Virus record (IMG/VR): IMGVR_UViG_3300032275_000189
Span: 1 to 62,447 of that record
DNA length: 62,447 bases
Reading direction: 5' to 3' (one strand)
DNA from: a virus
Positions 1 to 62,447 of the stretch are shown one piece after another (within the stretch, counting starts at the first letter, position 1; every line of letters starts with the position of its first letter). A model generated the notes under the pieces. That model was not told where the DNA came from and ran no database searches. It saw only the letters and a program-made list of their open reading frames with translations. Made by a program: the position numbers and the translations under genes.

Positions 1-120
1 TGACCTTGTGGCTGACCTTGACCTTGTGGCTGACCTTGACCTTGTGGCTGACCTTGACCTTGTGGCTGACCTTGACCTTGTGGCTGACCTTGACCTTGTG
101 GCTGACCTTGACCTTGTGGC
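1..120. repeat. 18-bp tandem repeat coding for Pro/Gln/Gly units
   Basis: The unit tgaccttgaccttgtggc is repeated six times without change from 13 to 120, and a 12-base partial copy precedes it at the edge. On the minus strand each unit encodes six residues of Pro, Gln and Gly. The array continues beyond the window. The perfect copies point to recent expansion by slippage or recombination. Confidence 0.95.
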
Positions 121-542
121 TGACCTGGATTTCCCCCTTGAATTGAAGAGTAGGGATTCCCATCAACGCCTGCATTAAAACTTTTTGCAATATCTCCCGC
201 CTGTCCTTGTAGCCAACCACCGACTTTGCCACCAATTTCACTAGCTCCTCCTAATGCTCTACCTAATCCATAGCTAACAGGAGAACTTTTTGGTTGATTG
301 GCAGTTGTTTGATAGCCCTGTTTGAATCTATCTAAAAAGCCTTCGTTTAGATAAATCTCATTTTTAAGCCATTCTTCGGATGCTTCTGTAAGCAAACCCT
401 GGTCTTGCATACCGATTCCATCGGTTGTGTACCACTCAACAAAATCATTAGGGTCAACTCCACGCTGGGACATCAGAATGAATGATTCTTTGACCATTCT
501 GAGGTTGGTGGTGACTTGTAGGCTTTCAGTAAATGTTCTCAT
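1..542 (-). CDS. Repeat-tailed protein, open at the left edge (partial)
   Basis: The reading frame starts at ATG 540-542 behind a clear GAGGA ribosome site and runs off the left end of the window, so the C-terminus is missing. The first 20 residues (MRTFTES, later MVKES) resemble, less perfectly, the N-terminal tag shared by many proteins in this window. The next 110 or so residues are ordinary soluble sequence with a Gly/Ala-rich stretch. The frame then enters an 18-bp tandem repeat that encodes Pro-Gln-Gly-Gln-Gly-Gln units. I recognise no family. A packaged internal protein with a flexible tail is one possibility. The frame is sound because it stays open through the repeats and has a good ribosome site. 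Confidence 0.7.
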   Translation of the reverse strand, partial: MRTFTESLQVTTNLRMVKESFILMSQRGVDPNDFVEWYTTDGIGMQDQGLLTEASEEWLKNEIYLNEGFLDRFKQGYQTTANQPKSSPVSYGLGRALGGASEIGGKVGGWLQGQAGDIAKSFNAGVDGNPYSSIQGGNPGQPQGQGQPQGQGQPQGQGQPQGQGQPQGQGQPQGQGQPQG

Positions 543-555
543 TTAGTTCCTCATA

Positions 556-1380
556 CTATTCTGGCAACTGGTATTCGTATTCTTTCAATTTTAACTTCAC
601 AAAGGGAAGTAAAGGCAACGCAGCCGACTCCGTATATACCGATTCAAGAGCATTATTTAGCTCTGCATCCCAAGTTTTGAGGTCCGAGATGGGACGATAA
701 TAAGACACATTGGAAAGCAATGTGTGCCTGTGAGAACGGATGCCGACACAAATCCCAATTACTTCGTAATTGTCCTTCAAAAATAAGGGACCGCCCGAAT
801 CACCCATAAAGGCAAAACAATTGGCTCGAATCAAACCCTTAAAACCTTCAGGAAGAAGAGTTTTAGGCTGTGTGACTTGTCCATAGTCAATTCTAACATC
901 ATCCAAAAGTCCATATCCGCAGTGGAAGACTTCAGTGTTTATGTAAAGTTTTGATTCAAAGCACAGTTTTGCCACTGGCATTTTTTGGTCGCTTACGAAG
1001 TAAGCGATAGCCAAATCTATGGCTGAATCTGTCGCATAGCTCACCATGCGATACTTTTTGTAGTCTTTGATTTCAGACCAATTCTGGTATTCAGCCACAT
1101 GGACTTCAAGAACATCTTCATCTTCAACAACATGGGCTGCAACAATAACAGTATTGTGCCACTTATCACCGACTTGGGTTGATCTTATGACAACGCCGCT
1201 ACCGCCAGACTCGTCTCCATCTGTAATTCTTACAGTTGGGTAAATACACCGTTTGTGCAGTTTTTTATCAACTGCATTGGTTCCCTGTCTCTTCCTTGGA
1301 GTTTTGTCTCTTTCTTCGCTAAATACAAGAGTGGAAAAGGTACAAAGGGTTAGCACGATGCTGAACAATATTTTGTGCAT
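556..1380 (-). CDS. Secreted trypsin-like (S1, HtrA-type) serine protease
   Basis: This 274-residue protein begins with a typical signal peptide (MHKILFSIVLTLCTF, cleavage probably near residue 20) and should be exported from the host cytoplasm. The complete S1 triad is visible: His83 in AAHVV, Asp122 in AIDLAI and Ser195 in GDSGGPL. I chose the ATG at 1380 because AAGGAA lies just upstream and the signal peptide starts there; an in-frame TTG at 1404 would add eight residues. No PDZ domain is seen, so this is the bare protease fold. The 1409 gene diverges only 28 bp away. A role in the cell envelope, lysis or defence against surface proteins is possible but unproven. Confidence 0.85.
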   Translation of the reverse strand: MHKILFSIVLTLCTFSTLVFSEERDKTPRKRQGTNAVDKKLHKRCIYPTVRITDGDESGGSGVVIRSTQVGDKWHNTVIVAAHVVEDEDVLEVHVAEYQNWSEIKDYKKYRMVSYATDSAIDLAIAYFVSDQKMPVAKLCFESKLYINTEVFHCGYGLLDDVRIDYGQVTQPKTLLPEGFKGLIRANCFAFMGDSGGPLFLKDNYEVIGICVGIRSHRHTLLSNVSYYRPISDLKTWDAELNNALESVYTESAALPLLPFVKLKLKEYEYQLPE

Positions 1381-1408
1381 ATATTCCTTGTTATAGGAGG
1401 ACAATCAA

Positions 1409-1741
1409 ATGGATAGGAATTTCCTTTATGGAATAGCTACATTCTTAGCTATAGCGCTATGCGGCGTTTATATTCAAAAGAATGACCCCAATTTCTTCTC
1501 TGAAATCGTGGGCGACAAACCAGCAGTGGAGCCTTGGCAAGAAGAGGCCGCTCCTTTGAAGGACGATGCTGACACTCAAATTACCCCTCCACCTATTGAT
1601 GTGGAGCCAAAAGAAGAACCACAGGTGGAACCTAGTATACCCGAAGAACTAGAGCCAGAAACGGAACCAGAACAAAGACAGCCAAAAAGACGACTTAGAG
1701 ATCGTCGAAATCAAAACCAAGATGATAGCTGCAATCCGTGA
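1409..1741 (+). CDS. Small membrane-anchored, acidic Pro/Glu-rich protein
   Basis: This 110-residue protein has one hydrophobic segment at about residues 5-21. After it comes a long Pro/Glu-rich spacer (about 40-90), then a basic Arg-rich patch and a C-terminal CNP. The ribosome site AGGAGG is strong. The topology resembles an inner-membrane anchor with an extended periplasmic stalk, as in some spanins, but I see no diagnostic spanin signature. It sits head-to-head with the secreted protease gene, which hints at a shared envelope role. Function unknown. Confidence 0.7.
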   Translation: MDRNFLYGIATFLAIALCGVYIQKNDPNFFSEIVGDKPAVEPWQEEAAPLKDDADTQITPPPIDVEPKEEPQVEPSIPEELEPETEPEQRQPKRRLRDRRNQNQDDSCNP

Positions 1742-1754
1742 AGGGTTTGGTGAT

Positions 1755-1770
1755 ATTCGCAGTTGCGAAT
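1755..1770. promoter_or_regulatory. Palindromic operator-like site overlapping the gdh promoter -35
   Basis: The sequence ATTCGCAGTTGCGAAT is a perfect inverted repeat with 7-bp arms and a 2-bp centre. Its right arm overlaps the proposed -35 box at 1763-1768, where a repressor would block RNA polymerase. Confidence 0.45.
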
Positions 1771-1792
1771 TAGCTCCCTCGCATACTAGAAT
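1763..1792 (+). promoter_or_regulatory. Sigma70-like promoter for the glutamate dehydrogenase gene
   Basis: TTGCGA (1763-1768) and TAGAAT (1787-1792) are separated by 18 bp. Transcription would start near 1800, about 34 bases before the dehydrogenase ATG. Confidence 0.5.
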
Positions 1793-1832
1793 ATTGTAGG
1801 TTCATTATTCCAGACCGTGCGAGGGATTTTTT
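1775..1832 (+). promoter_or_regulatory. Inverted repeat covering the gdh ribosome site
   Basis: Perfect 9-bp arms lie at 1775-1783 and 1818-1826, with 34 bases between them and six T residues after. The right arm contains the GAGGGA ribosome site of the gene at 1834. In read-through mRNA from the 1409 gene it could terminate transcription or hide the ribosome site. mRNA started at the promoter near 1800 would lack the left arm. Confidence 0.4.
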
Positions 1833-1833
1833 C

Positions 1834-3099
1834 ATGTCGATGTTAGAAGAAGCCAAAAAACAACTTGATGCTGCGTATAAATTTGCTGAAATTGACGATG
1901 AAAGCTGGCAGCGACTTCAGTATCCACAAAAGACCCTGAATGTCACAATCCCAATGCGACATGATGACGGGACTCTCAAAATGTATCAGGCATTTAGATG
2001 CCAATACGACACAACTCTTGGCCCGGCAAAGGGCGGCATTCGTTACCATCCATCTGTAGACGCTGACCACTGCGAGGCTCTTGCCTTGTGGATGACGTTC
2101 AAATGTGCCTGCTTAAAATTGCCATATGGTGGTGCCAAAGGCGGGATTTGCGTTGATGCGACAAAACTATCGCACCGTGAATTAGAACGACTCAGCAAGG
2201 CATATATTGCATCCATGATCGACTTTATCGGTCCCGATGTCGATGTGCCTGCGCCTGACTTGTATACCGACGAACGAATCATGGGTTGGATGTACTCCGA
2301 ATACAAAAGAATCAAAGGTGGACATCCAAAGGATATTGTCACTGGAAAACCAGTTGCCCTGGGCGGCATTGAAGGAAGAAGTTCTGCCACCGGATACGGT
2401 GGATATTACGTTCTGGAGAATATCCTCAACAACAGCATCAGTAAAGTGAATATCCCTTCCAACCCAGAAGACATCCGAATTGCCATCCAAGGATTTGGCA
2501 AGGTAGGATATTGGCTGGCTGAGAAATGCTTTCGTTCTGGATTGAAGGTGGTAGCACTGACAAATGAGTTTGGTGGTTCATATAATGAACACGGACTCAA
2601 TGTATCAGCGTGCCGCAAATCTCTTGATGAGAGTGGTGGAAAAGAATGGGGCGACGGCGATAAGATCACCAATGAAGAATTGTGGTCACTCGATATTGAC
2701 GTATTGGCTCCGTCCGCTGTCGAGAACGTCATCACCATTAACAATGCAGACAAGATCAAAGCAAAGGTGATCTTGGAAATGGCCAACGGCCCTACTACAA
2801 ATGAAGCTGATGCAATTCTCAATGATCGTGGAGTGTTAGTGATTCCCGATATTCTGGCTAACGCTGGTGGTGTTGTTGTCAGCTATTTTGAATGGCTTCA
2901 GAACCGCACTGCGATCAGCCGCACTCTGCCAGAAGTCGATCATGACTTACGAGAGATGATGGTGTATGCAACCGAGAAAGTAATCGCCTTGCATATGAAG
3001 CACGATATTTCTGCTCGCACAGCAGCGTATGTCTTGGCCTTGAAGCGTATCAATGCAGCCAACGCCTGCTTGGGCAATAAAGGATATTTCCAGAGATAG
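1834..3099 (+). CDS. gdhA: Glutamate dehydrogenase (Glu/Leu/Phe/Val dehydrogenase family)
   Basis: This 421-residue protein has the full length and motifs of hexameric-type glutamate dehydrogenase, which interconverts 2-oxoglutarate plus ammonia and glutamate using NAD(P)H. Visible are the substrate-site lysines in GPAKGGIR (Lys66) and LPYGGAKGGI (Lys102, the catalytic lysine), the following DVPAPD segment with the catalytic aspartate, the GGIEGRSSATGYG substrate/cofactor loop and the Rossmann motif IQGFGKVG. Nothing is truncated, so it is probably active. It has its own promoter and an operator-like palindrome upstream and is followed by a GIY-YIG nuclease gene. In a phage it could alter nitrogen or redox balance during infection. 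Leucine or phenylalanine dehydrogenase is an alternative, but length and motifs favour glutamate. Confidence 0.93.
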   Translation: MSMLEEAKKQLDAAYKFAEIDDESWQRLQYPQKTLNVTIPMRHDDGTLKMYQAFRCQYDTTLGPAKGGIRYHPSVDADHCEALALWMTFKCACLKLPYGGAKGGICVDATKLSHRELERLSKAYIASMIDFIGPDVDVPAPDLYTDERIMGWMYSEYKRIKGGHPKDIVTGKPVALGGIEGRSSATGYGGYYVLENILNNSISKVNIPSNPEDIRIAIQGFGKVGYWLAEKCFRSGLKVVALTNEFGGSYNEHGLNVSACRKSLDESGGKEWGDGDKITNEELWSLDIDVLAPSAVENVITINNADKIKAKVILEMANGPTTNEADAILNDRGVLVIPDILANAGGVVVSYFEWLQNRTAISRTLPEVDHDLREMMVYATEKVIALHMKHDISARTAAYVLALKRINAANACLGNKGYFQR

Positions 3100-3137
3100 C
3101 GGACCTGAAATTTGCTCGTCATACACTATAATATAAT

Positions 3138-3938
3138 ATGAACAAAATATCTGGCATATACGCCATCAAAAACAAAACCAACAACAAACTGTATATTGGT
3201 TCTTCCGTGAGTCCCACTCAACGCTGGCAAAAAGAGCATTTGCCAGCGTTAAATAACAACAAACATTACAATCGTCATCTTCAACATTCTTGGAACAAAT
3301 ACGGCGAGAATAATTTTGAGTTTCTTGTCCTTGAAGAGTGCGATGAAAACCTTTTGGTCGAACGAGAAGGATATTGGATCGAACATCATAAATCCTGGGA
3401 TCGTGACCACGGATATAATTTGAACCGATACGTCGATGACCGCATAATCATGTCCGAAGAAACTCGACAGTTGATGAGTGAAACCACGAAGCAATCGTGG
3501 AAAGACCCAGATATTCGCACCAAGCGATGCGAAGCAATAAAGAATTCCGTCACCGATGAAATCCGTGAAGTATTGGCTGAGGCTCGCCGGAAGGATTACG
3601 AAAATCCCGAATACCGAGCAGAGCGATCCAAAACGATGACTCAAACATGGAACGAACAAAGTGACGAATTAAAAACCAAAATGAAAGCGGCGTGGTCTAC
3701 ATCAGAAGTTCGTCAACGTCACGAACACACAACAGAGAATAAAAAGAAAATGAGCCAATCTTCAAAAGACTGGTGGGCGGCTAATGCTCGGCCTATTTTA
3801 CAGCTTACAATAGAAGGCATCTTGGTGCGTGAATGGCCTTCGCCTAACCCAGCCATCAAAGAATATGGCAACCACGTTAGTAGCGTATTGAACGGAAAGC
3901 GAACTCATTGCCAGGGCTACATTTGGAGATACAAATGA
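3138..3938 (+). CDS. GIY-YIG homing endonuclease
   Basis: The 266-residue protein opens with the GIY-YIG nuclease domain: SGIYAIKN at residues 5-12, LYIGSS near 19, a catalytic-type Arg in QRW and a conserved Glu in EREGYWIEHH. Repeated MSxxTxxxW segments from about residue 100 look like NUMOD3-type DNA-binding modules, as in T4 Seg proteins and I-TevI. The C-terminus (YIWRYK) resembles NUMOD endings. No ribosome site is visible; instead two TATAAT-like boxes lie directly before the ATG. It is a free-standing mobile gene placed just after the dehydrogenase gene. Confidence 0.9.
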   Translation: MNKISGIYAIKNKTNNKLYIGSSVSPTQRWQKEHLPALNNNKHYNRHLQHSWNKYGENNFEFLVLEECDENLLVEREGYWIEHHKSWDRDHGYNLNRYVDDRIIMSEETRQLMSETTKQSWKDPDIRTKRCEAIKNSVTDEIREVLAEARRKDYENPEYRAERSKTMTQTWNEQSDELKTKMKAAWSTSEVRQRHEHTTENKKKMSQSSKDWWAANARPILQLTIEGILVREWPSPNPAIKEYGNHVSSVLNGKRTHCQGYIWRYK

Positions 3939-4195
3939 AACTTGAAAGCGTCGAACGTGGTCCCGGTAGTGTTGTTTGGGAATTAACCAATATCTCTATC
4001 GGGATCACGAGAGAAGAATCGGAAGAATTGCGAGCCGCACTCGCAATAGTTCAAAAATACGAAAAAGCGGCTCTCCAGGCAGTTCGAGCGAAGCACAAAT
4101 ACAATCCTGCCAAGGATGCAGATTGGTGCGAAATTGCCTATTCCGTTAAAAATGACAAAGTAATAGTTGGCATTCGAGACGGAATGGCCGGTTAA
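3935..4195 (+). CDS. Small hypothetical protein overlapping the GIY-YIG gene
   Basis: The 86-residue frame starts at ATG 3935, which overlaps the previous stop as ATGA, and has GGAG at 3925-3928. The product is soluble, with a central helical Ala/Glu/Lys segment (EESEELRAALAIVQKYEKAA) and a C-terminal beta-like part. No family recognised. The overlap implies it is co-translated with the endonuclease. Confidence 0.65.
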   Translation: MKLESVERGPGSVVWELTNISIGITREESEELRAALAIVQKYEKAALQAVRAKHKYNPAKDADWCEIAYSVKNDKVIVGIRDGMAG

Positions 4196-4536
4196 AACTT
4201 TGCCGACAATTGCGGCAATGTAAAATTTAGCACCCGCATACCCGATACGGGAAATATCTGAACACAAACCAGACGTGACGCCGGATTAAAGCTCACTATT
4301 CTCCAGTTCTGGTTGGTCAACAATAGCCTCCTTGGGAGGCGATCTTCGTAATACACCCACGTCCCATCATTCAAATGAGGGTTTATCTCCGTTTGAGCCA
4401 GTTGGCTCACGTCTATAATTTCACCAGATGACACAACAATCACCTTTGATGTGTCAATATGACTGTCCAGCATGGCCAAAAGGGTCGCTTTTGACAATCT
4501 TTGGTCAGGAAGACAGGCTTGCAAATATGGATTCAT
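4192..4536 (-). CDS. Hypothetical protein
   Basis: This is a 114-residue soluble protein with no recognised motif. GAGGG sits upstream of the ATG, and a CATAAATAA element lies on the minus strand about 30 bases before the start (near 4567), the kind of late-type box seen before other genes here. It converges on the 3935 gene with a 4-bp overlap. Confidence 0.6.
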   Translation of the reverse strand: MNPYLQACLPDQRLSKATLLAMLDSHIDTSKVIVVSSGEIIDVSQLAQTEINPHLNDGTWVYYEDRLPRRLLLTNQNWRIVSFNPASRLVCVQIFPVSGMRVLNFTLPQLSAKF

Positions 4537-4587
4537 GAATTTTACCCTCTATTAAGAACAACTTATTTATGCGGGAGTAGATACAGT

Positions 4588-4851
4588 ATGGACGTGCGGC
4601 AAGAAGATTGTTATCTTTGGATGGACGAGTCAATCCCCGAAGATGAACGAACGATGAACGTGTTATGTGAACAGTGTCATCCGAAATACCCCGGTCTAGG
4701 ATGGTTTTGGGAAGGATCAAGGCTCGGTTACGGACCTTTTGAATTTGCCTGCAATAAGTGCGGGCATGTGGTACATGCCGCCCCTAAGTCCAATACCAAC
4801 AACGAGATAGGGCAAGGGATTACGAATGAAGACCATCAGACCAGTGTTTAA
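4588..4851 (+). CDS. Small zinc-ribbon protein
   Basis: The 87-residue protein has two CxxC pairs (CEQC and CNKC) about 30 residues apart with an aromatic-rich stretch between, typical of a small structural zinc ribbon. I placed the start at ATG 4588 because GGGAG lies ten bases upstream; a TTG start further left is possible. It overlaps the following methyltransferase gene by 26 bp, so the two are probably translated together. Role unknown. Confidence 0.65.
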   Translation: MDVRQEDCYLWMDESIPEDERTMNVLCEQCHPKYPGLGWFWEGSRLGYGPFEFACNKCGHVVHAAPKSNTNNEIGQGITNEDHQTSV

Positions 4852-5623
4852 GTGCCACGGTGGAAAATTCTATTTGGCACAATGGATCATTTCGCATTTT
4901 CCTGAGAAGTACACAGAGATGACGTACTTGGAACCCTTTTGCGGGGGTGCGAATGTTCTTTTGAATAAAGAAAAATCTGTTATCGAGATAATGAATGATC
5001 TCGATCCAAACGTCATTCAAATCTATCAGGCTTTACGAGATGAGCCGAGAGAGTTGATTCGGCGTCTGAACCTCTGCAAATATTGCGAAGAAACATTCGA
5101 TAGCGCCATCAAGAAGACTCAATACGACGATTATCTGGATCAGGCGGTCAACGAATTTATCGTTCGACGCATGAGCCGTGGCGGGTTGAAAAAAGCATTT
5201 GCTTGGAGCAATCGTCTTAGAGGCGGTCAACCTGGAGATGTCAACGCATGGATGACAGCCGTGAAAGGCTTGCCTGATTTAGCCGAGCGAATCAGAGAAG
5301 TTTATATCTTCAATAAGCCTGCCCTTGCGGTAATGAAGGCATTCAATTCGCCAAATACTTTCGTATATTGTGATCCACCGTATTTGCACGAGACACGAGT
5401 ATCCAAAACCGTATATGCGTCGGAAATGACTACCGACGATCATATTGAATTGGCTCATGCTTTGAACGCATTTCAGGGCAAGGCCATGATTAGCGGATAT
5501 GCTTCGCCGCTGTATAATCGACTGTACAAAGAATGGAATGTCGAAAAGAAAAAGATTGCGAATCATTCGTCGCAACAAAAGACCAAAGAGAAAAAGGTCG
5601 AAGTGATTTGGAAAAACTACTGA
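4826..5623 (+). CDS. DNA adenine-N6 methyltransferase, D12 class (Dam-like)
   Basis: The 265-residue protein follows the D12 class layout. An N-terminal SAM site (KCHGGKFYL, residues 9-17) precedes LEPFCGGANVLLN near 35-47 and the catalytic DPPY motif at 183-186. It should transfer a methyl group from SAM to adenine N6 in a short site, which could shield phage DNA from restriction or mark it for packaging or replication. It is the first of two D12 enzymes in the window (the other is at 40951). No restriction endonuclease partner is nearby, so it looks like an orphan phage methylase. Confidence 0.9.
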   Translation: MKTIRPVFKCHGGKFYLAQWIISHFPEKYTEMTYLEPFCGGANVLLNKEKSVIEIMNDLDPNVIQIYQALRDEPRELIRRLNLCKYCEETFDSAIKKTQYDDYLDQAVNEFIVRRMSRGGLKKAFAWSNRLRGGQPGDVNAWMTAVKGLPDLAERIREVYIFNKPALAVMKAFNSPNTFVYCDPPYLHETRVSKTVYASEMTTDDHIELAHALNAFQGKAMISGYASPLYNRLYKEWNVEKKKIANHSSQQKTKEKKVEVIWKNY

Positions 5624-5727
5624 TCGGCGTTACTTTCAGTTTAAGATTCTGATGTCGCAGTTGTGGAGCGACGGGAGTGTTTCCCAAAATCCACTGAAGT
5701 TAGAAGTTAGATAGAAGAAGGTGAACA

Positions 5728-6729
5728 ATGTCGTACAACGACCGTATCGAGGCTGCGCTCGCAGCAATCAAGCAACACAACGAAGCCGTAGGTGGTGAAG
5801 GAAAGACGGGGTATATAAGCCCTGACGACTTCATCCAATGCGTAAAGGCTTCTGGCGGGACCAGTGAGGAACGCCTCTCTGCTCTGTCCCATGAGGATTT
5901 ACTGGCTTGTATGCCAGCATCCCCAAACGGGGTCAAACCCCGTGTTCTGGCGAAAGAAGTCGCCGACATCTTCCGCAGCAAATCTGCTGCCTCCAAGACC
6001 GACGATAAGCGTCCCGTTTCCGGCAAAAAGGCCGAAAAGATGACGCCTCGTGAATTGGTAGAAGCATTCGATCCCGAAGACTCCAGCAACCCGGTTGGGG
6101 TTCGTCTTGCCACAATTTCCAAGGGCGAGAAGTTCATCATTTATTCCGATGGACGGATCGTGGACGTGGATACCACGTTCAAACTGCTCTCGGAAATTAA
6201 GGGCGGCTACTCTGGTCGTGATGATGTGGACGTAAACGGGGCCATTAAGAAGACGTACCGAATCGGCGAACTGCCGGAGAACTACGCTGATGAGAATCCT
6301 TTGTATCGAGATCGTCCGTTGCGTCCTGATGGAACGTGCGATCAGACTGGTAGAAGCTGGGAAGGCGTTGATCTTTCTGTCCGTCAACTCATCCGTGTCG
6401 CAATGGATGAAGGCGAACTGCGAGTCACGCATGAAATCGCCCATGACACTCTCGACGCTGTGATGGAAGCTGGCGCTCTGAAGAAACTTCGTTCTCGCTA
6501 CCGCAAGGCAGCAATCAAGTTCGATGAACTTGCCAAGACCGGCGATCTTCCGACGTTGAAGATTCCTCTCGACGGAGGCAGCGAAAGCACCAGCCCTTTT
6601 TCCGGGGGTAAGCAAGTAGTTTGGGGTCAAAGCCCTGCTCTGCCCAATGCTTACATCAGCAACCAGTCGCCTCGTAACTTCCGGGCCGGTGGTGGTGGAA
6701 CCTTCACCAATAACATTGGTCCGAAGTAA
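5728..6729 (+). CDS. Uncharacterised protein paired with a vWA protein
   Basis: This 333-residue soluble protein has no family I can name with confidence. Its most distinctive part is at about residues 187-225, centred on ENPLYRDRPLRPDG, then CDQTGRSW and a helical segment. The N-terminal third is helical, a Lys/Ala linker follows near 90-110, and the C-terminus is Gly/Asn-rich and probably disordered. AAGGTG precedes the start. A strong terminator (6743-6777) separates it from the von Willebrand A gene next door, so the link between the two is positional only. Confidence 0.75.
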   Translation: MSYNDRIEAALAAIKQHNEAVGGEGKTGYISPDDFIQCVKASGGTSEERLSALSHEDLLACMPASPNGVKPRVLAKEVADIFRSKSAASKTDDKRPVSGKKAEKMTPRELVEAFDPEDSSNPVGVRLATISKGEKFIIYSDGRIVDVDTTFKLLSEIKGGYSGRDDVDVNGAIKKTYRIGELPENYADENPLYRDRPLRPDGTCDQTGRSWEGVDLSVRQLIRVAMDEGELRVTHEIAHDTLDAVMEAGALKKLRSRYRKAAIKFDELAKTGDLPTLKIPLDGGSESTSPFSGGKQVVWGQSPALPNAYISNQSPRNFRAGGGGTFTNNIGPK

Positions 6730-6742
6730 GCAAACGCAAAAT

Positions 6743-6777
6743 ATATCCTGCCCATTCGTATGTGGGCAGGATATTTT
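6743..6777 (+). terminator. Rho-independent terminator
   Basis: A 12-bp perfect stem (6743-6754 with 6763-6774) and an 8-base loop lead into a T-rich tail. It lies directly behind the 5728 gene. Confidence 0.85.
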
Positions 6778-6811
6778 CTCTCAGCACACATCTCAAATAA
6801 GGTACATCATA

Positions 6812-7750
6812 ATGGCGAAGAAGAAAGCAGTAGCAGTCGTCGCAAAGCCCAAGACGTATGTTGCCATCATTCTGGACAAGTCCGGCTCAATGGCTGCGAC
6901 CAAGGCCGGAGCAATCAGCGGGTTCAACGAACAAGTTCAACAATTGAAGGAAGACTCCAAGACGCAAGAAATTTATTGCTCCTTGGTAACTTTCAACGGC
7001 GAAGTGTTCGAGCATCTGTGGAATGTCCCGGCAGAAAAGCTGTCGGAAGCAAATGTCGAAGAATTCCAACCGCTTGGCAATACTGCCATGCGAGACGCAG
7101 TAGGATATACAGTTCAGAAGTTGCTGACCACGACCGATCATGAAGACCCCAATACGGCCTACTTGATCGTGACCATCTCTGATGGTCAAACCAATCAAGA
7201 CCGTCATTACAGTTGGGATGCTCTGAAGGAATTGACCCAAGGTTGTGAAGCCACCAAAAAGTGGACGTTCACCTATATGGGTTGCTCCAAGGAATATATG
7301 GAACAACTGTCACACAATGTTGGGACCAGTGCTGCTAATATGGCATCATGGTCTAATAAGACCTCAGCCGATACGGGCAAGGGGTTCTCCAATATGCGTA
7401 GTCGTCAAGCGAAATACTTCGTCGAACGAGCTATGGGACAAACTGCTGCGGCGAACTACGCCTCGGACAGCTTGAGCGTTGCCGACTTCACTGAAGATGT
7501 TGTAGAAGCAGCCCCGGCTCCTGTGCTGGTAGATGTGGCGGATTTGCCGAAGGTTGACTTCGCCAGCGTCTTGAGTCGTCAGCCGAGATACGAAAATCAG
7601 GCTTCTCCAGCATGGAACGGTGGACCTTTGTTCGCCAACTCCACGAAGGTGGCCTGGGCTGGTGCGGGCAATCATGGTGCAACCGCAGTCTCGATGGCAA
7701 CAGCTATGCCCATCCAGAACGTGGTTCAACGTGGCATAAAGAAGAAGTAA
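6812..7750 (+). CDS. von Willebrand factor A (vWA) domain protein
   Basis: The 312-residue protein carries a vWA fold with a metal-ion-dependent adhesion site: DKSGSM at residues 22-27, a later Thr in GNTAMRDA and an Asp in TISDGQTN. Such domains bind partner proteins through Mg2+ and often work with MoxR-type ATPases or in cell-surface complexes. No signal peptide or membrane segment is present, so it acts in the cytoplasm or virion. The C-terminal 100 residues are Ala/Pro-rich and end in a basic RGIKKK. I chose ATG 6812, downstream of the terminator; longer frames would start inside it. Confidence 0.85.
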   Translation: MAKKKAVAVVAKPKTYVAIILDKSGSMAATKAGAISGFNEQVQQLKEDSKTQEIYCSLVTFNGEVFEHLWNVPAEKLSEANVEEFQPLGNTAMRDAVGYTVQKLLTTTDHEDPNTAYLIVTISDGQTNQDRHYSWDALKELTQGCEATKKWTFTYMGCSKEYMEQLSHNVGTSAANMASWSNKTSADTGKGFSNMRSRQAKYFVERAMGQTAAANYASDSLSVADFTEDVVEAAPAPVLVDVADLPKVDFASVLSRQPRYENQASPAWNGGPLFANSTKVAWAGAGNHGATAVSMATAMPIQNVVQRGIKKK

Positions 7751-7758
7751 TCCCACTT

Positions 7759-7801
7759 CTCCCCTGAGCGGTTCCGATTATTTCGGAACCGCTCAGGGGA
7801 G
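7759..7801 (+). terminator. Very long terminator hairpin
   Basis: A 19-bp perfect stem (7759-7777 with 7783-7801) and a 5-base loop sit right behind the vWA gene, without a clean T tail. The flanking sequence is nearly the same as at the 8488 terminator. Confidence 0.8.
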
Positions 7802-7842
7802 TCAGAGTTCGGTGGCGAAATCACCTAATCCCATATAATATA

Positions 7843-7895
7843 TGACTTTAGGTCAAATAACTGTATGTCGTTGACTTGTGTGACTTTGCGTCAAA
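7843..7895. promoter_or_regulatory. Paired TGACTTT-nn-GTCAAA operator-like sites
   Basis: Two copies of the same imperfect palindrome lie at 7843-7857 and 7881-7895, 38 bp centre to centre, just before the 7906 gene. A TATAAT box at 7834-7839 precedes the first copy. The arrangement suits a dimeric regulator bound at two sites. Confidence 0.4.
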
Positions 7896-7905
7896 AAAGT
7901 AAAAT

Positions 7906-8457
7906 ATGAAATTCAATTATGTCTTCGGTGGTGGGCCATACAAAGGTCATTGCGGCTCATCAGAAATGCACCAAGCTCCAAAAATCATTGGTTGTTTCAA
8001 AGAATTTTTCAAAGATAAACAATTTGACACAATAATTGAAATTGGAACTGCTTTTGGTGGCTTGACAATGTTGTTGGTCGATCTTAATCCTTTTGTAGAA
8101 ATCCACACTTTTGATGTAACTGAATGGATGAAATATCGAATTGATGGAGCGACAAAACACATAGAGAATGTGTTTTTTGAAGGAAAAGAAGATATTGTCA
8201 GGATGATATTGGAAGAAAAGAAAGTCTTGTTGATCTGTGATGGTGGAGACAAGCCTAGAGAATTCAATGTTTTCGCCCCTTATCTGAAGCCGGGTGATTT
8301 CATCATGGCACACGATTATGAAGAAAACACTTGTGGTTGGAATTGGATTGAAATCAGAAAAAAAGACATTGAAGATACGATCAAAGAATGCAATCTTATC
8401 CCACATATGTCAGATGTAATGGGAGAAGTTGCTTGGGCCTGTTTTGAAAAACAATGA
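7906..8457 (+). CDS. Class I SAM-dependent methyltransferase-like protein
   Basis: The 183-residue protein contains a Rossmann-type start IIEIGTAFGGLTMLL (residues 45-59), an acidic strand end HTFDVTEW and a later LLICDGGDK strand, as in the O-methyltransferases acting on sugars and antibiotics. An AHDYEEN segment follows. It is short for the class and lacks an extra substrate domain. There is no ribosome site before the ATG, and the regulatory repeats lie directly upstream. The target is unknown; a sugar or surface-glycan acceptor fits the other glycan genes. Confidence 0.65.
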   Translation: MKFNYVFGGGPYKGHCGSSEMHQAPKIIGCFKEFFKDKQFDTIIEIGTAFGGLTMLLVDLNPFVEIHTFDVTEWMKYRIDGATKHIENVFFEGKEDIVRMILEEKKVLLICDGGDKPREFNVFAPYLKPGDFIMAHDYEENTCGWNWIEIRKKDIEDTIKECNLIPHMSDVMGEVAWACFEKQ

Positions 8458-8487
8458 CCTTCGACTGAAGCTCCCACTTCTTCCTGA

Positions 8488-8519
8488 GCGGACCCGATTT
8501 ATTTCGGGTCCGCTTTTTT
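8488..8519 (+). terminator. Rho-independent terminator
   Basis: A 10-bp GC-rich stem (8488-8497 with 8504-8513) is followed by six T residues. It shares the upstream words cccacttct and ctgagcgg with the 7759 hairpin, so the two probably arose by duplication. Confidence 0.9.
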
Positions 8520-8531
8520 GTTGCGCCAACC

Positions 8532-8539
8532 CTAAATAC
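8532..8539 (+). promoter_or_regulatory. Late-promoter-like box CTAAATAC, 5 bases before ATG
   Basis: CTAAATA ends five bases before the ATG at 8544, and no ribosome site is present. With T4 late spacing the transcript would begin at the ATG itself. Confidence 0.5.
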
Positions 8540-8543
8540 CCGC

Positions 8544-8804
8544 ATGAGTTTATCAGGTTTCAAAGAATGGCTATCTAAGACTGCGCCAGAAGGCGGGGGC
8601 GAAATATGGGACAACCGTTCCAATGCCGATCTCGATTTCGGGAGAACTGGAGCTAAATCCAGAAATGTCTCTCAAAACAAGTCAGGTCAAGTGGAGATAG
8701 ACCCTGAAAAGCTATTCTTTGGAATATCGAAAAAGCGGAACCCTAAACTAGATACAGAGAAGAATTCCAATACTGGAGGAAGTGATGAAAACAATTACAT
8801 TTAG
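8544..8804 (+). CDS. Small tagged protein (possible capsid-targeted internal protein)
   Basis: The 86-residue protein starts MSLSGFKEWLSK, which fits the aromatic pattern of the shared N-terminal tag but lacks a clean (L/I)xE cut site. The rest is polar, Lys/Asn-rich and probably disordered. It heads an operon of five small genes (8544-10147), three of which carry the tag with a cut site. It has no ribosome site; a late-type box lies just upstream. Function unknown. Confidence 0.6.
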   Translation: MSLSGFKEWLSKTAPEGGGEIWDNRSNADLDFGRTGAKSRNVSQNKSGQVEIDPEKLFFGISKKRNPKLDTEKNSNTGGSDENNYI

Positions 8805-9081
8805 AGTAAATCTTGAAACAGTAAACCGTCAAGGTTTCTTGCAGCCAAGCCGCACGACGCTGGAAGGCAATGAGACTGTTTCTGAAGCTGACAACATGCG
8901 TGCTACTCGCACCATTTACATCCCTGGCTTGTTACACACCAATACACAAGGCATTGGTCCAAAGGGATACTTGCGACACGGCGACACGTTTGCCGCCACT
9001 GATTCGCAGGCTATGTATTTGAAGAAGACGTATGTGTTGGGTAATGCCGACGACGTTCTTCAAATCGTATCAGAAGACTAA
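8785..9081 (+). CDS. Small hypothetical protein, probable virion component
   Basis: The 98-residue protein starts at ATG 8785 behind GGAGGA and overlaps the previous gene by 20 bp. It looks beta-rich (KTITFRVNLETVNRQ at the start) and has no signal peptide. No family recognised. Its place inside the tagged-gene operon suggests late expression. Confidence 0.65.
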   Translation: MKTITFRVNLETVNRQGFLQPSRTTLEGNETVSEADNMRATRTIYIPGLLHTNTQGIGPKGYLRHGDTFAATDSQAMYLKKTYVLGNADDVLQIVSED

Positions 9082-9114
9082 TTTACATGGCCTTGTCATT
9101 CAATAGGGTGGGAA

Positions 9115-9453
9115 ATGAGTTCGTTTCAACGATTGTGGGAAAATATCCAAGATCAGAAAGAAAAGACGCCCCAAGATGATAGGGCCATGTCCGCTATACG
9201 CACTGGTATGGGCGTTCGTGATGAGTTTTGGGATGACTTCCTATTGGTCATCAATAACTCAGAAGGTCTTTCACAATTGCTTGATGTTCCAACCACAAAG
9301 ATTTCTGGTTGGCATGACAAGGTAAAGCATGTTCTCAATAAGGTCAGGCAAGCTGATGCTTCACCTGACCCTAAAGATAACGGCAAATTGCTCAAGACCG
9401 GGCAATCTGACGAGCCTGACCCACATACCATTGTCATGAATCCGGTGCAATAA
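9115..9453 (+). CDS. Tagged protein with LWE cut-site motif
   Basis: The 112-residue protein starts MSSFQRLWENIQ; the (L/I)xE motif is Leu7-Trp8-Glu9. The remainder is soluble and helical with a disordered polar C-terminus. GGTGGG precedes the start, and the stop overlaps the next ATG as TAATG. I infer a small internal head protein made late and processed by the prohead protease. No enzymatic domain is visible. Confidence 0.65.
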   Translation: MSSFQRLWENIQDQKEKTPQDDRAMSAIRTGMGVRDEFWDDFLLVINNSEGLSQLLDVPTTKISGWHDKVKHVLNKVRQADASPDPKDNGKLLKTGQSDEPDPHTIVMNPVQ

Positions 9454-9833
9454 TGAAATCACTTAAAGATTGGCGAATTAGAGAGAACACTCAAAATGCT
9501 GAGTGGGATCACATCAAGTCAATGAAGTTCCCTACAAGCCCTGACATGAAGGCATTTATTGCACCCAGGGTGGGGAAACTTCAAGAAGCAATAGTGCTTC
9601 GATTAAGTGAAGGAAATCCAAAGATCAAATCCTTCAGGGATGTTCCACCTGAAGTACGAGATCAGTTTGCCCAAGCAATCGTGTCCTCGACGCTGGAAGC
9701 GTTCTTTGGTGGCATGGACCCACAAGCGGCTCAAACGGGTCACGGACAACCGCCAATGACTCCACAGCAGCAACAACCACCACAGATGTTGCCTCAAGAT
9801 GAACCACAAACTCCAGCCGCATCGAGGGGATAA
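9453..9833 (+). CDS. Tagged protein with IRE cut-site motif and Gln/Pro-rich tail
   Basis: The 126-residue protein starts MKSLKDWRIRENTQ, matching the tag with Ile9-Arg10-Glu11 as the predicted cut. A helical middle follows, with a Gln/Pro/Met-rich low-complexity C-terminus from about residue 88. Start and stop overlap both neighbours by one base (TAATG), the sign of a tightly coupled operon. Confidence 0.7.
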   Translation: MKSLKDWRIRENTQNAEWDHIKSMKFPTSPDMKAFIAPRVGKLQEAIVLRLSEGNPKIKSFRDVPPEVRDQFAQAIVSSTLEAFFGGMDPQAAQTGHGQPPMTPQQQQPPQMLPQDEPQTPAASRG

Positions 9834-10147
9834 TGAAAAGTTTTCATGATTTTGTTTGTCTAAAAGAAGAAGATGGGATGCCGCCTGCTCAAAATCAAAT
9901 GAACCCGGCTGCTAATCAAATGCCACCTATAGGTCCAAGTCCAGAGGGACAAAATCCTGGTCAGGAAACAGACCGTGATCCACCGCCAGAAGCAGCATTG
10001 GAAATGGAAAGCATCACAAACGACATTCAACGTCAAGTTCATCGTCTTTTCCAGGTGCTAGATCGACACAATCTGAATAAGAACAAAACAGCTACTCTAT
10101 TGACTACAATTATCCAACAAGCTATGCAGCCAATGGCAAACGGCTAA
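9833..10147 (+). CDS. Tagged protein with LKE cut-site motif
   Basis: The 104-residue protein starts MKSFHDFVCLKEED, the closest match here to the T4 internal-protein tag (M-K-T-Y-x-x-F). Leu10-Lys11-Glu12 is the predicted prohead-protease site. A Pro/Gln/Asn-rich spacer is followed by a C-terminal helix (about residues 58-100). GAGGGG lies upstream. It is the last gene of the tagged operon, just before the glycosyltransferase gene. Confidence 0.7.
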   Translation: MKSFHDFVCLKEEDGMPPAQNQMNPAANQMPPIGPSPEGQNPGQETDRDPPPEAALEMESITNDIQRQVHRLFQVLDRHNLNKNKTATLLTTIIQQAMQPMANG

Positions 10148-10161
10148 ACAAGGAATTATGA

Positions 10162-12210
10162 ATGAACGAGAGAAAGCGTATCGTAAGGCAGAATACCACA
10201 AGAAAAACCCAACACGATAAATTGAAAGAAGCATTGGCAAAGAAGCCAACCGCATCGCATTTGAATAGTCAAGGCATTTCGCCATTACAAATGCAGCAAC
10301 TTTCTGGAGTCCCGCCAGAAAAAGAAAAGCTACTCAAAGAACGACTTGTAAAGAATGCTAAGAATCGTAAGAGATTTAGCAATCGCCCTCTCACCATTGT
10401 CCTGTCCGATCAAGTAGCAGGCAATAGCTATATGGAATCATTGAGTGCGACAGATGGTCGCTCCAATGAATGGCCAACACCTGCGTGGTTCCGAACAAGT
10501 GGGCCTGTAGATGTTTCCGTGATTATTCCATTGTATAAAAGCGATAGTGTCATTCAGGATTTGATCCGCACATGGCCCATTGAAAATGGAAAATACAGCG
10601 TTGAAATCATTTTCGTTGACGACCAATGTCCAAAGAAATCCAAAGACGTAGTATTGCAAGCATGGACGCTTCGCAAAGCTGAACTCAAGGGTCCAGTCGG
10701 CAAGATCATTTTCAACTCGACCAACAAAGGCTACGGACAAGCCTGTAATGCAGGGGCCGCTGCTGCGTCAGGCAAGTATTTGATATTCTTGAATGCCGAT
10801 ACAAAAGTGACTTCAGGTTGGGTTGATCCGATGATCGAGCTATTTGACGATCCTAAAACCGGATTGGTCGGGAACATGCACCTTAAAGAAGGTGGCGACC
10901 ACAACGGAACGATTGACAGTGCAGGCTCCGAGTGGAAATGGAACGATATGTCGTTTGTCCACATTGGACGCCACTGCTATCGAAAACAAGGAATCTCAGG
11001 TCCATACAAACCAGAAAACGCACCAAGAGACTTGTTGGAAGTCGGCGAGCGTGAAATGGTAACTGGCTGTTGTTTTACAATGAAGGCTTCATTGTTTGAA
11101 TACATTGGCGGGTTTAATCCAAACTATAGAATTGGATATTGGGAAGATTCAGAAATCTGTCTCAACGTAAGAGAGCTTGGCTACAAAGTCATGTTCCAGC
11201 CAAAATCTGTAATCTACCACAAGCTAGGCCATACAGCCTCCGGTGGTCACAGATACTTTGGCCACAATAAACTTTACTTCATGAATAAATGGGTCAAGTC
11301 TCACCGACTTGATGATCTATTGTTGACAGAAGCACGATCAAAAAACGAAAACCCTGTAACACGCATTCTTGTTCGTCGTAGCAATGCGCATGGAGACGCA
11401 CTGGTCGCTGCCGGTGTATGTGCAGGTCTTAAAAAGAAACATCCTAACGCTCACATTATGTTCTGCACATTGTTTCCTGAAGTCATCTGTCAGAATCCTT
11501 ACATTGATGAATTCATTGATGTGCGTCAAATTCATCAGACTCCATTCGACGTGTTTTACAACTTGGACTTCTGTTATGAATGGCGTCCAAGGATTAACAT
11601 ACTCACTGCCTATGCTGAGGCTGTTGGTGTCAAAAAAGAAGATTGCAAAGTTTGCATGGTGCCACAACCTATTCTTGGCTTCAAGCTACCAGATAACTTT
11701 GTTGTTGTTCACGCTGGTCGCACGGATTGGGCTGGAAGAGATTGGCCACATGAAAACTTCGTTGAACTATCCGAAAGGCTAATGGCTGCTGGCGAAAACG
11801 TCGTAGCGGTAGGGAAGTATTCAGAGGGGCCAATTCCTTGCACTCTTGATTTGAAGTCAAAGACTTCCATTGCAGAAATGGCCTATGTAATGAGCAAAGC
11901 AAAAGCGTTTGTTGGAATTGATTCTTTGCCTATGCACGTCGCCCAAGCCTTTGATGTGCCTGGAGTGTCCTTCTTTGGATGCGTGTGGCCAGAATCAAGA
12001 ATCTATAGCAACAAGATGCGTGGAATCAACGCCCAAGACTTGCCATGCTTAGGATGTCACCATCGCAAGCCAGCACCATCCACTGTAACCAAGACCTGCG
12101 AAACAGGCACACTGGATTGCATCAAAAAAGTGTCAGTAGACGATATGTGGCACAAAGTGCAAGATTTACTTGAGGAAGTGAACAATGGACGTATTAGCCT
12201 CTTGGGATGA
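10162..12210 (+). CDS. Two-domain glycosyltransferase, GT2 fused to GT9-like domain
   Basis: The 682-residue protein has a basic N-terminal leader (1-110). A GT2 GT-A domain follows, with SVIIPLYKS near 118, the EIIFVDDQ strand, NKGYGQACNAG and the NADT DxD-type motif, running to about 370. The C-terminal half from about 390 starts ILVRRSNAHGDAL and contains FVVVHAGRTDW, KAFVGIDSLPMHVAQAF and a late Cys-x2-Cys pair, typical of GT9 heptosyltransferases. One chain may thus add two sugars in sequence. It is soluble with no membrane segment. AAGGA precedes the start, and the end overlaps the deacetylase gene by 26 bp. Confidence 0.88.
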   Translation: MNERKRIVRQNTTRKTQHDKLKEALAKKPTASHLNSQGISPLQMQQLSGVPPEKEKLLKERLVKNAKNRKRFSNRPLTIVLSDQVAGNSYMESLSATDGRSNEWPTPAWFRTSGPVDVSVIIPLYKSDSVIQDLIRTWPIENGKYSVEIIFVDDQCPKKSKDVVLQAWTLRKAELKGPVGKIIFNSTNKGYGQACNAGAAAASGKYLIFLNADTKVTSGWVDPMIELFDDPKTGLVGNMHLKEGGDHNGTIDSAGSEWKWNDMSFVHIGRHCYRKQGISGPYKPENAPRDLLEVGEREMVTGCCFTMKASLFEYIGGFNPNYRIGYWEDSEICLNVRELGYKVMFQPKSVIYHKLGHTASGGHRYFGHNKLYFMNKWVKSHRLDDLLLTEARSKNENPVTRILVRRSNAHGDALVAAGVCAGLKKKHPNAHIMFCTLFPEVICQNPYIDEFIDVRQIHQTPFDVFYNLDFCYEWRPRINILTAYAEAVGVKKEDCKVCMVPQPILGFKLPDNFVVVHAGRTDWAGRDWPHENFVELSERLMAAGENVVAVGKYSEGPIPCTLDLKSKTSIAEMAYVMSKAKAFVGIDSLPMHVAQAFDVPGVSFFGCVWPESRIYSNKMRGINAQDLPCLGCHHRKPAPSTVTKTCETGTLDCIKKVSVDDMWHKVQDLLEEVNNGRISLLG

Positions 12211-12805
12211 TGGATCAACTGCTGATCTTAAAATGGCAGAGCTTATGGCACGTTACAATGTGCCAACCATCTTCTATTGGCCGTCCATGCTAGGCAAAGC
12301 CAAGAATATGGCTATGACTAGCTCGTGGTTGACTGAGGAAAATTGCAAAGAGATTGCCAGCAGATTTGAAATTGGATCACATTCCGCAAGCCATCAACCG
12401 ATGAGCAAGATGACCATCCCACAATTAGGAATGGAAATCACAGATTCTCGTAAGCATTGGCAGGATTTAACCGGACAAGAGATTGAGTCTTTTGCTTATC
12501 CGAAAAGCAGCATGAACAGCTTGACCAAAGCTCTCATTCGAGGAGCAGGATATAAGTCTGCTCGAACCAGCATTCCGGGTCATTTGCGACCCGGCGACGA
12601 TCCTTTTGCAATTCAATGCACTGTTCAGATCGGCATCGACCGTATTGAATACGTCGATAAATGCTGGGAATATTTTGCCGATGAGATGTTGGCCAAGGCC
12701 GATCCTGACAGCGTATTTTATATCTTTGGAAACTCTTGGGACGTGGAAGCGTACAACGATTGGGACGCCCTGGAAACACTTCTCAAGAAGCTGACAGCAC
12801 ATTGA
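12185..12805 (+). CDS. Polysaccharide deacetylase (NodB/CE4-like)
   Basis: The 206-residue protein has the CE4 pattern: SWDDGS at residues 6-11 (the TFDDG motif), GSHSASH near 62-68 giving the two metal-binding histidines, and FAYPKSS further on (the RxPY-equivalent region). It should remove acetyl groups from N-acetylated sugars. There is no signal peptide, so it acts on a cytoplasmic precursor. GAGGAAG lies upstream, and the overlap with the fused glycosyltransferase gene implies a joint pathway. Compared with secreted CE4 enzymes it is compact but complete. Confidence 0.8.
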   Translation: MDVLASWDDGSTADLKMAELMARYNVPTIFYWPSMLGKAKNMAMTSSWLTEENCKEIASRFEIGSHSASHQPMSKMTIPQLGMEITDSRKHWQDLTGQEIESFAYPKSSMNSLTKALIRGAGYKSARTSIPGHLRPGDDPFAIQCTVQIGIDRIEYVDKCWEYFADEMLAKADPDSVFYIFGNSWDVEAYNDWDALETLLKKLTAH

Positions 12806-13298
12806 TTTGTCGCAGGCATTTGGGCGGCGCACTACCGTTCATGTCTCCAAAATCATTGTCGGACAGATCAAGCAAAATGCGACAAGAAACCTTCTTTGTG
12901 GTATTTGAGCAAATCCTTGAAAATTGATCCACTGAATGGCAGTGTTCAATGGGAACTTCAATAACTGTAATTTCTGATTCTTCAATCAATTGAAATAATT
13001 TCTGCCACGCCTCTTCTGGCAAATGAAGTTCGATACCAAGAATAACAACTCCAAATGGCTTATCTGGCTTGCCGGTCCAGTTTTCAAAACCAATTTGGAG
13101 ATGCTGATGATTCCCAATTTCCAATAAGTCTGTTCGTGGATCAATAACAACAACTTTCTTATCAGATGGCAAGAAGGCAGTCATAGGTGTCTTGTATCCA
13201 CCTAATTCAATTACTGTTTTGCAATCACGAACAAAGTGAGCAGCCAGTATGCTGCGAGCCTTAAATGGCTCTGACCATAAATACTTCCATTCAATCAT
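12783..13298 (-). CDS. Methyltransferase-like protein
   Basis: The 171-residue protein has a degenerate SAM-binding Rossmann pattern: KTVIELGGYKTPMT near residues 27-40 and KKVVVIDPRTDL after it. I place the start at 13298, where ATG overlaps the preceding stop as ATGA; the frame could extend upstream inside the neighbour. The weak glycine motif makes enzyme activity less certain than for the next gene. It is the last gene of a three-gene minus-strand operon with an epimerase and a methyltransferase and converges on the deacetylase gene. Confidence 0.6.
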   Translation of the reverse strand: MIEWKYLWSEPFKARSILAAHFVRDCKTVIELGGYKTPMTAFLPSDKKVVVIDPRTDLLEIGNHQHLQIGFENWTGKPDKPFGVVILGIELHLPEEAWQKLFQLIEESEITVIEVPIEHCHSVDQFSRICSNTTKKVSCRILLDLSDNDFGDMNGSAPPKCLRQINVLSAS

Positions 13299-13897
13299 GC
13301 CAATTTCCTCACAATAGCTACGCCAGTACCAATCCTGATGTTGCACACTTCATACGAATTCAATTGTTGCAATTCTTCTATTAGCTTAGGCACGCCCGTT
13401 TGAACCATACTGTCGTGCAAAGTAATGATTCCATGCACTGGAACCAGTTCTGAATATGCAAAAAAGTCATGTTTTGCCCATTCGTATGAATGGTCAGCGT
13501 CTATGTGCAAGTAATCTATTTGTTTGCCAACAAAATCTTCCAAAGCATCTTTGGTTGTTTTCTTGATAATCTTCACATCGAAAGACTGAGTAAAAAACGT
13601 ATCTTGTTTGTGATAGTCTGGCTCGCCCCACCCGGCTTCTGGCATGTCTGCGTCTACCAAAATGGTTTCGCTTTCATTGAATATTCCAACATCAAATTGA
13701 GCCTGTCGCATCAATCGAGGAACGAATCCACTTCCTGATCCGAGGCAAACACAGCACTTTGATTTGTACATATAAGGGAAAGCATAGTGCAATATGCCAC
13801 CGCCAAGAAAGCTATTTGTTCCATGATAGCTACCATGAAACATTTCATCACGAGTGATCCATTGCTCAATACAATCTTTGTTGATTAAGGGAATCAC
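13295..13897 (-). CDS. Class I SAM-dependent methyltransferase (Methyltransf_24-like)
   Basis: The protein shows CCVCLGSGSGFVPRLMR (SAM loop), ETILVDADMPEAGWG and the characteristic YLHIDADHSYEWAKHDF stretch, followed by GIITLHDS. These are features of small O-methyltransferases that work on sugars. The GTG start at 13897 overlaps the epimerase stop as GTGA and has AAAGGA upstream; a TTG at 13927 would be the alternative. Within the epimerase operon it probably methylates the sugar product or its glycan. Confidence 0.75.
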   Translation of the reverse strand: MIPLINKDCIEQWITRDEMFHGSYHGTNSFLGGGILHYAFPYMYKSKCCVCLGSGSGFVPRLMRQAQFDVGIFNESETILVDADMPEAGWGEPDYHKQDTFFTQSFDVKIIKKTTKDALEDFVGKQIDYLHIDADHSYEWAKHDFFAYSELVPVHGIITLHDSMVQTGVPKLIEELQQLNSYEVCNIRIGTGVAIVRKLA

Positions 13898-14808
13898 GAG
13901 AACAATCCTTTCAGCCAATTCGACCAACTAGACTTATCTTCAGGAAGCAGGTCTACTTCATCCAGGAATCCATTGATGTAATCTTCAAGTCCTACCGTTG
14001 GAAACCAATTTAGTTTGTCAGACGTAAATTGAATATCTGCAAGCGTGGAATCGGCTTCGCCAGGACGCTGCGGAAGATAGATGATCTCTTGAGGCTCAAA
14101 CATCTCTGCAACTTCTTTGATAGAGAAGTTAACGCCGGAGCCAAGATTGAAAATCTCTCCATTCCAACTTTCACAAGACATGGCGATCAAGCCAGTCACA
14201 ATGTCGCTGACGTGTGTGAAATCTCTTCTCTGCTCGCCAGTGCCAGTAACAGTAAGTGATTCTTTGGCAGTCTTCTGTCTTTCAAAGATTCCAATTACCG
14301 TTGCATATTGACCTTCGGTTGGCTGTCGTGGCCCATAAACATTAAAGAATCTTGCAATGGCAACAGGGACACCATAGACCTGATTGTACATTATGCACAT
14401 TTCTTCACCGAGCCATTTTGACAGTGCGTATGGGTTTTTATGAGGATCACCATAAAAGGAAGATGATCCTGCGTAGACCAGTTTGGCCCCCATCTTCTTG
14501 GCAAGCTCCAAAGCTCTCATCGTGCCAAGCACATTGATGCTGGATGTTTCAATAGGCAATTGAAAGCTCGGCTGAATGCGTGCTTGTGCGCCCAAGTGAA
14601 ATATCACATCGTATTTGTCATCTTCTGCAAACAAAGAAGACAAATCATCTTGAATATCCGCATTGATCCATTTTGTTTTTGGATTCAGACGACTTTGTTT
14701 GCCCGTTGAAAGGTTGTCCACCACACAAACTTCGCAGCCCAATTCAACAAGCCTATCGGTTAAATTTGATCCAATAAACCCTAATCCACCAGTAACAATA
14801 CATCGCAT
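13894..14808 (-). CDS. NAD-dependent sugar-nucleotide epimerase/dehydratase
   Basis: The 304-residue short-chain dehydrogenase begins with the NAD site TGGLGFIGS (residues 6-14). It has VDNLS after strand 2, the FHLGAQA segment and the catalytic pair in NPYALSK (YxxxK). The Ser of AGSSSFYG completes the triad. RFFNVYGPRQ and the RRDFTHVSDIV segment are typical of UDP-glucose/GlcNAc 4-epimerases. It makes an activated sugar for the glycosyltransferases. AAGGAGA precedes the start. The exact sugar is undetermined. Confidence 0.85.
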   Translation of the reverse strand: MRCIVTGGLGFIGSNLTDRLVELGCEVCVVDNLSTGKQSRLNPKTKWINADIQDDLSSLFAEDDKYDVIFHLGAQARIQPSFQLPIETSSINVLGTMRALELAKKMGAKLVYAGSSSFYGDPHKNPYALSKWLGEEMCIMYNQVYGVPVAIARFFNVYGPRQPTEGQYATVIGIFERQKTAKESLTVTGTGEQRRDFTHVSDIVTGLIAMSCESWNGEIFNLGSGVNFSIKEVAEMFEPQEIIYLPQRPGEADSTLADIQFTSDKLNWFPTVGLEDYINGFLDEVDLLPEDKSSWSNWLKGLFS

Positions 14809-14865
14809 AATTAGATTCTCCTTGCATTAAGAGAGGGTGCCGAATTCTATTTTTTGGTGACGACA

Positions 14866-14874
14866 CTATATATC
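14866..14874 (+). promoter_or_regulatory. Late-promoter-like box CTATATATC
   Basis: No -35 box is present. The element ends 26 bases before the ATG at 14901, which has GGGAGG. The same nonamer occurs at 42687. Confidence 0.45.
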
Positions 14875-14900
14875 TTAGCTGCTTAAAACAGGGAGGAATC

Positions 14901-15341
14901 ATGAAACGACAGCTTACCGCATTTGAAGTACAAGATGTACTCCGTAAACTTGAATTATATCTAAACGATCTAAAGGTTCGCTGGAATCAGGAGAACCCTG
15001 GTGGCGTTCGCTCTTGGTTCACGGTGCCAAGAAGCTACATCTTACAAGCAACGACATTTATTGTCGGCATTATTGACGAACTGATTACGTTTGTCGAGCC
15101 AGTCATCCCAGAAGGCAGCGACAAGAAGGCTGCTGTTTTGGCAGTAGTAGGCAAGCTGTTTGACTACATCGCAGTCCAAGCGTTCCCTTTCTGGCTGAAG
15201 CCATTTGCAGGGACAATTAAGGCAATTGTAGTGGGCATTATCATCAGTCATTTGATTGATTTTATCGTCGCCAAATACAACTCTGGTTATTGGTCTATGA
15301 AGCAGGAGGCTACAAATGGCACAACGGATCAAGTTGCGTAA
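14901..15341 (+). CDS. Small protein with hydrophobic C-terminal segments
   Basis: The 146-residue protein has a charged helical N-terminus (1-40) and hydrophobic stretches near residues 50-70, 78-92 and 102-122. It may be membrane-associated, with one or two spans. It overlaps the subtilase gene by 26 bp and shares its late-type promoter, so the two probably act together or at the same time. A holin-like role is conceivable but not supported by any motif. Confidence 0.65.
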   Translation: MKRQLTAFEVQDVLRKLELYLNDLKVRWNQENPGGVRSWFTVPRSYILQATTFIVGIIDELITFVEPVIPEGSDKKAAVLAVVGKLFDYIAVQAFPFWLKPFAGTIKAIVVGIIISHLIDFIVAKYNSGYWSMKQEATNGTTDQVA

Positions 15342-16272
15342 TCCCGTATGCAATCTTTTACCCTACGACCGAGAAGACCTCTTGACTATTCAAGATGTCG
15401 AACAAAAAGTAGGTTGGGAAATCACAGCATTCAATCTTCCTGAAGCCTGGGAATTTACTAAGGGCGAAGGAGTGATTGTAGCTGTACTCGATACAGGTGC
15501 AGATTTAGACCACGAAGACCTCGTGGAGAATCTTCTTCCTGGCAGGAACTTCGTTGACCCGAATTCCCCACCAGAAGATGACAACGGACATGGTTCGCAC
15601 GTCACGGGCATCATCTGTGCGATCAATAATGCGTTTGGTGTTGTGGGCGTTGCTCCAAAAGCCAAAGTCATACCTGTTAAGGTATTAGACAAGAAAGGCG
15701 CTGGAAACCTGCCTAACGTCGCTAATGGCATTCGTTGGGCCGCAGACCAGGGTGCCGACTTCATTACGATGTCTCTTGGCGCACCGGCTCAAGTGCCGAT
15801 GATTCAAGACGCCATTCGCTATGCAGCTTCTAAGGGAACGGTGACATGGTGCGCTGCCGGTAATGCTGGCAGGACACGTCAAATCTTCTACCCGGCTGCT
15901 TACCCTGAAGTAATTGGCATTGGTGCCATTGATGAGAATTTTGACCGTGCTTCATTTAGCTGCACTGGTCCAGACTTGGATTTCGTTGCCCCAGGCGTGC
16001 GAATCCTGAGTACAGTTCCAGATAACTGGTATGCTGTTCTCTCAGGAACAAGCATGGCAAATCCATTTGCTGTAGGCGTGGCAGCATTGCTGCTTTCCTA
16101 TAAGCGAAGCAAAGGCTTGAATATCCAACTAAAAGACAATACGGACTACATCAACTTGATGAAGTCCTATGCAACACCAACGAAAAATCCCGAATTCGCC
16201 GGTCAAAGATTCTTTGAGGGATTCGGGATTATTGACCCACGCAAAATGGAAGAATGGGTCAAATCACATTAG
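15316..16272 (+). CDS. Subtilisin-like serine protease of the intracellular type (S8)
   Basis: The 318-residue protein has a full subtilase domain: Asp59 in VLDTGAD, His92 in NGHGSHV, Asn183 in AGNAG (oxyanion hole) and Ser246 in GTSMANP. There is no signal peptide and no long prodomain. The short leader holds LLPY at residues 14-17, matching the LIPY element with which Bacillus intracellular subtilisins block their own active site until cleaved. It should therefore stay in the cytoplasm or virion and be activated by processing. The GGAGG ribosome site sits inside the upstream gene. Host protein destruction or virion maturation are possible roles. Confidence 0.92.
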   Translation: MAQRIKLRNPVCNLLPYDREDLLTIQDVEQKVGWEITAFNLPEAWEFTKGEGVIVAVLDTGADLDHEDLVENLLPGRNFVDPNSPPEDDNGHGSHVTGIICAINNAFGVVGVAPKAKVIPVKVLDKKGAGNLPNVANGIRWAADQGADFITMSLGAPAQVPMIQDAIRYAASKGTVTWCAAGNAGRTRQIFYPAAYPEVIGIGAIDENFDRASFSCTGPDLDFVAPGVRILSTVPDNWYAVLSGTSMANPFAVGVAALLLSYKRSKGLNIQLKDNTDYINLMKSYATPTKNPEFAGQRFFEGFGIIDPRKMEEWVKSH

Positions 16273-16854
16273 TTGTTCTCGGAGTTCTTGAATCTTTAAT
16301 TTCAAGACTCCGGCAACTTCATAGTTTTCAACCTTGACGGCCTTGGCCATTTTATCTTCAAGGTTTTTAATTTGATCCTGAACACTGAGCGCCGCTTCTT
16401 CTTGGAGGCGGCGTTTTTTTTGTTCTTCAGGGAATTTCTTAGGCACCTTGCCAACGTGTTTGGTTGCACCATTCTGACACTTCTGAAGAATGTGTTCGAC
16501 AGATGCTTGATAGTATTCATAGCACTTGGCGCAGCCGAACTTGCCGGTCTTGGAAATATCTTCTGGGGTCGTCCCACAACCAGGACATTTCGTTGTTTGT
16601 GATGCAGCTTTAGCCGTTGCTCGCTTCTGAGAAGCAACAGTCCCAAGCATCAACAGAGACAATAGGCCAAGCAGCCCGCCCAAACTAGATGGTTTTTCTG
16701 GTTCCGGTTTAACCTCTGGTTCGACTGGACCACCAGTATATTTTGCTGCACATTTATCGCACATATGCAACTCAGTATAACTACCGTCCTTCAGTTCTGT
16801 GACATGCAGAACCTTCTTATCATCACATGGTTGTTTGGAATACGGACAGTCCAT
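16264..16854 (-). CDS. McsA-like zinc protein with UVR motif
   Basis: The 196-residue protein has Cys pairs at 32/35, 90/93 and 108/111. The middle block (KCPGCGTTPEDI, then KTGKFGCAKCYEYY and TKHVGKVPKK) is the core pattern of McsA, the activator of the McsB protein-arginine kinase. A coiled-coil UVR motif fills the last 35 residues. Unlike standard McsA, a Pro/Glu linker and a hydrophobic stretch (LGGLLGLLSLLMLG, about 58-71) split the two zinc modules. No McsB kinase is in the window. It may tune a host McsB-Clp system or be a UVR-type scaffold. It converges on the subtilase gene with a 9-bp overlap. Confidence 0.75.
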   Translation of the reverse strand: MDCPYSKQPCDDKKVLHVTELKDGSYTELHMCDKCAAKYTGGPVEPEVKPEPEKPSSLGGLLGLLSLLMLGTVASQKRATAKAASQTTKCPGCGTTPEDISKTGKFGCAKCYEYYQASVEHILQKCQNGATKHVGKVPKKFPEEQKKRRLQEEAALSVQDQIKNLEDKMAKAVKVENYEVAGVLKLKIQELREQLM

Positions 16855-16857
16855 AGG

Positions 16858-17433
16858 TCATTCCTTTTTTCTTTCGATTAACTTTTCTACATTGTGAATA
16901 GATCGAATTTGATTAAGCGTGAAATCAACTTCTTTCTTTTCCAATTTATCGAATTCCTTTAAGGTCTTCTCGGCAAATGCTTCGTAGGCGACAGCATATT
17001 TCTTTCTCAATTCCAATAGTTGATTATTGTACTTCTCAATATCGGCCTTGAGAGCAGGCTTGTCTTCGCCCTCGCCTTTTGGCTTGTAATCAGGATTGTC
17101 AAACTTTTTAAGTTCACGACTCCAGGCTTTCTGCAAGGTGGTCATTAGCTTGGTTTGTTTCTCAGCCAACTCAAGTATAAAAACATTTTGCTCTTGAGTC
17201 GATAAGTCACTGAGTTTTTTCTCTGCCTTAGTAGCTCCAACGATCAATTTAAGGTCTTTGTAGCCACCAGTGAATGTAGCAGCCTCGATCTTTTTGAAAT
17301 GACCCAAAGCCTTTTCATAATCCACCAAAAGAGGAGGCGGTGGCTCTGGAGTGAAGATGATGATTTGCGCACTAGCAATCTGGCAATTGATGCCAAACGC
17401 CATGACAAGAAAAAAACAAAGTAAGTATTTCAT
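16858..17433 (-). CDS. Secreted helical protein
   Basis: The 191-residue product starts with a clear signal peptide (MKYLLCFFLVMAFG, then CQIASA before the likely cut). A proline run PEPPPP follows, then a long Lys/Glu/Leu-rich helical domain. GGAGA lies four bases before ATG 17433; a longer TTG frame would spoil the signal peptide. If the Cys near residue 18 were a lipobox it would be atypical. Expected location is the periplasm or outside. No family recognised. It lies 3 bp upstream of the McsA-like gene. Confidence 0.7.
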   Translation of the reverse strand: MKYLLCFFLVMAFGINCQIASAQIIIFTPEPPPPLLVDYEKALGHFKKIEAATFTGGYKDLKLIVGATKAEKKLSDLSTQEQNVFILELAEKQTKLMTTLQKAWSRELKKFDNPDYKPKGEGEDKPALKADIEKYNNQLLELRKKYAVAYEAFAEKTLKEFDKLEKKEVDFTLNQIRSIHNVEKLIERKKE

Positions 17434-17487
17434 TTTATCTCCAATGTGGAGTTGGTCCACATATTCATAGGAGCGATAATAATGAAT

Positions 17488-18312
17488 TTATGCGGGAATG
17501 CCGTCACCTTTTATTCTCAAAACAAAACCGTCATTTTCAATCGCTGGAGTATTGGCGGGAACAATTCTTTTGATCCAAATAGGGATGCTATCTAAGGGGC
17601 GAATATCTCCCACAGAAGCCGTTGTGTTAAAAACGATATTGTTGGGAGTAGTCGTATCAACATCAATAACATCGGCTATACGATTGATCGGACCACCACT
17701 CACTGACTTCACGACGCTAATCGTTGTTGTCTGACTGGCGACTAGGTTGTTGCCTCCTGTCTTGAGGACCAATACCTCATGATACCTTTTTGATGCCGCT
17801 TCAACAAAGTCAATTTCAAACACAACGCTCGATCCAGCCAAAGAACCAGACACAATAACGTCTTCAAGATTTGTGATCGCTCGAAGTGCAGTTTGAAGAT
17901 TGCCTGACCAAACAGATAAGTCAGAGTTCCAATTTACCAACACATCATGGTTGCTGGTGTCGGTGTATGTCAAAGTGAAAGAGCCACCTGTAATAGATGT
18001 GGCATTTGTGACTGTCAGGTTTTGTCGTTCATCCTCGAAAGAGAATCCCAATTGCACAGTCACTTCGCCTGGAGTGTCATATGCAACGTAAATCAATGCG
18101 TTGTAAAGGGAATCGACATTGCTTTCGTTATTGACATAAAAGCAACGATAGTCGATCACGCCAGATTTCGTTTCAGCATCCGTGACATCATCAAACAGTC
18201 TTTTGTTGAGGATTGGTTGAACAGACGGATCGCCGCCCAAAGACTCATTTGGGTCGGAGTTTGTGCTGCCGCCTGAAAAAGTAAAGGTGATGTCAGAATT
18301 TGATAGGGGCAT
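17488..18312 (-). CDS. Beta-rich probable virion protein
   Basis: The 274-residue protein is rich in Thr, Ser, Val and Asn, has no signal peptide and alternates polar and hydrophobic residues as in phage tail and fibre proteins (for example SITGGSFTLTYTDTS). It starts right where the upstream helix-turn-helix gene ends, with a 1-bp overlap. I do not recognise a specific T4 counterpart. A tail-fibre, decoration or baseplate role is inferred from composition only. Confidence 0.65.
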   Translation of the reverse strand: MPLSNSDITFTFSGGSTNSDPNESLGGDPSVQPILNKRLFDDVTDAETKSGVIDYRCFYVNNESNVDSLYNALIYVAYDTPGEVTVQLGFSFEDERQNLTVTNATSITGGSFTLTYTDTSNHDVLVNWNSDLSVWSGNLQTALRAITNLEDVIVSGSLAGSSVVFEIDFVEAASKRYHEVLVLKTGGNNLVASQTTTISVVKSVSGGPINRIADVIDVDTTTPNNIVFNTTASVGDIRPLDSIPIWIKRIVPANTPAIENDGFVLRIKGDGIPA

Positions 18313-18617
18313 TATTTGTTACCTTCAGAGATATTCTTCGCCAGGATATATCGGACGTTGCGAGGGGTATATCCGGTGAACTCGGCTATTTCTCGAACTC
18401 CCCAGCCTAATTGAGCGAGGTTCTGAACTTTTTGATGATTCACCTTTTGTCTATTCGGCGAGACATCGTTTGAGTGTAGAATACGATATATCTCGGCCTC
18501 CGATTTGCCAAATTGTTGGGCTATTTCGGAGATGCGTATTTTTGGGCTGTTAAGGTAAACATTTATGATGTCCCCGTCGCCGCCCTGGTCGGTGATGAAT
18601 TGTTTGAATCCGTACAT
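18312..18617 (-). CDS. Double helix-turn-helix protein with tag-like N-terminus
   Basis: The 101-residue protein starts MYGFKQFITDQ, similar to the internal-protein tag though with ITD in place of (L/I)xE. Two helix-turn-helix units follow: about 28-50 (ISEIAQQFGKSEAEIYRIL) and 66-92 (VQNLAQLGWGVREIAEF, then TPRNVRYIL), each like the DNA-binding half of resolvase or RNA polymerase region 4 domains. It has no ribosome site, and a CGTAAATAA box sits four bases before the ATG. It could be a DNA-binding protein packed with, or injected with, the genome. Confidence 0.7.
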   Translation of the reverse strand: MYGFKQFITDQGGDGDIINVYLNSPKIRISEIAQQFGKSEAEIYRILHSNDVSPNRQKVNHQKVQNLAQLGWGVREIAEFTGYTPRNVRYILAKNISEGNK

Positions 18618-18620
18618 GCT

Positions 18621-18629
18621 TTATTTACG
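18621..18629 (-). promoter_or_regulatory. Late-promoter-like box CGTAAATAA, directly before ATG
   Basis: CGTAAATA ends four bases before the ATG at 18617 on the minus strand, and no Shine-Dalgarno sequence is present. Confidence 0.45.
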
Positions 18630-18657
18630 CTTGGGGGTTATTTTTCCCCAAAGGGTA

Positions 18658-18686
18658 TTGACCCACCGAATATACAACGATAACAT
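18658..18686 (+). promoter_or_regulatory. Sigma70-like promoter
   Basis: TTGACC (18658-18663) and TAACAT (18681-18686) have a 17-bp spacer. The start would fall just before the GGAGG of the 18706 gene. Confidence 0.5.
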
Positions 18687-18705
18687 TTAAGGCTGGAGGT
18701 TGCTC

Positions 18706-19482
18706 ATGGGGTATAATCGCTACATCGACTGGAAGCCGGAACCGGCAAACTCAAAGATTCTACAGATATATTCCAAGGGCTTGGAGTATGCCTTGGTTTC
18801 TTCCGACTATGAGCAGTGCCATCCGTTTGTCTGGTGCAAGGATTTCTTGCATGACGTTATGTACGGAACCCTCCACAATAAGTGGTTTGAAATATACAAA
18901 TTCAAATACAACCCTGCTCTCGATCCGGCTCCTTGCCTTGATCGGGTTAGATTGCTGCTCACAAACTCAAAAGACAAGAAGTTCGCAGAGAAAATCCCGG
19001 CTGTTCTTGATTTCATCAATCAAATTGAAGAACGCCTCAAGATCAAAAAGTCATTTGCTCGGCAATGCGGCTATCCACCCGAAGCATACCAAAAAGCTGG
19101 TGTGTTTATGTTCGAGGGAAGCAAAAGATGGATTCAATCGCCGCCGATGCTCTCGCTCTACACCCTGTTATTGCGTGTAGGGTTCTGTCACACAGTAGGT
19201 GACTCCTTCATGAAAACAATCGAAGGAGTCAAGTCTGGTGAGATCAAGCCTTACCAGAAGAAGGACGGATACTGGCTCAAAAGCTCAGATGTCGCCCTTC
19301 AAAAGATTTTGCGGGTCGGCGACCGGCGAATCTTCTACAGAGATATTCAGTTGAACTACCCTAGCAATATGCAGATCGACTCGATCCACAATAGGCTGGG
19401 TATTATCGGGTTTGCTACTGACATGATGTATAAGGCCATTGGCCAACCCGTTCTCGTTCCGTACTGGCACTATCAAAAGTGA
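18706..19482 (+). CDS. Uncharacterised partner gene of the amidoligase
   Basis: The 258-residue soluble protein has no recognised catalytic motif. It is rich in aromatic residues and Lys, with a helical middle (about 85-115). GGAGG at 18695-18699 fixes the ATG at 18706. It lies 9 bp upstream of the amidoligase gene under one sigma70-like promoter, so it is most likely a partner, adaptor or substrate-handling protein in the same pathway. Confidence 0.7.
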   Translation: MGYNRYIDWKPEPANSKILQIYSKGLEYALVSSDYEQCHPFVWCKDFLHDVMYGTLHNKWFEIYKFKYNPALDPAPCLDRVRLLLTNSKDKKFAEKIPAVLDFINQIEERLKIKKSFARQCGYPPEAYQKAGVFMFEGSKRWIQSPPMLSLYTLLLRVGFCHTVGDSFMKTIEGVKSGEIKPYQKKDGYWLKSSDVALQKILRVGDRRIFYRDIQLNYPSNMQIDSIHNRLGIIGFATDMMYKAIGQPVLVPYWHYQK

Positions 19483-19491
19483 GGATTCGCT

Positions 19492-20433
19492 ATGACTTTT
19501 TCATTTGGAACCGACCCTGAGTTCATGTTGACCCATCATGATGAACTCAAGAGCGCAATCAGTGTTCTTCCTAAGAAGGAAGATGCTGTTGTTAAGAACG
19601 GGCATGGGTACTACTTCGATAACGTCTTAGCCGAGATCGCAGTAAAACCAGCCAAGAACAAAGACGAAGCACTATGCAATGTGCGATCTGCATTACATGG
19701 ACTGGCTCAGATCATTCAACCTGCCAAGTTCGTCATTAGGGCGTCTGGCAATTACCCTAAGAAGGAATTGAATTGCCCGGACGCCAAGATTGCTGGATGT
19801 AATCCAGAATGGAACGTGTACAGTCTTCAACAGGTCTTCCCGCCCGATGATGACGTAGACCTTCTGGACGGCTACTACCAATTCAAAACGCCGTTCCGGT
19901 CGGCGGGTGGTCACATCCATATTGGCAGTGACGATCTTCAAGACCCTACGAATGCCTTCAATGTCATTCGCATGATGGACTTGTTCCTGGGAATTCCGTC
20001 TATCTTCATGGATACTGATGAGACATCCAAGGACAGAAGAAGAATCTATGGTCATGCAGGCTCGCATCGCACGCCAGATTATGGTCTGGAGTATCGTGCT
20101 TTGGGTAACTTCTGGTTGTCTTCTCCTGAGCATGTGGCCTTGATGTACGATCTGACCTCATTCGTTATGAGTTTCGTGAATCAGAAGATTCACGAGCGAT
20201 TCTGGACTGTGAATGAAGACCTATTGGACGAAGAAGACCCTAGTGTTGCATATTCTTGTTTTGGCTATGACGCCAATATGCTTCGCAAGGCAATTGATAC
20301 CTGCAATCGAAAAGAAGCTGACAAGTTCATGATGTTTGTGAGCAATTATCTTCCGACTCGCTTGCTTCAGGCGATTGACCGGCTTTCTGGCAAAGCCCTT
20401 CCTGACCCTTATGTTGCATGGAATATCGAATAA
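19492..20433 (+). CDS. Phage amidoligase (COOH-NH2 ligase, type 2)
   Basis: The 313-residue protein carries the signature of phage carboxylate-amine ligases with a glutamine-synthetase-like fold: FGTDPEFML at residues 4-12, the AEIAVKP strand near 47, AGGHIHIG near 138-145 with metal/ATP-binding histidines, and RALGNFW near 202. These enzymes use ATP to make an amide bond between a carboxylate and an amine, in peptides or cell-wall/glycan parts. GAGG precedes the start. It overlaps the following hydrolase gene by one base (TAATG). The substrate is unknown. Confidence 0.8.
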   Translation: MTFSFGTDPEFMLTHHDELKSAISVLPKKEDAVVKNGHGYYFDNVLAEIAVKPAKNKDEALCNVRSALHGLAQIIQPAKFVIRASGNYPKKELNCPDAKIAGCNPEWNVYSLQQVFPPDDDVDLLDGYYQFKTPFRSAGGHIHIGSDDLQDPTNAFNVIRMMDLFLGIPSIFMDTDETSKDRRRIYGHAGSHRTPDYGLEYRALGNFWLSSPEHVALMYDLTSFVMSFVNQKIHERFWTVNEDLLDEEDPSVAYSCFGYDANMLRKAIDTCNRKEADKFMMFVSNYLPTRLLQAIDRLSGKALPDPYVAWNIE

Positions 20434-21095
20434 TGTATGAAGTCATCGTGCGTGAACCAGAAGGGGATTGCCTCGGTATGGTTGTGTTGCTACCGGGTCG
20501 AGGACAGCCTGCAAAGGACATCCTGGCCCGGTATCATCGCTTTTCGACATTGAATCAATTCACATTGGTAGCTATTGAACCAATGGATGAATGGTATCCT
20601 GCGCCCAAGGGAGCAGAAGATCAAATGGAAGCGGTTTGGGGACTGAAGCTATCCGTCCCTCAGATGGACGAATTCATCGCTGAACTCGAAGAAGAGTTTG
20701 AAGTGGATCGGTCCAATGTGATATTAGGTGGATTTTCTGCTGGGGCGGTGATGGCTATTCAACTTGCCGCTCTTACAGACAATCCATTCAACGCCGTGAT
20801 TGCCCATAACGGGGCGATATTGGAGCCAGACGAATTGCCTGAGTCTCGGCACCCGACTAAATATCTTGTTATTCACAATGAAAACGACGATTGCTTTTCA
20901 TGGGAAGAACGATATTTGCCTATGAAGAATGCCTTGCTTGAACAAGGCTACGATTTAGAAGTGATCGAGGGTGAAGTCGGCGGTCATTTTATTGCCCCAG
21001 AAGATGTCGAAGACGCTGGCTTCTGGATTAGAGAACAATATGATCTGCCTATGCCTGAAAAAACAAACTATTCTTCTGAAGAGACTCCCGAATAA
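20433..21095 (+). CDS. Alpha/beta hydrolase (carboxylesterase/phospholipase-like)
   Basis: The 220-residue protein has the fold markers VVLLPGRGQPA near residue 16, nucleophile elbow GGFSAGA near 98, IHNENDD (catalytic Asp) near 150 and GGHF with the catalytic His near 180. It belongs to the small carboxylesterase/lysophospholipase type and should cleave esters or thioesters. The ATG at 20433 overlaps the amidoligase stop, so it is part of that operon and may act on the ligase product or on a protecting ester. No signal peptide. Confidence 0.8.
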   Translation: MYEVIVREPEGDCLGMVVLLPGRGQPAKDILARYHRFSTLNQFTLVAIEPMDEWYPAPKGAEDQMEAVWGLKLSVPQMDEFIAELEEEFEVDRSNVILGGFSAGAVMAIQLAALTDNPFNAVIAHNGAILEPDELPESRHPTKYLVIHNENDDCFSWEERYLPMKNALLEQGYDLEVIEGEVGGHFIAPEDVEDAGFWIREQYDLPMPEKTNYSSEETPE

Positions 21096-21774
21096 CTCGA
21101 CACCTTTGCCGTAAATCAAACTCTCGGCATTTGTGACACATCCAAGGCAGCTTGTATTCTTGGAAGGCTTTTACTTCCAAGAACAATCTCTTTTCATGGA
21201 TAAAGAATTCATTCTTGCAAGCCCTGCACGACATCTGTGTGAAGCCATCTTTGGCTTGGCTGCACATCTTTTCTTTTTGCTTAGACGTATGCGATTGATA
21301 ATATCGCAATAGCTCATCTGGCATATCTGGTATGACCAGCTTGGAGCCAACAAGCCATCCATATTTAGAACCGAACTCATGTGTAGACGGCGGTACGACC
21401 GATTGGTGCTTGTGCGCTCGAAACTCCATCCCGTTAAAAACCTTGCGGGTAAGAGATGGATCGGGATTCAAAAAGAGATGATGCGTTGACTTAGAGCTAC
21501 GGAACTTAGGATGAGGAACATACTCCGTCATTTGATGCAGAAGATCATTGGCTTCTTCTGTATCGCCTTCCACGTCAACAATATTGCCAAGTAAAATGCC
21601 CATGTCATAGGCATTGTCATTGTCATTGTCATTGTCAAAATACGGACGCCATTTTTCAGCATTCCAATTTCTGTTCCAATTCAGCCCCACCGGGGCCTTC
21701 TTTCCCAAGTAGACCGCAATTGGTTGTAACCCTGCTTGAACGTAGAGTTCAAACCATTGTGCCTTTGTTACCAT
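21049..21774 (-). CDS. Prim-Pol (bifunctional primase-polymerase N-terminal type) protein
   Basis: The 241-residue protein matches the AEP Prim-Pol domain: GLQPIAVYLGKKAPVG near residues 15-30, the acidic NIVDVEGD motif near 64-71, STHHLFL near 94-100 (active-site His), EFRAHKHQSVVPPS and YGWL. A zinc finger follows near the C-terminus (two CxxC pairs about 30 residues apart). It may prime phage DNA. No helicase domain is fused, so it would need a separate partner. An Asp-Asn repeat (residues 47-54) interrupts the early part of the domain. Confidence 0.8.
   Translation of the reverse strand: MVTKAQWFELYVQAGLQPIAVYLGKKAPVGLNWNRNWNAEKWRPYFDNDNDNDNAYDMGILLGNIVDVEGDTEEANDLLHQMTEYVPHPKFRSSKSTHHLFLNPDPSLTRKVFNGMEFRAHKHQSVVPPSTHEFGSKYGWLVGSKLVIPDMPDELLRYYQSHTSKQKEKMCSQAKDGFTQMSCRACKNEFFIHEKRLFLEVKAFQEYKLPWMCHKCREFDLRQRCRVIRESLQKNSLFFQA
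21613..21636. repeat. Hexanucleotide microsatellite inside the Prim-Pol gene
   Basis: ATTGTC is repeated four times and encodes an Asp-Asn run on the minus strand. Unit changes keep the frame and would only alter the loop length. Confidence 0.9.
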
Positions 21775-21785
21775 GTATGCCCTGC

Positions 21786-21944
21786 TTACGAGTGAGACGG
21801 ATCACGAAGATATGATTTCATAGCTTCAATAATATCGCCAGTGGTGAGACTTTCAATCATGACGCCTTGGCGATGCGCCCACTCTACTACCTTGAGAACA
21901 TTCTTCTCATTCGTTTTGTTGAGCCAGAAGTTACGCAGTTTCAT
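21786..21944 (-). CDS. Small hypothetical protein upstream of Prim-Pol
   Basis: The 52-residue helical, basic protein starts at ATG 21944; a TTG or longer start is possible but the ribosome site is weak. It ends 11 bp before the Prim-Pol gene and is probably co-transcribed with it. It diverges from the 21980 epimerase gene with only 35 bp between starts. Function unknown. Confidence 0.5.
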   Translation of the reverse strand: MKLRNFWLNKTNEKNVLKVVEWAHRQGVMIESLTTGDIIEAMKSYLRDPSHS

Positions 21945-21979
21945 TTTGCACACTCTACTATTGTTAAGAGGTAAAATCA

Positions 21980-22891
21980 ATGTCGAAAACAGCCATAGTC
22001 ACTGGCGCTACAGGTTTTGTGGGCCATCACATTTGCAACAGGCTTTACAACAACAATTGGACCGTGATTGCTGTTGGAAGCAAAAGTGAAAACAATCCTT
22101 TGTGCCATAAGTTCCTCCAAATAAACTTGGACGGAATATCTTGGGATTTGATCCCAAAGATTGATGTTTGCTTTCACCAAGCGGCGAATAATGACACGAC
22201 AGATATGGACATGGAGAATATGCTCCGGTCGAATCTGACCGCTCCTTCAAATCTATTCTATCGCTTGGCGAGAGAAAAAGGCTGCAAGCAGTTCGTATAT
22301 GCGTCAAGTTGTTCTGTTTATGGAAACGAGTCTGTTCCATATTGCGAGAAGAAGACACGATTAGACCCGTTGAATCCATATGCTCACTCCAAAATGTTAT
22401 TTGAGCAATTTGCGGAAAGTTTCGCAATAGAGTACGGCGTCAATCTTGTTGGACTTAGATATTCCAATGTCTACGGTCCAGGAGAAAGCCACAAGGGAAA
22501 ACGGTCGAGTATGATAAGCCAATTATTACAAAAAATGCTGCGAGGGGAAAGGCCAAAAATATTCAAATTTGGAGAGCATTTAAGAGATTGGGTGTACATC
22601 GAAGATGTTGTAAATGCAAATTTATTGGCAAGCCAATACAAGAACTCCAATGTATTCAACGTAGGATCAGGAAAAGCCATGAGCTTCAATGATGTCGTAA
22701 GCACGCTGAATTTAGAGTTGGGTACGGATTTGGAACCAGAATATATCAACTGCCCATTTTTGGATGCTTATCAAGCTCACACATTATTGGATTTACACCA
22801 TTCAAAAACGTGCTTAGGCTATTTACCAGAATATGAACCAGCCAGCGGAATCAAGAAGTTCGTTGAAGAAACAAAAAAAGCCACAGTATAA
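21980..22891 (+). CDS. NAD-dependent epimerase resembling ADP-heptose 6-epimerase (HldD)
   Basis: The 303-residue short-chain dehydrogenase starts with TGATGFVGHH (NAD site, residues 8-17). It has the CFHQAANNDTTDMD stretch resembling the HldD ACSSTTE region, the triad Ser in YASSCSVYG, the YxxxK pair in NPYAHSK and FGEHLRDWVYIEDVV. This supports an epimerase acting on a heptose-type nucleotide sugar, and a GT9 heptosyltransferase-like domain is present at 10162. GAGGT precedes the start. UDP-hexose epimerase is the main alternative. Confidence 0.8.
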   Translation: MSKTAIVTGATGFVGHHICNRLYNNNWTVIAVGSKSENNPLCHKFLQINLDGISWDLIPKIDVCFHQAANNDTTDMDMENMLRSNLTAPSNLFYRLAREKGCKQFVYASSCSVYGNESVPYCEKKTRLDPLNPYAHSKMLFEQFAESFAIEYGVNLVGLRYSNVYGPGESHKGKRSSMISQLLQKMLRGERPKIFKFGEHLRDWVYIEDVVNANLLASQYKNSNVFNVGSGKAMSFNDVVSTLNLELGTDLEPEYINCPFLDAYQAHTLLDLHHSKTCLGYLPEYEPASGIKKFVEETKKATV

Positions 22892-22906
22892 AACTGTGGC
22901 CTTCTT
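22880..22906 (+). terminator. Terminator hairpin at the end of the epimerase gene
   Basis: An 8-bp stem (22880-22887 with 22893-22900) has the stop codon in its loop. It is preceded by a run of A and followed by a T-rich tail, so it may work in both directions. Confidence 0.7.
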
Positions 22907-22927
22907 AACCCGTTGATTGTGGCACTG

Positions 22928-23128
22928 TTACATATACGCTTTGATGATTTGATAAATTCTATCAACAGGCACTTGAAATTTTTGTGACAAACTATCCAAC
23001 AACCGCTCGCTAAGACCAGAATTTCTGGTTGCAGCAAAAGCTGCGTCCAATATTTGTTTTGATAGCGGGTCTAAATTATTGCCCAATGCTGCTGGATTTC
23101 CTGGATTAAAGTGGGTAGGTTCTCCCAT
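22928..23128 (-). CDS. Small hypothetical protein
   Basis: The 66-residue protein starts MGEPTHFNPGNP and ends in a helical region (LSERLLDSLSQKF). It has no clear ribosome site and follows the acidic tagged gene by 12 bp, so it may rely on coupling to it. No family recognised. Confidence 0.5.
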   Translation of the reverse strand: MGEPTHFNPGNPAALGNNLDPLSKQILDAAFAATRNSGLSERLLDSLSQKFQVPVDRIYQIIKAYM

Positions 23129-23140
23129 TTTATTCAACGA

Positions 23141-24091
23141 TTACATTTGACCCGGCTCAGGACGAACAGCCTGAGTTAAGTTCTCGGTATCAACTGGAGT
23201 GAATAGATTTTCACCACCGCCAGTGCTTTGATATTCAGTCCAACCATCGTTGTACTTCGCATCAGGAGAACTGCCGGTCATGCTCTTAACGCTATTCCAC
23301 CACTTCTCGTCGTCAGTGGCTTCTTTTTGCATTTTCTTCTTGGATGACTTCTTAGAGTTCTTCTTTGAGAACATTGGGCCTGCATCGCCCATGCCGCCAC
23401 CGACATCGCCGCCTTTGCCGCCTAGAACCTTCTTCTTGTGTTCTTCTGGCTCGCCTTCTTCGTCATCACCGTCCAAGTCTACACCGGCTTCTTCTTCAGC
23501 GTCTTCCATGTCGTCATCGCCCATGTCGCCTTCTTCAGCGTCTTCTTCATCGTCGCTGTCGTCGTTATCAGACCACATTTTCTTCTTGGACTTCATCATT
23601 TTCTTCTTGGACTTCTTCTTTGAGAAGAGAACTGAGTTCAAGTCTTTCTTGCCCTCGTCATCACCTTCATCGTCGCCTTCGGCGTCAATATCGGCACCTT
23701 CTTCATCGTCCATGTCTTCGTCGTCCATATCGGAACCGCACTTGGCTTTGGACTTCTTCTTGGATTGAGCGCCGCACATTTTGCCGCACTTCTTGCTGAA
23801 CTTAGGCTTTTCGTCGCCGTCGTCATCAGAATCCACATCAACGTCCACATCTGGATCGTCTTTTTCGGAAGATGGCTCAACCATCTCGCCGTCGCCGGTT
23901 TCATCTTCTTCTTCATCATCATCAAACATTTTCTTTTTAGCTTTCTTCTTGGCCATTTTCTTGGCTTCTTCTAGGTCCATACCGAAGCCAGATGGGGCTT
24001 GAATTCCCAAGTTTGATGGGTTGGAAATACCAAGATTAAAGCTCGGTAATACAGACTCATTCAGCGTCTTCCACTGTTTGTACGTTAGCAT
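23141..24091 (-). CDS. Tagged acidic/lysine-rich low-complexity protein
   Basis: The 316-residue protein starts MLTYKQWKTLNES; Leu10-Asn11-Glu12 fits the prohead-protease site. From about residue 40 it alternates long Asp/Glu blocks with Lys blocks. A module FSKK plus SKK/KKK recurs three times (near 97, 155 and 240), and Cys residues occur in the first module. The C-terminus (about 265-316) is a normal-looking sequence. The charge pattern suits a scaffold-core or DNA-condensing head protein that is proteolysed during maturation, like T4 core proteins. GAGGAAT precedes the start. Confidence 0.75.
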   Translation of the reverse strand: MLTYKQWKTLNESVLPSFNLGISNPSNLGIQAPSGFGMDLEEAKKMAKKKAKKKMFDDDEEEDETGDGEMVEPSSEKDDPDVDVDVDSDDDGDEKPKFSKKCGKMCGAQSKKKSKAKCGSDMDDEDMDDEEGADIDAEGDDEGDDEGKKDLNSVLFSKKKSKKKMMKSKKKMWSDNDDSDDEEDAEEGDMGDDDMEDAEEEAGVDLDGDDEEGEPEEHKKKVLGGKGGDVGGGMGDAGPMFSKKNSKKSSKKKMQKEATDDEKWWNSVKSMTGSSPDAKYNDGWTEYQSTGGGENLFTPVDTENLTQAVRPEPGQM

Positions 24092-24124
24092 AATTATTCC
24101 TCTTTCGATCTAAACGGGTTAAAT

Positions 24125-24133
24125 CTATATATG
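24125..24133 (+). promoter_or_regulatory. Late-promoter-like box CTATATATG
   Basis: The element matches CTATATATC at 14866 and 42687 in eight of nine bases. It lies 33 bases before the ATG at 24167 with no -35 box. Confidence 0.4.
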
Positions 24134-24166
24134 ACAGGCTCCAAATCTTTTCCAAAGGAACGGGAA

Positions 24167-24988
24167 ATGAAAAAAATACTTCTCGCTTTGGCTTTCTTCG
24201 GTACGCTGGCGTATCTGTATTGGTTTTTAACCACGCCTAGAGCAACGCCGGTTTATCTATCCCCCACAGATCAAATATCCAAGCAAGAAAAGCCACAGCC
24301 AGTTCATGAGATTTACGATATTATCAAAACAATCAACGACAGAAGCTCAAAAATCAACAGCCTTTACATTGTCGAAATGCCCATCCGTCTTCAGCAAGGC
24401 AACATGACGGCCAAAGTCTATGGCGAACTAGCAATGGAAAAAGAAAAGAACTTCCGATTGAAGGTCGCACACCAATTAACCGGGAAAGAAATGGATATTG
24501 GTTCAAACAAAACTCATTTCTGGTTCTGGTCAAAAAGAATGAATCCTCCAGCATTGCATTATTCTTTGCATGAAGACCTGGACAAGACAATGCTGAGAAC
24601 CGCATTGAACCCCGCCTGGATGATGGAATCACTCAATGTCAGCCCTGTCAGTACAGAAAACATCGAGATAGCCAAATTCAAAGAATTCTGGGCTACAATT
24701 CAACCAAGAATGAGCGGCACAGGAGAAAAAGTCACAGTGGTTACGCTCATACACCCTACTCAAACGGTTGTAGTTGGCAGATATTTGTACAATCAAAATG
24801 GCAAATTGATCGCAAGCACTGAATATCAGGACTTTTCAGATGTCATACCTAGAAAAATACTCATAATATGGTACGAAGAAGGTATAGCTCTCGATTGGGA
24901 CTTATCAAGGGTTCAAACAAATGTGGGCATCAATCCAAAATTTTGGATGATGCCCGACATGAGAAGCAAGATAGACATGGGAAAGTAA
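24167..24988 (+). CDS. Membrane-anchored hypothetical protein
   Basis: The 273-residue protein starts MKKILLALAFFGTLAYLYWFL, an uncleaved N-terminal membrane anchor, and the rest lies outside the cytoplasm. The soluble part is mixed alpha/beta and reminiscent of periplasmic lipoprotein-carrier (LolA-like) folds, but no diagnostic motif is visible. The ATG at 24167 follows AAAGGAACGGG; the upstream in-frame start would not give a signal. It converges with the 24989 gene with no gap. Confidence 0.65.
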   Translation: MKKILLALAFFGTLAYLYWFLTTPRATPVYLSPTDQISKQEKPQPVHEIYDIIKTINDRSSKINSLYIVEMPIRLQQGNMTAKVYGELAMEKEKNFRLKVAHQLTGKEMDIGSNKTHFWFWSKRMNPPALHYSLHEDLDKTMLRTALNPAWMMESLNVSPVSTENIEIAKFKEFWATIQPRMSGTGEKVTVVTLIHPTQTVVVGRYLYNQNGKLIASTEYQDFSDVIPRKILIIWYEEGIALDWDLSRVQTNVGINPKFWMMPDMRSKIDMGK

Positions 24989-25225
24989 TTATTTGTTAAG
25001 TGCCTTCCTGATGGCGTCTCGTCTAACGGCCTGTGTTTTACGACGTTCGGCACTCAACCCAGCAGCATTGGTAGGCTGCTGAGGCGGTGCTGCCTGCGCA
25101 CGAAGTTGAGTTGGAGTAGGCCCAGCGGCAATACCCCCTGATGTTGAACGAACAGATGTAGTTGGACGAAGAACTGGTCCACTACGACCGCCACCGCCCC
25201 GATTTTTGCTGCATCCACATGCCAT
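24989..25225 (-). CDS. Small Gly/Pro/Ala-rich basic protein
   Basis: The 78-residue protein begins MACGCSKNRGGGG, is rich in Gly, Pro, Ala, Gln and Arg, and ends in a basic helix. GAGG precedes ATG 25225. The CGC start resembles the GCGCG element of the gene just upstream (25234), which suggests relatedness. Probably disordered; role unknown. Confidence 0.6.
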   Translation of the reverse strand: MACGCSKNRGGGGRSGPVLRPTTSVRSTSGGIAAGPTPTQLRAQAAPPQQPTNAAGLSAERRKTQAVRRDAIRKALNK

Positions 25226-25233
25226 AGTTGACC

Positions 25234-25416
25234 TCACATAAAATAACGTGTATTGGTTTTATAGATCAAGTTTTTCCGCTGACTGGTCTTTTGAATTCGA
25301 CTAATCAACTTTTCTTGCTGCTCAGTCATTGCTGGAGCCATCTTCGTACTGCCACAACCGCAACCTTCCTTTGGCTTCTCGTTTGGCTTCTCGTTTGGTA
25401 CTTGCGATTGGTCCAT
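25234..25416 (-). CDS. Small Cys/Gly and Lys-rich protein
   Basis: The 60-residue protein contains a 4-residue NEKP repeat, a GCGCG cluster near residue 18 and a basic C-terminal helix. A CATAAATA box lies four bases before the ATG, in place of a good ribosome site. It precedes the 24989 gene by 8 bp and shares the Cys/Gly cluster with it. Confidence 0.5.
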   Translation of the reverse strand: MDQSQVPNEKPNEKPKEGCGCGSTKMAPAMTEQQEKLISRIQKTSQRKNLIYKTNTRYFM

Positions 25417-25420
25417 ACTC

Positions 25421-25429
25421 TATTTATGG
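25421..25429 (-). promoter_or_regulatory. Late-promoter-like box CCATAAATA, directly before ATG
   Basis: CATAAATA ends four bases before the ATG at 25416. It is the closest match in the window to the T4 late box TATAAATA. Confidence 0.45.
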
Positions 25430-25456
25430 ACGAGCAACCCAAAAAGGATTTCCAAT

Positions 25457-26944
25457 ATGTTTACAGAAGACGAGATATTGAAGCTAATTGAAAAAGCCAC
25501 TGACGCTGCATTCAAAAAGTTTAGCGATGGTTATTACCAAGATTCCGAAGTAATTCTTAACCAAACGCTCAAAGTCTTCCCGAACGAAATCCACGCACTT
25601 CAATTGATGGGACTTGTAAAGCATAATCTTAGCAAGTTCACAGAAGCCATCGACATCTTCAACAAGACTATCGAAATTGAACCCAATAATCCAGAAAACT
25701 ACAACAACATAGGCTTGTGCTATTCAAACAATGGAAAATATGACATTGCAATTGAAATGCTAAAGAAAGCCATAGAGCTAAATCCAACATGCTCGTACAT
25801 GCACAGTAATCTAGGACTCCAATATCGAAACATCAACAATCTCAATGCCGCAATAGAATGTTTCCAAAAGTCACTTTCCATTGAAGAGAATGAATTGACT
25901 TGGGGAATGTTAGGCGGCTGCTATGGCGAGAAGCGGGACTTAGAAGAAGCCGAACACTGTTTCAAGCGATCTATTGAAATCAATCCAGAGTTCGCTGGAG
26001 GGCATGTGGATTTAGCCAACGTGTATCACTTGAAGGGCGAATGGGACAAGGCGTGGGAGGAATACGAATGGCGACACGAGGTATTCGAGCAACTTAAAGT
26101 TTGGCAGACTCTTTATGATCCCGCCAAGAAATGGACGGGACAACCACTGGAAGGCAAGACCATAATCGTACATGGAGAGCAAGGTCATGGAGATACAATT
26201 CAATTTTTTCGGTATATCCAATACTTGAAGAACGCCCATGTGATCTTACATTGCTCCGGCGATCTGGCAGACATATTTGCTGGTCACATTGATGATATTT
26301 ACACGAATGAACCGAGCGAAACAAAAACAGAACAATTGCCTAGCCATGATTATCATTGTTCTATTTTGAGCCTACCTTATATTCTAAAATTGAAAGAAGC
26401 ACCAGCATTCCCATTAAATATCACCAAGAACATAAATCTTGATCGCTACTCTAATTCATTGAAGATTGGAATCGTGTGGGCTGGAAATCCCCAGCACCCA
26501 AATGACGCCAATCGTTCTTGCCATCTGAAGTATTTCCAAGAGATTCATGACATTCCAGGTGTTAAGTTGTTTAGTTTGGTAAAGGACACCCGGCCTCGCA
26601 TCTATCGTTTCAATTCTGATCCTATTGATCTGACTGAAGAAACTGAAGAAATGAAGATCGTGGATATGTCACCACTCATGAACACTTTTGGTGACACAGC
26701 AGAGATAATCAATTCTCTCGATCTAGTGATTACCGTAGACACATCTGTTCTGCATCTTGCTGGGTCAATGGGTAAGCCAACCTGGGCTTTGCTGCCGTGG
26801 GTTTGTGATTGGAGATGGGGAACAGGAACAGAAACAGCATGGTATCCAAGTGTTAGGATATTTCGCCAGCCGTCAAAAGGCGATTGGCATTCAGTATTTT
26901 CAAACATCAAGAAAGAGATTTATAATGAACAACGATTACGTTGA
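25457..26944 (+). CDS. TPR-repeat glycosyltransferase (GT-B, OGT/GT9-like)
   Basis: The 495-residue protein has about five tetratricopeptide repeats in residues 20-230 (for example NNIGLCYSNNGKYDIAIEML). A GT-B catalytic domain follows, with GEQGHGDTIQFFRYI, KIGIVWAGNPQHPND near 340 and VITVDTSVLHLAGSMGKPTW near 425, typical of bacterial TPR glycosyltransferases related to GT9/GT41. It may modify a protein held by the repeats or extend a glycan. AAGGA lies upstream. The stop overlaps the next gene by 20 bp. Confidence 0.87.
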   Translation: MFTEDEILKLIEKATDAAFKKFSDGYYQDSEVILNQTLKVFPNEIHALQLMGLVKHNLSKFTEAIDIFNKTIEIEPNNPENYNNIGLCYSNNGKYDIAIEMLKKAIELNPTCSYMHSNLGLQYRNINNLNAAIECFQKSLSIEENELTWGMLGGCYGEKRDLEEAEHCFKRSIEINPEFAGGHVDLANVYHLKGEWDKAWEEYEWRHEVFEQLKVWQTLYDPAKKWTGQPLEGKTIIVHGEQGHGDTIQFFRYIQYLKNAHVILHCSGDLADIFAGHIDDIYTNEPSETKTEQLPSHDYHCSILSLPYILKLKEAPAFPLNITKNINLDRYSNSLKIGIVWAGNPQHPNDANRSCHLKYFQEIHDIPGVKLFSLVKDTRPRIYRFNSDPIDLTEETEEMKIVDMSPLMNTFGDTAEIINSLDLVITVDTSVLHLAGSMGKPTWALLPWVCDWRWGTGTETAWYPSVRIFRQPSKGDWHSVFSNIKKEIYNEQRLR

Positions 26945-27197
26945 GAAGAATTTAGTTTACCAAGACCAAGTACAGCAAATTGCGAAGTTGGTGTTCCACG
27001 TTTTTTACTACGACGAGGAAGAAAAGCTCAATTATTCTCCTGCGGAGGCTTACGAAAAGGAAGTCACCGACGACTTGCTGCCAATGGCAGAAAAGATTTT
27101 ACACTTCTTCGGAACTGCGGACGAAGCGAAGAAAGCAATTCGCTTCCTACATACAGTAAACCCAATTAAGGCCAAGGAAATATTTGATGAACTGTAA
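26925..27197 (+). CDS. Small helical protein between two glycosyltransferase genes
   Basis: The 90-residue acidic helical protein starts at ATG 26925 behind AGAGA, overlaps the TPR glycosyltransferase by 20 bp and the next gene by 11 bp. No motif recognised. The overlaps imply one operon and a possible accessory role. Confidence 0.6.
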   Translation: MNNDYVEKNLVYQDQVQQIAKLVFHVFYYDEEEKLNYSPAEAYEKEVTDDLLPMAEKILHFFGTADEAKKAIRFLHTVNPIKAKEIFDEL

Positions 27198-28032
27198 AAT
27201 CTTCTACAGGATTAGCAGCAATAGCCTGCCTAAGCCAAAACTACCGGGTGCAAACAAGCTCCGATGCTTGGACAATTTCATAAGTGCATTTGGACCCGAA
27301 ATCAATGTGCTGGCTGACAATTGTGACGTGCAGACATTAAACGAACTTGAACGACGTGGTTTGTCCACATTGACGACAGACTATGGCAACGCTCAATCAT
27401 TTTTGTTTACATTGTCGCAGGTTCAGTATTGCCCATACGATACGCTGATCTACTTCGTAGAAGATGATTACCTTCATTTGCCGACATCTCGCACCCTTCT
27501 TGAAGAAGGCATTGCCTCTGGCGTGGATTATGTCACCCTATATGACCACCCGGATAAATACGGCCCGTTATATGATGGCGGCGAAACATCCAAAGTGTTT
27601 CGCACCGCATCATCTCATTGGAGAACATCTATCTCCACCTGCATGACGTTCGCATCTACAGCAGGCATATTGAAGAAGGATATGGAAACATGGCACAAAT
27701 GGTGCAGCGACACCAATCCCGACGATCATGGTGCTTTTTCATATTTGAATACACAGGGAAGAAAATTGGCCGTGTGTATTCCTGGGGCTGCGTGCCATAC
27801 AGATTTGAACTATTCGACCATCATTGGCGAAAATTGGATTGAACCGTGGGCGATCCAAATGATGCTCAAAACTGTGGAGAAAAGCATCTACAAGGGATAT
27901 GACGCAGATGCCATTGATGCGATGGAAGAAGTGCTTCATCACCAAAAAGGACAACACAATGACTTAACGAAGTTGATGTTGATCTCAGAAATTGAGAACC
28001 ACAGTAAAAAGAAAAGAGCGAGCAAACTTTGA
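27187..28032 (+). CDS. Glycosyltransferase-like protein (GT-A)
   Basis: The 281-residue protein has IYFVEDDYLHLP near residues 93-104, a DxD-like metal/sugar-nucleotide site placed as in GT-A enzymes, and later HTDLN. It lacks a classical GT2 start, so the donor cannot be guessed. The start is ATG 27187 with AAGGAA upstream. It ends inside a strong terminator and closes the operon begun at 25457. Confidence 0.6.
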   Translation: MNCKIFYRISSNSLPKPKLPGANKLRCLDNFISAFGPEINVLADNCDVQTLNELERRGLSTLTTDYGNAQSFLFTLSQVQYCPYDTLIYFVEDDYLHLPTSRTLLEEGIASGVDYVTLYDHPDKYGPLYDGGETSKVFRTASSHWRTSISTCMTFASTAGILKKDMETWHKWCSDTNPDDHGAFSYLNTQGRKLAVCIPGAACHTDLNYSTIIGENWIEPWAIQMMLKTVEKSIYKGYDADAIDAMEEVLHHQKGQHNDLTKLMLISEIENHSKKKRASKL

Positions 28033-28046
28033 TGTTTGCTCGCTCT
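28015..28046. terminator. Strong hairpin terminator closing the glycosyltransferase operon
   Basis: A 13-bp stem (28015-28027 with 28034-28046) holds the stop codon in a 6-base loop. It lies between two convergent genes. Confidence 0.75.
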
Positions 28047-28076
28047 CGGAAGTGACCAACTCAACGAACTCAGCAA

Positions 28077-28427
28077 TTACGACTGAGTTGTTGTCGATGC
28101 AGTCGAAGACTTGCTCTTGGCCGGAGCCTTGACAGAAGTGACCTTCTTAGAAACAGAAGACTTCTTTGCAGCCTTCTTCAGCGTTGCAGTTGCAGGAGTC
28201 GCAGTCTTGCTGGCGGTGTCGCTGACATCAACATCAGTGAAGCCCAGAGACTTGGCGAGATTGCGTGCAGCGCCGCTGACAGCGGACTTGGTAGGGAACT
28301 GTGTGCTACCATCGCTTCGGCGAGCCAACTTGGTTGGCTTGAGGCCAGCGATGCTGACGGTTCCTTCGTAATAATCACCAGCATCGCTCTTGCGGCTGGC
28401 AACTCGGACAGACAGAGTGTTACTCAT
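28077..28427 (-). CDS. Small basic protein with a histone-H1-like tail
   Basis: The 116-residue protein has an N-terminal folded part (SVRVASRKSDAGDYYEG to about residue 65) and a C-terminal tail of Lys, Ala, Ser, Thr and Pro (repeats such as KKAAKKSS). This tail is like that of bacterial and eukaryotic H1-type histones, so DNA or nucleic-acid binding is likely. I chose ATG 28427 over a longer frame because the folded part begins there. It could condense phage DNA. Confidence 0.65.
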   Translation of the reverse strand: MSNTLSVRVASRKSDAGDYYEGTVSIAGLKPTKLARRSDGSTQFPTKSAVSGAARNLAKSLGFTDVDVSDTASKTATPATATLKKAAKKSSVSKKVTSVKAPAKSKSSTASTTTQS

Positions 28428-28525
28428 TCGGATTCGTGCCTTTCTTTCATGGAATAGGTCTATGTAGGTTTCCCACACGTTAGGGAATTCTATATTCAAC
28501 ATAGTAGTCGGTCAATATCTTTCCT

Positions 28526-29224
28526 TTATTTTTTTGCTTTCAAATCATCAAACACAAAGTTTCTCATCTTGTCCAAGCTGCATATTTTGGGTTCGACGAC
28601 ACCCGTGTTGCAAAGTGTCGGGATCAACATGCGCCGATCAGCAGGACGGAATCGCTTCCTGTAAAAACCATCAACGGCATCCTTGTACTTCGTGTACAGC
28701 GATGACATGCTGACGCCTGGAACCGTCTCCGACAAGTTGAACGTCGTCAATATACTCACAATGGTTTTGGCGACTTCTTCGACAGGCGCTTTCTTCTTGC
28801 TATTGCCGATCTTGGAGAAGTTGACAAACCAGAGCATTGTGTCCGGGTCGTACAGAAACAGCGGGTTGACAGACCCGGCCCGATAATGGGCGTCGATATA
28901 ATCTTCGATCTGTGAAATCCAAAGTTTTTGCCCATTATTGGCTTGGATATAGTTCTGGAAATAGAAATATCCAATTATGCTCCGAAAGCTCAAAATCAGA
29001 ACATCTCGGCCTCCCTTGTTGTTCAAGCCGTGGCGAAGGCAAAAAGAACAGTAAAAATTTCCTGGACCTGAAAGCCTATCTATTAACTGTGATTGGGTGC
29101 TGACGGACTCACAGTTCTTTTCACAAAAGCAACATTTGCGGAAAACTTTGTCCGATAGCTCTCCTGAGAGCGTGGCGGGGATCGGTTTGAGCCGAACTTG
29201 GCACATAGAAAGTTTTTCAGACAT
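28526..29224 (-). CDS. Conserved-looking zinc-finger phage protein
   Basis: The 232-residue protein has a zinc-finger-like N-terminus (KCCFCEKNC near 30-38 and YCSFCLRH near 58-65) and a conserved-looking core RDVLILSFRSIIGYFYF. Proteins of this appearance occur in T4-like phages, but I know no function. GGTGAA lies upstream. It may bind nucleic acid or RNA polymerase. Confidence 0.7.
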   Translation of the reverse strand: MSEKLSMCQVRLKPIPATLSGELSDKVFRKCCFCEKNCESVSTQSQLIDRLSGPGNFYCSFCLRHGLNNKGGRDVLILSFRSIIGYFYFQNYIQANNGQKLWISQIEDYIDAHYRAGSVNPLFLYDPDTMLWFVNFSKIGNSKKKAPVEEVAKTIVSILTTFNLSETVPGVSMSSLYTKYKDAVDGFYRKRFRPADRRMLIPTLCNTGVVEPKICSLDKMRNFVFDDLKAKK

Positions 29225-29305
29225 CGTTTATTCACCGAAATTTGAGAAAGCTCGCATACATAATAAGAAGCGAGTATACTCAATCACCAGAACGAGGAAA
29301 AAAAT

Positions 29306-29497
29306 ATGAAGACATTTATTCAATGGGCAGGCGAAGTCAAGAAAGAACTGCCTCTGTATATGCAAGACGAAAACACAAAGCGTGCTGGTATTGCACATTG
29401 GGCTTACCCGGACGCATATGTCCGTCAACAGTACCCAGATGCTTATTTCATGCCTACCGCCGCAGATGCTATGCAGAAGATGGGCAAGCGTAAGTAA
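29306..29497 (+). CDS. Tiny tagged protein
   Basis: The 63-residue protein starts MKTFIQWAGEVKKELP, matching the tag (M-K-T-F-x-x-W) with an imperfect cut site (KKE at 12-14). The remainder is rich in Tyr, Ala and Asp and ends basic. AGGA precedes the ATG. Probably an internal head protein or peptide. Confidence 0.65.
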   Translation: MKTFIQWAGEVKKELPLYMQDENTKRAGIAHWAYPDAYVRQQYPDAYFMPTAADAMQKMGKRK

Positions 29498-29569
29498 CAA
29501 ACCCGCTGCTCCTCTAGTCCGCAAGGGCAATTGAGCATCATGGGCGGGTAGACATTTCCCTTGGGTTAT

Positions 29570-29603
29570 AAAAAACCCCCGTCAATTTGGCGGGGGTTTT
29601 TTT
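29570..29603. terminator. Bidirectional rho-independent terminator
   Basis: CCCCCG (29576-29581) pairs with CGGGGG (29591-29596), flanked by A6 on the left and T7 on the right. It serves the genes converging from both sides. Confidence 0.85.
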
Positions 29604-29604
29604 G

Positions 29605-29940
29605 TTAGCCCTTAACCTTGTTGATGCGGTCGTTATGGTCCTTGGACGTAATCGACTCTTCTTCAACTGGCAACATCTCAGGAACCCGCTCCCAATAACC
29701 CCATTGATCTTCGTTGGCTGGGTTTTGGAAGACCATGCCCTTCTTCCAATACTTGCTCAATATTTCATCAACCCGTTCTTTGGACAACTTTGCTTCTTTT
29801 GAAAGTTGAGCGGTTGATCGCCACTGCCATTTAGCACTGCGAGCCAAAGCAATGAAGAATCCTTGTTCTTCGTCGCCCTCTTTACTGCCTTGAGGATACA
29901 CCGAAGTCCACTTAGGCGGTGTCTTAACTTTATTCTTCAT
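29605..29940 (-). CDS. Winged-helix-type small protein
   Basis: The 111-residue protein contains a helix-turn-helix region (STAQLSKEAKLSKERVDEILSKYWKKG at 42-68) followed by a short wing-like segment. It may bind DNA and regulate phage genes. GGAGG lies upstream of the ATG. Similar proteins, rich in Pro/Lys at the N-terminus, are familiar from T4-like phages without known function. Confidence 0.65.
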   Translation of the reverse strand: MKNKVKTPPKWTSVYPQGSKEGDEEQGFFIALARSAKWQWRSTAQLSKEAKLSKERVDEILSKYWKKGMVFQNPANEDQWGYWERVPEMLPVEEESITSKDHNDRINKVKG

Positions 29941-30044
29941 GATTGCCTCCGAAAAAATGGCGAGATTGCCATACTATAATAATGAGGAATTTGGAGAAAA
30001 TCCAACCCCTTGAATTATATACTCTGCTTAAAAGGAAAGTCCAA

Positions 30045-30563
30045 ATGAGAAATTCACCAAGATTGAACCGCTTCGAGCGTCGGACAATGCACGCTGAGAA
30101 GCTGAAGAACGACATGAGTGGCACAGGCGTTTACATCTACGAGAACAATACTGAGGGCGATTTGAAGCTGCCGAAGCCGACAGATTCAGGAGTTCGTCAG
30201 ATTTCTCCCAAAAACAAACCTGGATGCCGGTTCCAGGGAGACAGCTACTATCTGCAATGGGTTGGTTCGCCAATGAACCTTCTCAAGTTAGTTGAAGAAG
30301 TAGTTCCAAAAATGACTCATACGGAACTAATGGAACACAGAGCCAAACAAGAGCAATTACTGGAGGAAGAAGAAATGGCTAATGAGCGACAACTGTTGCT
30401 AGACCAGCCCGATTGCATCACTCAACACGGCAAGATCGAGAGAGTGGTTGCAGAGCCTGGTCAGCAGCCGATCAACGACAATACAGACCTTTCTCAGAAG
30501 AAGCCCGCCGAGGTTCTTTTGACGGAAGACCCGTTGGATGGCGTTGAGATTATCTTGGGCTAA
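30045..30563 (+). CDS. Hypothetical phage protein
   Basis: The 172-residue protein has a folded first half (GTGVYIYENNTEGDLKLP and FQGDSYYLQWV) and an acidic helical second half (EQLLEEEEMANERQLL). AAAGGA fixes the start at 30045; a TTATATACT box lies 22 bases upstream at 30015-30023. No family name known to me. A strong terminator follows. Confidence 0.65.
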   Translation: MRNSPRLNRFERRTMHAEKLKNDMSGTGVYIYENNTEGDLKLPKPTDSGVRQISPKNKPGCRFQGDSYYLQWVGSPMNLLKLVEEVVPKMTHTELMEHRAKQEQLLEEEEMANERQLLLDQPDCITQHGKIERVVAEPGQQPINDNTDLSQKKPAEVLLTEDPLDGVEIILG

Positions 30564-30593
30564 TATCCAAGTCAATACGAAAAAAAGACGATC

Positions 30594-30624
30594 ACAGCAC
30601 CCGAATATTCGGGTGCTGTTTTTA
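30594..30624 (+). terminator. Rho-independent terminator
   Basis: A 12-bp stem (30594-30605 with 30608-30619) is followed by five T residues, behind the 30045 gene and before the next promoter. Confidence 0.9.
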
Positions 30625-30636
30625 TTTACAGCCGAT

Positions 30637-30665
30637 TTTACAAGTCGTCTCCCCCGTGGTATAAT
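30637..30665 (+). promoter_or_regulatory. Sigma70 promoter for the AAA+ operon
   Basis: TTTACA (30637-30642), a 17-bp spacer and TATAAT (30660-30665). It lies just after a terminator and leaves a 5' leader of about 110 bases before the ATG at 30784. Confidence 0.75.
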
Positions 30666-30783
30666 CTGAGCCAAGGCATTTTCGACACCAAAATATTTCT
30701 CCCGTCGCAGTGAACCAAACGACCACCTGACTCTCTAGGGCTTGGTCAATCAGTATTGCGTCAATCAAATCTGTGGAGCAACC

Positions 30784-32106
30784 ATGTACACTCTGTATTT
30801 GCAGCGGGTTCTGTCCAAGCGAAGTAGCGACGAGAAGATTCAGGCTCAGATTGAATACATCCTTCAGCGTGGCATGGCCGGAACCCGTGGCAAGACGTGG
30901 GAAGCTATCCCGCACCGAATGCCGCCCATTCAACAGGAAAGCGGTAACTGGTTGTTCAAATATCGAGTCACTTTTGAGAAGAAGCGTGGCGAACGTGGGC
31001 AGGAAGCCGAATACAAGCAGTGGGAAGAAATCAAGGCAATGCTCCAACAAACCGGAGCCGTTGCTCGCTTCCAGCCCTTTCCTTGGACGATTCAGGTCGG
31101 ACAAAATGTTGCGACTGCTGCCACTATTCCAGTAGCTCAATTAGCTCAACCGACACAAACAGCACAGCCAGCAGCCGAACTTGACCCGGATGGCATTGCC
31201 ACGACCCCGCTGCCTCAACCTGAAGGCTTTGAAGGCGTATTGGATGGTATGCTCACCCAAATCCTGGGTGGCGTTCGCACGGTCGGACTATTTGGCCCCG
31301 CCAAGAAATGGGATCAACTGGTCGTGCCGCCTGAACTATTGGGCCGAGAAAGCGACAATCACCTTGCCGAACACCCGGCATGGAAGAACCTGTATGGTGT
31401 CAACGCTCAAACTCGCATCATACTAAGTAACATCAAGCGGGCGCAAGAAACCAACGGCGAAAGCCGTAACCATGCTGTATTGTTTGGTCACGCCGGGTGC
31501 GGCAAGACAACCACCATGTTCGCATTGGAAAGCATGTTCGGGGCCGATGCCGTATTGAAGCTGGATGCAACCAGCACCACTAAGGCAGGATTGGAGAAAC
31601 TGTTCTTCAATGACCTGAACGAAATCCCGCCGCTGGTCTTCATGGAAGAGGCTGAAAAGGCCGATCCTGAAGCCCTGAAGATTTGGCTTGGCGCTCTGGA
31701 CGACCGTGGTGAAATCCGAAAGGTCAACTTCCGAGTCAACCAACTTCGGTCGGTCAAAGTGCTGTTCATCTGCTCCGTCAACAACAAAGCCCTATTCGAT
31801 AAGATGATGGGCAGCGACGGAACTGAAGCTGGCGCTCTTTCCAGCCGGTGTGTGACGCAGGTGTATTTCCCACGTCCAAGCCAAGCTGTATTGCTCCAGA
31901 TTCTCGACAAAGAAGTTCGGGAAAAGGGCGGGCGACAAGAGTGGATTGCTCCGGCAATTCAACTGGCTGCTGAAATGGGGATCAGCGACCCTCGTATTGT
32001 CCGCAGCTACCTTGCCGGTGGCGACCGATTGCTGGACGGGACTTATCAGCGTGACTGGCAAGCCATTCATCAGGCGCAACACGCCTTCAACACCAAAGCG
32101 TCATAG
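30784..32106 (+). CDS. AAA+ ATPase
   Basis: The 440-residue protein has a unique N-terminal domain (1-110), a Pro/Gln-rich linker, and an AAA+ domain with Walker A GHAGCGKTT near 238-246, Walker B LVFMEEAEKAD near 288 and a sensor-type FICSVNN near 325. It could be a clamp-loader-like, helicase-loader or MoxR-like remodelling motor; the motifs alone do not decide. GGAG precedes ATG 30784. It has its own strong sigma70 promoter and long leader, unlike the late genes behind it. Confidence 0.85.
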   Translation: MYTLYLQRVLSKRSSDEKIQAQIEYILQRGMAGTRGKTWEAIPHRMPPIQQESGNWLFKYRVTFEKKRGERGQEAEYKQWEEIKAMLQQTGAVARFQPFPWTIQVGQNVATAATIPVAQLAQPTQTAQPAAELDPDGIATTPLPQPEGFEGVLDGMLTQILGGVRTVGLFGPAKKWDQLVVPPELLGRESDNHLAEHPAWKNLYGVNAQTRIILSNIKRAQETNGESRNHAVLFGHAGCGKTTTMFALESMFGADAVLKLDATSTTKAGLEKLFFNDLNEIPPLVFMEEAEKADPEALKIWLGALDDRGEIRKVNFRVNQLRSVKVLFICSVNNKALFDKMMGSDGTEAGALSSRCVTQVYFPRPSQAVLLQILDKEVREKGGRQEWIAPAIQLAAEMGISDPRIVRSYLAGGDRLLDGTYQRDWQAIHQAQHAFNTKAS

Positions 32107-32117
32107 GGAGATTGATT

Positions 32118-32303
32118 GTGGGTCGTGAAATCAAACGTGTAGCCACCAGCTTTGAGTGGCCTTTGGACAAGACGTGGGAAGGCTATCTCAATCCCCATTG
32201 CAAGCACGCACATAATTGTGCTGCTTGTGATGGGTCGGGATATAGCACTATGGCGAATTTGTGCAATGACGGAAACAAAATGAACTACAAAGAGTCTAAA
32301 TAA
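32118..32303 (+). CDS. Small zinc-binding phage protein
   Basis: The 61-residue protein starts at GTG 32118, seven bases after GGGAG. It shows RVATSFEWPLDKTWEGYLNP followed by CKHAHNCAACDGSGYS, a pattern I recognise from short uncharacterised phage proteins with a treble-clef or DnaJ-type zinc knuckle. Function unknown. Confidence 0.65.
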   Translation: MGREIKRVATSFEWPLDKTWEGYLNPHCKHAHNCAACDGSGYSTMANLCNDGNKMNYKESK

Positions 32304-32304
32304 G
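32296..32304 (+). promoter_or_regulatory. Late-promoter-like box CTAAATAAG, directly before ATG
   Basis: CTAAATA ends four bases before the ATG at 32307. The box overlaps the previous stop codon, and no ribosome site is present. Confidence 0.4.
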
Positions 32305-32306
32305 CC

Positions 32307-32864
32307 ATGCAATTCAATGATTGGCTTAGATTAGACGAATCAACAACAATGAAAATGTCTGCTTTTCATTGTGGGTCTAATTTTACGCAATTTTCAACAG
32401 ATCACTCTGGCTCTGGAGAGGGAATGCGAGTATTGGGGCCAGGAATATATTTTGTGACAGATGAGAATCTAGCAAAGATGTATTGCAAATACTCACGAAC
32501 ATCAACGTCTGGTTTATATGAAGCAGAAATTGACACTACCAATTTTTATTGCTACGGTCAATCTTGGCATCGAAATGCCAACCAATCTAAATTGGTAAGC
32601 GACCGAATTGATGAAATTGCAAAAAGATATGGATTTGAAAGTGCAACTGCCATCCGGGGGATATCGGATGGCAAAATGGGAAAGCCACCAATAGGTGGAA
32701 TAGTGAAGTTGCTCGGTTGGCAAGAAGCACTTGAAACATTGGTTTCAAACGGCATTCAAGGTGCTTTGGAGTTTGTCCAACCTGGAGTCATTGAAATAGC
32801 TGTGTTTGATACTTCAACCATAAAAATGAAAAATAAGAAAGAATCACCAATGATTACACCATGA
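32307..32864 (+). CDS. Tagged ADP-ribosyltransferase-like protein (T4 Alt-like role)
   Basis: The 185-residue protein starts MQFNDWLRLDES; Leu9-Asp10-Glu11 fits the prohead-protease site. Behind the tag is an ADP-ribosyltransferase-like domain: FHCGS with His21, LGPGIYFVTDENLAKMY with Tyr48, and a possible catalytic Glu near 155 (ALEFVQPG), the H-Y-E order of ART/PARP-type folds found in phage polyvalent proteins. It should move ADP-ribose from NAD+ to a target. T4 Alt is packed in the head and modifies host RNA polymerase; I infer a similar injected effector. Its end overlaps the next tagged gene as ATGA. Confidence 0.7.
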   Translation: MQFNDWLRLDESTTMKMSAFHCGSNFTQFSTDHSGSGEGMRVLGPGIYFVTDENLAKMYCKYSRTSTSGLYEAEIDTTNFYCYGQSWHRNANQSKLVSDRIDEIAKRYGFESATAIRGISDGKMGKPPIGGIVKLLGWQEALETLVSNGIQGALEFVQPGVIEIAVFDTSTIKMKNKKESPMITP

Positions 32865-33634
32865 CAAAATATTCATTTCATCACTGGCTAAATATTCAAG
32901 AATCTCAGCAGCACATCGTTGAGATTCAAGTCGCACGATTTCTTGAAGACATTCTCGACAAGGCCACTGCTCTCAAAAAGATAGACATGCAGGCCGGTCA
33001 GCCAAATCAGACGTATACGAACTACGTCAGACAAGTTTGGCCGCAAGACGCTGTTCAGAACGGCGAATTTGTGCTGCCAAACATCTTCCCTGCTGACATT
33101 GCTGGTCAGCGAGTTCAATTCAAACTCAAGCTGGGCCACAATGCCGCTGATACCGTTCATGACAACGGTAAGTTCGAGGGCTTTGTCATCAATATGTATC
33201 CTTTCAACTATGCCAAGAGCATAGAGGACGTTGATACGCATTTGGCAACTCTCAAATCGGCAATGCACCACGAAGCAGAACACATTTACAATGTAGGCGC
33301 AGAGTATGATTCAGACGATTGGGAAGGCGACGATAAGCACCGCATGGCGATGCAATACATGAGCAATCCCGGAGAAGTTCGGGCGCACGCCAGACAAATG
33401 GCTTATATGTATGCCAAGCAATTCCCAGGTGAACCATTCGATTTAGCCAAAGCACAATCAATATTGGAAAAGCCGGGGTTCACCACAACCCACAAGAATT
33501 ACTTTAGCGGTTTTGCAAAGCCTGAAGTTTGGCAAAAAAATGTCAATAGGTTTGGCTATAACCACGCAAATCCGCACGATCAAATCATGCCATTGGTGCC
33601 ACAATTTTTGGCCCAATATCACGCTCAGTCATAA
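32861..33634 (+). CDS. Tagged zinc metalloprotease-like protein
   Basis: The 257-residue protein starts MTKYSFHHWLNIQES; Ile12-Gln13-Glu14 fits the prohead-protease site. The zincin motif HExxH is at 137-141 (HEAEH), with a likely third ligand Glu172 in NPGEVRAHA. It is coupled (ATGA) to the ADP-ribosyltransferase gene, so both are made together. I infer an internal head protein injected to cut a host protein or peptide. The substrate is unknown, and a catalytic role needs the third ligand to be correct. Confidence 0.7.
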   Translation: MTKYSFHHWLNIQESQQHIVEIQVARFLEDILDKATALKKIDMQAGQPNQTYTNYVRQVWPQDAVQNGEFVLPNIFPADIAGQRVQFKLKLGHNAADTVHDNGKFEGFVINMYPFNYAKSIEDVDTHLATLKSAMHHEAEHIYNVGAEYDSDDWEGDDKHRMAMQYMSNPGEVRAHARQMAYMYAKQFPGEPFDLAKAQSILEKPGFTTTHKNYFSGFAKPEVWQKNVNRFGYNHANPHDQIMPLVPQFLAQYHAQS

Positions 33635-33641
33635 ATAGGGC

Positions 33642-33761
33642 ATGAACAACCGCTGGATCGTGAGAAAGGCAACTTGAGGGTTGCAAATTGGCGAGTCTTT
33701 CTTAGATTGGCTCAATCCAACTTCTTTCCTCGAAGGATTTTCTCATGAACCCCAAAGCTGT
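33642..33761 (+). pseudogene. Possible decayed tagged gene
   Basis: The frame opened at ATG 33642, four bases after a CATAAATA box, reads 11 codons to a TGA. It then continues in the same frame as GESFLDWLNPTSFLEG, which looks like the aromatic tag with a Glu near the expected cut. A single nonsense change could explain this. Chance similarity is quite possible. Confidence 0.25.
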
Positions 33762-33772
33762 TGAGCTTGTCA

Positions 33773-33913
33773 ATGAGTACGGCGACCAAGCGTAATCACG
33801 TCGCTGTTGAATTTACCGTGCTGGCGACCCACATCGGGGACACGGTTGGTGCTGAATTGTTTGCGGAATGTGCCAGGAATTTGATGGAAGCGGGCTATCA
33901 AGATGAAAGATGA
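33773..33913 (+). CDS. Possible 46-residue protein
   Basis: The frame from ATG 33773 encodes 46 residues with a normal amino-acid mix and a helical end (AELFAECARNLMEAG). It lacks a ribosome site and may be part of the decayed region. Confidence 0.25.
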   Translation: MSTATKRNHVAVEFTVLATHIGDTVGAELFAECARNLMEAGYQDER

Positions 33914-33944
33914 CTTCGGCGACCGAATGAAAAAATTTAGGTGA
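33903..33944 (+). pseudogene. Possible remnant of a second Thg1 N-terminus
   Basis: This 13-residue frame reads MKDDFGDRMKKFR then stops. It resembles the usual start of Thg1-family proteins (D-L-x-x-R-M-K-x-Y) and the start of the intact gene at 34375 (DLAERMKLYE). It may be a leftover of a duplicated or replaced copy. The match is short. Confidence 0.3.
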
Positions 33945-33960
33945 TCGACTATATTACTGC

Positions 33961-34086
33961 ATGAGCAAAGAAACAGTAATATGCGATAAATGCAGTTGTT
34001 CGAGAGAACTGCTATCCATCACCATCAAGGAATGGTTTTTCGACGAAGGAGCGTTCAGACATCAACGGAGCCTTTTCTTTGTCTAA
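33961..34086 (+). CDS. Possible 41-residue Cys-containing protein
   Basis: The frame starts at ATG 33961 inside a hairpin loop and has CDKCSCSREL, a possible half zinc finger. There is no ribosome site. It may be a truncated zinc-ribbon gene or spurious. Confidence 0.25.
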   Translation: MSKETVICDKCSCSRELLSITIKEWFFDEGAFRHQRSLFFV

Positions 34087-34229
34087 AAGAGGGCGAATCC
34101 AAAGGGATGTGCGAAATTTTTAGACATACGGAAGGTCTTTACCAGAAAGGGTTTGCAGCATTTTTGACCAGAAGTCTATGTCTAAAACATTGTCTAATTT
34201 TTGTCTTCTGTAGACGGTTTAGACATACG
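34054..34229. repeat. Iteron-like cluster of TTTAGACATACG motifs
   Basis: The dodecamer occurs exactly at 34119-34130 and 34218-34229. Inverted copies lie at 34177-34187 (TATGTCTAAAA) and 34191-34197, and partial copies at 34054-34062 and 34081-34088. They sit in the largest non-coding gap, about 150-320 bp before the Thg1-like gene. Confidence 0.6.
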
Positions 34230-34374
34230 CCATTTCGCCCACCGTGTCGTTCCGTCTGGGCAGATGGTCCCCTCACGTTTCATCTCCTGAAGTAAATGGA
34301 TGAATATTTACAAAATGGAAAAACTCTTTGCAGAACATGCCATAAAAAGGCCCATTCTAAATGGGGAAGTCATC

Positions 34375-35214
34375 ATGTCGAGTAATTCAGATTTAGCTGA
34401 AAGAATGAAACTATACGAGTTAAGCGAAGCGGGGCGCAAACTGATGCCCTTGCTGCCGGTCATCGCACGGCTTGATGGCAGGGCATTTCACAGTTTTTGC
34501 AAGGGCCTCAAACGGCCATATGATGAGCGAATGTCAAGGCTCATGATTGATTGCACCAAATATTTGGTGCAAGAGACGAACGCAAGTTGCGGATACACTC
34601 AGTCTGACGAGATCACCCTTGGGTGGTTTGCTGCGGACTTCGACTGTGAAATCTTCTTTGATGGCAGAATAAGCAAAATGCTCTCCATCTTGGCGGCTAT
34701 GCAGTCGGTATATTTCAACAAGAACCTTGACAAGCATTTGCCAGAAGAATATTCGGCCAAGATGCCGACATTCGACTGTCGAGTATGGTGTGTTCCAAAC
34801 GCTATAGAAGGTGCCAACGCTTTCTTGTGGAGAGAACACGACGCCACAAAGAACAGCATCTCAATGGCTGCTCGTACTTACTTCAGCCACAAACAGGTTG
34901 AAAACAAGAACGGCCCACAGATGCAAGAGATGCTTTGGAAAGAAGAAGGCATCAACTGGAATGACTATCCTGCGTTCTTCAAGCGAGGCACATTCGTACA
35001 ACGCAAGAAGACCATGAAGCCGTTCACTGTTGAAGAAATGGATCGGTTGCCGTCTAAGCACAAGGCGAGAACCAGCCCCGCTGACAGCTTGTTCTTTGAA
35101 CGTACCGAATATGCAGAACTGGATATGCCACCATTCAACAAGGTGGTAAACAGACCAGGAGTGATCTTCTTTGGTGAAGAACCAAGATTACAAGTCGCAG
35201 AAGCGGCAGCATAA
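34375..35214 (+). CDS. tRNA-His guanylyltransferase-like protein (Thg1 family)
   Basis: The 279-residue protein matches Thg1: DLAERMKLYE near the start, LPVIARLDGRAFHSFCKGLKRPYD (metal-binding Asp and Gly-rich loop, near 31-54) and CGYTQSDEITLGW near 78-90 with the second acidic metal site. Thg1 enzymes add nucleotides in the reverse 3'-5' direction, either the G-1 base of tRNA-His or missing 5' bases in tRNA repair. No tRNA lies nearby. GGGGAAG fixes the ATG at 34375; an upstream ATG at 34300 would add 25 residues. Confidence 0.87.
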   Translation: MSSNSDLAERMKLYELSEAGRKLMPLLPVIARLDGRAFHSFCKGLKRPYDERMSRLMIDCTKYLVQETNASCGYTQSDEITLGWFAADFDCEIFFDGRISKMLSILAAMQSVYFNKNLDKHLPEEYSAKMPTFDCRVWCVPNAIEGANAFLWREHDATKNSISMAARTYFSHKQVENKNGPQMQEMLWKEEGINWNDYPAFFKRGTFVQRKKTMKPFTVEEMDRLPSKHKARTSPADSLFFERTEYAELDMPPFNKVVNRPGVIFFGEEPRLQVAEAAA

Positions 35215-35219
35215 AGAGA

Positions 35220-35250
35220 AAGGCCCCGGTTTTTACCGGGGCCTTTTTTT
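35220..35250. terminator. Rho-independent terminator
   Basis: An 11-bp GC-rich stem (35220-35230 with 35235-35245), a TTTT loop and a T tail. It lies between the convergent Thg1-like and 35253 genes and can serve both. Confidence 0.9.
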
Positions 35251-35252
35251 GT

Positions 35253-35759
35253 TTAACGAATGTTTTCTTCTAACAGCCTTTTCACTCTGTTGAGATGAAC
35301 ATTGGTATCAATGCGAAGTTGTCCTGATGTGACTCGTCGGTTATTGATGCCAGTAGACGTTTTGATGTTGATGCTGACGCCGCCTCTAATGTCTTTGATT
35401 GTAACTTCGGATTTGGAATATTCCATTCCACCCTCAATAGATTCAACCATAGTAGACTTAAACACAAAACTGCCGTCTGGCTTCTTTTCAATTGTCTCTT
35501 TGCTGATCCAGATAAAGACCCCCTTGCTGGAATCTCTGCGGACCTTAAACTTGCCATTGCCAAGGTCTTCTACAAGAGATACGCCTGATGCCTCTCGCAC
35601 GGCATCTCGATGAGAGTCAACCCAATCAATAGTTCTTTGTGCTTTTGATCTGAGTTCGATTTCCTTCTCTATTGTTGCCTCTGCGTTTGCCGCACTAGCA
35701 ATTTGTGGCATAAAGATGCTTGGTACAAGCAATGCCAATAGAACCAATAAGTGTTTCAC
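35253..35759 (-). CDS. Secreted hypothetical protein
   Basis: The 168-residue protein has a signal peptide (MKHLLVLLALLVPSIFMP, then IASAANA, cut after ASA). A Glu/Lys helical part is followed by a beta-rich C-terminal half. The start is GTG 35759, since GGAGGG lies four bases before it; an ATG at 35771 would place the ribosome site inside the gene. Expected in the periplasm. No family recognised. Confidence 0.7.
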   Translation of the reverse strand: MKHLLVLLALLVPSIFMPQIASAANAEATIEKEIELRSKAQRTIDWVDSHRDAVREASGVSLVEDLGNGKFKVRRDSSKGVFIWISKETIEKKPDGSFVFKSTMVESIEGGMEYSKSEVTIKDIRGGVSINIKTSTGINNRRVTSGQLRIDTNVHLNRVKRLLEENIR

Positions 35760-35884
35760 TATGCCCTCCATGTGCAAAAAAGTGTGTTTTGAAGTGTCCT
35801 TCAAGAGTTATATAGTTGTGGCGTTTGGATTTTGTTTTTGAACACTCCTTTATTCTGTCCACCCTTTTTATCGGAGAAAACAGA

Positions 35885-36622
35885 ATGAAAGGTATTATTT
35901 TAGCAGGCGGGATGGGTACGAGACTTCATCCTTTGACAAAAGTAACCAACAAATGCTTATTGCCAGTGTATGACCGACCCATGATTTATTGGCCGATTCA
36001 AACGCTTGTGGGCAGCGGCATTAAAGACATTCTTTTGGTATGTGGCGGCAACGCCGCTGGTGAATTTCTCAGGATTCTTGGCAACGGCGAAGAATTTGGA
36101 CTGAAGCATCTTCATTACACATACCAGAAAGAAGCCAAAGGTATTGCCGACGCTTTGTCGCTGGCCGAGGAGTGGGCCGACAATGAACCAGTTGCAGTAA
36201 TCTTGGCCGACAATATCTACGAGAACCCTGTCCCTCAGATTGTCACTGAATTCGAGGCAAACCCAGATGGGGCGCACATCTTCTTGACGCCGGTAGAACA
36301 TCCAGAGTGTTATGGCGTAGTCGAAACGGACGCAACAGGCAAGGTAATTGGCATCGAAGAAAAGCCAAAAGAGCCGAAGTCCAACTTGATTGCAACAGGG
36401 TTGTATATGTACGATGGAGGAGTGTGGGATTACATCAGAACCCTCAAGCCGTCCAAGCGTAATGAACTCGAAATCACCGATCTTAACAACCGTTACTTGA
36501 ACATTGGAAAGCTCCACGCTCACAAGATTGACGGTTGGTGGGCAGACTGTGGTGAAAGCCTCGAAGGATATACTCAGACGTGCTATGCAGCCAGCAAACT
36601 TGGAAAGAAAAATGCCGACTGA
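35885..36622 (+). CDS. rmlA: Glucose-1-phosphate nucleotidylyltransferase (RmlA-like)
   Basis: The 245-residue protein carries the nucleotidyltransferase signature MKGIILAGGMGTRLHPLT at 1-18, KCLLPVYDRPMIYWPI, the ILADNIYE metal site near 108-115, EKPKEPKS and the late TDLNNRYL. It should join glucose-1-phosphate and dTTP (or a related NTP) to give dTDP-glucose, the first step to dTDP-rhamnose. It is slightly shorter than RmlA of enteric bacteria (about 290), as in the compact class. GGAG precedes the ATG. The rest of the rhamnose pathway is not in this window. The stop overlaps the next gene. Confidence 0.88.
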   Translation: MKGIILAGGMGTRLHPLTKVTNKCLLPVYDRPMIYWPIQTLVGSGIKDILLVCGGNAAGEFLRILGNGEEFGLKHLHYTYQKEAKGIADALSLAEEWADNEPVAVILADNIYENPVPQIVTEFEANPDGAHIFLTPVEHPECYGVVETDATGKVIGIEEKPKEPKSNLIATGLYMYDGGVWDYIRTLKPSKRNELEITDLNNRYLNIGKLHAHKIDGWWADCGESLEGYTQTCYAASKLGKKNAD

Positions 36623-36986
36623 AAAATCTCTGAAGAGTATTGAGTTGTACGTCGAAAAATATCGGGAAAAGACAGGCACTAGCGGTCATCCTGAAAAGGA
36701 TATTCCCGATGCGGTTATTCAAGGGCTTGCTCAGAACATGGATGATTTGGGCAGGCCCTTGTGTCCATGTAATTTCTACCCGGACAAGAAAGCCGAGCTT
36801 GAAAGAAGCCGTGAATGGATTTGTGCTTGCGATGAAATGAAAAAATACAAGTTCTGTCACTGTCTGTTATTCGTAACCCCGGAAGGGTTGCCCATTACAG
36901 AATATCTCCCTGAAGATCATTATGGCAGAGCCAGTTATGGTGTCGTAAAAGACCCGACGCCAGATAAAGGCCGAGAATCGAAATGA
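36612..36986 (+). CDS. ftrB: Ferredoxin:thioredoxin reductase catalytic subunit
   Basis: The 124-residue protein has all six cysteines of the catalytic chain in order: C51-P-C53, C71-A-C73 and C82-H-C84. By comparison with the known enzyme, C51, C71, C73 and C82 bind the [4Fe-4S] cluster, and C53 with C84 form the redox disulfide that reduces thioredoxin using electrons from ferredoxin. The length is normal. No variable subunit is adjacent. The ATG at 36612 follows GGAAAG and overlaps the RmlA stop by 11 bp, so the two are co-transcribed. Confidence 0.9.
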   Translation: MPTEKSLKSIELYVEKYREKTGTSGHPEKDIPDAVIQGLAQNMDDLGRPLCPCNFYPDKKAELERSREWICACDEMKKYKFCHCLLFVTPEGLPITEYLPEDHYGRASYGVVKDPTPDKGRESK

Positions 36987-37870
36987 AAGTTGTAGTTTGC
37001 CCACTGGTCAGTCGAGACGTTCCGAAGGCAATTCGGGCCGTCAATTCCGTTCGTAATATGATGCCAACAACCGAAGTTGAGTTTTCGGTTGTTGCTATTA
37101 TCAATTCTTTGAACTCTGCGTTCATTAGTGAATTCAGAGAGTGGTGCGATCAAGAATCAGTTCAATACAAGATCACACCATCTAAAGGAACGCCAGCCGC
37201 AGGCAAGAATCAATGCCTGAAGTTCTTCAGGGAATCTCAATACGATGGAATGTGCATGGTCGATGGTGATGACCTGTATTATCCGAGTGCGGGCCTTCAA
37301 ATAGAACGACATCTAAAGCATCATCCTGGAACCGATTTGCTGATCGTCAAGCCATCCGATCAAATCAACAACTATAGTAACAACTCGGTTCAAATAGCAG
37401 ATAACGTACACGCCTGTTGTTGGGGCGACAATATATTCCCCTTGCCGTACACTTACGGTCCAGCACAACATGATATGTTTACAAATAGAGGGGCCGCTCA
37501 CAATCTGGGCGGGCATGTATTCTACAGTCGAAAATTTGCCGAGACACTTGCATACGATGAAGACCAATTATTGGGCGAAGACCTTTTGTTGGAATTCCAG
37601 ACATTAAAGCTACACCAAGAAGGCAAACTTTGTTTCTGGTTGAGTTTTGCGAGCGACGTGCAGTTTCTTGATCGAACAGGCGAAACCAATATTCAGGCAG
37701 TCAAGAACGAAACAGACGGCGAATTCTATTACAACCGTTTGGTCGAGAAGGTAAAATCAATTCTTGACCCGGCTCGCAGTTCATTTAACGAACTGCCGGT
37801 GGAATTTCCCAAGATCATATTTGGCCACGCCGAAAAAATTGCGTGGATCGCCCAACAAGTCATAGTCTAA
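36983..37870 (+). CDS. Glycosyltransferase-like protein (GT-A)
   Basis: The 295-residue protein has a GT2-like beginning (KVVVCPLVSRDVPKAIRAV) and the DxD-type motif MCMVDGDDLYYP near 94-105, and it lacks membrane spans. The stop-start overlap ATGA with the reductase gene places it in the RmlA operon, which suggests use of a dTDP-sugar or related donor. The acceptor is unknown. Confidence 0.7.
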   Translation: MKVVVCPLVSRDVPKAIRAVNSVRNMMPTTEVEFSVVAIINSLNSAFISEFREWCDQESVQYKITPSKGTPAAGKNQCLKFFRESQYDGMCMVDGDDLYYPSAGLQIERHLKHHPGTDLLIVKPSDQINNYSNNSVQIADNVHACCWGDNIFPLPYTYGPAQHDMFTNRGAAHNLGGHVFYSRKFAETLAYDEDQLLGEDLLLEFQTLKLHQEGKLCFWLSFASDVQFLDRTGETNIQAVKNETDGEFYYNRLVEKVKSILDPARSSFNELPVEFPKIIFGHAEKIAWIAQQVIV

Positions 37871-37871
37871 A

Positions 37872-37900
37872 TTTACAAACGGCACCTTTCGTGGTAGAAT
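37872..37900 (+). promoter_or_regulatory. Sigma70 promoter of the NAMPT gene
   Basis: TTTACA (37872-37877), a 17-bp spacer and TAGAAT (37895-37900). The start would be near 37907, 34 bases before the ATG. Confidence 0.7.
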
Positions 37901-37940
37901 CTTTCCAACCAAGGTATTCCCAAGAAAGGACGAACCGAAA

Positions 37941-39356
37941 ATGAACCTGAATTGGCTCAACAACATCTGTTGGCTTTCTGACTCGTACAAAATCAGCCAT
38001 TGGAAGCAATATCCACCTGGAACACGTCGCATTTACTCGTATTTCGAGTCCCGTTCCGGGTCAGTTCACCCCGCCACGACCTTTTTCGGCCTCCAATATT
38101 GGCTGAAGCAATATCTGGTTGGACAGGTCGTCACCGCCGAGAAAATCGACCGAGCGGAACGATTATTCAACCGACACTTCGGCGGCAAGGTCTTCAACCG
38201 TGAAGGTTGGGAATATATCCTGAACGCCCACGGCGGTCGTCTTCCAGTCGAAATCAAAGCGGCTCCCGAAGGAACCGTAGTTGGCGAATCCAACGTCCTG
38301 ATGACGGTGGAAAATACCGATGACAAGGTGGCTTGGTTGACTAACTACCTGGAAACCCTTCTGGTTCAGGTATGGTATCCTTCGACGGTGGCTACACAAA
38401 GCCGAGCGATGAGAAAGGTCATCCTCAAGTACCTTGCCCTGACCGGCGACACTTCACTGGTTGACTTCAAGTTGCACGACTTTGGCTTCCGTGGAGTTAC
38501 TTGTCCCGAACAAGCAGCAATCGGCGGCGCAGCACACCTTCTGAATTTCAGAGGAACCGATACTGCACCAGGATTGGTTTTCCATGACGAGTTTTACGGA
38601 CAGTACGATCAAGAATGTGCTGGCTTCTCGATTCCGGCTGCTGAACACAGCACGATTACATCGTGGGGTCGTGAACACGAAGTCGATGCTTGCCGCAATA
38701 TGCTGGTGCAATATCCAGACGGACTCGTGGCAACGGTGAGCGACAGCTACGATATTTTCAACTGCTGTGCCAACATTTGGGGCGGCGTCCTCAAGGACGA
38801 AGTTCTGGCCCGTGATGGCGTGCTAGTTGTTCGCCCGGACTCCGGTGATCCTCCGACCGTTGTGGTTAAGGTGTTGGATATTCTCGGCGATAAGTTTGGA
38901 GTCACCGTCAACTCAAAGGGATATAAAGTCCTGCACCCAAAGGTTCGAGTTATCCAGGGAGACGGCATCGACTTCAAGATGCTCGACCTGATTCTCTCGG
39001 CTATGGAGAAGGCTGGTTGGTCGGCTGACAACATCGCTTTCGGTTCGGGTGGTGGATTGCTCCAGAAACTCAACCGGGATACGCAACGGTTCGCCTTCAA
39101 GTGTTCTTCGGCGGTCGTTGGCGAGGAAGTCCGAGACGTTTACAAGCAGCCTGTCACGGACGGCGGCAAGAAGTCCAAAGCTGGACGACTGAAGCTGGTG
39201 TGGTCAGAGGCGGGCGCACATGGCAAGGTGTTGCAAACCGTGAGTGAGGCCGATCCTCGTCCAGACCAGTTGCAGTTCGTTTTCAGAAACGGCGAACTTC
39301 TGGTGGATCAGACGCTTACTCAAATCCGAGAAGCGACTACGCATACGATTTTGTAA
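37941..39356 (+). CDS. nadV: Nicotinamide phosphoribosyltransferase (NAMPT, NadV)
   Basis: The 471-residue protein has the normal NAMPT length and motifs: LSDSYKISHWKQYP near 12-25, YFESR, LHDFGFRGV, GTD, SIPAAEHST near 228-236 with the catalytic His, and VVRPDSGDPP near 292-301 for phosphoribosyl binding. It joins nicotinamide and PRPP to make NMN, rebuilding NAD+. This fits phage NAD-salvage (for example after host NAD depletion) and would also feed the NAD-using ADP-ribosyltransferase and glutamate dehydrogenase. It has its own sigma70 promoter. No NMN adenylyltransferase is seen here. Confidence 0.93.
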   Translation: MNLNWLNNICWLSDSYKISHWKQYPPGTRRIYSYFESRSGSVHPATTFFGLQYWLKQYLVGQVVTAEKIDRAERLFNRHFGGKVFNREGWEYILNAHGGRLPVEIKAAPEGTVVGESNVLMTVENTDDKVAWLTNYLETLLVQVWYPSTVATQSRAMRKVILKYLALTGDTSLVDFKLHDFGFRGVTCPEQAAIGGAAHLLNFRGTDTAPGLVFHDEFYGQYDQECAGFSIPAAEHSTITSWGREHEVDACRNMLVQYPDGLVATVSDSYDIFNCCANIWGGVLKDEVLARDGVLVVRPDSGDPPTVVVKVLDILGDKFGVTVNSKGYKVLHPKVRVIQGDGIDFKMLDLILSAMEKAGWSADNIAFGSGGGLLQKLNRDTQRFAFKCSSAVVGEEVRDVYKQPVTDGGKKSKAGRLKLVWSEAGAHGKVLQTVSEADPRPDQLQFVFRNGELLVDQTLTQIREATTHTIL

Positions 39357-39633
39357 GCATTCGATTCCGGCTAATTCCAATCTCATCGGGGCAATCATCG
39401 TGACAATCGGTGGTTGCCCCGATTGTTTTATATCGCCGCTCCATGAGATCATCTTGAATGCGGCTGATTGCGCCACTGACCACAAGACTTTTCAGAGTCT
39501 CGTAGACAGCCGCAGAAAGCGGCTGGTCGCCTTGGTGCCTATATCCGCTACGCAATACGGACTTGACGACTTCAACGTGCTTGAGGCCATCTGGCTGGGA
39601 CTGAACGATTTCGCATACGAGCTTGGCAAGCAT
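39337..39633 (-). CDS. Small winged-helix-like protein
   Basis: The 98-residue protein shows a winged-helix-like pattern (LKHVEVVKSVLRSGYRHQG, AAVYETLKSLVVSGAISR). GAGGAG lies upstream of the ATG and a textbook promoter precedes it at 39695-39723. It overlaps the NAMPT stop by 20 bp from the other strand. It may be a regulator, possibly of neighbouring genes. Confidence 0.65.
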   Translation of the reverse strand: MLAKLVCEIVQSQPDGLKHVEVVKSVLRSGYRHQGDQPLSAAVYETLKSLVVSGAISRIQDDLMERRYKTIGATTDCHDDCPDEIGISRNRMLTKSYA

Positions 39634-39694
39634 GGGTTTGCTCCTCTGAGCGTCCCTGCTCTAAAAAATATCTGTTGTACACCTACGACATCAG

Positions 39695-39723
39695 ATTCTA
39701 GCCCGATTTAGGAAAACAGTCAA
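39695..39723 (-). promoter_or_regulatory. Sigma70 promoter for the winged-helix gene
   Basis: On the minus strand TTGACT (39718-39723), a 17-bp spacer and TAGAAT (39695-39700). It reads towards the 39633 start. Confidence 0.7.
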
Positions 39724-39746
39724 GTTAAGAATTGGTTGTAAACCCA

Positions 39747-40361
39747 TCAGTTTTGGGCTTTGCGAGTCTCACACCAATCAGCAAATGAAGTCTTATTTGG
39801 GAATTTCTTCCTGATCGCTCGCAAGTAGCCGGGCCACGCCTCTTTGAATTTGGGATGCAATTTCATCCCATCCACTTTGTCCAAAGACGCCCATTCTGAC
39901 GCATCGTGTTCTTTTGAAAGCTGTACGTCGAAAGGCTTTGCGACTGCCATCAGATATGTGTGGAAGTGGTGTGCGCCGTCTCTGGAATGGAAATGTCCGA
40001 AGCGTTGTCCTTCGACATTTCCACATTCTTCTCTGGATTCTCGGTGAGCCACATCAAGCGGTGCTTCGCCTTCTTTTGCCTTTCCACCTGGAATGCCCCA
40101 ATGACCGGCGTAGTCGCCAGAATCATCTCTCTTTAGCAAAAGAATCTTATCTCCATCGGTGAATACGATGCCAGCGCCCAATCGACCCCAATATTTGGTG
40201 CCGCCCTTGCCAATGCGATGAAACTGCTCTGCCATATCTGCCACAGTTGGATATATCTCTTGGCGAGTTATTCCCCATTGTTTGCAAATATCGCAAAGCG
40301 GAAGTTCTTGAGCGATTTCGTTTATGTTCGCTCCGCAGTGTTGGCAAATATCGTGGTTCAT
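39747..40361 (-). CDS. Nudix hydrolase with N-terminal zinc ribbon
   Basis: The 204-residue protein begins with two CxxC pairs (CQHC, CDIC: residues 5-30), then a Nudix domain with the box G-x5-E-x7-REx2EExG clearly present (from GGKAKEGE to REECG, near 102-124). It hydrolyses a nucleoside diphosphate linked to another group; the substrate cannot be told. Closeness to NAMPT suggests NAD(H), ADP-ribose or capped RNA as candidates. The start at 40361 overlaps the preceding stop (TAATG) and has AAAGGG. Confidence 0.85.
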   Translation of the reverse strand: MNHDICQHCGANINEIAQELPLCDICKQWGITRQEIYPTVADMAEQFHRIGKGGTKYWGRLGAGIVFTDGDKILLLKRDDSGDYAGHWGIPGGKAKEGEAPLDVAHRESREECGNVEGQRFGHFHSRDGAHHFHTYLMAVAKPFDVQLSKEHDASEWASLDKVDGMKLHPKFKEAWPGYLRAIRKKFPNKTSFADWCETRKAQN

Positions 40362-40954
40362 TATCCCTTTGGACCTCTCTTCAATGGCACTGGTTTCATT
40401 TTCGCAACATGACGATCTGGCTGTCCCTTCAGATGGTGCATCATGTTGTGCAATTCCTTCGTAACCTCTGCCGCTGAATCTCCGTTGCACTTCTGAGCGT
40501 GCTGAACGGATACAGTACGACGGTCCTTGTTATAAAAGCCCTTGCTAATGACAAAACAATTATGATCTGTATTCCAGGTCACAACCCCCGTCCATTCGCC
40601 ATCATCCCAATTACGAGACGAGACAAGCAGACGGAGGGGTTTCTCCGTAAAGACATGCTTGGTGTGGTATCCGTGGTTTTTCAGAGCAGCACTTACATAT
40701 CCAAGGCATATCTTGGCAAATCCTTCCAAGGATTCCTTCGAGGTAGTGCGATAATTAACTTCAATTGCATATCTGGATGTCTCGACAGCTTCGACTAGAT
40801 TTTCTTCCAGATATTCATGGTGGGTTTTCATGCCGCCCCGTAGGGTTGTGGCAAAATACTCTTGGCAAATACGCAAGAAGTCCTCACGCTCTACCTTGAG
40901 TTCGGTGTGCGTGTCGGTGCTTTGTTCATTTCGCCATGCTTGAAAATCTTTCAT
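40361..40954 (-). CDS. Tag-like N-terminus, uncharacterised protein
   Basis: The 197-residue protein begins MKDFQAWRNEQ, fitting the aromatic part of the tag with a less standard cut site (RNE). The body is mixed alpha/beta with several His residues and a basic C-terminus (KMKPVPLKRGPKG). ATG 40954 overlaps the methyltransferase stop as ATGA and has AAAGGA. An upstream start would add three residues. No family recognised. Confidence 0.65.
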   Translation of the reverse strand: MKDFQAWRNEQSTDTHTELKVEREDFLRICQEYFATTLRGGMKTHHEYLEENLVEAVETSRYAIEVNYRTTSKESLEGFAKICLGYVSAALKNHGYHTKHVFTEKPLRLLVSSRNWDDGEWTGVVTWNTDHNCFVISKGFYNKDRRTVSVQHAQKCNGDSAAEVTKELHNMMHHLKGQPDRHVAKMKPVPLKRGPKG

Positions 40955-41808
40955 GAATCCCATCCTTTATCGCTTAGTTCGCAGTCGAAATTGGTCCAAA
41001 TGACTTCTTGTCTTTGACTCTTTTTGCCATTTTGGAGAGTCGAATTCGCATAACACGAAGCCCTTCTTGATTCCTTCCAGCCTGCCAATGTCGTGGAATA
41101 CAACTCATTTATATATCCAGAAAGAACCACCTTGCCCTGCACTGTAAGCAACAAATTCAACAAACTTAGATGTTGTTCGTCACTGAATTCATGCCGATAA
41201 TTTTCACCACCAGATCGGGAACTCATCAAATAAGGGGGATCGACATAATGTAGTGTATCAGGGGTATCGTATCTTTGTATTGCGTCCAATGCGTCAATGT
41301 GTTCGATTTGAACATCTTTGATTCGGCTACAGACATCTTCAAGCCCTTCTATGGCTCCCAGCCATTGATTCACAGGCAATGCTCTTTTTTGACGGGCATC
41401 TTTTTTTGTGTAACTCCAACGACCAGGAGTTGCTCTGGTTGCTAATCCACTTCTGACTTGCCTTGCTCGCACAAAAAAGCGTCGAGCCTTTTCAATCGGA
41501 CTGTCTATTTGCTCAGTGCAAGAAATGGCAAACTCTTCACGAGAGTAAGGAGTCAATTCCAACAATGAAATAAGTTCTTTAGGGTGGGTTCTCAATACTC
41601 TAAAGAAATTGACCACTTCGCTGTAAATGTCATTATAAACCTCAACTTCGCTGGGAATCTTGTTTAACAAGATCGCTCCAGAGCCAGCAAAAGATTCGAC
41701 ATAAACTTTATGCTTAGTATTGTTTACTACGGGCAATAGCCAATCAAGGTGACAAGTTTTACCGCCATACCAAGAAAAAGCACTGATGTCATTTTTTCTT
41801 CGTCTCAT
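40951..41808 (-). CDS. DNA adenine-N6 methyltransferase, D12 class (second copy)
   Basis: The 285-residue protein has FSWYGGKTCHL (SAM-binding start, residues 11-21), VESFAGSGAILLN near 37-49 and DPPY at 190-193. It differs clearly from the enzyme at 4826, so it probably recognises another site. It is linked by overlaps to the neck gene upstream and the tagged gene downstream, so it is likely expressed late. Confidence 0.9.
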   Translation of the reverse strand: MRRRKNDISAFSWYGGKTCHLDWLLPVVNNTKHKVYVESFAGSGAILLNKIPSEVEVYNDIYSEVVNFFRVLRTHPKELISLLELTPYSREEFAISCTEQIDSPIEKARRFFVRARQVRSGLATRATPGRWSYTKKDARQKRALPVNQWLGAIEGLEDVCSRIKDVQIEHIDALDAIQRYDTPDTLHYVDPPYLMSSRSGGENYRHEFSDEQHLSLLNLLLTVQGKVVLSGYINELYSTTLAGWKESRRASCYANSTLQNGKKSQRQEVIWTNFDCELSDKGWDS

Positions 41809-42680
41809 TACATCATTCTTGGGCCAAGAAGATCGCCAAATCTAGTAAGCAATCTTTCTTCCCAATCCTTCTTCTCTTGAAGACCTTCAGCGAGAATTGC
41901 CTGCCCATCCAACTGAACGCCGCCACCGGGACCAGGAGGATTGGCAATACGACTACGAATGCGACCCAATACAATCTTGGCAAATGCCAAAGCACCTTCC
42001 TGCATTGCTTGAGTTACCATGCGGAAATCTGGTTTTTTTTGAAGATACCGAACTGCTACAGGATAGCTGCGATATGGAATTGGATACAGCTTAATATGGT
42101 TGTAGCCACCGAGGAATTCCCAACCACCTTGCTGCCCAGAGATTCTATTGTACATATCCTCGTATTGCTTGTACAAAACCCAATCCGACATCTTGCCCCA
42201 AACTGGCTGTTGCGGATTTATACCACCAGCAACTGAACCATAAGCCCCGCCGCCCATGTAATCCAGAGGAATTACGCCACCGAGATCGGAGGCTGAGAAG
42301 GCATAATTTGCTGTTTCTTTGTAGGAAATTTGTCTAATGAAGCCAACATCTGGTGGCATTTGATAGACGCTTTGCCCTGGCACCGTATAGAAGGTGTGAT
42401 ACTGAAAGTATTCCATTGGGGCGTAATCTTCAAATATTTGTAGAGCGAAATCAATGCAGTTTTCGATCTGCTGATCGTCCAATTCAAGCGGCAATACTGG
42501 AGCGCCGAGCATTGTTAGGACATATTCTTTGATTTGACCACGCACTTTTCCTCGATTTTTGCGTGGACCTATCTTATCTAAAGGATCAGTAGGGCCTAAA
42601 TCTCCGCAGCCCTGTCCACAGGAAAGTTGTGAGAATTGGTCCTTGGTCGGTCGTGGGATAAAAAGCATATTATTCATCAT
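41808..42680 (-). CDS. Neck protein, T4 gp13-like
   Basis: The 290-residue protein matches the gp13 neck family. The conserved early block EYVLTMLGAPVLPLELDDQ runs into a segment ENCIDFALQIFEDY (near 50-85), followed by a beta-rich middle. Near the end an AFAKIVLGRIRS helix precedes a PGGGVQLDG element and a charged EGLQEKKDWEERL helix. In T4 it helps close the packed head and join the tail. The start has no ribosome site, and a near-palindromic TATATA box is shared with the divergent 42729 gene. Confidence 0.72.
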   Translation of the reverse strand: MMNNMLFIPRPTKDQFSQLSCGQGCGDLGPTDPLDKIGPRKNRGKVRGQIKEYVLTMLGAPVLPLELDDQQIENCIDFALQIFEDYAPMEYFQYHTFYTVPGQSVYQMPPDVGFIRQISYKETANYAFSASDLGGVIPLDYMGGGAYGSVAGGINPQQPVWGKMSDWVLYKQYEDMYNRISGQQGGWEFLGGYNHIKLYPIPYRSYPVAVRYLQKKPDFRMVTQAMQEGALAFAKIVLGRIRSRIANPPGPGGGVQLDGQAILAEGLQEKKDWEERLLTRFGDLLGPRMM

Positions 42681-42686
42681 GGTAAT

Positions 42687-42695
42687 CTATATATC
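42687..42695. promoter_or_regulatory. Late-promoter-like box CTATATATC between divergent virion genes
   Basis: It lies 33 bases before the ATG at 42729. Its complement GATATATAG lies just before the 42680 start, so one box could serve both strands. No -35 box is present. Confidence 0.45.
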
Positions 42696-42728
42696 AGGAG
42701 CATGAGTGAAACTCGTAAAGGTAGGACT

Positions 42729-45700
42729 ATGGCTGTAATCACAAGAACATTCCGTGGGTTTTTTGAACAAAAATTCCAGGAAGAAAAAGCAACCCGATAC
42801 TTTAGGCCCGACTGTTTCGTTACAGAAATGGCTATTCGTCACCACATTCGCAATGATATGCCAATTAAATTTGACGATGACGATCTTGAATTCCTACGAC
42901 AGTTTCCGCATGATTTTTGGGTAAATGCGAAGAAAGCTCGATATGAAATGCTGTTTAGAGCAGTGCAGGGCTTGCACAATAAAAGACACGACGAATATAA
43001 GCAAAAAGAATTAGTACAAGCAATTGTCGCTGCTATGGAAACAGGCGAGTGGAGCCACCTTGGTCCTTCGGAAAAAAATCCAGAGGGGATTGTGCCAGCT
43101 TGGGAAATTGCGCACTTAAAACAAAACTCTAAGGCGATGAATCGCAATCAAAAAGAAGCACATGCTGAAAAATTGGCCCACGAGTTTATCAGAAAACAAA
43201 CAGCACACGTTGACGAACCAAAGGAAGCAGTTCCATGTGCGCCCAACTTGCCACCCGAATACTCGTGCTTTACGCTTACCTCTAGCGATACATCGGCCAA
43301 ACCAAGAAAGCAAACATTCACGGCAAAGCCATTTTTGAATCGGCTTTACCATAAGTTGGAAACTACGCCTGGAGAGGAGTTCCATCCAGAGTCAGGTCTG
43401 CAAGGTCGAGGCAAATACGGCTTTGATATGACCGATCCGATTGATGGCAAAAAGAACATTCAAAAAGTCTTAGATGATGATGGAGACGAAATTAAGGTTA
43501 AAGGATCGCATTTAACTTCGGGATTTAAGTTTCCATCGGGAGATACAATTAGCCTCCAAATGGGTAAATTTTTAAGTGCAAATGCCAGCCACATCTTTGG
43601 AAAGCTGCCAGAAGATGTCGAGTGGAAAGAAATGAAAGGCAAGCAAGATACTTGGTCGGCTAAATTTGTCAAAAATCAACTAAGAAAGAAAATTGAAGCA
43701 GGATTAAGAAGAACATGGAAAGGAACCGACCCTGACCTTCGCACAGAAGTAAACAAACAAGTAAATGCAGAACTTTTTGAGAGAGTGCAAAAAGGAGAAT
43801 TTAGAGGGCCACCGATTCCAGGTGTGGCTCCCAAAGGATTTCCAATTGGAATCAAAATGACATCAAAAGGCCCGAAGTTTGTAAACCCTCCTCTTTATTT
43901 GCCAGTCAAAAAGCAAATGATTCAAAAGGTCATAGATGGGAAAGTACAGTCCGTTCCTGTGGACGTGCCTATCGTTAATCCTGCGCATTATCTTCGTGAA
44001 TTGGGGAAAGAAGAATCTGACTACGAACACGAATATGATTCTCAAGGGAATGAAAGAAGGAAATACAATCCTGAGACTGGACAGCCGATCTACAAAGTAC
44101 CGGAAGACCAATTAAGAGGGTATGACAAATCTTTTGTCCATGTTCCAGATGATGTTTATGGAAAACAAAAACACATGGCTCCGGGAGCATTGGATGCTAA
44201 CCATGATTCTGAACAAGTCTTGCACATGACTAGAGGAAACCCTAAATGGCAAGAAACTTATGACAAAATATTTCAGAGTCAACAAAGAGTTCACATGGAT
44301 CAAAATGGCAAAATAACGCCTGATCCAAATGGAGCTTTCTATGAAGACATTGCCAAAGGCATGAAAAAGTGTCTATGGTCAGATGCCTGTGGTGGCGCTA
44401 CGTCGCATGAAAGAGAAATTTTCAAGCACGATCTTGAAGGGTTCCACTCATACATCGTTACAAAAATGGTTCAAGCTATGGACGACCCTGATCTACTCAC
44501 GCCAGATGGCCGTATGGGTTTTGCATACAACAAAATAACAACTGTATTACAAAAAGACCAAGGCAAGGGCGGTGGTCCTCGTCGTATGAGGATGATAAAT
44601 CGTGGCACTGATTCTCGCAATGTCAGCTTTAGTGGTGGTGGAGATGCCAACATTGAAGATGATCTCATGAGTCGAGTTGCATCTAGTGGTGGCAAGATTG
44701 GCAAAAAAAAGCGTGGCAAAGGCCAGCGTGAATGGGACACAAGTGGATTGGCCACTCCGTACAACATTTCCGTTATGCGTGACGCTATAAGGAAAATGCA
44801 ACAAGATGCAGCAAAGGCCGATGATCTTACTCATACAGCAAAAGAACTAAGCAATCATGAAACTGGTGTTCACATCATTAAAATGATTCGTGATGGCATC
44901 AACTCGCAAATTGACTTCAAGTTATTCTTAGGCAACACACTTGGTACTCTGTATAGAAACACCGGAATGTCGCAAGAAGAGGCCAAAGAAACCGCAGAGA
45001 GATTGGTTAAGGGCTGGATTGATGAAGATGGACTTAGAACATCCGAACAATTGATGTCTGCGTTCCAAAATCACCCCTTGGTAAAACAAGCAATAGAAGT
45101 CGGCTCAGGTGATGCTGGAAAGATTCATCCTGTTGATGACGATCAAGAATCAGACAAAGAGTTAAAGAGTGCTTTGCATTACTTGCAATTTTACTTCGAC
45201 AATATGGAAGAAGCTGATTTTGAAGAAAAAGATGAGAAGCAATTCAACTTGCTGGCAAAACGGGGTGCAAAATATGGCAACTTTATACAAGAACTTATTC
45301 TAAATAAAATTGTCGGCAAGGACAACACCAATGTAATGGACCGAGTTCAGGCTGAAATCAATCGACGCTTTAATTTGCCAGCACCAGCGGCATCACCAGC
45401 GGCATCACCAGCGGCATCACATGCGGCTAGAGAAATTACGCCTCCGACAAAGACAACGGCACAGGCAGAAATTACGCCTCCGATAAAGCCAACGACCTTG
45501 AAAGACAAGATTGCTCAACGAAAGGGTCAGAATCAAACAACACCAGAGGCACAGCCAGAACCAGCAGTAGCTCCTGCTCCTACAGCGCCAGCCCCGGCTG
45601 CGGCTCCACAGCAAGTTCCTACGCCTACGGAAAGTGTTGATGATCTATTTGAAAAAAGGAATTGGCTTGGTCTTGCTCACCATCCACATTACTTGAGAAA

Positions 45701-45833
45701 TCACTCATCAGATTTAACAGAACAGAAGAAGAAGTTGCTCAATTACTTCCACACAAGCAAGGATAAGTACCAGCCACACGAGTACGCTTCGGCTGTTGCA
45801 AATCTTGAAAAATCAATAAGGGAAGGATCATAA
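42729..45833 (+). CDS. Large probable virion/internal protein
   Basis: This is a 1034-residue soluble protein starting MAVITRTFRGFFEQKFQEE, which loosely resembles the tag. It is charged throughout, with a Gly-rich basic stretch near 620-680, and has an Ala/Pro-rich linker near 885-960 with short repeats (PAAS three times, EITPP twice) before a final small domain. I recognise no enzyme motif. AGGA precedes ATG 42729, and the late-type box fits that start. A longer frame begins upstream but inside the promoter. A structural or injected protein is my inference. Confidence 0.7.
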   Translation: MAVITRTFRGFFEQKFQEEKATRYFRPDCFVTEMAIRHHIRNDMPIKFDDDDLEFLRQFPHDFWVNAKKARYEMLFRAVQGLHNKRHDEYKQKELVQAIVAAMETGEWSHLGPSEKNPEGIVPAWEIAHLKQNSKAMNRNQKEAHAEKLAHEFIRKQTAHVDEPKEAVPCAPNLPPEYSCFTLTSSDTSAKPRKQTFTAKPFLNRLYHKLETTPGEEFHPESGLQGRGKYGFDMTDPIDGKKNIQKVLDDDGDEIKVKGSHLTSGFKFPSGDTISLQMGKFLSANASHIFGKLPEDVEWKEMKGKQDTWSAKFVKNQLRKKIEAGLRRTWKGTDPDLRTEVNKQVNAELFERVQKGEFRGPPIPGVAPKGFPIGIKMTSKGPKFVNPPLYLPVKKQMIQKVIDGKVQSVPVDVPIVNPAHYLRELGKEESDYEHEYDSQGNERRKYNPETGQPIYKVPEDQLRGYDKSFVHVPDDVYGKQKHMAPGALDANHDSEQVLHMTRGNPKWQETYDKIFQSQQRVHMDQNGKITPDPNGAFYEDIAKGMKKCLWSDACGGATSHEREIFKHDLEGFHSYIVTKMVQAMDDPDLLTPDGRMGFAYNKITTVLQKDQGKGGGPRRMRMINRGTDSRNVSFSGGGDANIEDDLMSRVASSGGKIGKKKRGKGQREWDTSGLATPYNISVMRDAIRKMQQDAAKADDLTHTAKELSNHETGVHIIKMIRDGINSQIDFKLFLGNTLGTLYRNTGMSQEEAKETAERLVKGWIDEDGLRTSEQLMSAFQNHPLVKQAIEVGSGDAGKIHPVDDDQESDKELKSALHYLQFYFDNMEEADFEEKDEKQFNLLAKRGAKYGNFIQELILNKIVGKDNTNVMDRVQAEINRRFNLPAPAASPAASPAASHAAREITPPTKTTAQAEITPPIKPTTLKDKIAQRKGQNQTTPEAQPEPAVAPAPTAPAPAAAPQQVPTPTESVDDLFEKRNWLGLAHHPHYLRNHSSDLTEQKKKLLNYFHTSKDKYQPHEYASAVANLEKSIREGS

Positions 45834-46102
45834 TGGCAAGTTGGATGGATTACATGAGTAACCCCCGTGGGCATTACTTAAAGAAGACAATGTTTGAAGT
45901 GCTGCAAGAAAGATATGCACAGAATGAACAAATAATTGAAAGAATGGGAGTCACCCTCCTTACAGAGAGCGACCTTACTGCGTTTATGAAATTGGTCGGT
46001 GACATTTACGAGATGGCTTATTTGAAAGCTGTCAACGACCATAGAGAGCAACTTCAAAAAGCAGGACTGGTTGCACGGATTGTACCGCCAGGAAAGTCAT
46101 AG
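45833..46102 (+). CDS. Small helical protein downstream of the large virion gene
   Basis: The 89-residue protein begins MASWMDYMSNPRGHYL and is mostly helical and amphipathic. Its start overlaps the large gene's stop (TAATG). It may be a chaperone or subunit partner of that protein. No family recognised. Confidence 0.65.
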   Translation: MASWMDYMSNPRGHYLKKTMFEVLQERYAQNEQIIERMGVTLLTESDLTAFMKLVGDIYEMAYLKAVNDHREQLQKAGLVARIVPPGKS

Positions 46103-46720
46103 ATCGAAAGAGGGCTGGTGATCTGAAGGCGTTGCCGATAAGACCCAGCCCCCTCCTTTTTGTTCTTTTCCCTGGACTCGCCACCATCGTTTGTAGCCTT
46201 GCTTTGGAAAAAGGATGGACCCGGCATTGATTGAATCAGCATCAGTCCAAACTTCAATGAACAAATCTTGTTGATTCAGGATGACGCCTTCAAAAGAAGT
46301 TGGTTTTCCATATTGGACAGTAGTATAAGAATCGCCATAAAGGGAATCTTTCCTGGTTCTCAAAACAGCGGGCAGACAATGAATAAATGTCTTTTCAATT
46401 CCGCTGTCTGTAGATGCTCTGAGTTCTTCTCTTTGTAAGTCGGGTTGAACGACAGGCTTTCTCTCAACTTGAGGTGGGGTGGATTCCGTTTTGGCCTCAG
46501 ACACCTTAATTTCGGCTTTGGCCTTGTCTAAAGCAGACAAAAAGGTGTCCCGAACATCAAAATCGGATGTTAAAGGGGTAACTTGATTGGTGTCTTTGGC
46601 GGTTTCACCATCCCACTGCATATTATGGACTGTGAATCCTTCCCATGTTTCTTGGGTCTTCATAACCGGATTTGGTGCGGCGAGCTTATATAAGCTACCG
46701 TCTTTATTGCGTAGTGTCAT
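46097..46720 (-). CDS. Probable virion protein sharing an N-terminal motif with the neck gene
   Basis: The 207-residue protein begins MTLRNKDGSLYKLAAPNPVM, parallel to MGLKNLDGTPYQLRGSVQMF of the 47322 gene. A Glu/Pro-rich linker is in the middle and a beta-rich C-terminus (SYTTVQYGKPTSFEG) follows. A GTATATA box lies four bases before the ATG, and no ribosome site is present. Likely late and structural; the role is unknown. Confidence 0.6.
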   Translation of the reverse strand: MTLRNKDGSLYKLAAPNPVMKTQETWEGFTVHNMQWDGETAKDTNQVTPLTSDFDVRDTFLSALDKAKAEIKVSEAKTESTPPQVERKPVVQPDLQREELRASTDSGIEKTFIHCLPAVLRTRKDSLYGDSYTTVQYGKPTSFEGVILNQQDLFIEVWTDADSINAGSILFPKQGYKRWWRVQGKEQKGGGWVLSATPSDHQPSFDL

Positions 46721-46723
46721 GCA

Positions 46724-46732
46724 ATATATACG
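46724..46732 (-). promoter_or_regulatory. Late-promoter-like box CGTATATAT, directly before ATG
   Basis: CGTATATA ends four bases before the ATG at 46720 on the minus strand. Confidence 0.4.
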
Positions 46733-46765
46733 TCGATTTGTGATTAGAAAAAGGAAGAATGAATT

Positions 46766-47197
46766 ATGTCGCTAGTGGTTCCAAATATTTCCGATGTTCT
46801 CATGCTTCAATACATTGTGAACATGATTGGGCAAGACGGCGGTGCTGCCCCTTCGGGCGGTCAACGTCTGCTTCGCCTTTTCACAAATAATTTGACGCCC
46901 GGTAAAACAACCGATTTGGCTGCAAATATCACTGAAGCAACAGCCCCAACTGGCTATATCCCCTATACAATGTTAGGGAGCGGTTGGACCACTACTTCTT
47001 CATTTGGTGTAAATTCCGCAGTATACAGCGAGCATACTTTTTCATTTACGACAGGTGTGACCATTTACGGATACTACGTTACTACAATTGAAGGTACACC
47101 TAGATTATTGTGGGTGGAAAGATTTTCCACGGCTCCGTACACTTTGCCAGCAGGCGGTGGCGAGATCGCAATATCCCCACGCTTTACACTTAATTGA
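46766..47197 (+). CDS. Beta-rich virion protein
   Basis: The 143-residue protein (MSLVVPNISDVLMLQYIV) is rich in Thr, Gly, Ser and aromatic residues and has the look of small phage structural or fibre-type proteins (AANITEATAPTGYIPY; TIYGYYVTT). AAGGAAG precedes the ATG, and a terminator follows. Position in the virion unknown. Confidence 0.65.
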   Translation: MSLVVPNISDVLMLQYIVNMIGQDGGAAPSGGQRLLRLFTNNLTPGKTTDLAANITEATAPTGYIPYTMLGSGWTTTSSFGVNSAVYSEHTFSFTTGVTIYGYYVTTIEGTPRLLWVERFSTAPYTLPAGGGEIAISPRFTLN

Positions 47198-47224
47198 TTT
47201 TCAGCTTTGACTATTGAATTTATG

Positions 47225-47256
47225 AAAACCCATCCTGAAAAGGATGGGTTTTTTTC
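47225..47256 (+). terminator. Rho-independent terminator
   Basis: A 12-bp stem (47225-47236 with 47241-47252), a GAAA loop and a T tail, 28 bp after the 46766 gene. Confidence 0.88.
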
Positions 47257-47309
47257 GTTTGCGCACTACGCTTCCAAATTTCCGCTGTGTACATTCCAAG
47301 ACTAACAAA

Positions 47310-47318
47310 CTATATACC
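47310..47318 (+). promoter_or_regulatory. Late-promoter-like box CTATATACC, directly before ATG
   Basis: CTATATA ends five bases before the ATG at 47322. There is no ribosome site. Confidence 0.45.
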
Positions 47319-47321
47319 AAC

Positions 47322-47864
47322 ATGGGACTGAAGAACTTAGACGGAACACCGTATCAATTGCGTGGAAGCGTGCAGATGTTTGATCCAAATGATCGAACGC
47401 ACGATCTTTTCAATCTGTGGGATCAAGAAGCGATCTTACGGGGTGGATCGCCGCTTTACTACTATGAAGTGGTTATCACCCCTAACATGATTGATCCGGT
47501 GTATTTGGAAGCTCGTGGTAAATTGTTTTCAAACAACCCTGTTCAATTATGGTGTAACTACGAGCCAATTCCTTCACAAAACCTAATCAATCAGTTTGGC
47601 ATTGATGCCCCCGACGAAATGAAATTCGAGCTTAACTACCGATCTGTACTCCAGAACGTCGGGCATCCACCCAAAATTGGATCAAGGTTGTTTACCCCAC
47701 ACCTTAGAGAGAATTGGGTTATTGTTCAAAGAAACCTGGGCGAGTTCAAGCTATGGGGCGCACTCCGTATTGAACTGATTTGCCAACGATTCCAGGAAGA
47801 CGTGGTAACAGGCGAAGGCAAAGTTACACAAAAACAACCAGATTTGAAAATCAAAATCGTTTAA
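47322..47864 (+). CDS. Neck protein, T4 gp14-like (tentative)
   Basis: The 180-residue protein has the spread-out pattern of T4-type gp14 neck proteins: a central FGIDAPDEMKFELNYRSVL, then PPKIGSRLFTPHLRENWVIV and a C-terminal LWGALRIELICQRFQ. It would sit with gp13 at the head-tail joint. The start at 47322 agrees with the paralogous start of the 46720 gene, although no ribosome site is visible. The identification rests on pattern only. Confidence 0.6.
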   Translation: MGLKNLDGTPYQLRGSVQMFDPNDRTHDLFNLWDQEAILRGGSPLYYYEVVITPNMIDPVYLEARGKLFSNNPVQLWCNYEPIPSQNLINQFGIDAPDEMKFELNYRSVLQNVGHPPKIGSRLFTPHLRENWVIVQRNLGEFKLWGALRIELICQRFQEDVVTGEGKVTQKQPDLKIKIV

Positions 47865-47876
47865 TCGAGGACCACA

Positions 47877-48314
47877 ATGAAATCGTTTTATCAGTTCTAT
47901 CAGAAAATGCTAAAGGAAGCCGTTCCTGGCGCTCCTCCCGTTCCTGGTCAACCACCAGCCGCTCCTGGCGCTCCTCCGGCTCCTGGTGCTGCTCCTGGAC
48001 AACCAGCCCCAGGTCAGCCGAATGCACCGGCTGCACCAATACAAGGTGGACAAACCGCACCACCAGTGCCTCCGAACCCAATGTCTGATCCTAAAATTGC
48101 TCAGGCGTTCCAGACGATCTCTGGCATTAAAGACCAGAAAATTCAGCAGGCGTTTCAACAATTCCAGAAAGCCGCTGGAATCCAGCCTGGAGGTTCCCCA
48201 CAACAAAGTCCAGCATCGCCGCAAGCTCCGGCTTCTCCAGGTCCAGGACAGCCGCAGGCTCAACCACAGGGTCAGCCGGGTCAACCCGGTCAACCTGGAC
48301 AACCTCAAAGGTAG
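47877..48314 (+). CDS. Tagged Pro/Gln/Gly-rich protein
   Basis: The 145-residue protein starts MKSFYQFYQKMLKEA; Leu12-Lys13-Glu14 fits the prohead-protease site. Behind it are Pro/Gly/Ala/Gln repeats on both sides of one short helical segment (DPKIAQAFQTISGIKDQKIQ, about 67-90). It resembles the repeat protein at the left edge of the window. Expected to be disordered. An internal head protein is the likely role. Confidence 0.7.
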   Translation: MKSFYQFYQKMLKEAVPGAPPVPGQPPAAPGAPPAPGAAPGQPAPGQPNAPAAPIQGGQTAPPVPPNPMSDPKIAQAFQTISGIKDQKIQQAFQQFQKAAGIQPGGSPQQSPASPQAPASPGPGQPQAQPQGQPGQPGQPGQPQR

Positions 48315-48421
48315 GCTGAGGCTTGAACAAAGCTGGTTGGTGAACACGGCCAAAGAACATTTGTGGTAATTTCGGTTTCGGGAAAGAAGTTATAGGCGGG
48401 CCAATGATGAACACTGGTTGC

Positions 48422-49270
48422 CTATGACTTCTCTTCTTTATCTTGAATGCCTTCATCTTTCCTCTTCATGACCAATTTGCCACGGAATTTCTTTTTGTTT
48501 TCAATCTTGTTTGCTACGGCATCAATAAACTCTTGAACGCCTTTTGCACCGTTCTTATTGAAAACAGCACTTAGCACCTTGTATTTGTCATCAAAGTTAT
48601 GGCCCAAATGGTCATGCCAATCATTGTTGACAAATCTCTTGCAATATTTACCTAGCTTGTCATCAGTTGTTGCACGCTGGGTTGCTTCAGCAATAGTCAT
48701 TTCTTTAATGTCATAGCTGACCTTCTTGGGAAGAACGAGAGCCTGACCGTATGGTTCGCCCTTCCTAAAGATTAGAGTTTGCCCTGGCATGGGATTTTTG
48801 AAAACCACAAAGAAGATTTTGGGCCACCATTCGGTCTGAATATGGCCCGGCAAACAACAGGGAACTGTGTATGTGGAATCAGTGTAGTACCTTGGGTGAC
48901 ATTCTGTTCTAAGAATGTACCCTGTCGGCACTTTAATATCGAGGGCCGAAGTCATGCCGAAGTGTCCTGGTGCGAAACACATGAAAGGCGGCAAAGAAAC
49001 ATCGGGACATTCTTTTTGTTCTTCGGTGAAATCACCATCAAATACAACTTGGTCATTAACCATGCTGACTCGGCACTCTGTTTCAAATGGGTAACAGAGT
49101 TCCAGTCCATAAGTGGCACCATCAACGAATGGTGGACAATGCCACGGCTGTGGTTTGTCGCCAGTGGCATGATCGTTAGGTTCACCAGCCCAGCCGGGAA
49201 TTTGAAGTTTGATTGGTCGAGGAGGAACGCCCTTGTACCACGACCGATATTTGATTTCGAGCTTATCCAT
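48422..49270 (-). CDS. Uncharacterised conserved-looking protein
   Basis: The 282-residue protein has a distinctive run of motifs (PGWAGEPNDH, PQPWHCPPFVDGATYGLEL, FAPGHFGM) in a beta-rich core, with His, Cys and Trp that could bind a metal, and a charged C-terminal tail. I think it belongs to a widespread phage/bacterial family of unknown function but cannot name it firmly. It diverges from the tail operon at 49310. Confidence 0.7.
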   Translation of the reverse strand: MDKLEIKYRSWYKGVPPRPIKLQIPGWAGEPNDHATGDKPQPWHCPPFVDGATYGLELCYPFETECRVSMVNDQVVFDGDFTEEQKECPDVSLPPFMCFAPGHFGMTSALDIKVPTGYILRTECHPRYYTDSTYTVPCCLPGHIQTEWWPKIFFVVFKNPMPGQTLIFRKGEPYGQALVLPKKVSYDIKEMTIAEATQRATTDDKLGKYCKRFVNNDWHDHLGHNFDDKYKVLSAVFNKNGAKGVQEFIDAVANKIENKKKFRGKLVMKRKDEGIQDKEEKS

Positions 49271-49309
49271 ATTTGACTTTCACCTGAATAACTAATTATA
49301 GGAGAAACA

Positions 49310-50311
49310 ATGAGCAGCACCAATAACCCAAATCATCAGCAAAGAAATCTGGACAATTGCGCTGTGCCAGGAATTCCTGCGGACGTAAATCTCGATCCTT
49401 CTCCTCCGTACTGTGGCAAAGACCCAGAACGTGACGCAGACAATCGAAGAGGAATCAATGACGACAGTTTGAATTTCCTCAAAGACGAAACAATGAAAAA
49501 AACTGGCTTCGGGTCCAGAGTTGACTGCGACCCGATGCAGCGTGGTTTCATTATTAACGATCTGGAGAATCCTGAGCGGAATGTCCTCTATCGTTATTCT
49601 AAATCAATTCGTGGCACAGATGAAGCCATGTTGGATATGTTTAACAACATTGTCGTCATTGACGAGGACGGCAAGGCTTGGCCAATCCCTGTGATGTTAG
49701 GACCGCCAGAGAAAGCGGTTGCTGCAATCGTGCAAGACAATGTTCATAAGGACGAGACATTAGTTGTTGACCGTCTCAAGTTGCCACTGCTGGCTTTGAC
49801 GCAAACGCAAATTGATTATGATCTTGATCGCTATACATACCACAAAGCAATCAATCTATTTCGCAACAGCAGCAATGGTCGTCCAGGTTTGGCGATTAGC
49901 GAAAAATATAACAAAGACACCATATTCGGTTTGGCAAGAGGCGTTCCAGTAAATATTGGCTATTCAATCACGGCATGGACCATGTACCGTGAAGATATGA
50001 ATCAGATAGTGGAACAAATTCTAACAAAATTCAGCCATGCGGCATACATACGAGTAACAGGTGTCCCTTGGGAGGTCATGGTCAAGCTGGACTCTATTGC
50101 TAACAACCTGGAAGTTGAGCCGGGCGATCAAGCAATTAGAGTAATTAAATACGAATTTAATATGACGGCTCAGACCTATATACCTCAACCGATTGAACGC
50201 AAGAAGGCAGTCCTAAAAATGAAGATTGACTTTGTTGACGGTATGACCGAGGAAGAAATAACTGAGGTTATGGCGAGAATAGAAGAATCTGTCAAGGAAT
50301 TAGAATGCTAG
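49310..50311 (+). CDS. Tail sheath stabiliser, T4 gp15-like
   Basis: The 333-residue protein shows the gp15 pattern: DMFNNIVVIDEDG, WPIPVMLGPPEKA, LKLPLLALTQTQIDYDLDR and above all NIGYSITAWTMYREDMNQI followed by VEQILTKF, which lines up with the equivalent gp15 segment of T4. It forms the ring at the top of the tail. It starts the tail operon, with AGGAGAAAC before the ATG, and its position before the sheath gene matches T4 order (15, 18, 19). The N-terminal 60 residues are an extra polar extension. Confidence 0.75.
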   Translation: MSSTNNPNHQQRNLDNCAVPGIPADVNLDPSPPYCGKDPERDADNRRGINDDSLNFLKDETMKKTGFGSRVDCDPMQRGFIINDLENPERNVLYRYSKSIRGTDEAMLDMFNNIVVIDEDGKAWPIPVMLGPPEKAVAAIVQDNVHKDETLVVDRLKLPLLALTQTQIDYDLDRYTYHKAINLFRNSSNGRPGLAISEKYNKDTIFGLARGVPVNIGYSITAWTMYREDMNQIVEQILTKFSHAAYIRVTGVPWEVMVKLDSIANNLEVEPGDQAIRVIKYEFNMTAQTYIPQPIERKKAVLKMKIDFVDGMTEEEITEVMARIEESVKELEC

Positions 50312-50526
50312 AAATAAAAAACAAACAGAAGTTTCCGGTTCAATTAGTCATAAGGTCGAGGACGGCTCCACGCTCTTTCACGGTATTGAATGTACCAGGA
50401 ATAGGTTGCGGAAAAAATATTTATCTTCTCGAAGATGAAAGATCAACTGAATACATAGATAGAGCAGAAAAGGATGGATTGATTTCCACAAGGCACATAC
50501 CAAACAAGTTAAGAAAGGGAGAATAA
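50305..50526 (+). CDS. Small protein between gp15-like and sheath genes
   Basis: The 73-residue protein starts inside the end of the gp15-like gene and ends 4 bp before the sheath gene. It has a beta-rich start (EIKNKQKFPVQLVIRS) and a basic helix. No family recognised. Its place suggests a tail-assembly helper. Confidence 0.6.
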   Translation: MLEIKNKQKFPVQLVIRSRTAPRSFTVLNVPGIGCGKNIYLLEDERSTEYIDRAEKDGLISTRHIPNKLRKGE

Positions 50527-50530
50527 GACT

Positions 50531-52894
50531 ATGGCGATTCTACAGGGGTTCCCGCCTTCTAACACCATTAGCCCAAGTGTTAGAATCACTGAGAAAGACT
50601 TGAGCTACATTGCTCCTGACCAGTCCTTCCACCGTGCGGGCTTGGTCGGCTTTGCTTCTAAGGGTCCAATAAATTTGCCGACTCTTATTGCAACAAACCG
50701 TCAATTGCACGTTACATTTGGCAATCCACACCCGGACGTTGGCGATCCGTTCCTCATTTACGCAGCCGAGCAGTATTTGCTTGTTGCCAATGAGTTATTC
50801 ATCGTTCGAGTTGCGGATACCGATCCGGTCAGTGATGAACAGGCACTATCCGCCACGGTTGATGTTCCTGCTGCTGGCACATTGGTAAAGATTGAATCAG
50901 CTTACGCAGGAGTGAGCGGGTCATATACGTTTGACGCAGACTCATTCTTCCGCTGGAGACTGAATGGCAATCTGTCCGCTAAGACACTGGTTGTCTTGAC
51001 AGGGACTTACTTAGTTCAAGAAGTCGTTGATGACTTGAACACACAACTCGACTTTGAAAACGACGGCATTCAGTTCTACAAGACAGGAACAGGCACAATT
51101 GGTGTTAAAACCATTTGGGCATATGGACCTGACGCTTCTTTGGAATTGGTTTCGGTTCAGGACGCCATTTATGGCAAAACAGTCTTGGCCGGAAACCCAA
51201 CTGGCCTTGGTACTGGCATGACTCAAGCATCGGTTACTGGCTCAATGGCTATGTATCCTAACGTGGCATATCAGACTCCTGGTGTTTACGACTTCACAGG
51301 TCTAACAGGTTTGAATCTTCAGATGGTTGTAGACGGCACGGACAACGTGCTGATCGACGGCGTTGTTCAAGTAATTGACCTGTCGGCTCTCGAAGGCGCA
51401 TCGAATGTCATCGCTGATGTCATTATCGCCATCAATGCTGAAAAGGTTGAAAACGGCGGCACTCTCCCAGGTGGTTGGACGGCTGTAGCAGTTGGCAACA
51501 ACGTACAGTTCAACACAAATCACACTGGAAACGATGCACGTCTTCGCATTAAGCCAGACAGCACAGCAGAAGCACTATTCGGCATCGACACATCAACACA
51601 CGGTGGCTCAAGCCCAGAAGGTGTCACTGGTGCCGTTGGCATTGCAACATACGGTATCGTAACTGGCGCTGTGAACAACACCGGCAGCATCTCGTTCTCC
51701 GTCAATGCTGACAGCCCTGGCATCGAAGGCAGTCAGACTCAGATCAGAATTACAAACGACGTTCGTGAAGACCACTTTATTATCGAAATCTTCAATAACG
51801 GCGTATCGGTAGAAGCATGGGGCAACTTGACAAAGAACCAGACAAGTCGGTTCTATGTTGAAACTTACATGGCTCTGGTTTCGGATTTCATCCGAATCAG
51901 CGACAACACTGCTGAAGGTGCTGGTCCTTTGGACGGTATTTACAGCTTGTCTGGTGGATCGGACGGCATTCCGTCTGACCCGGACTTACAGGACGCTTTG
52001 ATTATCGGCAATCAGATCGGCTACACCGGCATCTACACGATGTCCGAGCCAGAGCAGATCGACATCGACCTCATCGCTGTTCCTGGTCACTCCAGCACCA
52101 GTGTAGTAACGGCCCTGTTGGACTTCTGCCAGAACACCCGTATGGACTGCTTGGCGATCATTGATCCTCCATTCGGTCTGACGGTTGGTGAAATCGTAGC
52201 GTGGCAGAACGGTACTCACCCACTGAACCTCACACGTTTTGACTCGGACTTTGGTGCATTGTACTGGCCTTGGGTTAAGATTCGTGACAACTTCAACCGG
52301 GTTGACGTTTGGGTTCCACCTAGCGGCTCAATCATGGCAGTTATCGCTCGAAGCGATTTCTTGTCGGCTCCTTGGTTTGCTCCGGCTGGTATGAATCGTG
52401 GTATCGTTCCGGCGATCACCGACGTTTACAACCGTCCGACGCTTGCAGAGCGTGACTTGATGTACGGAAATCGTAACTGCATCAACCCAATCGTTCACTT
52501 CAATGATGTTGACGGCTTCTTGGTTTGGGGTCAAAAGACCCTGCAACGCCGCCCAACAGCTTTGGACCGTGTAAACGTGCGTCGATTGATGTTTTACCTA
52601 GAGAAACGAATTCGCTCTGCGAGCCGTCAGCTTCTATTCGATCCAAACGACGAGACGTTCCAGCGCAAGTTTGTAAGCATTGCTTCGCAGATTTTGCGTG
52701 AGGTTCAGGTGGGTCGGGGCGTTACCGACTTCATCATCAAGGCCGATGCTGAATTGAATACTCCTGATGTAATCGACCGTAATGAGTTCCGGGCGCAAAT
52801 TGGCGTTCAGCCAACAAGAGCCGCTGAATTCATCTTCATCGAGTTCTCGATTCACAGAACAGGCAGCTTCACCGAGAACGCAGATACCTTCTAA
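50531..52894 (+). CDS. Contractile tail sheath protein, T4 gp18-like
   Basis: The 787-residue protein has the sheath layout: the N-terminal linker SVRITEKDLSYIAPDQS, then AGLVGFASKGPINLPTLI; variable surface domains in the middle (about 100-500, Gly/Thr/Asn-rich); and the conserved C-terminal core with LDRVNVRRLMFYLEKRI followed by RSASRQLLFDPND and a final FIFIEFSIHR strand that bonds to neighbours. It is longer than T4 gp18 (659), the extra being in the outer domains. It forms the contracting outer tube of the tail. Confidence 0.93.
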   Translation: MAILQGFPPSNTISPSVRITEKDLSYIAPDQSFHRAGLVGFASKGPINLPTLIATNRQLHVTFGNPHPDVGDPFLIYAAEQYLLVANELFIVRVADTDPVSDEQALSATVDVPAAGTLVKIESAYAGVSGSYTFDADSFFRWRLNGNLSAKTLVVLTGTYLVQEVVDDLNTQLDFENDGIQFYKTGTGTIGVKTIWAYGPDASLELVSVQDAIYGKTVLAGNPTGLGTGMTQASVTGSMAMYPNVAYQTPGVYDFTGLTGLNLQMVVDGTDNVLIDGVVQVIDLSALEGASNVIADVIIAINAEKVENGGTLPGGWTAVAVGNNVQFNTNHTGNDARLRIKPDSTAEALFGIDTSTHGGSSPEGVTGAVGIATYGIVTGAVNNTGSISFSVNADSPGIEGSQTQIRITNDVREDHFIIEIFNNGVSVEAWGNLTKNQTSRFYVETYMALVSDFIRISDNTAEGAGPLDGIYSLSGGSDGIPSDPDLQDALIIGNQIGYTGIYTMSEPEQIDIDLIAVPGHSSTSVVTALLDFCQNTRMDCLAIIDPPFGLTVGEIVAWQNGTHPLNLTRFDSDFGALYWPWVKIRDNFNRVDVWVPPSGSIMAVIARSDFLSAPWFAPAGMNRGIVPAITDVYNRPTLAERDLMYGNRNCINPIVHFNDVDGFLVWGQKTLQRRPTALDRVNVRRLMFYLEKRIRSASRQLLFDPNDETFQRKFVSIASQILREVQVGRGVTDFIIKADAELNTPDVIDRNEFRAQIGVQPTRAAEFIFIEFSIHRTGSFTENADTF

Positions 52895-52935
52895 CAAACT
52901 GGCTCAAATAGAGAGTAGACCACAAGGAGATAATT

Positions 52936-53535
52936 ATGGCAAGATCAGGTGCTGGGCGTGATATGGGATTGGGCCAATTGGCCGGTCCCGATCTAGTCTT
53001 CAAAAGAAAATACAGATGGACATTTGAAGTTCAGCCGTACTGCGGCGGTACAACATCGTTGATCCCTGCTCACTTCGTAAAGTTGGCTTCACGGCCTAAC
53101 CTAACGGTTGAAGAAACGGAAATCAATTTCTTGCATGGCAAGATGTGGATTCCGGGCAAGGGAAGTTGGGAAACCATTACTGTTACTTACTATGACATTG
53201 GTAACGGCGGCAATGGTATCACAGGTTTGTTCAGTTGGTTAGCAACGGTTTACAACTTCACCGATCCAATCGGTCTGCACCAGTCCTCGAAGAGAGGAGC
53301 AGGTCCAGGATCGTCTGGATATTCCGCAGACGGCACATTGTTGCTATTTGATGGTTGCGGTGTTGCAATGGAACAGTGGAACCTAAGTCATATGTGGCCA
53401 CAGGCCATTAACTTTGGCGAACTGGACTATTCTTCTTCGGAAGAAGTAACGGTTGAATTGACGCTTCGCTACAGCGAAGTACAGTATATTCCACTTTGCG
53501 GTGGTCAAGTCAATCCTTGCTGTGCAGGCTGCTAA
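52936..53535 (+). CDS. Tail tube protein, T4 gp19-like (copy 1)
   Basis: The 199-residue protein has the tube pattern: RKYRWTFEVQP near 29, LASRPNLTVEETEI near 51, the W-x-P-G-K-x-x-W-E turn and the QAINFGELDYSSSEEVTVEL strand. It should stack as the inner tail tube. AAGGAGA precedes the ATG. The C-terminus holds Cys residues (NPCCAGC). It is the copy closest to the sheath gene and so probably the main tube subunit. Confidence 0.9.
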   Translation: MARSGAGRDMGLGQLAGPDLVFKRKYRWTFEVQPYCGGTTSLIPAHFVKLASRPNLTVEETEINFLHGKMWIPGKGSWETITVTYYDIGNGGNGITGLFSWLATVYNFTDPIGLHQSSKRGAGPGSSGYSADGTLLLFDGCGVAMEQWNLSHMWPQAINFGELDYSSSEEVTVELTLRYSEVQYIPLCGGQVNPCCAGC

Positions 53536-53559
53536 TCGACCTACAGATAGGATATACCC

Positions 53560-54375
53560 ATGCCAAGATCAAGTATACCCGTGCCAAAATCATGGACACC
53601 AAGATCAAGGGATATGGGTCTTGGACATCTTGCGGACTCAGACCTTGTATTCAAGCGCAAATATAGATGGGCGTTTGAAGTACAAGGTCTTGTCCGTGGG
53701 GATGTGCCATCTCATTATGTAAAGCTGGCCGCTCGACCCAACCTCAATGTCGAAGAAACAGAAATCAATTACCTGCATGGAACCGATTGGATTCCAGGTA
53801 AAGGTAAATGGGAAACTATTTCTGTTACCTACTACGACACCAATGCGGTAGCCATGAAACCCCTCTGGGACTGGCTCGCTTCAGTTTACAACTTCACCGA
53901 TGCAGTCGGATTACACCAAGCGTCAACAAGAAGATCATATGCCGGAATGGGTGTATTGAAGCTCTTTGATGGTTGCGGCACGACTATGGAAACGTGGAAA
54001 TTATACAATGTTTGGCCTCAAGGAATCAACTTCGGCGAATTAGATTATTCGTCATCAGAAGAAGTGGATATTGAACTAACCCTGCGATACAGTGCCGTTG
54101 AAGTATTGCAAAATTGCGGTGCGCCAATCAACCCCGCTTGTGGTGGTTGCTTAGGCATTTCCGTTGGCGGCAACAATAGTTTCAACAATTTTCCTTTGAT
54201 GCCACCAGAAACACTCCCGTTGGGAGCAGGAATTGGCAGTGGTCAAGGATCGCTAAATCCAGGATTGGTTGGTGGAAACGTGAACTTTTTATATGCCAAT
54301 GTTGGTCTTGGTGGAATTCCTTTGAATTCTTCTGCCTTGAATATTCAACTAAGAGTCCCTGGAGCAAGGTTTTAA
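53560..54375 (+). CDS. Tail tube paralogue with Gly/Asn-rich extension (copy 2)
   Basis: The 271-residue protein repeats the copy 1 fold almost word for word (ARPNLNVEETEINYLHG, NFGELDYSSSEEVDIELT) but has a longer N-terminus and a 70-residue Gly/Asn/Leu/Pro-rich C-terminal extension after CGGC. The extension could line the tube or project from a tail end, as in phages with a special tail-tip or terminator tube protein. AGGAT lies upstream. Confidence 0.88.
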   Translation: MPRSSIPVPKSWTPRSRDMGLGHLADSDLVFKRKYRWAFEVQGLVRGDVPSHYVKLAARPNLNVEETEINYLHGTDWIPGKGKWETISVTYYDTNAVAMKPLWDWLASVYNFTDAVGLHQASTRRSYAGMGVLKLFDGCGTTMETWKLYNVWPQGINFGELDYSSSEEVDIELTLRYSAVEVLQNCGAPINPACGGCLGISVGGNNSFNNFPLMPPETLPLGAGIGSGQGSLNPGLVGGNVNFLYANVGLGGIPLNSSALNIQLRVPGARF

Positions 54376-54383
54376 GGTAAATC

Positions 54384-55028
54384 ATGGCACGTAGCGGCAA
54401 CGGCAGAAACATGGGCTTTGACTTTGGGCTAGAAGACCCAAATGCTTGCTTCAAAAGAAAGAACCGCTGGTTATTCAAAATTGAAGACGTGAGCGCAGAC
54501 GGAGTAAGTTCTTTACCTCCATCTAAGGCTGCACGTCCTTCGCTGTCCTTCAAGGAAATTGAAGTTCAACACTTAAATGAAACAGTGTATTATCCTGGCA
54601 AACCTGAATGGAAGCCAATAACACTGACTCTTTATGATCTGAAGAAAAATTCACTCAATCCCGTATTTGAATGGCTGTCCGAGCTTTATGATCCACGATC
54701 CAACAGTCAATACGGACCATCATGTGATGGATTCAAGAAGCCACAAGCCACGTTAGAACTTTACGATGGATGTGGCACAAAGATTGAAACTTGGGTTTTC
54801 GAGACTGTTTGGCCGCAGGCCGTAGAATTTGGCGACTTAGATATGTCCACCAGTGAACTAATCACTTGCGATTTAACCCTCAGATATGACCGAGCTTACA
54901 TCGAAAATGGCGGTGGCGGCGGTGGCGGTGGTGGTGGTGGTGGTGGTGGTGGTGGTTCTGCTGCACTAAGCTATCAAGAATTTTTAAGACTACAGCGTGA
55001 AAGAAATAGAAATTTGATTATTACTTAA
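54384..55028 (+). CDS. Tail tube paralogue with polyglycine linker (copy 3)
   Basis: The 214-residue protein keeps the tube core (RKNRWLFKIEDV, ARPSLSFKEIEVQHLN, the YPGKPEW turn, AVEFGDLDMSTSELITCDL) but is more diverged. After residue 177 it has 17 glycines in a row, then a basic helical tail (ALSYQEFLRLQRERNRN). The linker looks like a flexible tether for the final helix, perhaps to bind a baseplate or tail-end partner. Confidence 0.85.
   Translation: MARSGNGRNMGFDFGLEDPNACFKRKNRWLFKIEDVSADGVSSLPPSKAARPSLSFKEIEVQHLNETVYYPGKPEWKPITLTLYDLKKNSLNPVFEWLSELYDPRSNSQYGPSCDGFKKPQATLELYDGCGTKIETWVFETVWPQAVEFGDLDMSTSELITCDLTLRYDRAYIENGGGGGGGGGGGGGGGGSAALSYQEFLRLQRERNRNLIIT
54911..54957. repeat. GGT/GGC trinucleotide tract coding polyglycine
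   Basis: A run of GGC/GGT codons encodes 17 consecutive glycines inside tube copy 3. It is prone to slippage in steps of 3 bp, which keeps the frame. Confidence 0.9.
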
Positions 55029-55303
55029 TCTTCGCCATCTTTTTCTTCCTCTTCTTCCTCTTCTTCGCTCATTTCTCTTTTCAATAGTTCTTGACATGCG
55101 TTTATTGCATCTTCAAGTTCTTTCGGTTTACATTTGAGAACACGGCAGGCTCCACTTTTGTTGAGTCTGCCTTTTTTTGTGTATACTTTGCCGTCGTTTA
55201 GCAGGAAGGCATCAACAAGATTGCCGTACCCACTATCAATCAACTTTTGAATCAGTTCCTGATTCTCAAGTTGAGCGAATGAATTACTGATATAATTTAC
55301 CAT
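55025..55303 (-). CDS. Small acidic-tailed protein
   Basis: The 92-residue protein has a helical N-terminus, a mid-part with GKVYTKKGRLNKSGACRVL (basic, possibly nucleic-acid binding) and a C-terminal run of eight glutamates. ATG 55303 has GAGGAAT. It converges with tube copy 3 by 4 bp and starts just after the sigma-gene terminator. Function unknown. Confidence 0.65.
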   Translation of the reverse strand: MVNYISNSFAQLENQELIQKLIDSGYGNLVDAFLLNDGKVYTKKGRLNKSGACRVLKCKPKELEDAINACQELLKREMSEEEEEEEEKDGED

Positions 55304-55318
55304 ATTCCTCACAATCAA

Positions 55319-55352
55319 GAAAAAAGACCAGGGCAACTATCTACCCTGGTCT
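55319..55352 (-). terminator. Rho-independent terminator of the late sigma gene
   Basis: On the minus strand a 9-bp stem (55344-55352 with 55325-55333) with a 10-base loop is followed by a T run at 55325-55319. Confidence 0.85.
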
Positions 55353-55385
55353 GCTTAAAGAATTCTAGTTCTTTACAACCACGAA

Positions 55386-55934
55386 TCAAGAGTCATTAAA
55401 AATATTGTGCTTTTTGTATATGCTTTTTCCCTTCGATGCTGGTAGTTGTTGGTCCATTTGAATCTGCAAGAAATCGAGGTACTTACGCTTTAGTTCATTG
55501 TAGTTTCGGGCGGTTCGATATAGTTGTCTAAAGTGGTTTAGTATGCAGGTAGTCATATAGTTGAACGCTTTCCCCTTTTTAGGATCGAAGCGATCAATCT
55601 TCTCAAAGCAAATCATGACGCCTTCTTGTACTGCGTCATCCTGGTCAATGAGATTGAACTTTGCGTAACGTACAATATTCTGTGACAGAGTGTAAAACGC
55701 TAATGCCAATTCGTCTTGTACCTGTGAGAACTCAAAAGCTACAACATGATAGGTCTTTTCAATGGCGACCCATGCGGCAGGCTTCTGGTACTTACCCCGC
55801 TTTAACGTCCTTTGTTCAGTTGCGGCGATGTCATCCATAAACATCTGGTATTTGGTACGTTCTTTCTTGGCTTGCTGGAATTTCACAATCAGACTCTCGA
55901 ACGTCTTATTGTTTAGATATTCTGTTGTTGCCAT
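55386..55934 (-). CDS. Late-transcription sigma factor, T4 gp55-like
   Basis: The 182-residue protein carries a sigma region-2-like stretch: QNIVRYAKFNLIDQDDAVQEG, ICFEKIDRFDPKKGKAFNYM and TTCILNHFRQLYR (about 85-145), which aligns in order with T4 gp55 (helical core, F-D-x-x-K, then aromatic helix). It lacks region 4, as gp55 does. It should direct host RNA polymerase to late promoters of TATAAATA type, and such boxes occur in this window. ATG 55934 has AAGGAG. T4 also needs the sliding clamp and gp33, not seen here. Confidence 0.8.
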   Translation of the reverse strand: MATTEYLNNKTFESLIVKFQQAKKERTKYQMFMDDIAATEQRTLKRGKYQKPAAWVAIEKTYHVVAFEFSQVQDELALAFYTLSQNIVRYAKFNLIDQDDAVQEGVMICFEKIDRFDPKKGKAFNYMTTCILNHFRQLYRTARNYNELKRKYLDFLQIQMDQQLPASKGKSIYKKHNIFNDS

Positions 55935-56004
55935 CAAGCTCCTTGAGGCCCCGCAAGGGGGTCCGTGATAAAGAAATTGGGGTATCTATTTACTGCGCCT
56001 ATAG

Positions 56005-56853
56005 TCATTTCTCGCTCGCTTGCTCCCAACTTCTCAGTCTTTCAAGAGCTTCAATCTTGGCATCCTCGTACCATTTGTTGACTACTTCGTAGTAGTCCGG
56101 GCTGTATAACTTGCCCGAAGTGAAACTACGAAGATGGTCAATGTTCTCGTCTTTCTTTCTTTCAAAGTTCTGTTCACTACCGATCAAATGTGGTTTGATC
56201 TTGAACGATCTCAAAATGTAATTGCCCAATATCTCCGTGTCCGGCCATTGAGGACGAGAGACATTGGGTCTGTAATCTTGAATGTTGTAATAGTTACACA
56301 ATCTTCTCATGCTCCAGCCAAATCCAATTCGGTCCATAGTTGGCATGTGATACATGCTGGCTGTGTGGGAAACCATCCCGTGCCAATCTGCATGGCAACG
56401 TGGACTGATTTCGTATCCAACAACAGGTGATTTGCTTGGGCATAAGGTTGTGAGATGTTCTACGAAATCACGCCGACGTAAAAAAACATCGGCGTGAGTA
56501 GCAAATAAAAGTTCGGTGCGGCACAAGCTAAAGGCCATATCCATTGCCATAGCCGGGAAGTCAGAAGGGTGCAACACACCATTTAACCGGATAGCGTGTA
56601 CTTCCACGTCTTCGTCACGAAGAGTCTCAATTTGAGCATATTGCTCTGGAGAGCTTCCTGTGTCGATAATCAATACATATGGTCGCTCTGTTTGCATTTG
56701 CAATGAGCGAACACATATTTCTAGCTGTTCATAAGTATCAAGAACCGGCACCACCGCCGTCACACGATACTGCCAAGGCTTCTTAGTGCAATTGCCCTCC
56801 CAAGGTTGTTGCCATTGGGGAACATTTCTAAGTGGGGCCAAATCCTTTTTCAC
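56005..56853 (-). CDS. Glycosyltransferase-like protein (GT2-type)
   Basis: The 282-residue protein starts at GTG 56853. It has a GT-A beginning (RVTAVVPVLDTYEQLEICV), the IIDTGSSPEQ strand and a HADVFLRRRDF stretch near 120-130 that may hold the DxD-like site. It has no membrane segment. It stands between the sigma gene and a diverging small gene. Its donor sugar is unknown. Confidence 0.7.
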   Translation of the reverse strand: MKKDLAPLRNVPQWQQPWEGNCTKKPWQYRVTAVVPVLDTYEQLEICVRSLQMQTERPYVLIIDTGSSPEQYAQIETLRDEDVEVHAIRLNGVLHPSDFPAMAMDMAFSLCRTELLFATHADVFLRRRDFVEHLTTLCPSKSPVVGYEISPRCHADWHGMVSHTASMYHMPTMDRIGFGWSMRRLCNYYNIQDYRPNVSRPQWPDTEILGNYILRSFKIKPHLIGSEQNFERKKDENIDHLRSFTSGKLYSPDYYEVVNKWYEDAKIEALERLRSWEQASEK

Positions 56854-56874
56854 TTGTGTCGCTCTATTTCATTT

Positions 56875-57081
56875 ATGGAAATATATCAGATACTACTTGC
56901 CATATTGGACAAGCCCAATGTGCCGAAGTTCTATCGTGAGCTTCGACAACACTACCAAAACATTGGTATGCAACATGAGGCATCTGCCATCAGTCACTTA
57001 ATAGAGAAGAAGTTCGAGAAAAAAGATGTCAGCACCCTTAACGATCTACCTGATAATCAGGAACAACGAAGCGACGATTGA
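56875..57081 (+). CDS. Small helical protein
   Basis: The 68-residue protein (MEIYQILLAILDKPN) is helical and ends acidic. It overlaps the next glycosyltransferase gene by 56 bp, and its ATG is only 21 bp from the divergent GTG of the 56005 gene. No ribosome site is clear. No family recognised. Confidence 0.5.
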   Translation: MEIYQILLAILDKPNVPKFYRELRQHYQNIGMQHEASAISHLIEKKFEKKDVSTLNDLPDNQEQRSDD

Positions 57082-58012
57082 ACACACCCTTGAATCCTTA
57101 TTGCCATTGAATGGCAATATTTTGGTCGGCGATCTTGGGTGTAAAGATGAAACTGTTAGCAAGTGTCGTCAATACGGAGCGACTATTGTTCGACTTTCTC
57201 TGAACGATGATCTATCCCAGGCAAGAAATCATTTGTTAAAGTCCTCAGACTCCAAATGGAATTTGCACATTGAACCTTGGGAGACAATTATGACCGGCCA
57301 TGAAGTCATCCAGCAAGCTCTACTAGGACCACAAATAGCCTATAAAATGAGCATTATTCAGGGAGATGTGATAACCAAGCAAATCAGGCTTTGGCATAAA
57401 AACACAGGCTTGAAGTTTAAGAATCCCGTGTTTGAAACATTGACGGATGAAGACGCCAAAGACATTCCGGCATACATCGCTGTGGGGCCAAACAACAACT
57501 CAAGCCTGTATTTAGAACTTGTCGAGAAGTGGCGAGATCGCTGTCCATTGGCGACTGAACCGATTTACTACACCGCTTGTTCTCACCTGAATGGCAAGAA
57601 TTGGGATACCTTTTTGAATTGGGCTGGGCTGTATTTACACCAAGAAAAATCCGATGCAATGTCGGTGTACATGACACACTATTATTGCTCGATGGTGAAC
57701 TGCTACATTAAAAAAGATTACCAGCACGCAATTCAGTCATTGCTGCCATGTCTGGCAAAAAACCCTACAATGGCAGAGTTTTGGTGCTTGTTGGGAGATG
57801 CCTACTATGCAATCAAAGATTATGATCGAGCAAAGACTTTTTACGAAAACGCCATACTTTTAGGGAGCAGGCGGCTCAAAGATGATGGTTGGCCGCTGGA
57901 AATCTCCAAATACAAAGAATACCCTCAAAAAATGATTGAAGGATGCGAAAAGATCAAGCAGTCTTTGCGATTTTATGGGTCAAAAAATCAGAGTCACAAT
58001 AGTCGCTCTTGA
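57026..58012 (+). CDS. GT2-type glycosyltransferase with TPR-like C-terminus
   Basis: The 328-residue protein has an SPBC215-like GT2 start (LTIYLIIRNNEATIEHTLESL), GDLGCKDETVSKCRQYG and a LSQARNHLL segment that normally precedes the donor site, then two TPR-like repeats near the end (AEFWCLLGDAYYAIKDYDRA). It probably transfers sugar to a protein or glycan. It converges with the PAS gene by 59 bp. Confidence 0.75.
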   Translation: MSAPLTIYLIIRNNEATIEHTLESLLPLNGNILVGDLGCKDETVSKCRQYGATIVRLSLNDDLSQARNHLLKSSDSKWNLHIEPWETIMTGHEVIQQALLGPQIAYKMSIIQGDVITKQIRLWHKNTGLKFKNPVFETLTDEDAKDIPAYIAVGPNNNSSLYLELVEKWRDRCPLATEPIYYTACSHLNGKNWDTFLNWAGLYLHQEKSDAMSVYMTHYYCSMVNCYIKKDYQHAIQSLLPCLAKNPTMAEFWCLLGDAYYAIKDYDRAKTFYENAILLGSRRLKDDGWPLEISKYKEYPQKMIEGCEKIKQSLRFYGSKNQSHNSRS

Positions 58013-58433
58013 TCTTCTCAAGAATGTGCCTTTTAAGTTCAGACATCTTTTCCAGATGAGGAATTATGGCCGATGCCTTTATGCTTATGATGCCGGTCAT
58101 GTCACGAATGGTTCCTTCAATGTATCCCTTTTCTTCATTGAGCTTGGCCGACAAATTGACGAATATTTCCTTGCCGTCCTTTCGCTTCATGGCCACTTGA
58201 AAATCAGAGACTTCCCCGTGTCGGCGAAGCTCTTGAATAAATTCCTCTCGTTCTTCTTTGTCATAAAGATCGGTGGCAGAGTGCGTTGAAAGATCATCAA
58301 AATCAGAAAAACCGAGTATGCTTATGGCGGCTTCGTTGGCATGAATGAAATGCCCGTCGTCAATTTGGGTTCTCCAAAGACCTACTGGTGCCGTCTCGTA
58401 CAAGTCTTTGTATTCTTCTTGATCGCTCATCAT
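57954..58433 (-). CDS. PAS-domain protein
   Basis: The 159-residue protein is essentially one PAS domain: YETAPVGLWRTQIDDGHFIHANEAAISILGF at the start, a central FQVAMKRKDGKEIFVNLSAK and the closing YIEGTIRDMTG. There is no kinase, cyclase or DNA-binding part. PAS folds sense redox, light or small ligands or mediate dimerisation; here the output must be another protein. AGGAGGAAATT precedes the ATG, and a GTATATACT box lies about 13 bases upstream. Confidence 0.87.
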   Translation of the reverse strand: MMSDQEEYKDLYETAPVGLWRTQIDDGHFIHANEAAISILGFSDFDDLSTHSATDLYDKEEREEFIQELRRHGEVSDFQVAMKRKDGKEIFVNLSAKLNEEKGYIEGTIRDMTGIISIKASAIIPHLEKMSELKRHILEKIKSDYCDSDFLTHKIAKTA

Positions 58434-58454
58434 AATTTCCTCCTAAGTATATAC

Positions 58455-58835
58455 TCAATAAAGAACATCTAATTCATTTACAACCACGGTAACTTGATCC
58501 TCAAAACGAGTAACAGCGAGTTGCTTTCTGCCGCTTGGCAACTTTCTGAGACGTGCCTCTAATTCATCAACATGACAATTGATGACACTGAAGCTGTTGT
58601 CAGCTAACTTTTTGGCTTCTTCTTCAAGGTTTGCTACTGATCTATTTGGATAGTATGCTTGAAGTTGAGGCTTGGCCTGCATCATGAGCTTCTTATAAAT
58701 CGGCACATTACAGGCGCAGCCAGGATTTTGCAGATACTTCTGCATGTCATCCATAAATTCACTAGACAAGCTCTCCCGGAAGCGCTTGTCCCGTAGGGCC
58801 TGCTTCACGTCCATCAGTCCGATTGGTCTGCTCAT
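58455..58835 (-). CDS. Conserved-looking phage protein
   Basis: The 126-residue protein is helical early (VKQALRDKRFRESLSSEF), has GCACNVPIYKKLM in the middle (possible metal or redox Cys pair) and a beta-rich end. It resembles small proteins of T4-like phages of unknown function. It overlaps the zinc-ribbon gene by 74 bp; a start at 58814 would shorten this. Confidence 0.6.
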   Translation of the reverse strand: MSRPIGLMDVKQALRDKRFRESLSSEFMDDMQKYLQNPGCACNVPIYKKLMMQAKPQLQAYYPNRSVANLEEEAKKLADNSFSVINCHVDELEARLRKLPSGRKQLAVTRFEDQVTVVVNELDVLY

Positions 58836-59082
58836 CTGGTATTGTCTCCACTAAGGTCAATTTTGTCGCTTTAATCACATATCCACAACCAGGGCATTTG
58901 AATGATTTTGCCCGATTCATGGATTGAGGAATGACTACTTTTTTCGTAAAAGGGTCAACAAAAGGCGATCCACGAGGAACAGATGCTTGTTTGACTTGGA
59001 CTAAATCCTGAATGTCATCGCCCTTGGTGAATCTCTTGTAACCACAATTGTCACAAAAGAACTGATATGTTTTAAGACTCAT
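58762..59082 (-). CDS. Zinc-ribbon protein
   Basis: The 106-residue protein has CDNCGYKRF near residues 9-17 and CPGCGYVIK near 62-70, a two-knuckle zinc ribbon separated by a long loop. ATG 59082 lies inside the end of the upstream gene. Nucleic-acid or polymerase binding is likely; no specific family recognised. Confidence 0.65.
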   Translation of the reverse strand: MSLKTYQFFCDNCGYKRFTKGDDIQDLVQVKQASVPRGSPFVDPFTKKVVIPQSMNRAKSFKCPGCGYVIKATKLTLVETIPDEQTNRTDGREAGPTGQALPGELV

Positions 59083-59410
59083 GGTTATTATCGTTCGGTA
59101 AGTTGACAATAGTTGCCGCCTCAATCCAATTGAGTGCAACGGCAGCTAGGTTTGCCAAGAACCCGCCTGCGCAGCCACAGGCAAAGATTTGAAATGGGGT
59201 ATGTGAAATCCATATTTCACCCATTAAAAACCCACACCAAGTACCGCAGCATAAATAACAGTCCACTACACCACCCAGACTAGGCACGCCAATCTTAGCG
59301 GTAATGGACTTAACGAGTGTGCGAAACCATTGCATTATGGACCCATCTACAATGATGTGGGCCATTCCGATGGTACTCAAGGCAAACAAAATCAAATTTT
59401 CAATGCTCAT
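59072..59410 (-). CDS. Small membrane protein, DUF1360-like
   Basis: The 112-residue protein has hydrophobic segments near 5-25, 50-65 and 74-92 and a Cys/Trp motif DCYLCCGTWCGFLMG, as in DUF1360-type membrane proteins found in bacteria and phages. AAAGGA fixes ATG 59410; the longer upstream frame is not supported. Located in the inner membrane; role unknown. Confidence 0.65.
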   Translation of the reverse strand: MSIENLILFALSTIGMAHIIVDGSIMQWFRTLVKSITAKIGVPSLGGVVDCYLCCGTWCGFLMGEIWISHTPFQIFACGCAGGFLANLAAVALNWIEAATIVNLPNDNNHES

Positions 59411-59444
59411 AGCTTTTCCTTTATTTAGGTTTTTGTAGGAAAAA

Positions 59445-59804
59445 TCACCGCCAAAATGTAGCGTAGATTCTATCCTTATCTCTGTGGACGCAAAAATCCC
59501 TGTAGCCAGTGAACTCGCAGAGTTCATCAGCTTCACCGATTTGCCAGTCACAACAAGCTGCCAGCCGGTGATCTATTTTATCCACTAGAATTGTATCGGA
59601 GAAATACTCTTCTAATTTGCGAATACGAATTTCGTCAAGCGAGTTGAGGAGTTCCAATACACTGCGTTGCCCAAGAGTTTTCATTCCTGGAATACGTTGA
59701 CCCAACTGCCACTGGTCGAAGAAGTGGCGAAATTCGGGGAATAAGGCGTGTGCCTTTTTGTCGAAGAAAATTAGCTCCTCGATATTTTGCAGATTTATTT
59801 CCAT
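59445..59804 (-). CDS. Hypothetical protein
   Basis: The 119-residue soluble protein is Leu/Phe/Glu-rich and mostly helical (NLQNIEELIFFDKKAHALF; LELLNSLDEIRIRKLEEYF). Its last segment has several Cys and aromatic residues. It diverges from the gp26-like gene 60 bp away. No family recognised. Confidence 0.6.
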   Translation of the reverse strand: MEINLQNIEELIFFDKKAHALFPEFRHFFDQWQLGQRIPGMKTLGQRSVLELLNSLDEIRIRKLEEYFSDTILVDKIDHRLAACCDWQIGEADELCEFTGYRDFCVHRDKDRIYATFWR

Positions 59805-59864
59805 GACACTACGTTAACCCCAAGATGATGACTTGCAATAAGCTAGTAATCCAAGGAGACAAAT

Positions 59865-61052
59865 ATGGCTGATGATACTTTCCGTCCAAGACGGCCACAA
59901 ACCCCGCAAGAAGATGACGATCAAGTTGGTGCGGGTGAAGAGAATGAAAGCGGCATGTCCGCTTTGAATATGGCAGAAAAGATGCGACAACAGGCTGCTG
60001 GCGGCGAGGAAGGTCACTCAGATGACAGCCCTAAGCTAACTGGCAACTTCAATATTAAGGGCATGGAAAATGCCCCGCCTGAATTCATGCAAGCACTGAA
60101 GGCCGCTCAGGGTGGCCCTCAACAAAAGGTTGAGCGTGAAACATCAGGTCGTGAGCCTAAGCGTGGCTTCGGACAAATGTCCGGTGGTGGAGAAGGCCCT
60201 GGATCGACTCCTGCCGCACCTGCAAAGAAGCGAGACGCATTGTCATCTAGCTCTGGTCACTTGAAGGAATTGTTGGAAGGACTGAAAGGTTCGACCACAA
60301 TCTACGAAGAGATCGAATTACCTTCTAGGGGTCGTTTCTATGATGACACCGATGGTCCTGGCAATGGCGTCATTTCTATTCGTCCGATGACGGGTGAAGA
60401 AGAACAAATTCTTGCTACCCCTCGATTCGTTCGTAAGGGTCAAGCCATCAACATGATTTTCCAACGATGTATGAAGGAGCAGTATCGTCCAGAGCAGCTT
60501 CTCACCATTGACCGAACCTACATGCTTATTTACCTGCGTGGTATATCGTATTCCCCGAATTACGACGTTGAGGTAAAGTGTCCTGAATGTGAAAAGAAGT
60601 TCGGGACAACCATTGACCTCAATACGCTATATGTTGAACCATGTCCTGTTGATTATGGTCCAACATTGCAGGACGTATTGCCGACAACCAAGTTGCCTTT
60701 CTCATATCGGCTTTCAACTGGCCGGGATGAGCAAGAGATCACGGAATACCGTGATCGTCGCATCAAGGCTTTCGGTGACGCTTCGGCTGACGATACTCTG
60801 ATTTACAGAACGTCTATGTTGCTCGATAATATCGACGGCTTGACCAATAAGGGAGAGCTACAAATCCTCTTGAAGAATCTGCCAATCAGCGACGTGTCGT
60901 ATGTCCGCAACTGCATCAACGAGCCGCCATTCGGTGTTGACACAAATGTAGAAATTACTTGCCCTAGCTGTCTTCAGGACTTTGAGGTTGATCTCCCACT
61001 GGAGGCAAATTTTTTCTTCCCTCGACGGAAGAAAACCAAGACCCAAGCATAG
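59865..61052 (+). CDS. Baseplate protein, T4 gp26-like
   Basis: The 395-residue protein has a disordered N-terminal third, then the T4-type baseplate (gp26) pattern: IELPSRGRFYDD near 147, ISIRPMTGEEEQIL near 167, LRGISYSPNYDV near 220 and zinc-like VKCPECEKKF near 234-243 and ITCPSCLQDF near 368-377. The tail is basic. It contributes to the baseplate hub. AAGGAGAC precedes the ATG. It heads a plus-strand operon that runs out of the window. Confidence 0.75.
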   Translation: MADDTFRPRRPQTPQEDDDQVGAGEENESGMSALNMAEKMRQQAAGGEEGHSDDSPKLTGNFNIKGMENAPPEFMQALKAAQGGPQQKVERETSGREPKRGFGQMSGGGEGPGSTPAAPAKKRDALSSSSGHLKELLEGLKGSTTIYEEIELPSRGRFYDDTDGPGNGVISIRPMTGEEEQILATPRFVRKGQAINMIFQRCMKEQYRPEQLLTIDRTYMLIYLRGISYSPNYDVEVKCPECEKKFGTTIDLNTLYVEPCPVDYGPTLQDVLPTTKLPFSYRLSTGRDEQEITEYRDRRIKAFGDASADDTLIYRTSMLLDNIDGLTNKGELQILLKNLPISDVSYVRNCINEPPFGVDTNVEITCPSCLQDFEVDLPLEANFFFPRRKKTKTQA

Positions 61053-61054
61053 AA

Positions 61055-61249
61055 ATGTGGAAGGGACTAGCGGAAGAAGTATTCTTCTTCCAATATCACT
61101 TACACTTAGCTATGTCAGGATCAATGAGTCTGCCGATCAATCTGCGGAAATGGATGATCGAGCGTTTTATCGAGCAAAAAGAAAAAGAAAACGAGGCAAT
61201 GGAAGCCTCACGCAGAAAAGCGCAGTCTCAATCAAAGTCAAGGCGATAA
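61055..61249 (+). CDS. Small protein coupled to the gp26-like gene
   Basis: The 64-residue protein (MWKGLAEEVFFFQYHLH) is helical with a charged end (WMIERFIEQKEKENEAME). It starts 3 bp after the gp26-like stop. Small genes in this position are common beside gp26 in T4-like phages, and an assembly-helper role (as for gp51) is possible but not shown. Confidence 0.6.
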   Translation: MWKGLAEEVFFFQYHLHLAMSGSMSLPINLRKWMIERFIEQKEKENEAMEASRRKAQSQSKSRR

Positions 61250-61252
61250 AAG

Positions 61253-61996
61253 ATGGCAATAAAAGAACGATACCAAAATCCTTCCTGCGGCGATTCAGTA
61301 AATCTCCGGTTGTTTACTTACAACAGCAACAACCGGAGAGATGTGCAGTCTATCGAGAAAGTGGACATTTACACTTACGACGATACCTTCAGGTCGGCTG
61401 ATAACCCGCAAGGATTGCGATTAGTTCAAACTGTTCTTGGCACTGATGTCGTGCAAGAAGCAACAGGTCAATACCTTATACAGTTATCGGTTTCAGACCC
61501 ACTGTATACAATCGGCTCTTATAGAGACGTTTGGTCTGTTGTCTTCGAGGACGGCGAATGTGCGACTGCACAAGTTGCGAATGACTTTCAGATTTATTCT
61601 GATTTGTGGTTCACGACGCCAATCCCGCCAATATACGACTTTAATTTCAACTTCCGTCCTAACAAAATACGAAAAGGATCAAAGCGTTATCTTTTGATCC
61701 AGGTCGTCCCGAATGTTCCACGAGGGTCCGAGATTCTTCCCTACTACGAAAATCTCGCCATAGTCTCAGATTTACGGGTATCTATAGAGCTTGCATGTGG
61801 GGAGTGTGTCCCGGCAGAGCAAGACTTACGCCTGATAGAAGATCGGACTCTCGTGGACTATCGTGAAAAAGGTTACGCATATTTCTTCCTCAATACAGAA
61901 GAATATGATGAAGGCATTTACAATATTTGGTTTGAACTTGCCTTCGGTGAAAATGTGTTCTTGTCCGACAAAAACTCTTTCCAGGTATACAGCTAA
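61253..61996 (+). CDS. Beta-rich structural protein of the baseplate/tail operon
   Basis: The 247-residue protein is beta-rich, Tyr/Asn/Ser-rich and free of signal or membrane segments. It sits directly after the gp26-like pair, and its stop overlaps the next ATG by one base. A virion role is inferred from position and composition. No T4 counterpart recognised. Confidence 0.65.
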   Translation: MAIKERYQNPSCGDSVNLRLFTYNSNNRRDVQSIEKVDIYTYDDTFRSADNPQGLRLVQTVLGTDVVQEATGQYLIQLSVSDPLYTIGSYRDVWSVVFEDGECATAQVANDFQIYSDLWFTTPIPPIYDFNFNFRPNKIRKGSKRYLLIQVVPNVPRGSEILPYYENLAIVSDLRVSIELACGECVPAEQDLRLIEDRTLVDYREKGYAYFFLNTEEYDEGIYNIWFELAFGENVFLSDKNSFQVYS

Positions 61997-62447
61997 TGGC
62001 AATTTTTAATCTGCCCGATGAGCCGGATTCGCCAGCAGGAAAAGCAATACAAACTGCACAGGCTCCTTCAGCGGAACAAATGGCATCAAAACAAATGCCA
62101 AACAAGTTTCAATTAGTTTTCAAGTCAGACCCATATTTGGGCGACAGCATACACGGACTATTGCTTGACCTGGGACGCAAAGAACTGATCTTCAACACCA
62201 TTGAGAACGGTCGATTCGATTGGATCGACTGGCTCTTAGAGGTGCCTGAAGATGAAGTTGTCACGCTATTTTTCTTAGACGAAGACAATAAACACAGGTG
62301 CATATTGGTCATGGAAGGAATTTATGTTTTTGACCACACCTGCAACATGAGCAATTCACAGAACGCCTACGGGATTGATTCACAGGAAAATCTCGAACAC
62401 AAAATCACCGTCCAGTTCACCAATATCGAAAGACTACATCCAGAAGG
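61996..62447 (+). CDS. Structural protein, open at the right edge (partial)
   Basis: The frame from ATG 61996 (TAATG overlap) remains open for 150 residues to the end of the window. It begins MAIFNLPDEPDSPAGKAI, then has a folded beta/alpha part (LVFKSDPYLGDSIHGLLLDL; IDWLLEVPEDEVVTLFFLD). Probably a further baseplate or tail protein of the same operon. Confidence 0.65.
   Translation, partial: MAIFNLPDEPDSPAGKAIQTAQAPSAEQMASKQMPNKFQLVFKSDPYLGDSIHGLLLDLGRKELIFNTIENGRFDWIDWLLEVPEDEVVTLFFLDEDNKHRCILVMEGIYVFDHTCNMSNSQNAYGIDSQENLEHKITVQFTNIERLHPE

Follow-up and report, generated by a model that had tools for sequence, protein, structure and literature searches.

Three adjacent genes directly downstream of the tail-sheath gene in a 62,447-nucleotide virus sequence (the window, a fragment held as a 62-kb virus record) encode, as judged from profile searches and structural models, tail-tube paralogues of the gp19 fold from a contractile-tailed huge phage. 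Tandem tube paralogues are already known as such; the new part is an ancient pair, here called A and B, accompanied by recurrent extra copies of A. With a probability of roughly one half, we propose that A builds the trunk of the tube, that B forms a low-copy end ring, and that the second of the three genes provides a minor, non-essential, extended subunit.

Tail-tube genes of the window

The tail genes of the window and the sequence features discussed below were as follows.

49310..50311, + strand: gp15-like tail sheath stabiliser/tail completion protein, 333 aa (PF16724, 4.5e-23; phrog_227, 3.8e-21)
50531..52894, + strand: tail sheath protein, 787 aa (PF04984, PF17482; phrog_23, 1.3e-79)
52936..53535, + strand: tube copy 1, A type, 199 aa (phrog_4542, 3.4e-24)
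53560..54375, + strand: tube copy 2, A-derived duplicate, 271 aa (phrog_4542, 1.5e-28)
54148..54372, + strand: Gly/Asn-rich extension of copy 2, 75 residues, predicted disordered (pLDDT 41-54, composition)
54384..55028, + strand: tube copy 3, B type, 214 aa (phrog_4542, 9e-27)
54909..54956, + strand: 16-glycine tract of copy 3, a GGC/GGT microsatellite (12, 16 or 21 Gly in near relatives)
54972..55016, + strand: predicted terminal basic helix of copy 3, residues 197-211 (DSSP on the model)
59865..61052, + strand: T4 gp26/gp51-type baseplate hub protein, first of the baseplate cluster (PF12322, 2.5e-16; phrog_150)
61996..62445, + strand: fourth gene resembling the tube fold, D family (~150 aa), truncated by the end of the window (iterated HMM)

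The initial annotation had recognised three tandem tail-tube paralogues, and this was confirmed: three intact ORFs lie on the + strand directly 3' of the 787-aa sheath gene, and all of them also match the phrog_45 tail-tube family in profile searches, while their PF06841 matches fall slightly below the Pfam cut-off. Copies 2 and 3 share 65% and 45% identity, respectively, with copy 1, and chance similarity was ruled out by profile E-values of the order of 1e-24 or better. The nearest named record was the 595-kb uncultured phage LR756511.1 (48% identity). Copy 1 combines a strong ribosome site (AAGGAG) with sheath-like codon usage and a C-terminal Cys motif, and the ribosome site of copy 2 is weak. 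A programmed frameshift of the SPP1 type was rejected for copy 2, since this ORF stands apart and has a start codon and ribosome site of its own.

Several further genes were recorded around this locus. A gp55-like late sigma factor gene (55386-55937, - strand; phrog_234, 4.9e-9) adjoins the tube genes and is found beside them across relatives, including, by eye, the 595-kb phage. The latter (L004; positions 10815-12588) has no sheath gene between its gp15-like gene and tube gene A, and its sheath gene must therefore lie elsewhere. Inspection by eye also revealed a candidate Thg1-like tRNA(His) guanylyltransferase (34300-35214, + strand) and a candidate nicotinamide phosphoribosyltransferase (37941-39356, + strand) in the window.

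Structural prediction of copies 2 and 3

The gp19 tube fold, the beta-sandwich/barrel of gp19, Afp1, and Hcp, was seen in monomer models of copies 2 and 3. The copy 2 model aligned with the T4 tube protein at Z 13.1 over 157 residues (rmsd 2.6), and the copy 3 model at Z 12.6 over 158 residues (rmsd 2.7). Tubes of extracellular contractile injection systems (eCIS) gave Z 11-14 against the two models; the copy 2 core reached Z 13-14 with Pvc5/Afp5 and gp19, and the B model Z 12.6-12.8 with the T4 and KP1 tubes. In the fold ranking for B, the gp19 trunk protein was highest, with gaps mostly within 1 to 2 Z, and comparison of the copy 2 and copy 3 models failed to separate trunk, initiator, and terminator proteins. 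On these models, B retains the complete tube fold and is as similar to trunk proteins as to end proteins.

Tube genes of relatives and their phylogeny

We gathered contigs by scanning viral contigs with each copy, which together with the window and LR756511.1 made 141 distinct contigs, and classified tube genes as A (copy-1-like) or B (copy-3-like). A comparison of relatives for copy number had been suggested for the window, and it revealed two, three, or four sheath-adjacent tube genes: AB in 93 contigs, AAB in 8, and AAAB in 16, or 17 counting one further AAAB contig that also carries a distant fifth match. In most of the other contigs, the tube locus runs to the contig edge.

In a 141-protein tree, all B proteins, including that of the 595-kb phage, formed one clade (SH-aLRT 100, branch 2.29). 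With isolates as outgroup, A and B were sisters, apart from the RaK2-type, RM378-type, and T4 tubes. The trees show that the A/B duplication predates the whole clade, nearly every relative with a complete locus keeping one gene of each type. Copy 2, by contrast, is a later, lineage-specific duplicate of A that was deleted in some relatives, and the origin of the three copies in one duplication burst was rejected because the tree splits the ancient A/B pair from the recent copy 2. The second copies of the window and of contig L013 group together (support 98). In the closest sister lineage (contigs L009, L010, and L012), copy 1 is 93% identical to that of the window, but copy 2 survives as a stub between intact A and B genes, its first 46 codons being fused to a few bases from the very end of the gene. 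The AAAB contigs make up a separate clade, within which the three A positions each form a clade of their own (support 100, 100, and 98), so the four-gene set is stable.

B lies on a shorter branch than A (0.44 against 1.18, and 0.72 against 0.97 in a second tree), which places copy 3 nearer than copy 1 to ordinary single-copy tubes. The earlier description of copy 1 as the standard tube protein is therefore questionable, since A is the more derived type when single-copy tubes serve as outgroup.

Two other arrangements were observed. The AAAB clade (L089-L107 and L069), in which each position is orthologous across genomes, is possibly a better case than the window. In L146 (9094-11593), A and B are followed by an additional A-like protein (304 aa) whose acidic tail repeats about ITDETYIGASEED four times.

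C-terminal extensions

Copies 2 and 3 had been described as carrying a 70-residue Gly/Asn-rich extension and a 17-glycine tether with a basic helix, respectively. Both features are present, but their sizes were corrected. The extension of copy 2 comprises 75 residues (197-271; pLDDT 41-54 in the predicted model) and shows a dN/dS of 0.27 against contig L008. The copy 3 tract holds 16 glycines, followed by the predicted helix at residues 197-211.

The glycine tether is a variable GGN repeat. Among relatives otherwise 93 to 100% identical, it is 12, 16, or 21 residues long, as slippage in a GGC/GGT repeat would give. It is missing from L009/L012: the B proteins of the L009/L010/L012 sister lineage stop directly after ...DRAYIEN, where the window runs on into the glycines. 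The terminal helix codons, compared between the window and L008, carry 14 synonymous and 4 non-synonymous changes in 22 codons, a pattern that indicates constraint on the helix in the lineage of the window. The tether may be a recent, slippage-prone addition that keeps a short basic helix off the ring.

The initial annotation had also spoken of tails growing from copy to copy. The tails exist, but once the tether is set aside, copy 3 has the shortest core of all, and neither tail is clade-wide. Most B proteins of the clade are tailless, and growing tails were rejected as a general trait because, after removal of false matches, tails of at least 12 residues are confined to about a dozen of 54 B proteins. 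One of similar layout is found in L140 (GGGG...AALASYQNIFS against GGGG...AALSYQEFLRL). As separate observations, the B proteins of L032, L140, L004, and L109 have a Gly- or Pro-rich linker and then a short terminal peptide, and the terminal peptides of some B proteins (e.g., ...PPDFMMI and ...VPDFVMF) hint at a recurrent docking peptide.

Expression proxies and selection

Among AB loci, the ribosome site of A was stronger than that of B in 36 of 48 (p 3e-5), and A was closer to the sheath gene in codon usage in 29 of 37 (p 6e-5). In the window, codon scores were 0.087 for copy 1, -0.022 for copy 3, and -0.149 for copy 2, and the ribosome sites followed the same order. Such differences are weak proxies for copy number. 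Sheath and trunk tube proteins stand at a ratio of about 1:1 in known contractile tails. For T4, the RaK2 paper gives 138 and 144 copies of sheath and tube protein, respectively. Given this ratio and the stronger proxies of A, the simplest reading would be that A forms the trunk and that B and copy 2 are minor components. These proxies suggest unequal amounts, with A major and B and copy 2 minor, in keeping with the specialised ends raised in the initial annotation.

Against L008, dN/dS was 0.07 for copy 1, 0.06 for the copy 3 core, and 0.20 for the copy 2 core, the last based on 20.5 synonymous and 15.5 non-synonymous changes over 187 codons.

Comparison with known tail tubes

T4 builds its tube from gp19, with gp54/gp48 as initiators and gp3 as terminator, and has a contractile tail like that of the window phage. 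The initial annotation had set the three window genes against the single tube protein and separate end proteins of T4, a contrast that proved overstated. The T4 gp3 terminator falls within the tube family of gp19 (phrog_45), which makes tube-type paralogues specialised at the tail end standard, and eCIS tube initiators share the tube fold: in Afp1/Afp5, Pvc1/Pvc5, and Alg1/Alg5/Alg7, trunk and initiator rings are tube-fold paralogues (PMC8894135). What differs is the arrangement, since the tube-type genes of T4 are scattered and far diverged, whereas those of the window adjoin in tandem. The window also has no eCIS context, unlike the Afp, Pvc, and Alg systems. An orthologous relationship between B and gp3 was rejected: the gp3 profile scored a mean of 5.4 bits against B and the gp19 profile 22.1 bits, and B and gp3 formed separate clades in a tree with long branches and few gp3 rows.

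Nor are tandem tube copies new, as had been supposed. RaK2 (ORF042-044), 121Q (552-554), and CBB (CBB_205-207) have, like the window, three tandem tube-family genes behind the sheath gene, and the sizes of their products rise from 5' to 3' (227, 257, and 364 aa). The computed masses of 121Q 552, 553, and 554 equal those of gp275c (25.07 kDa), gp274c (28.76), and gp273c (40.42) in the mass spectrometry table of phAPEC6, a close relative of 121Q (PMC7247149), which places all three tube proteins in virions. CBB_205 and CBB_207 were found in CBB virions (PMC5259590). The A and B profiles of the present clade match the first two RaK2-type genes, and the third belongs to a more distant phrog_13438-type family, lies beside gp4, and is in position nearer to T4 gp3. 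The descent of A and B from the RaK2 042/043 duplication was rejected on their separate groupings in the trees. The 042 and 043 types form one group (support 90-92) distinct from A+B (84-91), with separating branches at 95-98; because these first and second copies pair with each other and not with A or B, tandem tube duplication was independent.

Two adjacent tube-family genes also lie near the sheath gene in PA5oct (gp287/gp286) and Atu_ph07 (gp127/gp126), although the second member of each pair belongs to the phrog_13438 type and is not an orthologue of B; both PA5oct proteins are flagged ESI-MS/MS in the phage record. In SPP1, gp17.1 and its extended form occur at 3:1, and the C-terminal extension is dispensable (PMC8718954). 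This phage therefore has minority tube subunits with a C-terminal extension, as we propose for copy 2, but the SPP1 variant arises by frameshift and adds a folded FN3 domain, whereas copy 2 is a separate gene with an extension predicted to be disordered.

Other tube-fold genes

The gene cut by the window end belongs to a compact family of ~150 residues (D), encoded in the baseplate cluster of relatives ~8 kb downstream of the tube genes. Its first 450 bases scored 128 bits with the D profile and 53 bits with a wider tube profile. Orthologues include L008:19008-19523 and L026:18453-19324, and relatives have one D gene or two in tandem (e.g., L026:18453-18875 and 18875-19324). D is a candidate tube initiator. 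The D profile found no relative in the PDB, so this assignment rests on gene position and iterated HMM searches. The PF11091 (gp48) profile matched no record and no control genome and is therefore uninformative.

In three relatives, profile searches also uncovered A-type tube genes far from the tail genes, at a distance of 60-70 kb (L184:8311-8808; L185:13363-14064 and 4879-5424; L186:7438-8475), here called orphans. They may be terminators or spare tube genes, and that of L186 is separated, by eye, by some kb from genes for prohead protease, scaffold, and major capsid protein. Both D and the orphans are putative alternatives for an end ring, which limits what can be said of B.

Possible roles of the tube paralogues

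In the reading that we give even odds, A (copy 1) would polymerise into a high-copy trunk and B would supply a specialised ring of few copies at one end of the tube, the last ring next to the head being the more likely site. Copy 2 would be a minor, non-essential subunit of A type, with a floppy extension along or near the tube end, and may work like the C-terminally extended tube subunit of SPP1. At least two C-terminal Cys residues were found in 76 of 85 A-type proteins, and B has no Cys-bearing C-terminal arm. In phiKp24, the tube C-terminus extends to the ring above (PMC9700779), as do the C-terminal arms of the SPP1 tube (PMC8718954), and the missing arm therefore favours the head-proximal end for B. 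Since neither profiles nor trees link B to gp3, a terminator role would rest on this arm and on the reduced expression signals, and would represent an independent invention from a duplicated tube gene. A further point against this reading is that, in the AAAB clade, the expression proxies mark no single copy as the trunk.

B might instead be a baseplate-proximal tube initiator, comparable to T4 gp54 or to Afp5/Pvc5 of eCIS, with A again as the trunk. The weaker expression signals of B would fit a single ring, eCIS initiators are themselves tube-fold paralogues (PMC8894135), and the B profile searched against PDB sequences ranked Afp5 (0.002) above Pvc1 (0.01) and Afp1 (0.03). However, the A profile likewise finds Afp5, and copy 2, of A type, is structurally nearer to Pvc5/Afp5, so this rank is not diagnostic; the relatives, moreover, encode the separate, compact D family in their baseplate cluster, and we regard an initiator role for B as unlikely. 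Similarly doubtful is a mixed or segmented trunk, in which A, copy 2, and B would polymerise randomly, in stretches, or as alternative tubes. Such a trunk is consistent with the tube fold and purifying selection retained by all copies, with the blending of gp17.1 and its extended form in SPP1 (PMC8718954), and with the presence of all three tandem tube proteins in phAPEC6 virions (PMC7247149). The AAAB clade also fits, as it retains three sets of A orthologues whose ribosome sites are similar. B is nevertheless consistently weaker than A in the expression proxies of AB genomes, and copy 2, having been lost in close relatives, cannot be a required part of the trunk there. The variant with alternative tubes, raised by the initial annotation, is conceivable but has no positive support.

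For copy 2 alone, the deletion in L009/L010/L012, a ribosome site and codon score below those of the other two genes, and the highest dN/dS (0.20-0.27) would also suit a duplicate that is decaying or non-structural and plays no part in the virion. We consider this somewhat less probable still, since copy 2 is intact and under purifying selection in the window and L008 and is common to L013. Beyond the end-ring reading of B, the tube of the clade may, more speculatively, be zoned, two to four co-encoded subunits (A, A duplicates, and B, plus D and the orphans) each occupying their own stretch or end. Each subunit would then bear its own disordered or tethered extension, and the set would be gained and lost like an accessory kit.

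Biological significance

Models of contractile tails usually assume one trunk subunit. The present analysis describes a large clade of uncultivated phages that has kept two ancient tube paralogues and repeatedly added a third or fourth. The AB, AAB, and AAAB series, together with the natural deletion of copy 2, offers natural comparisons for the role of the extra tube subunits. The RaK2-type case shows more than one origin of the arrangement, which is therefore probably useful.
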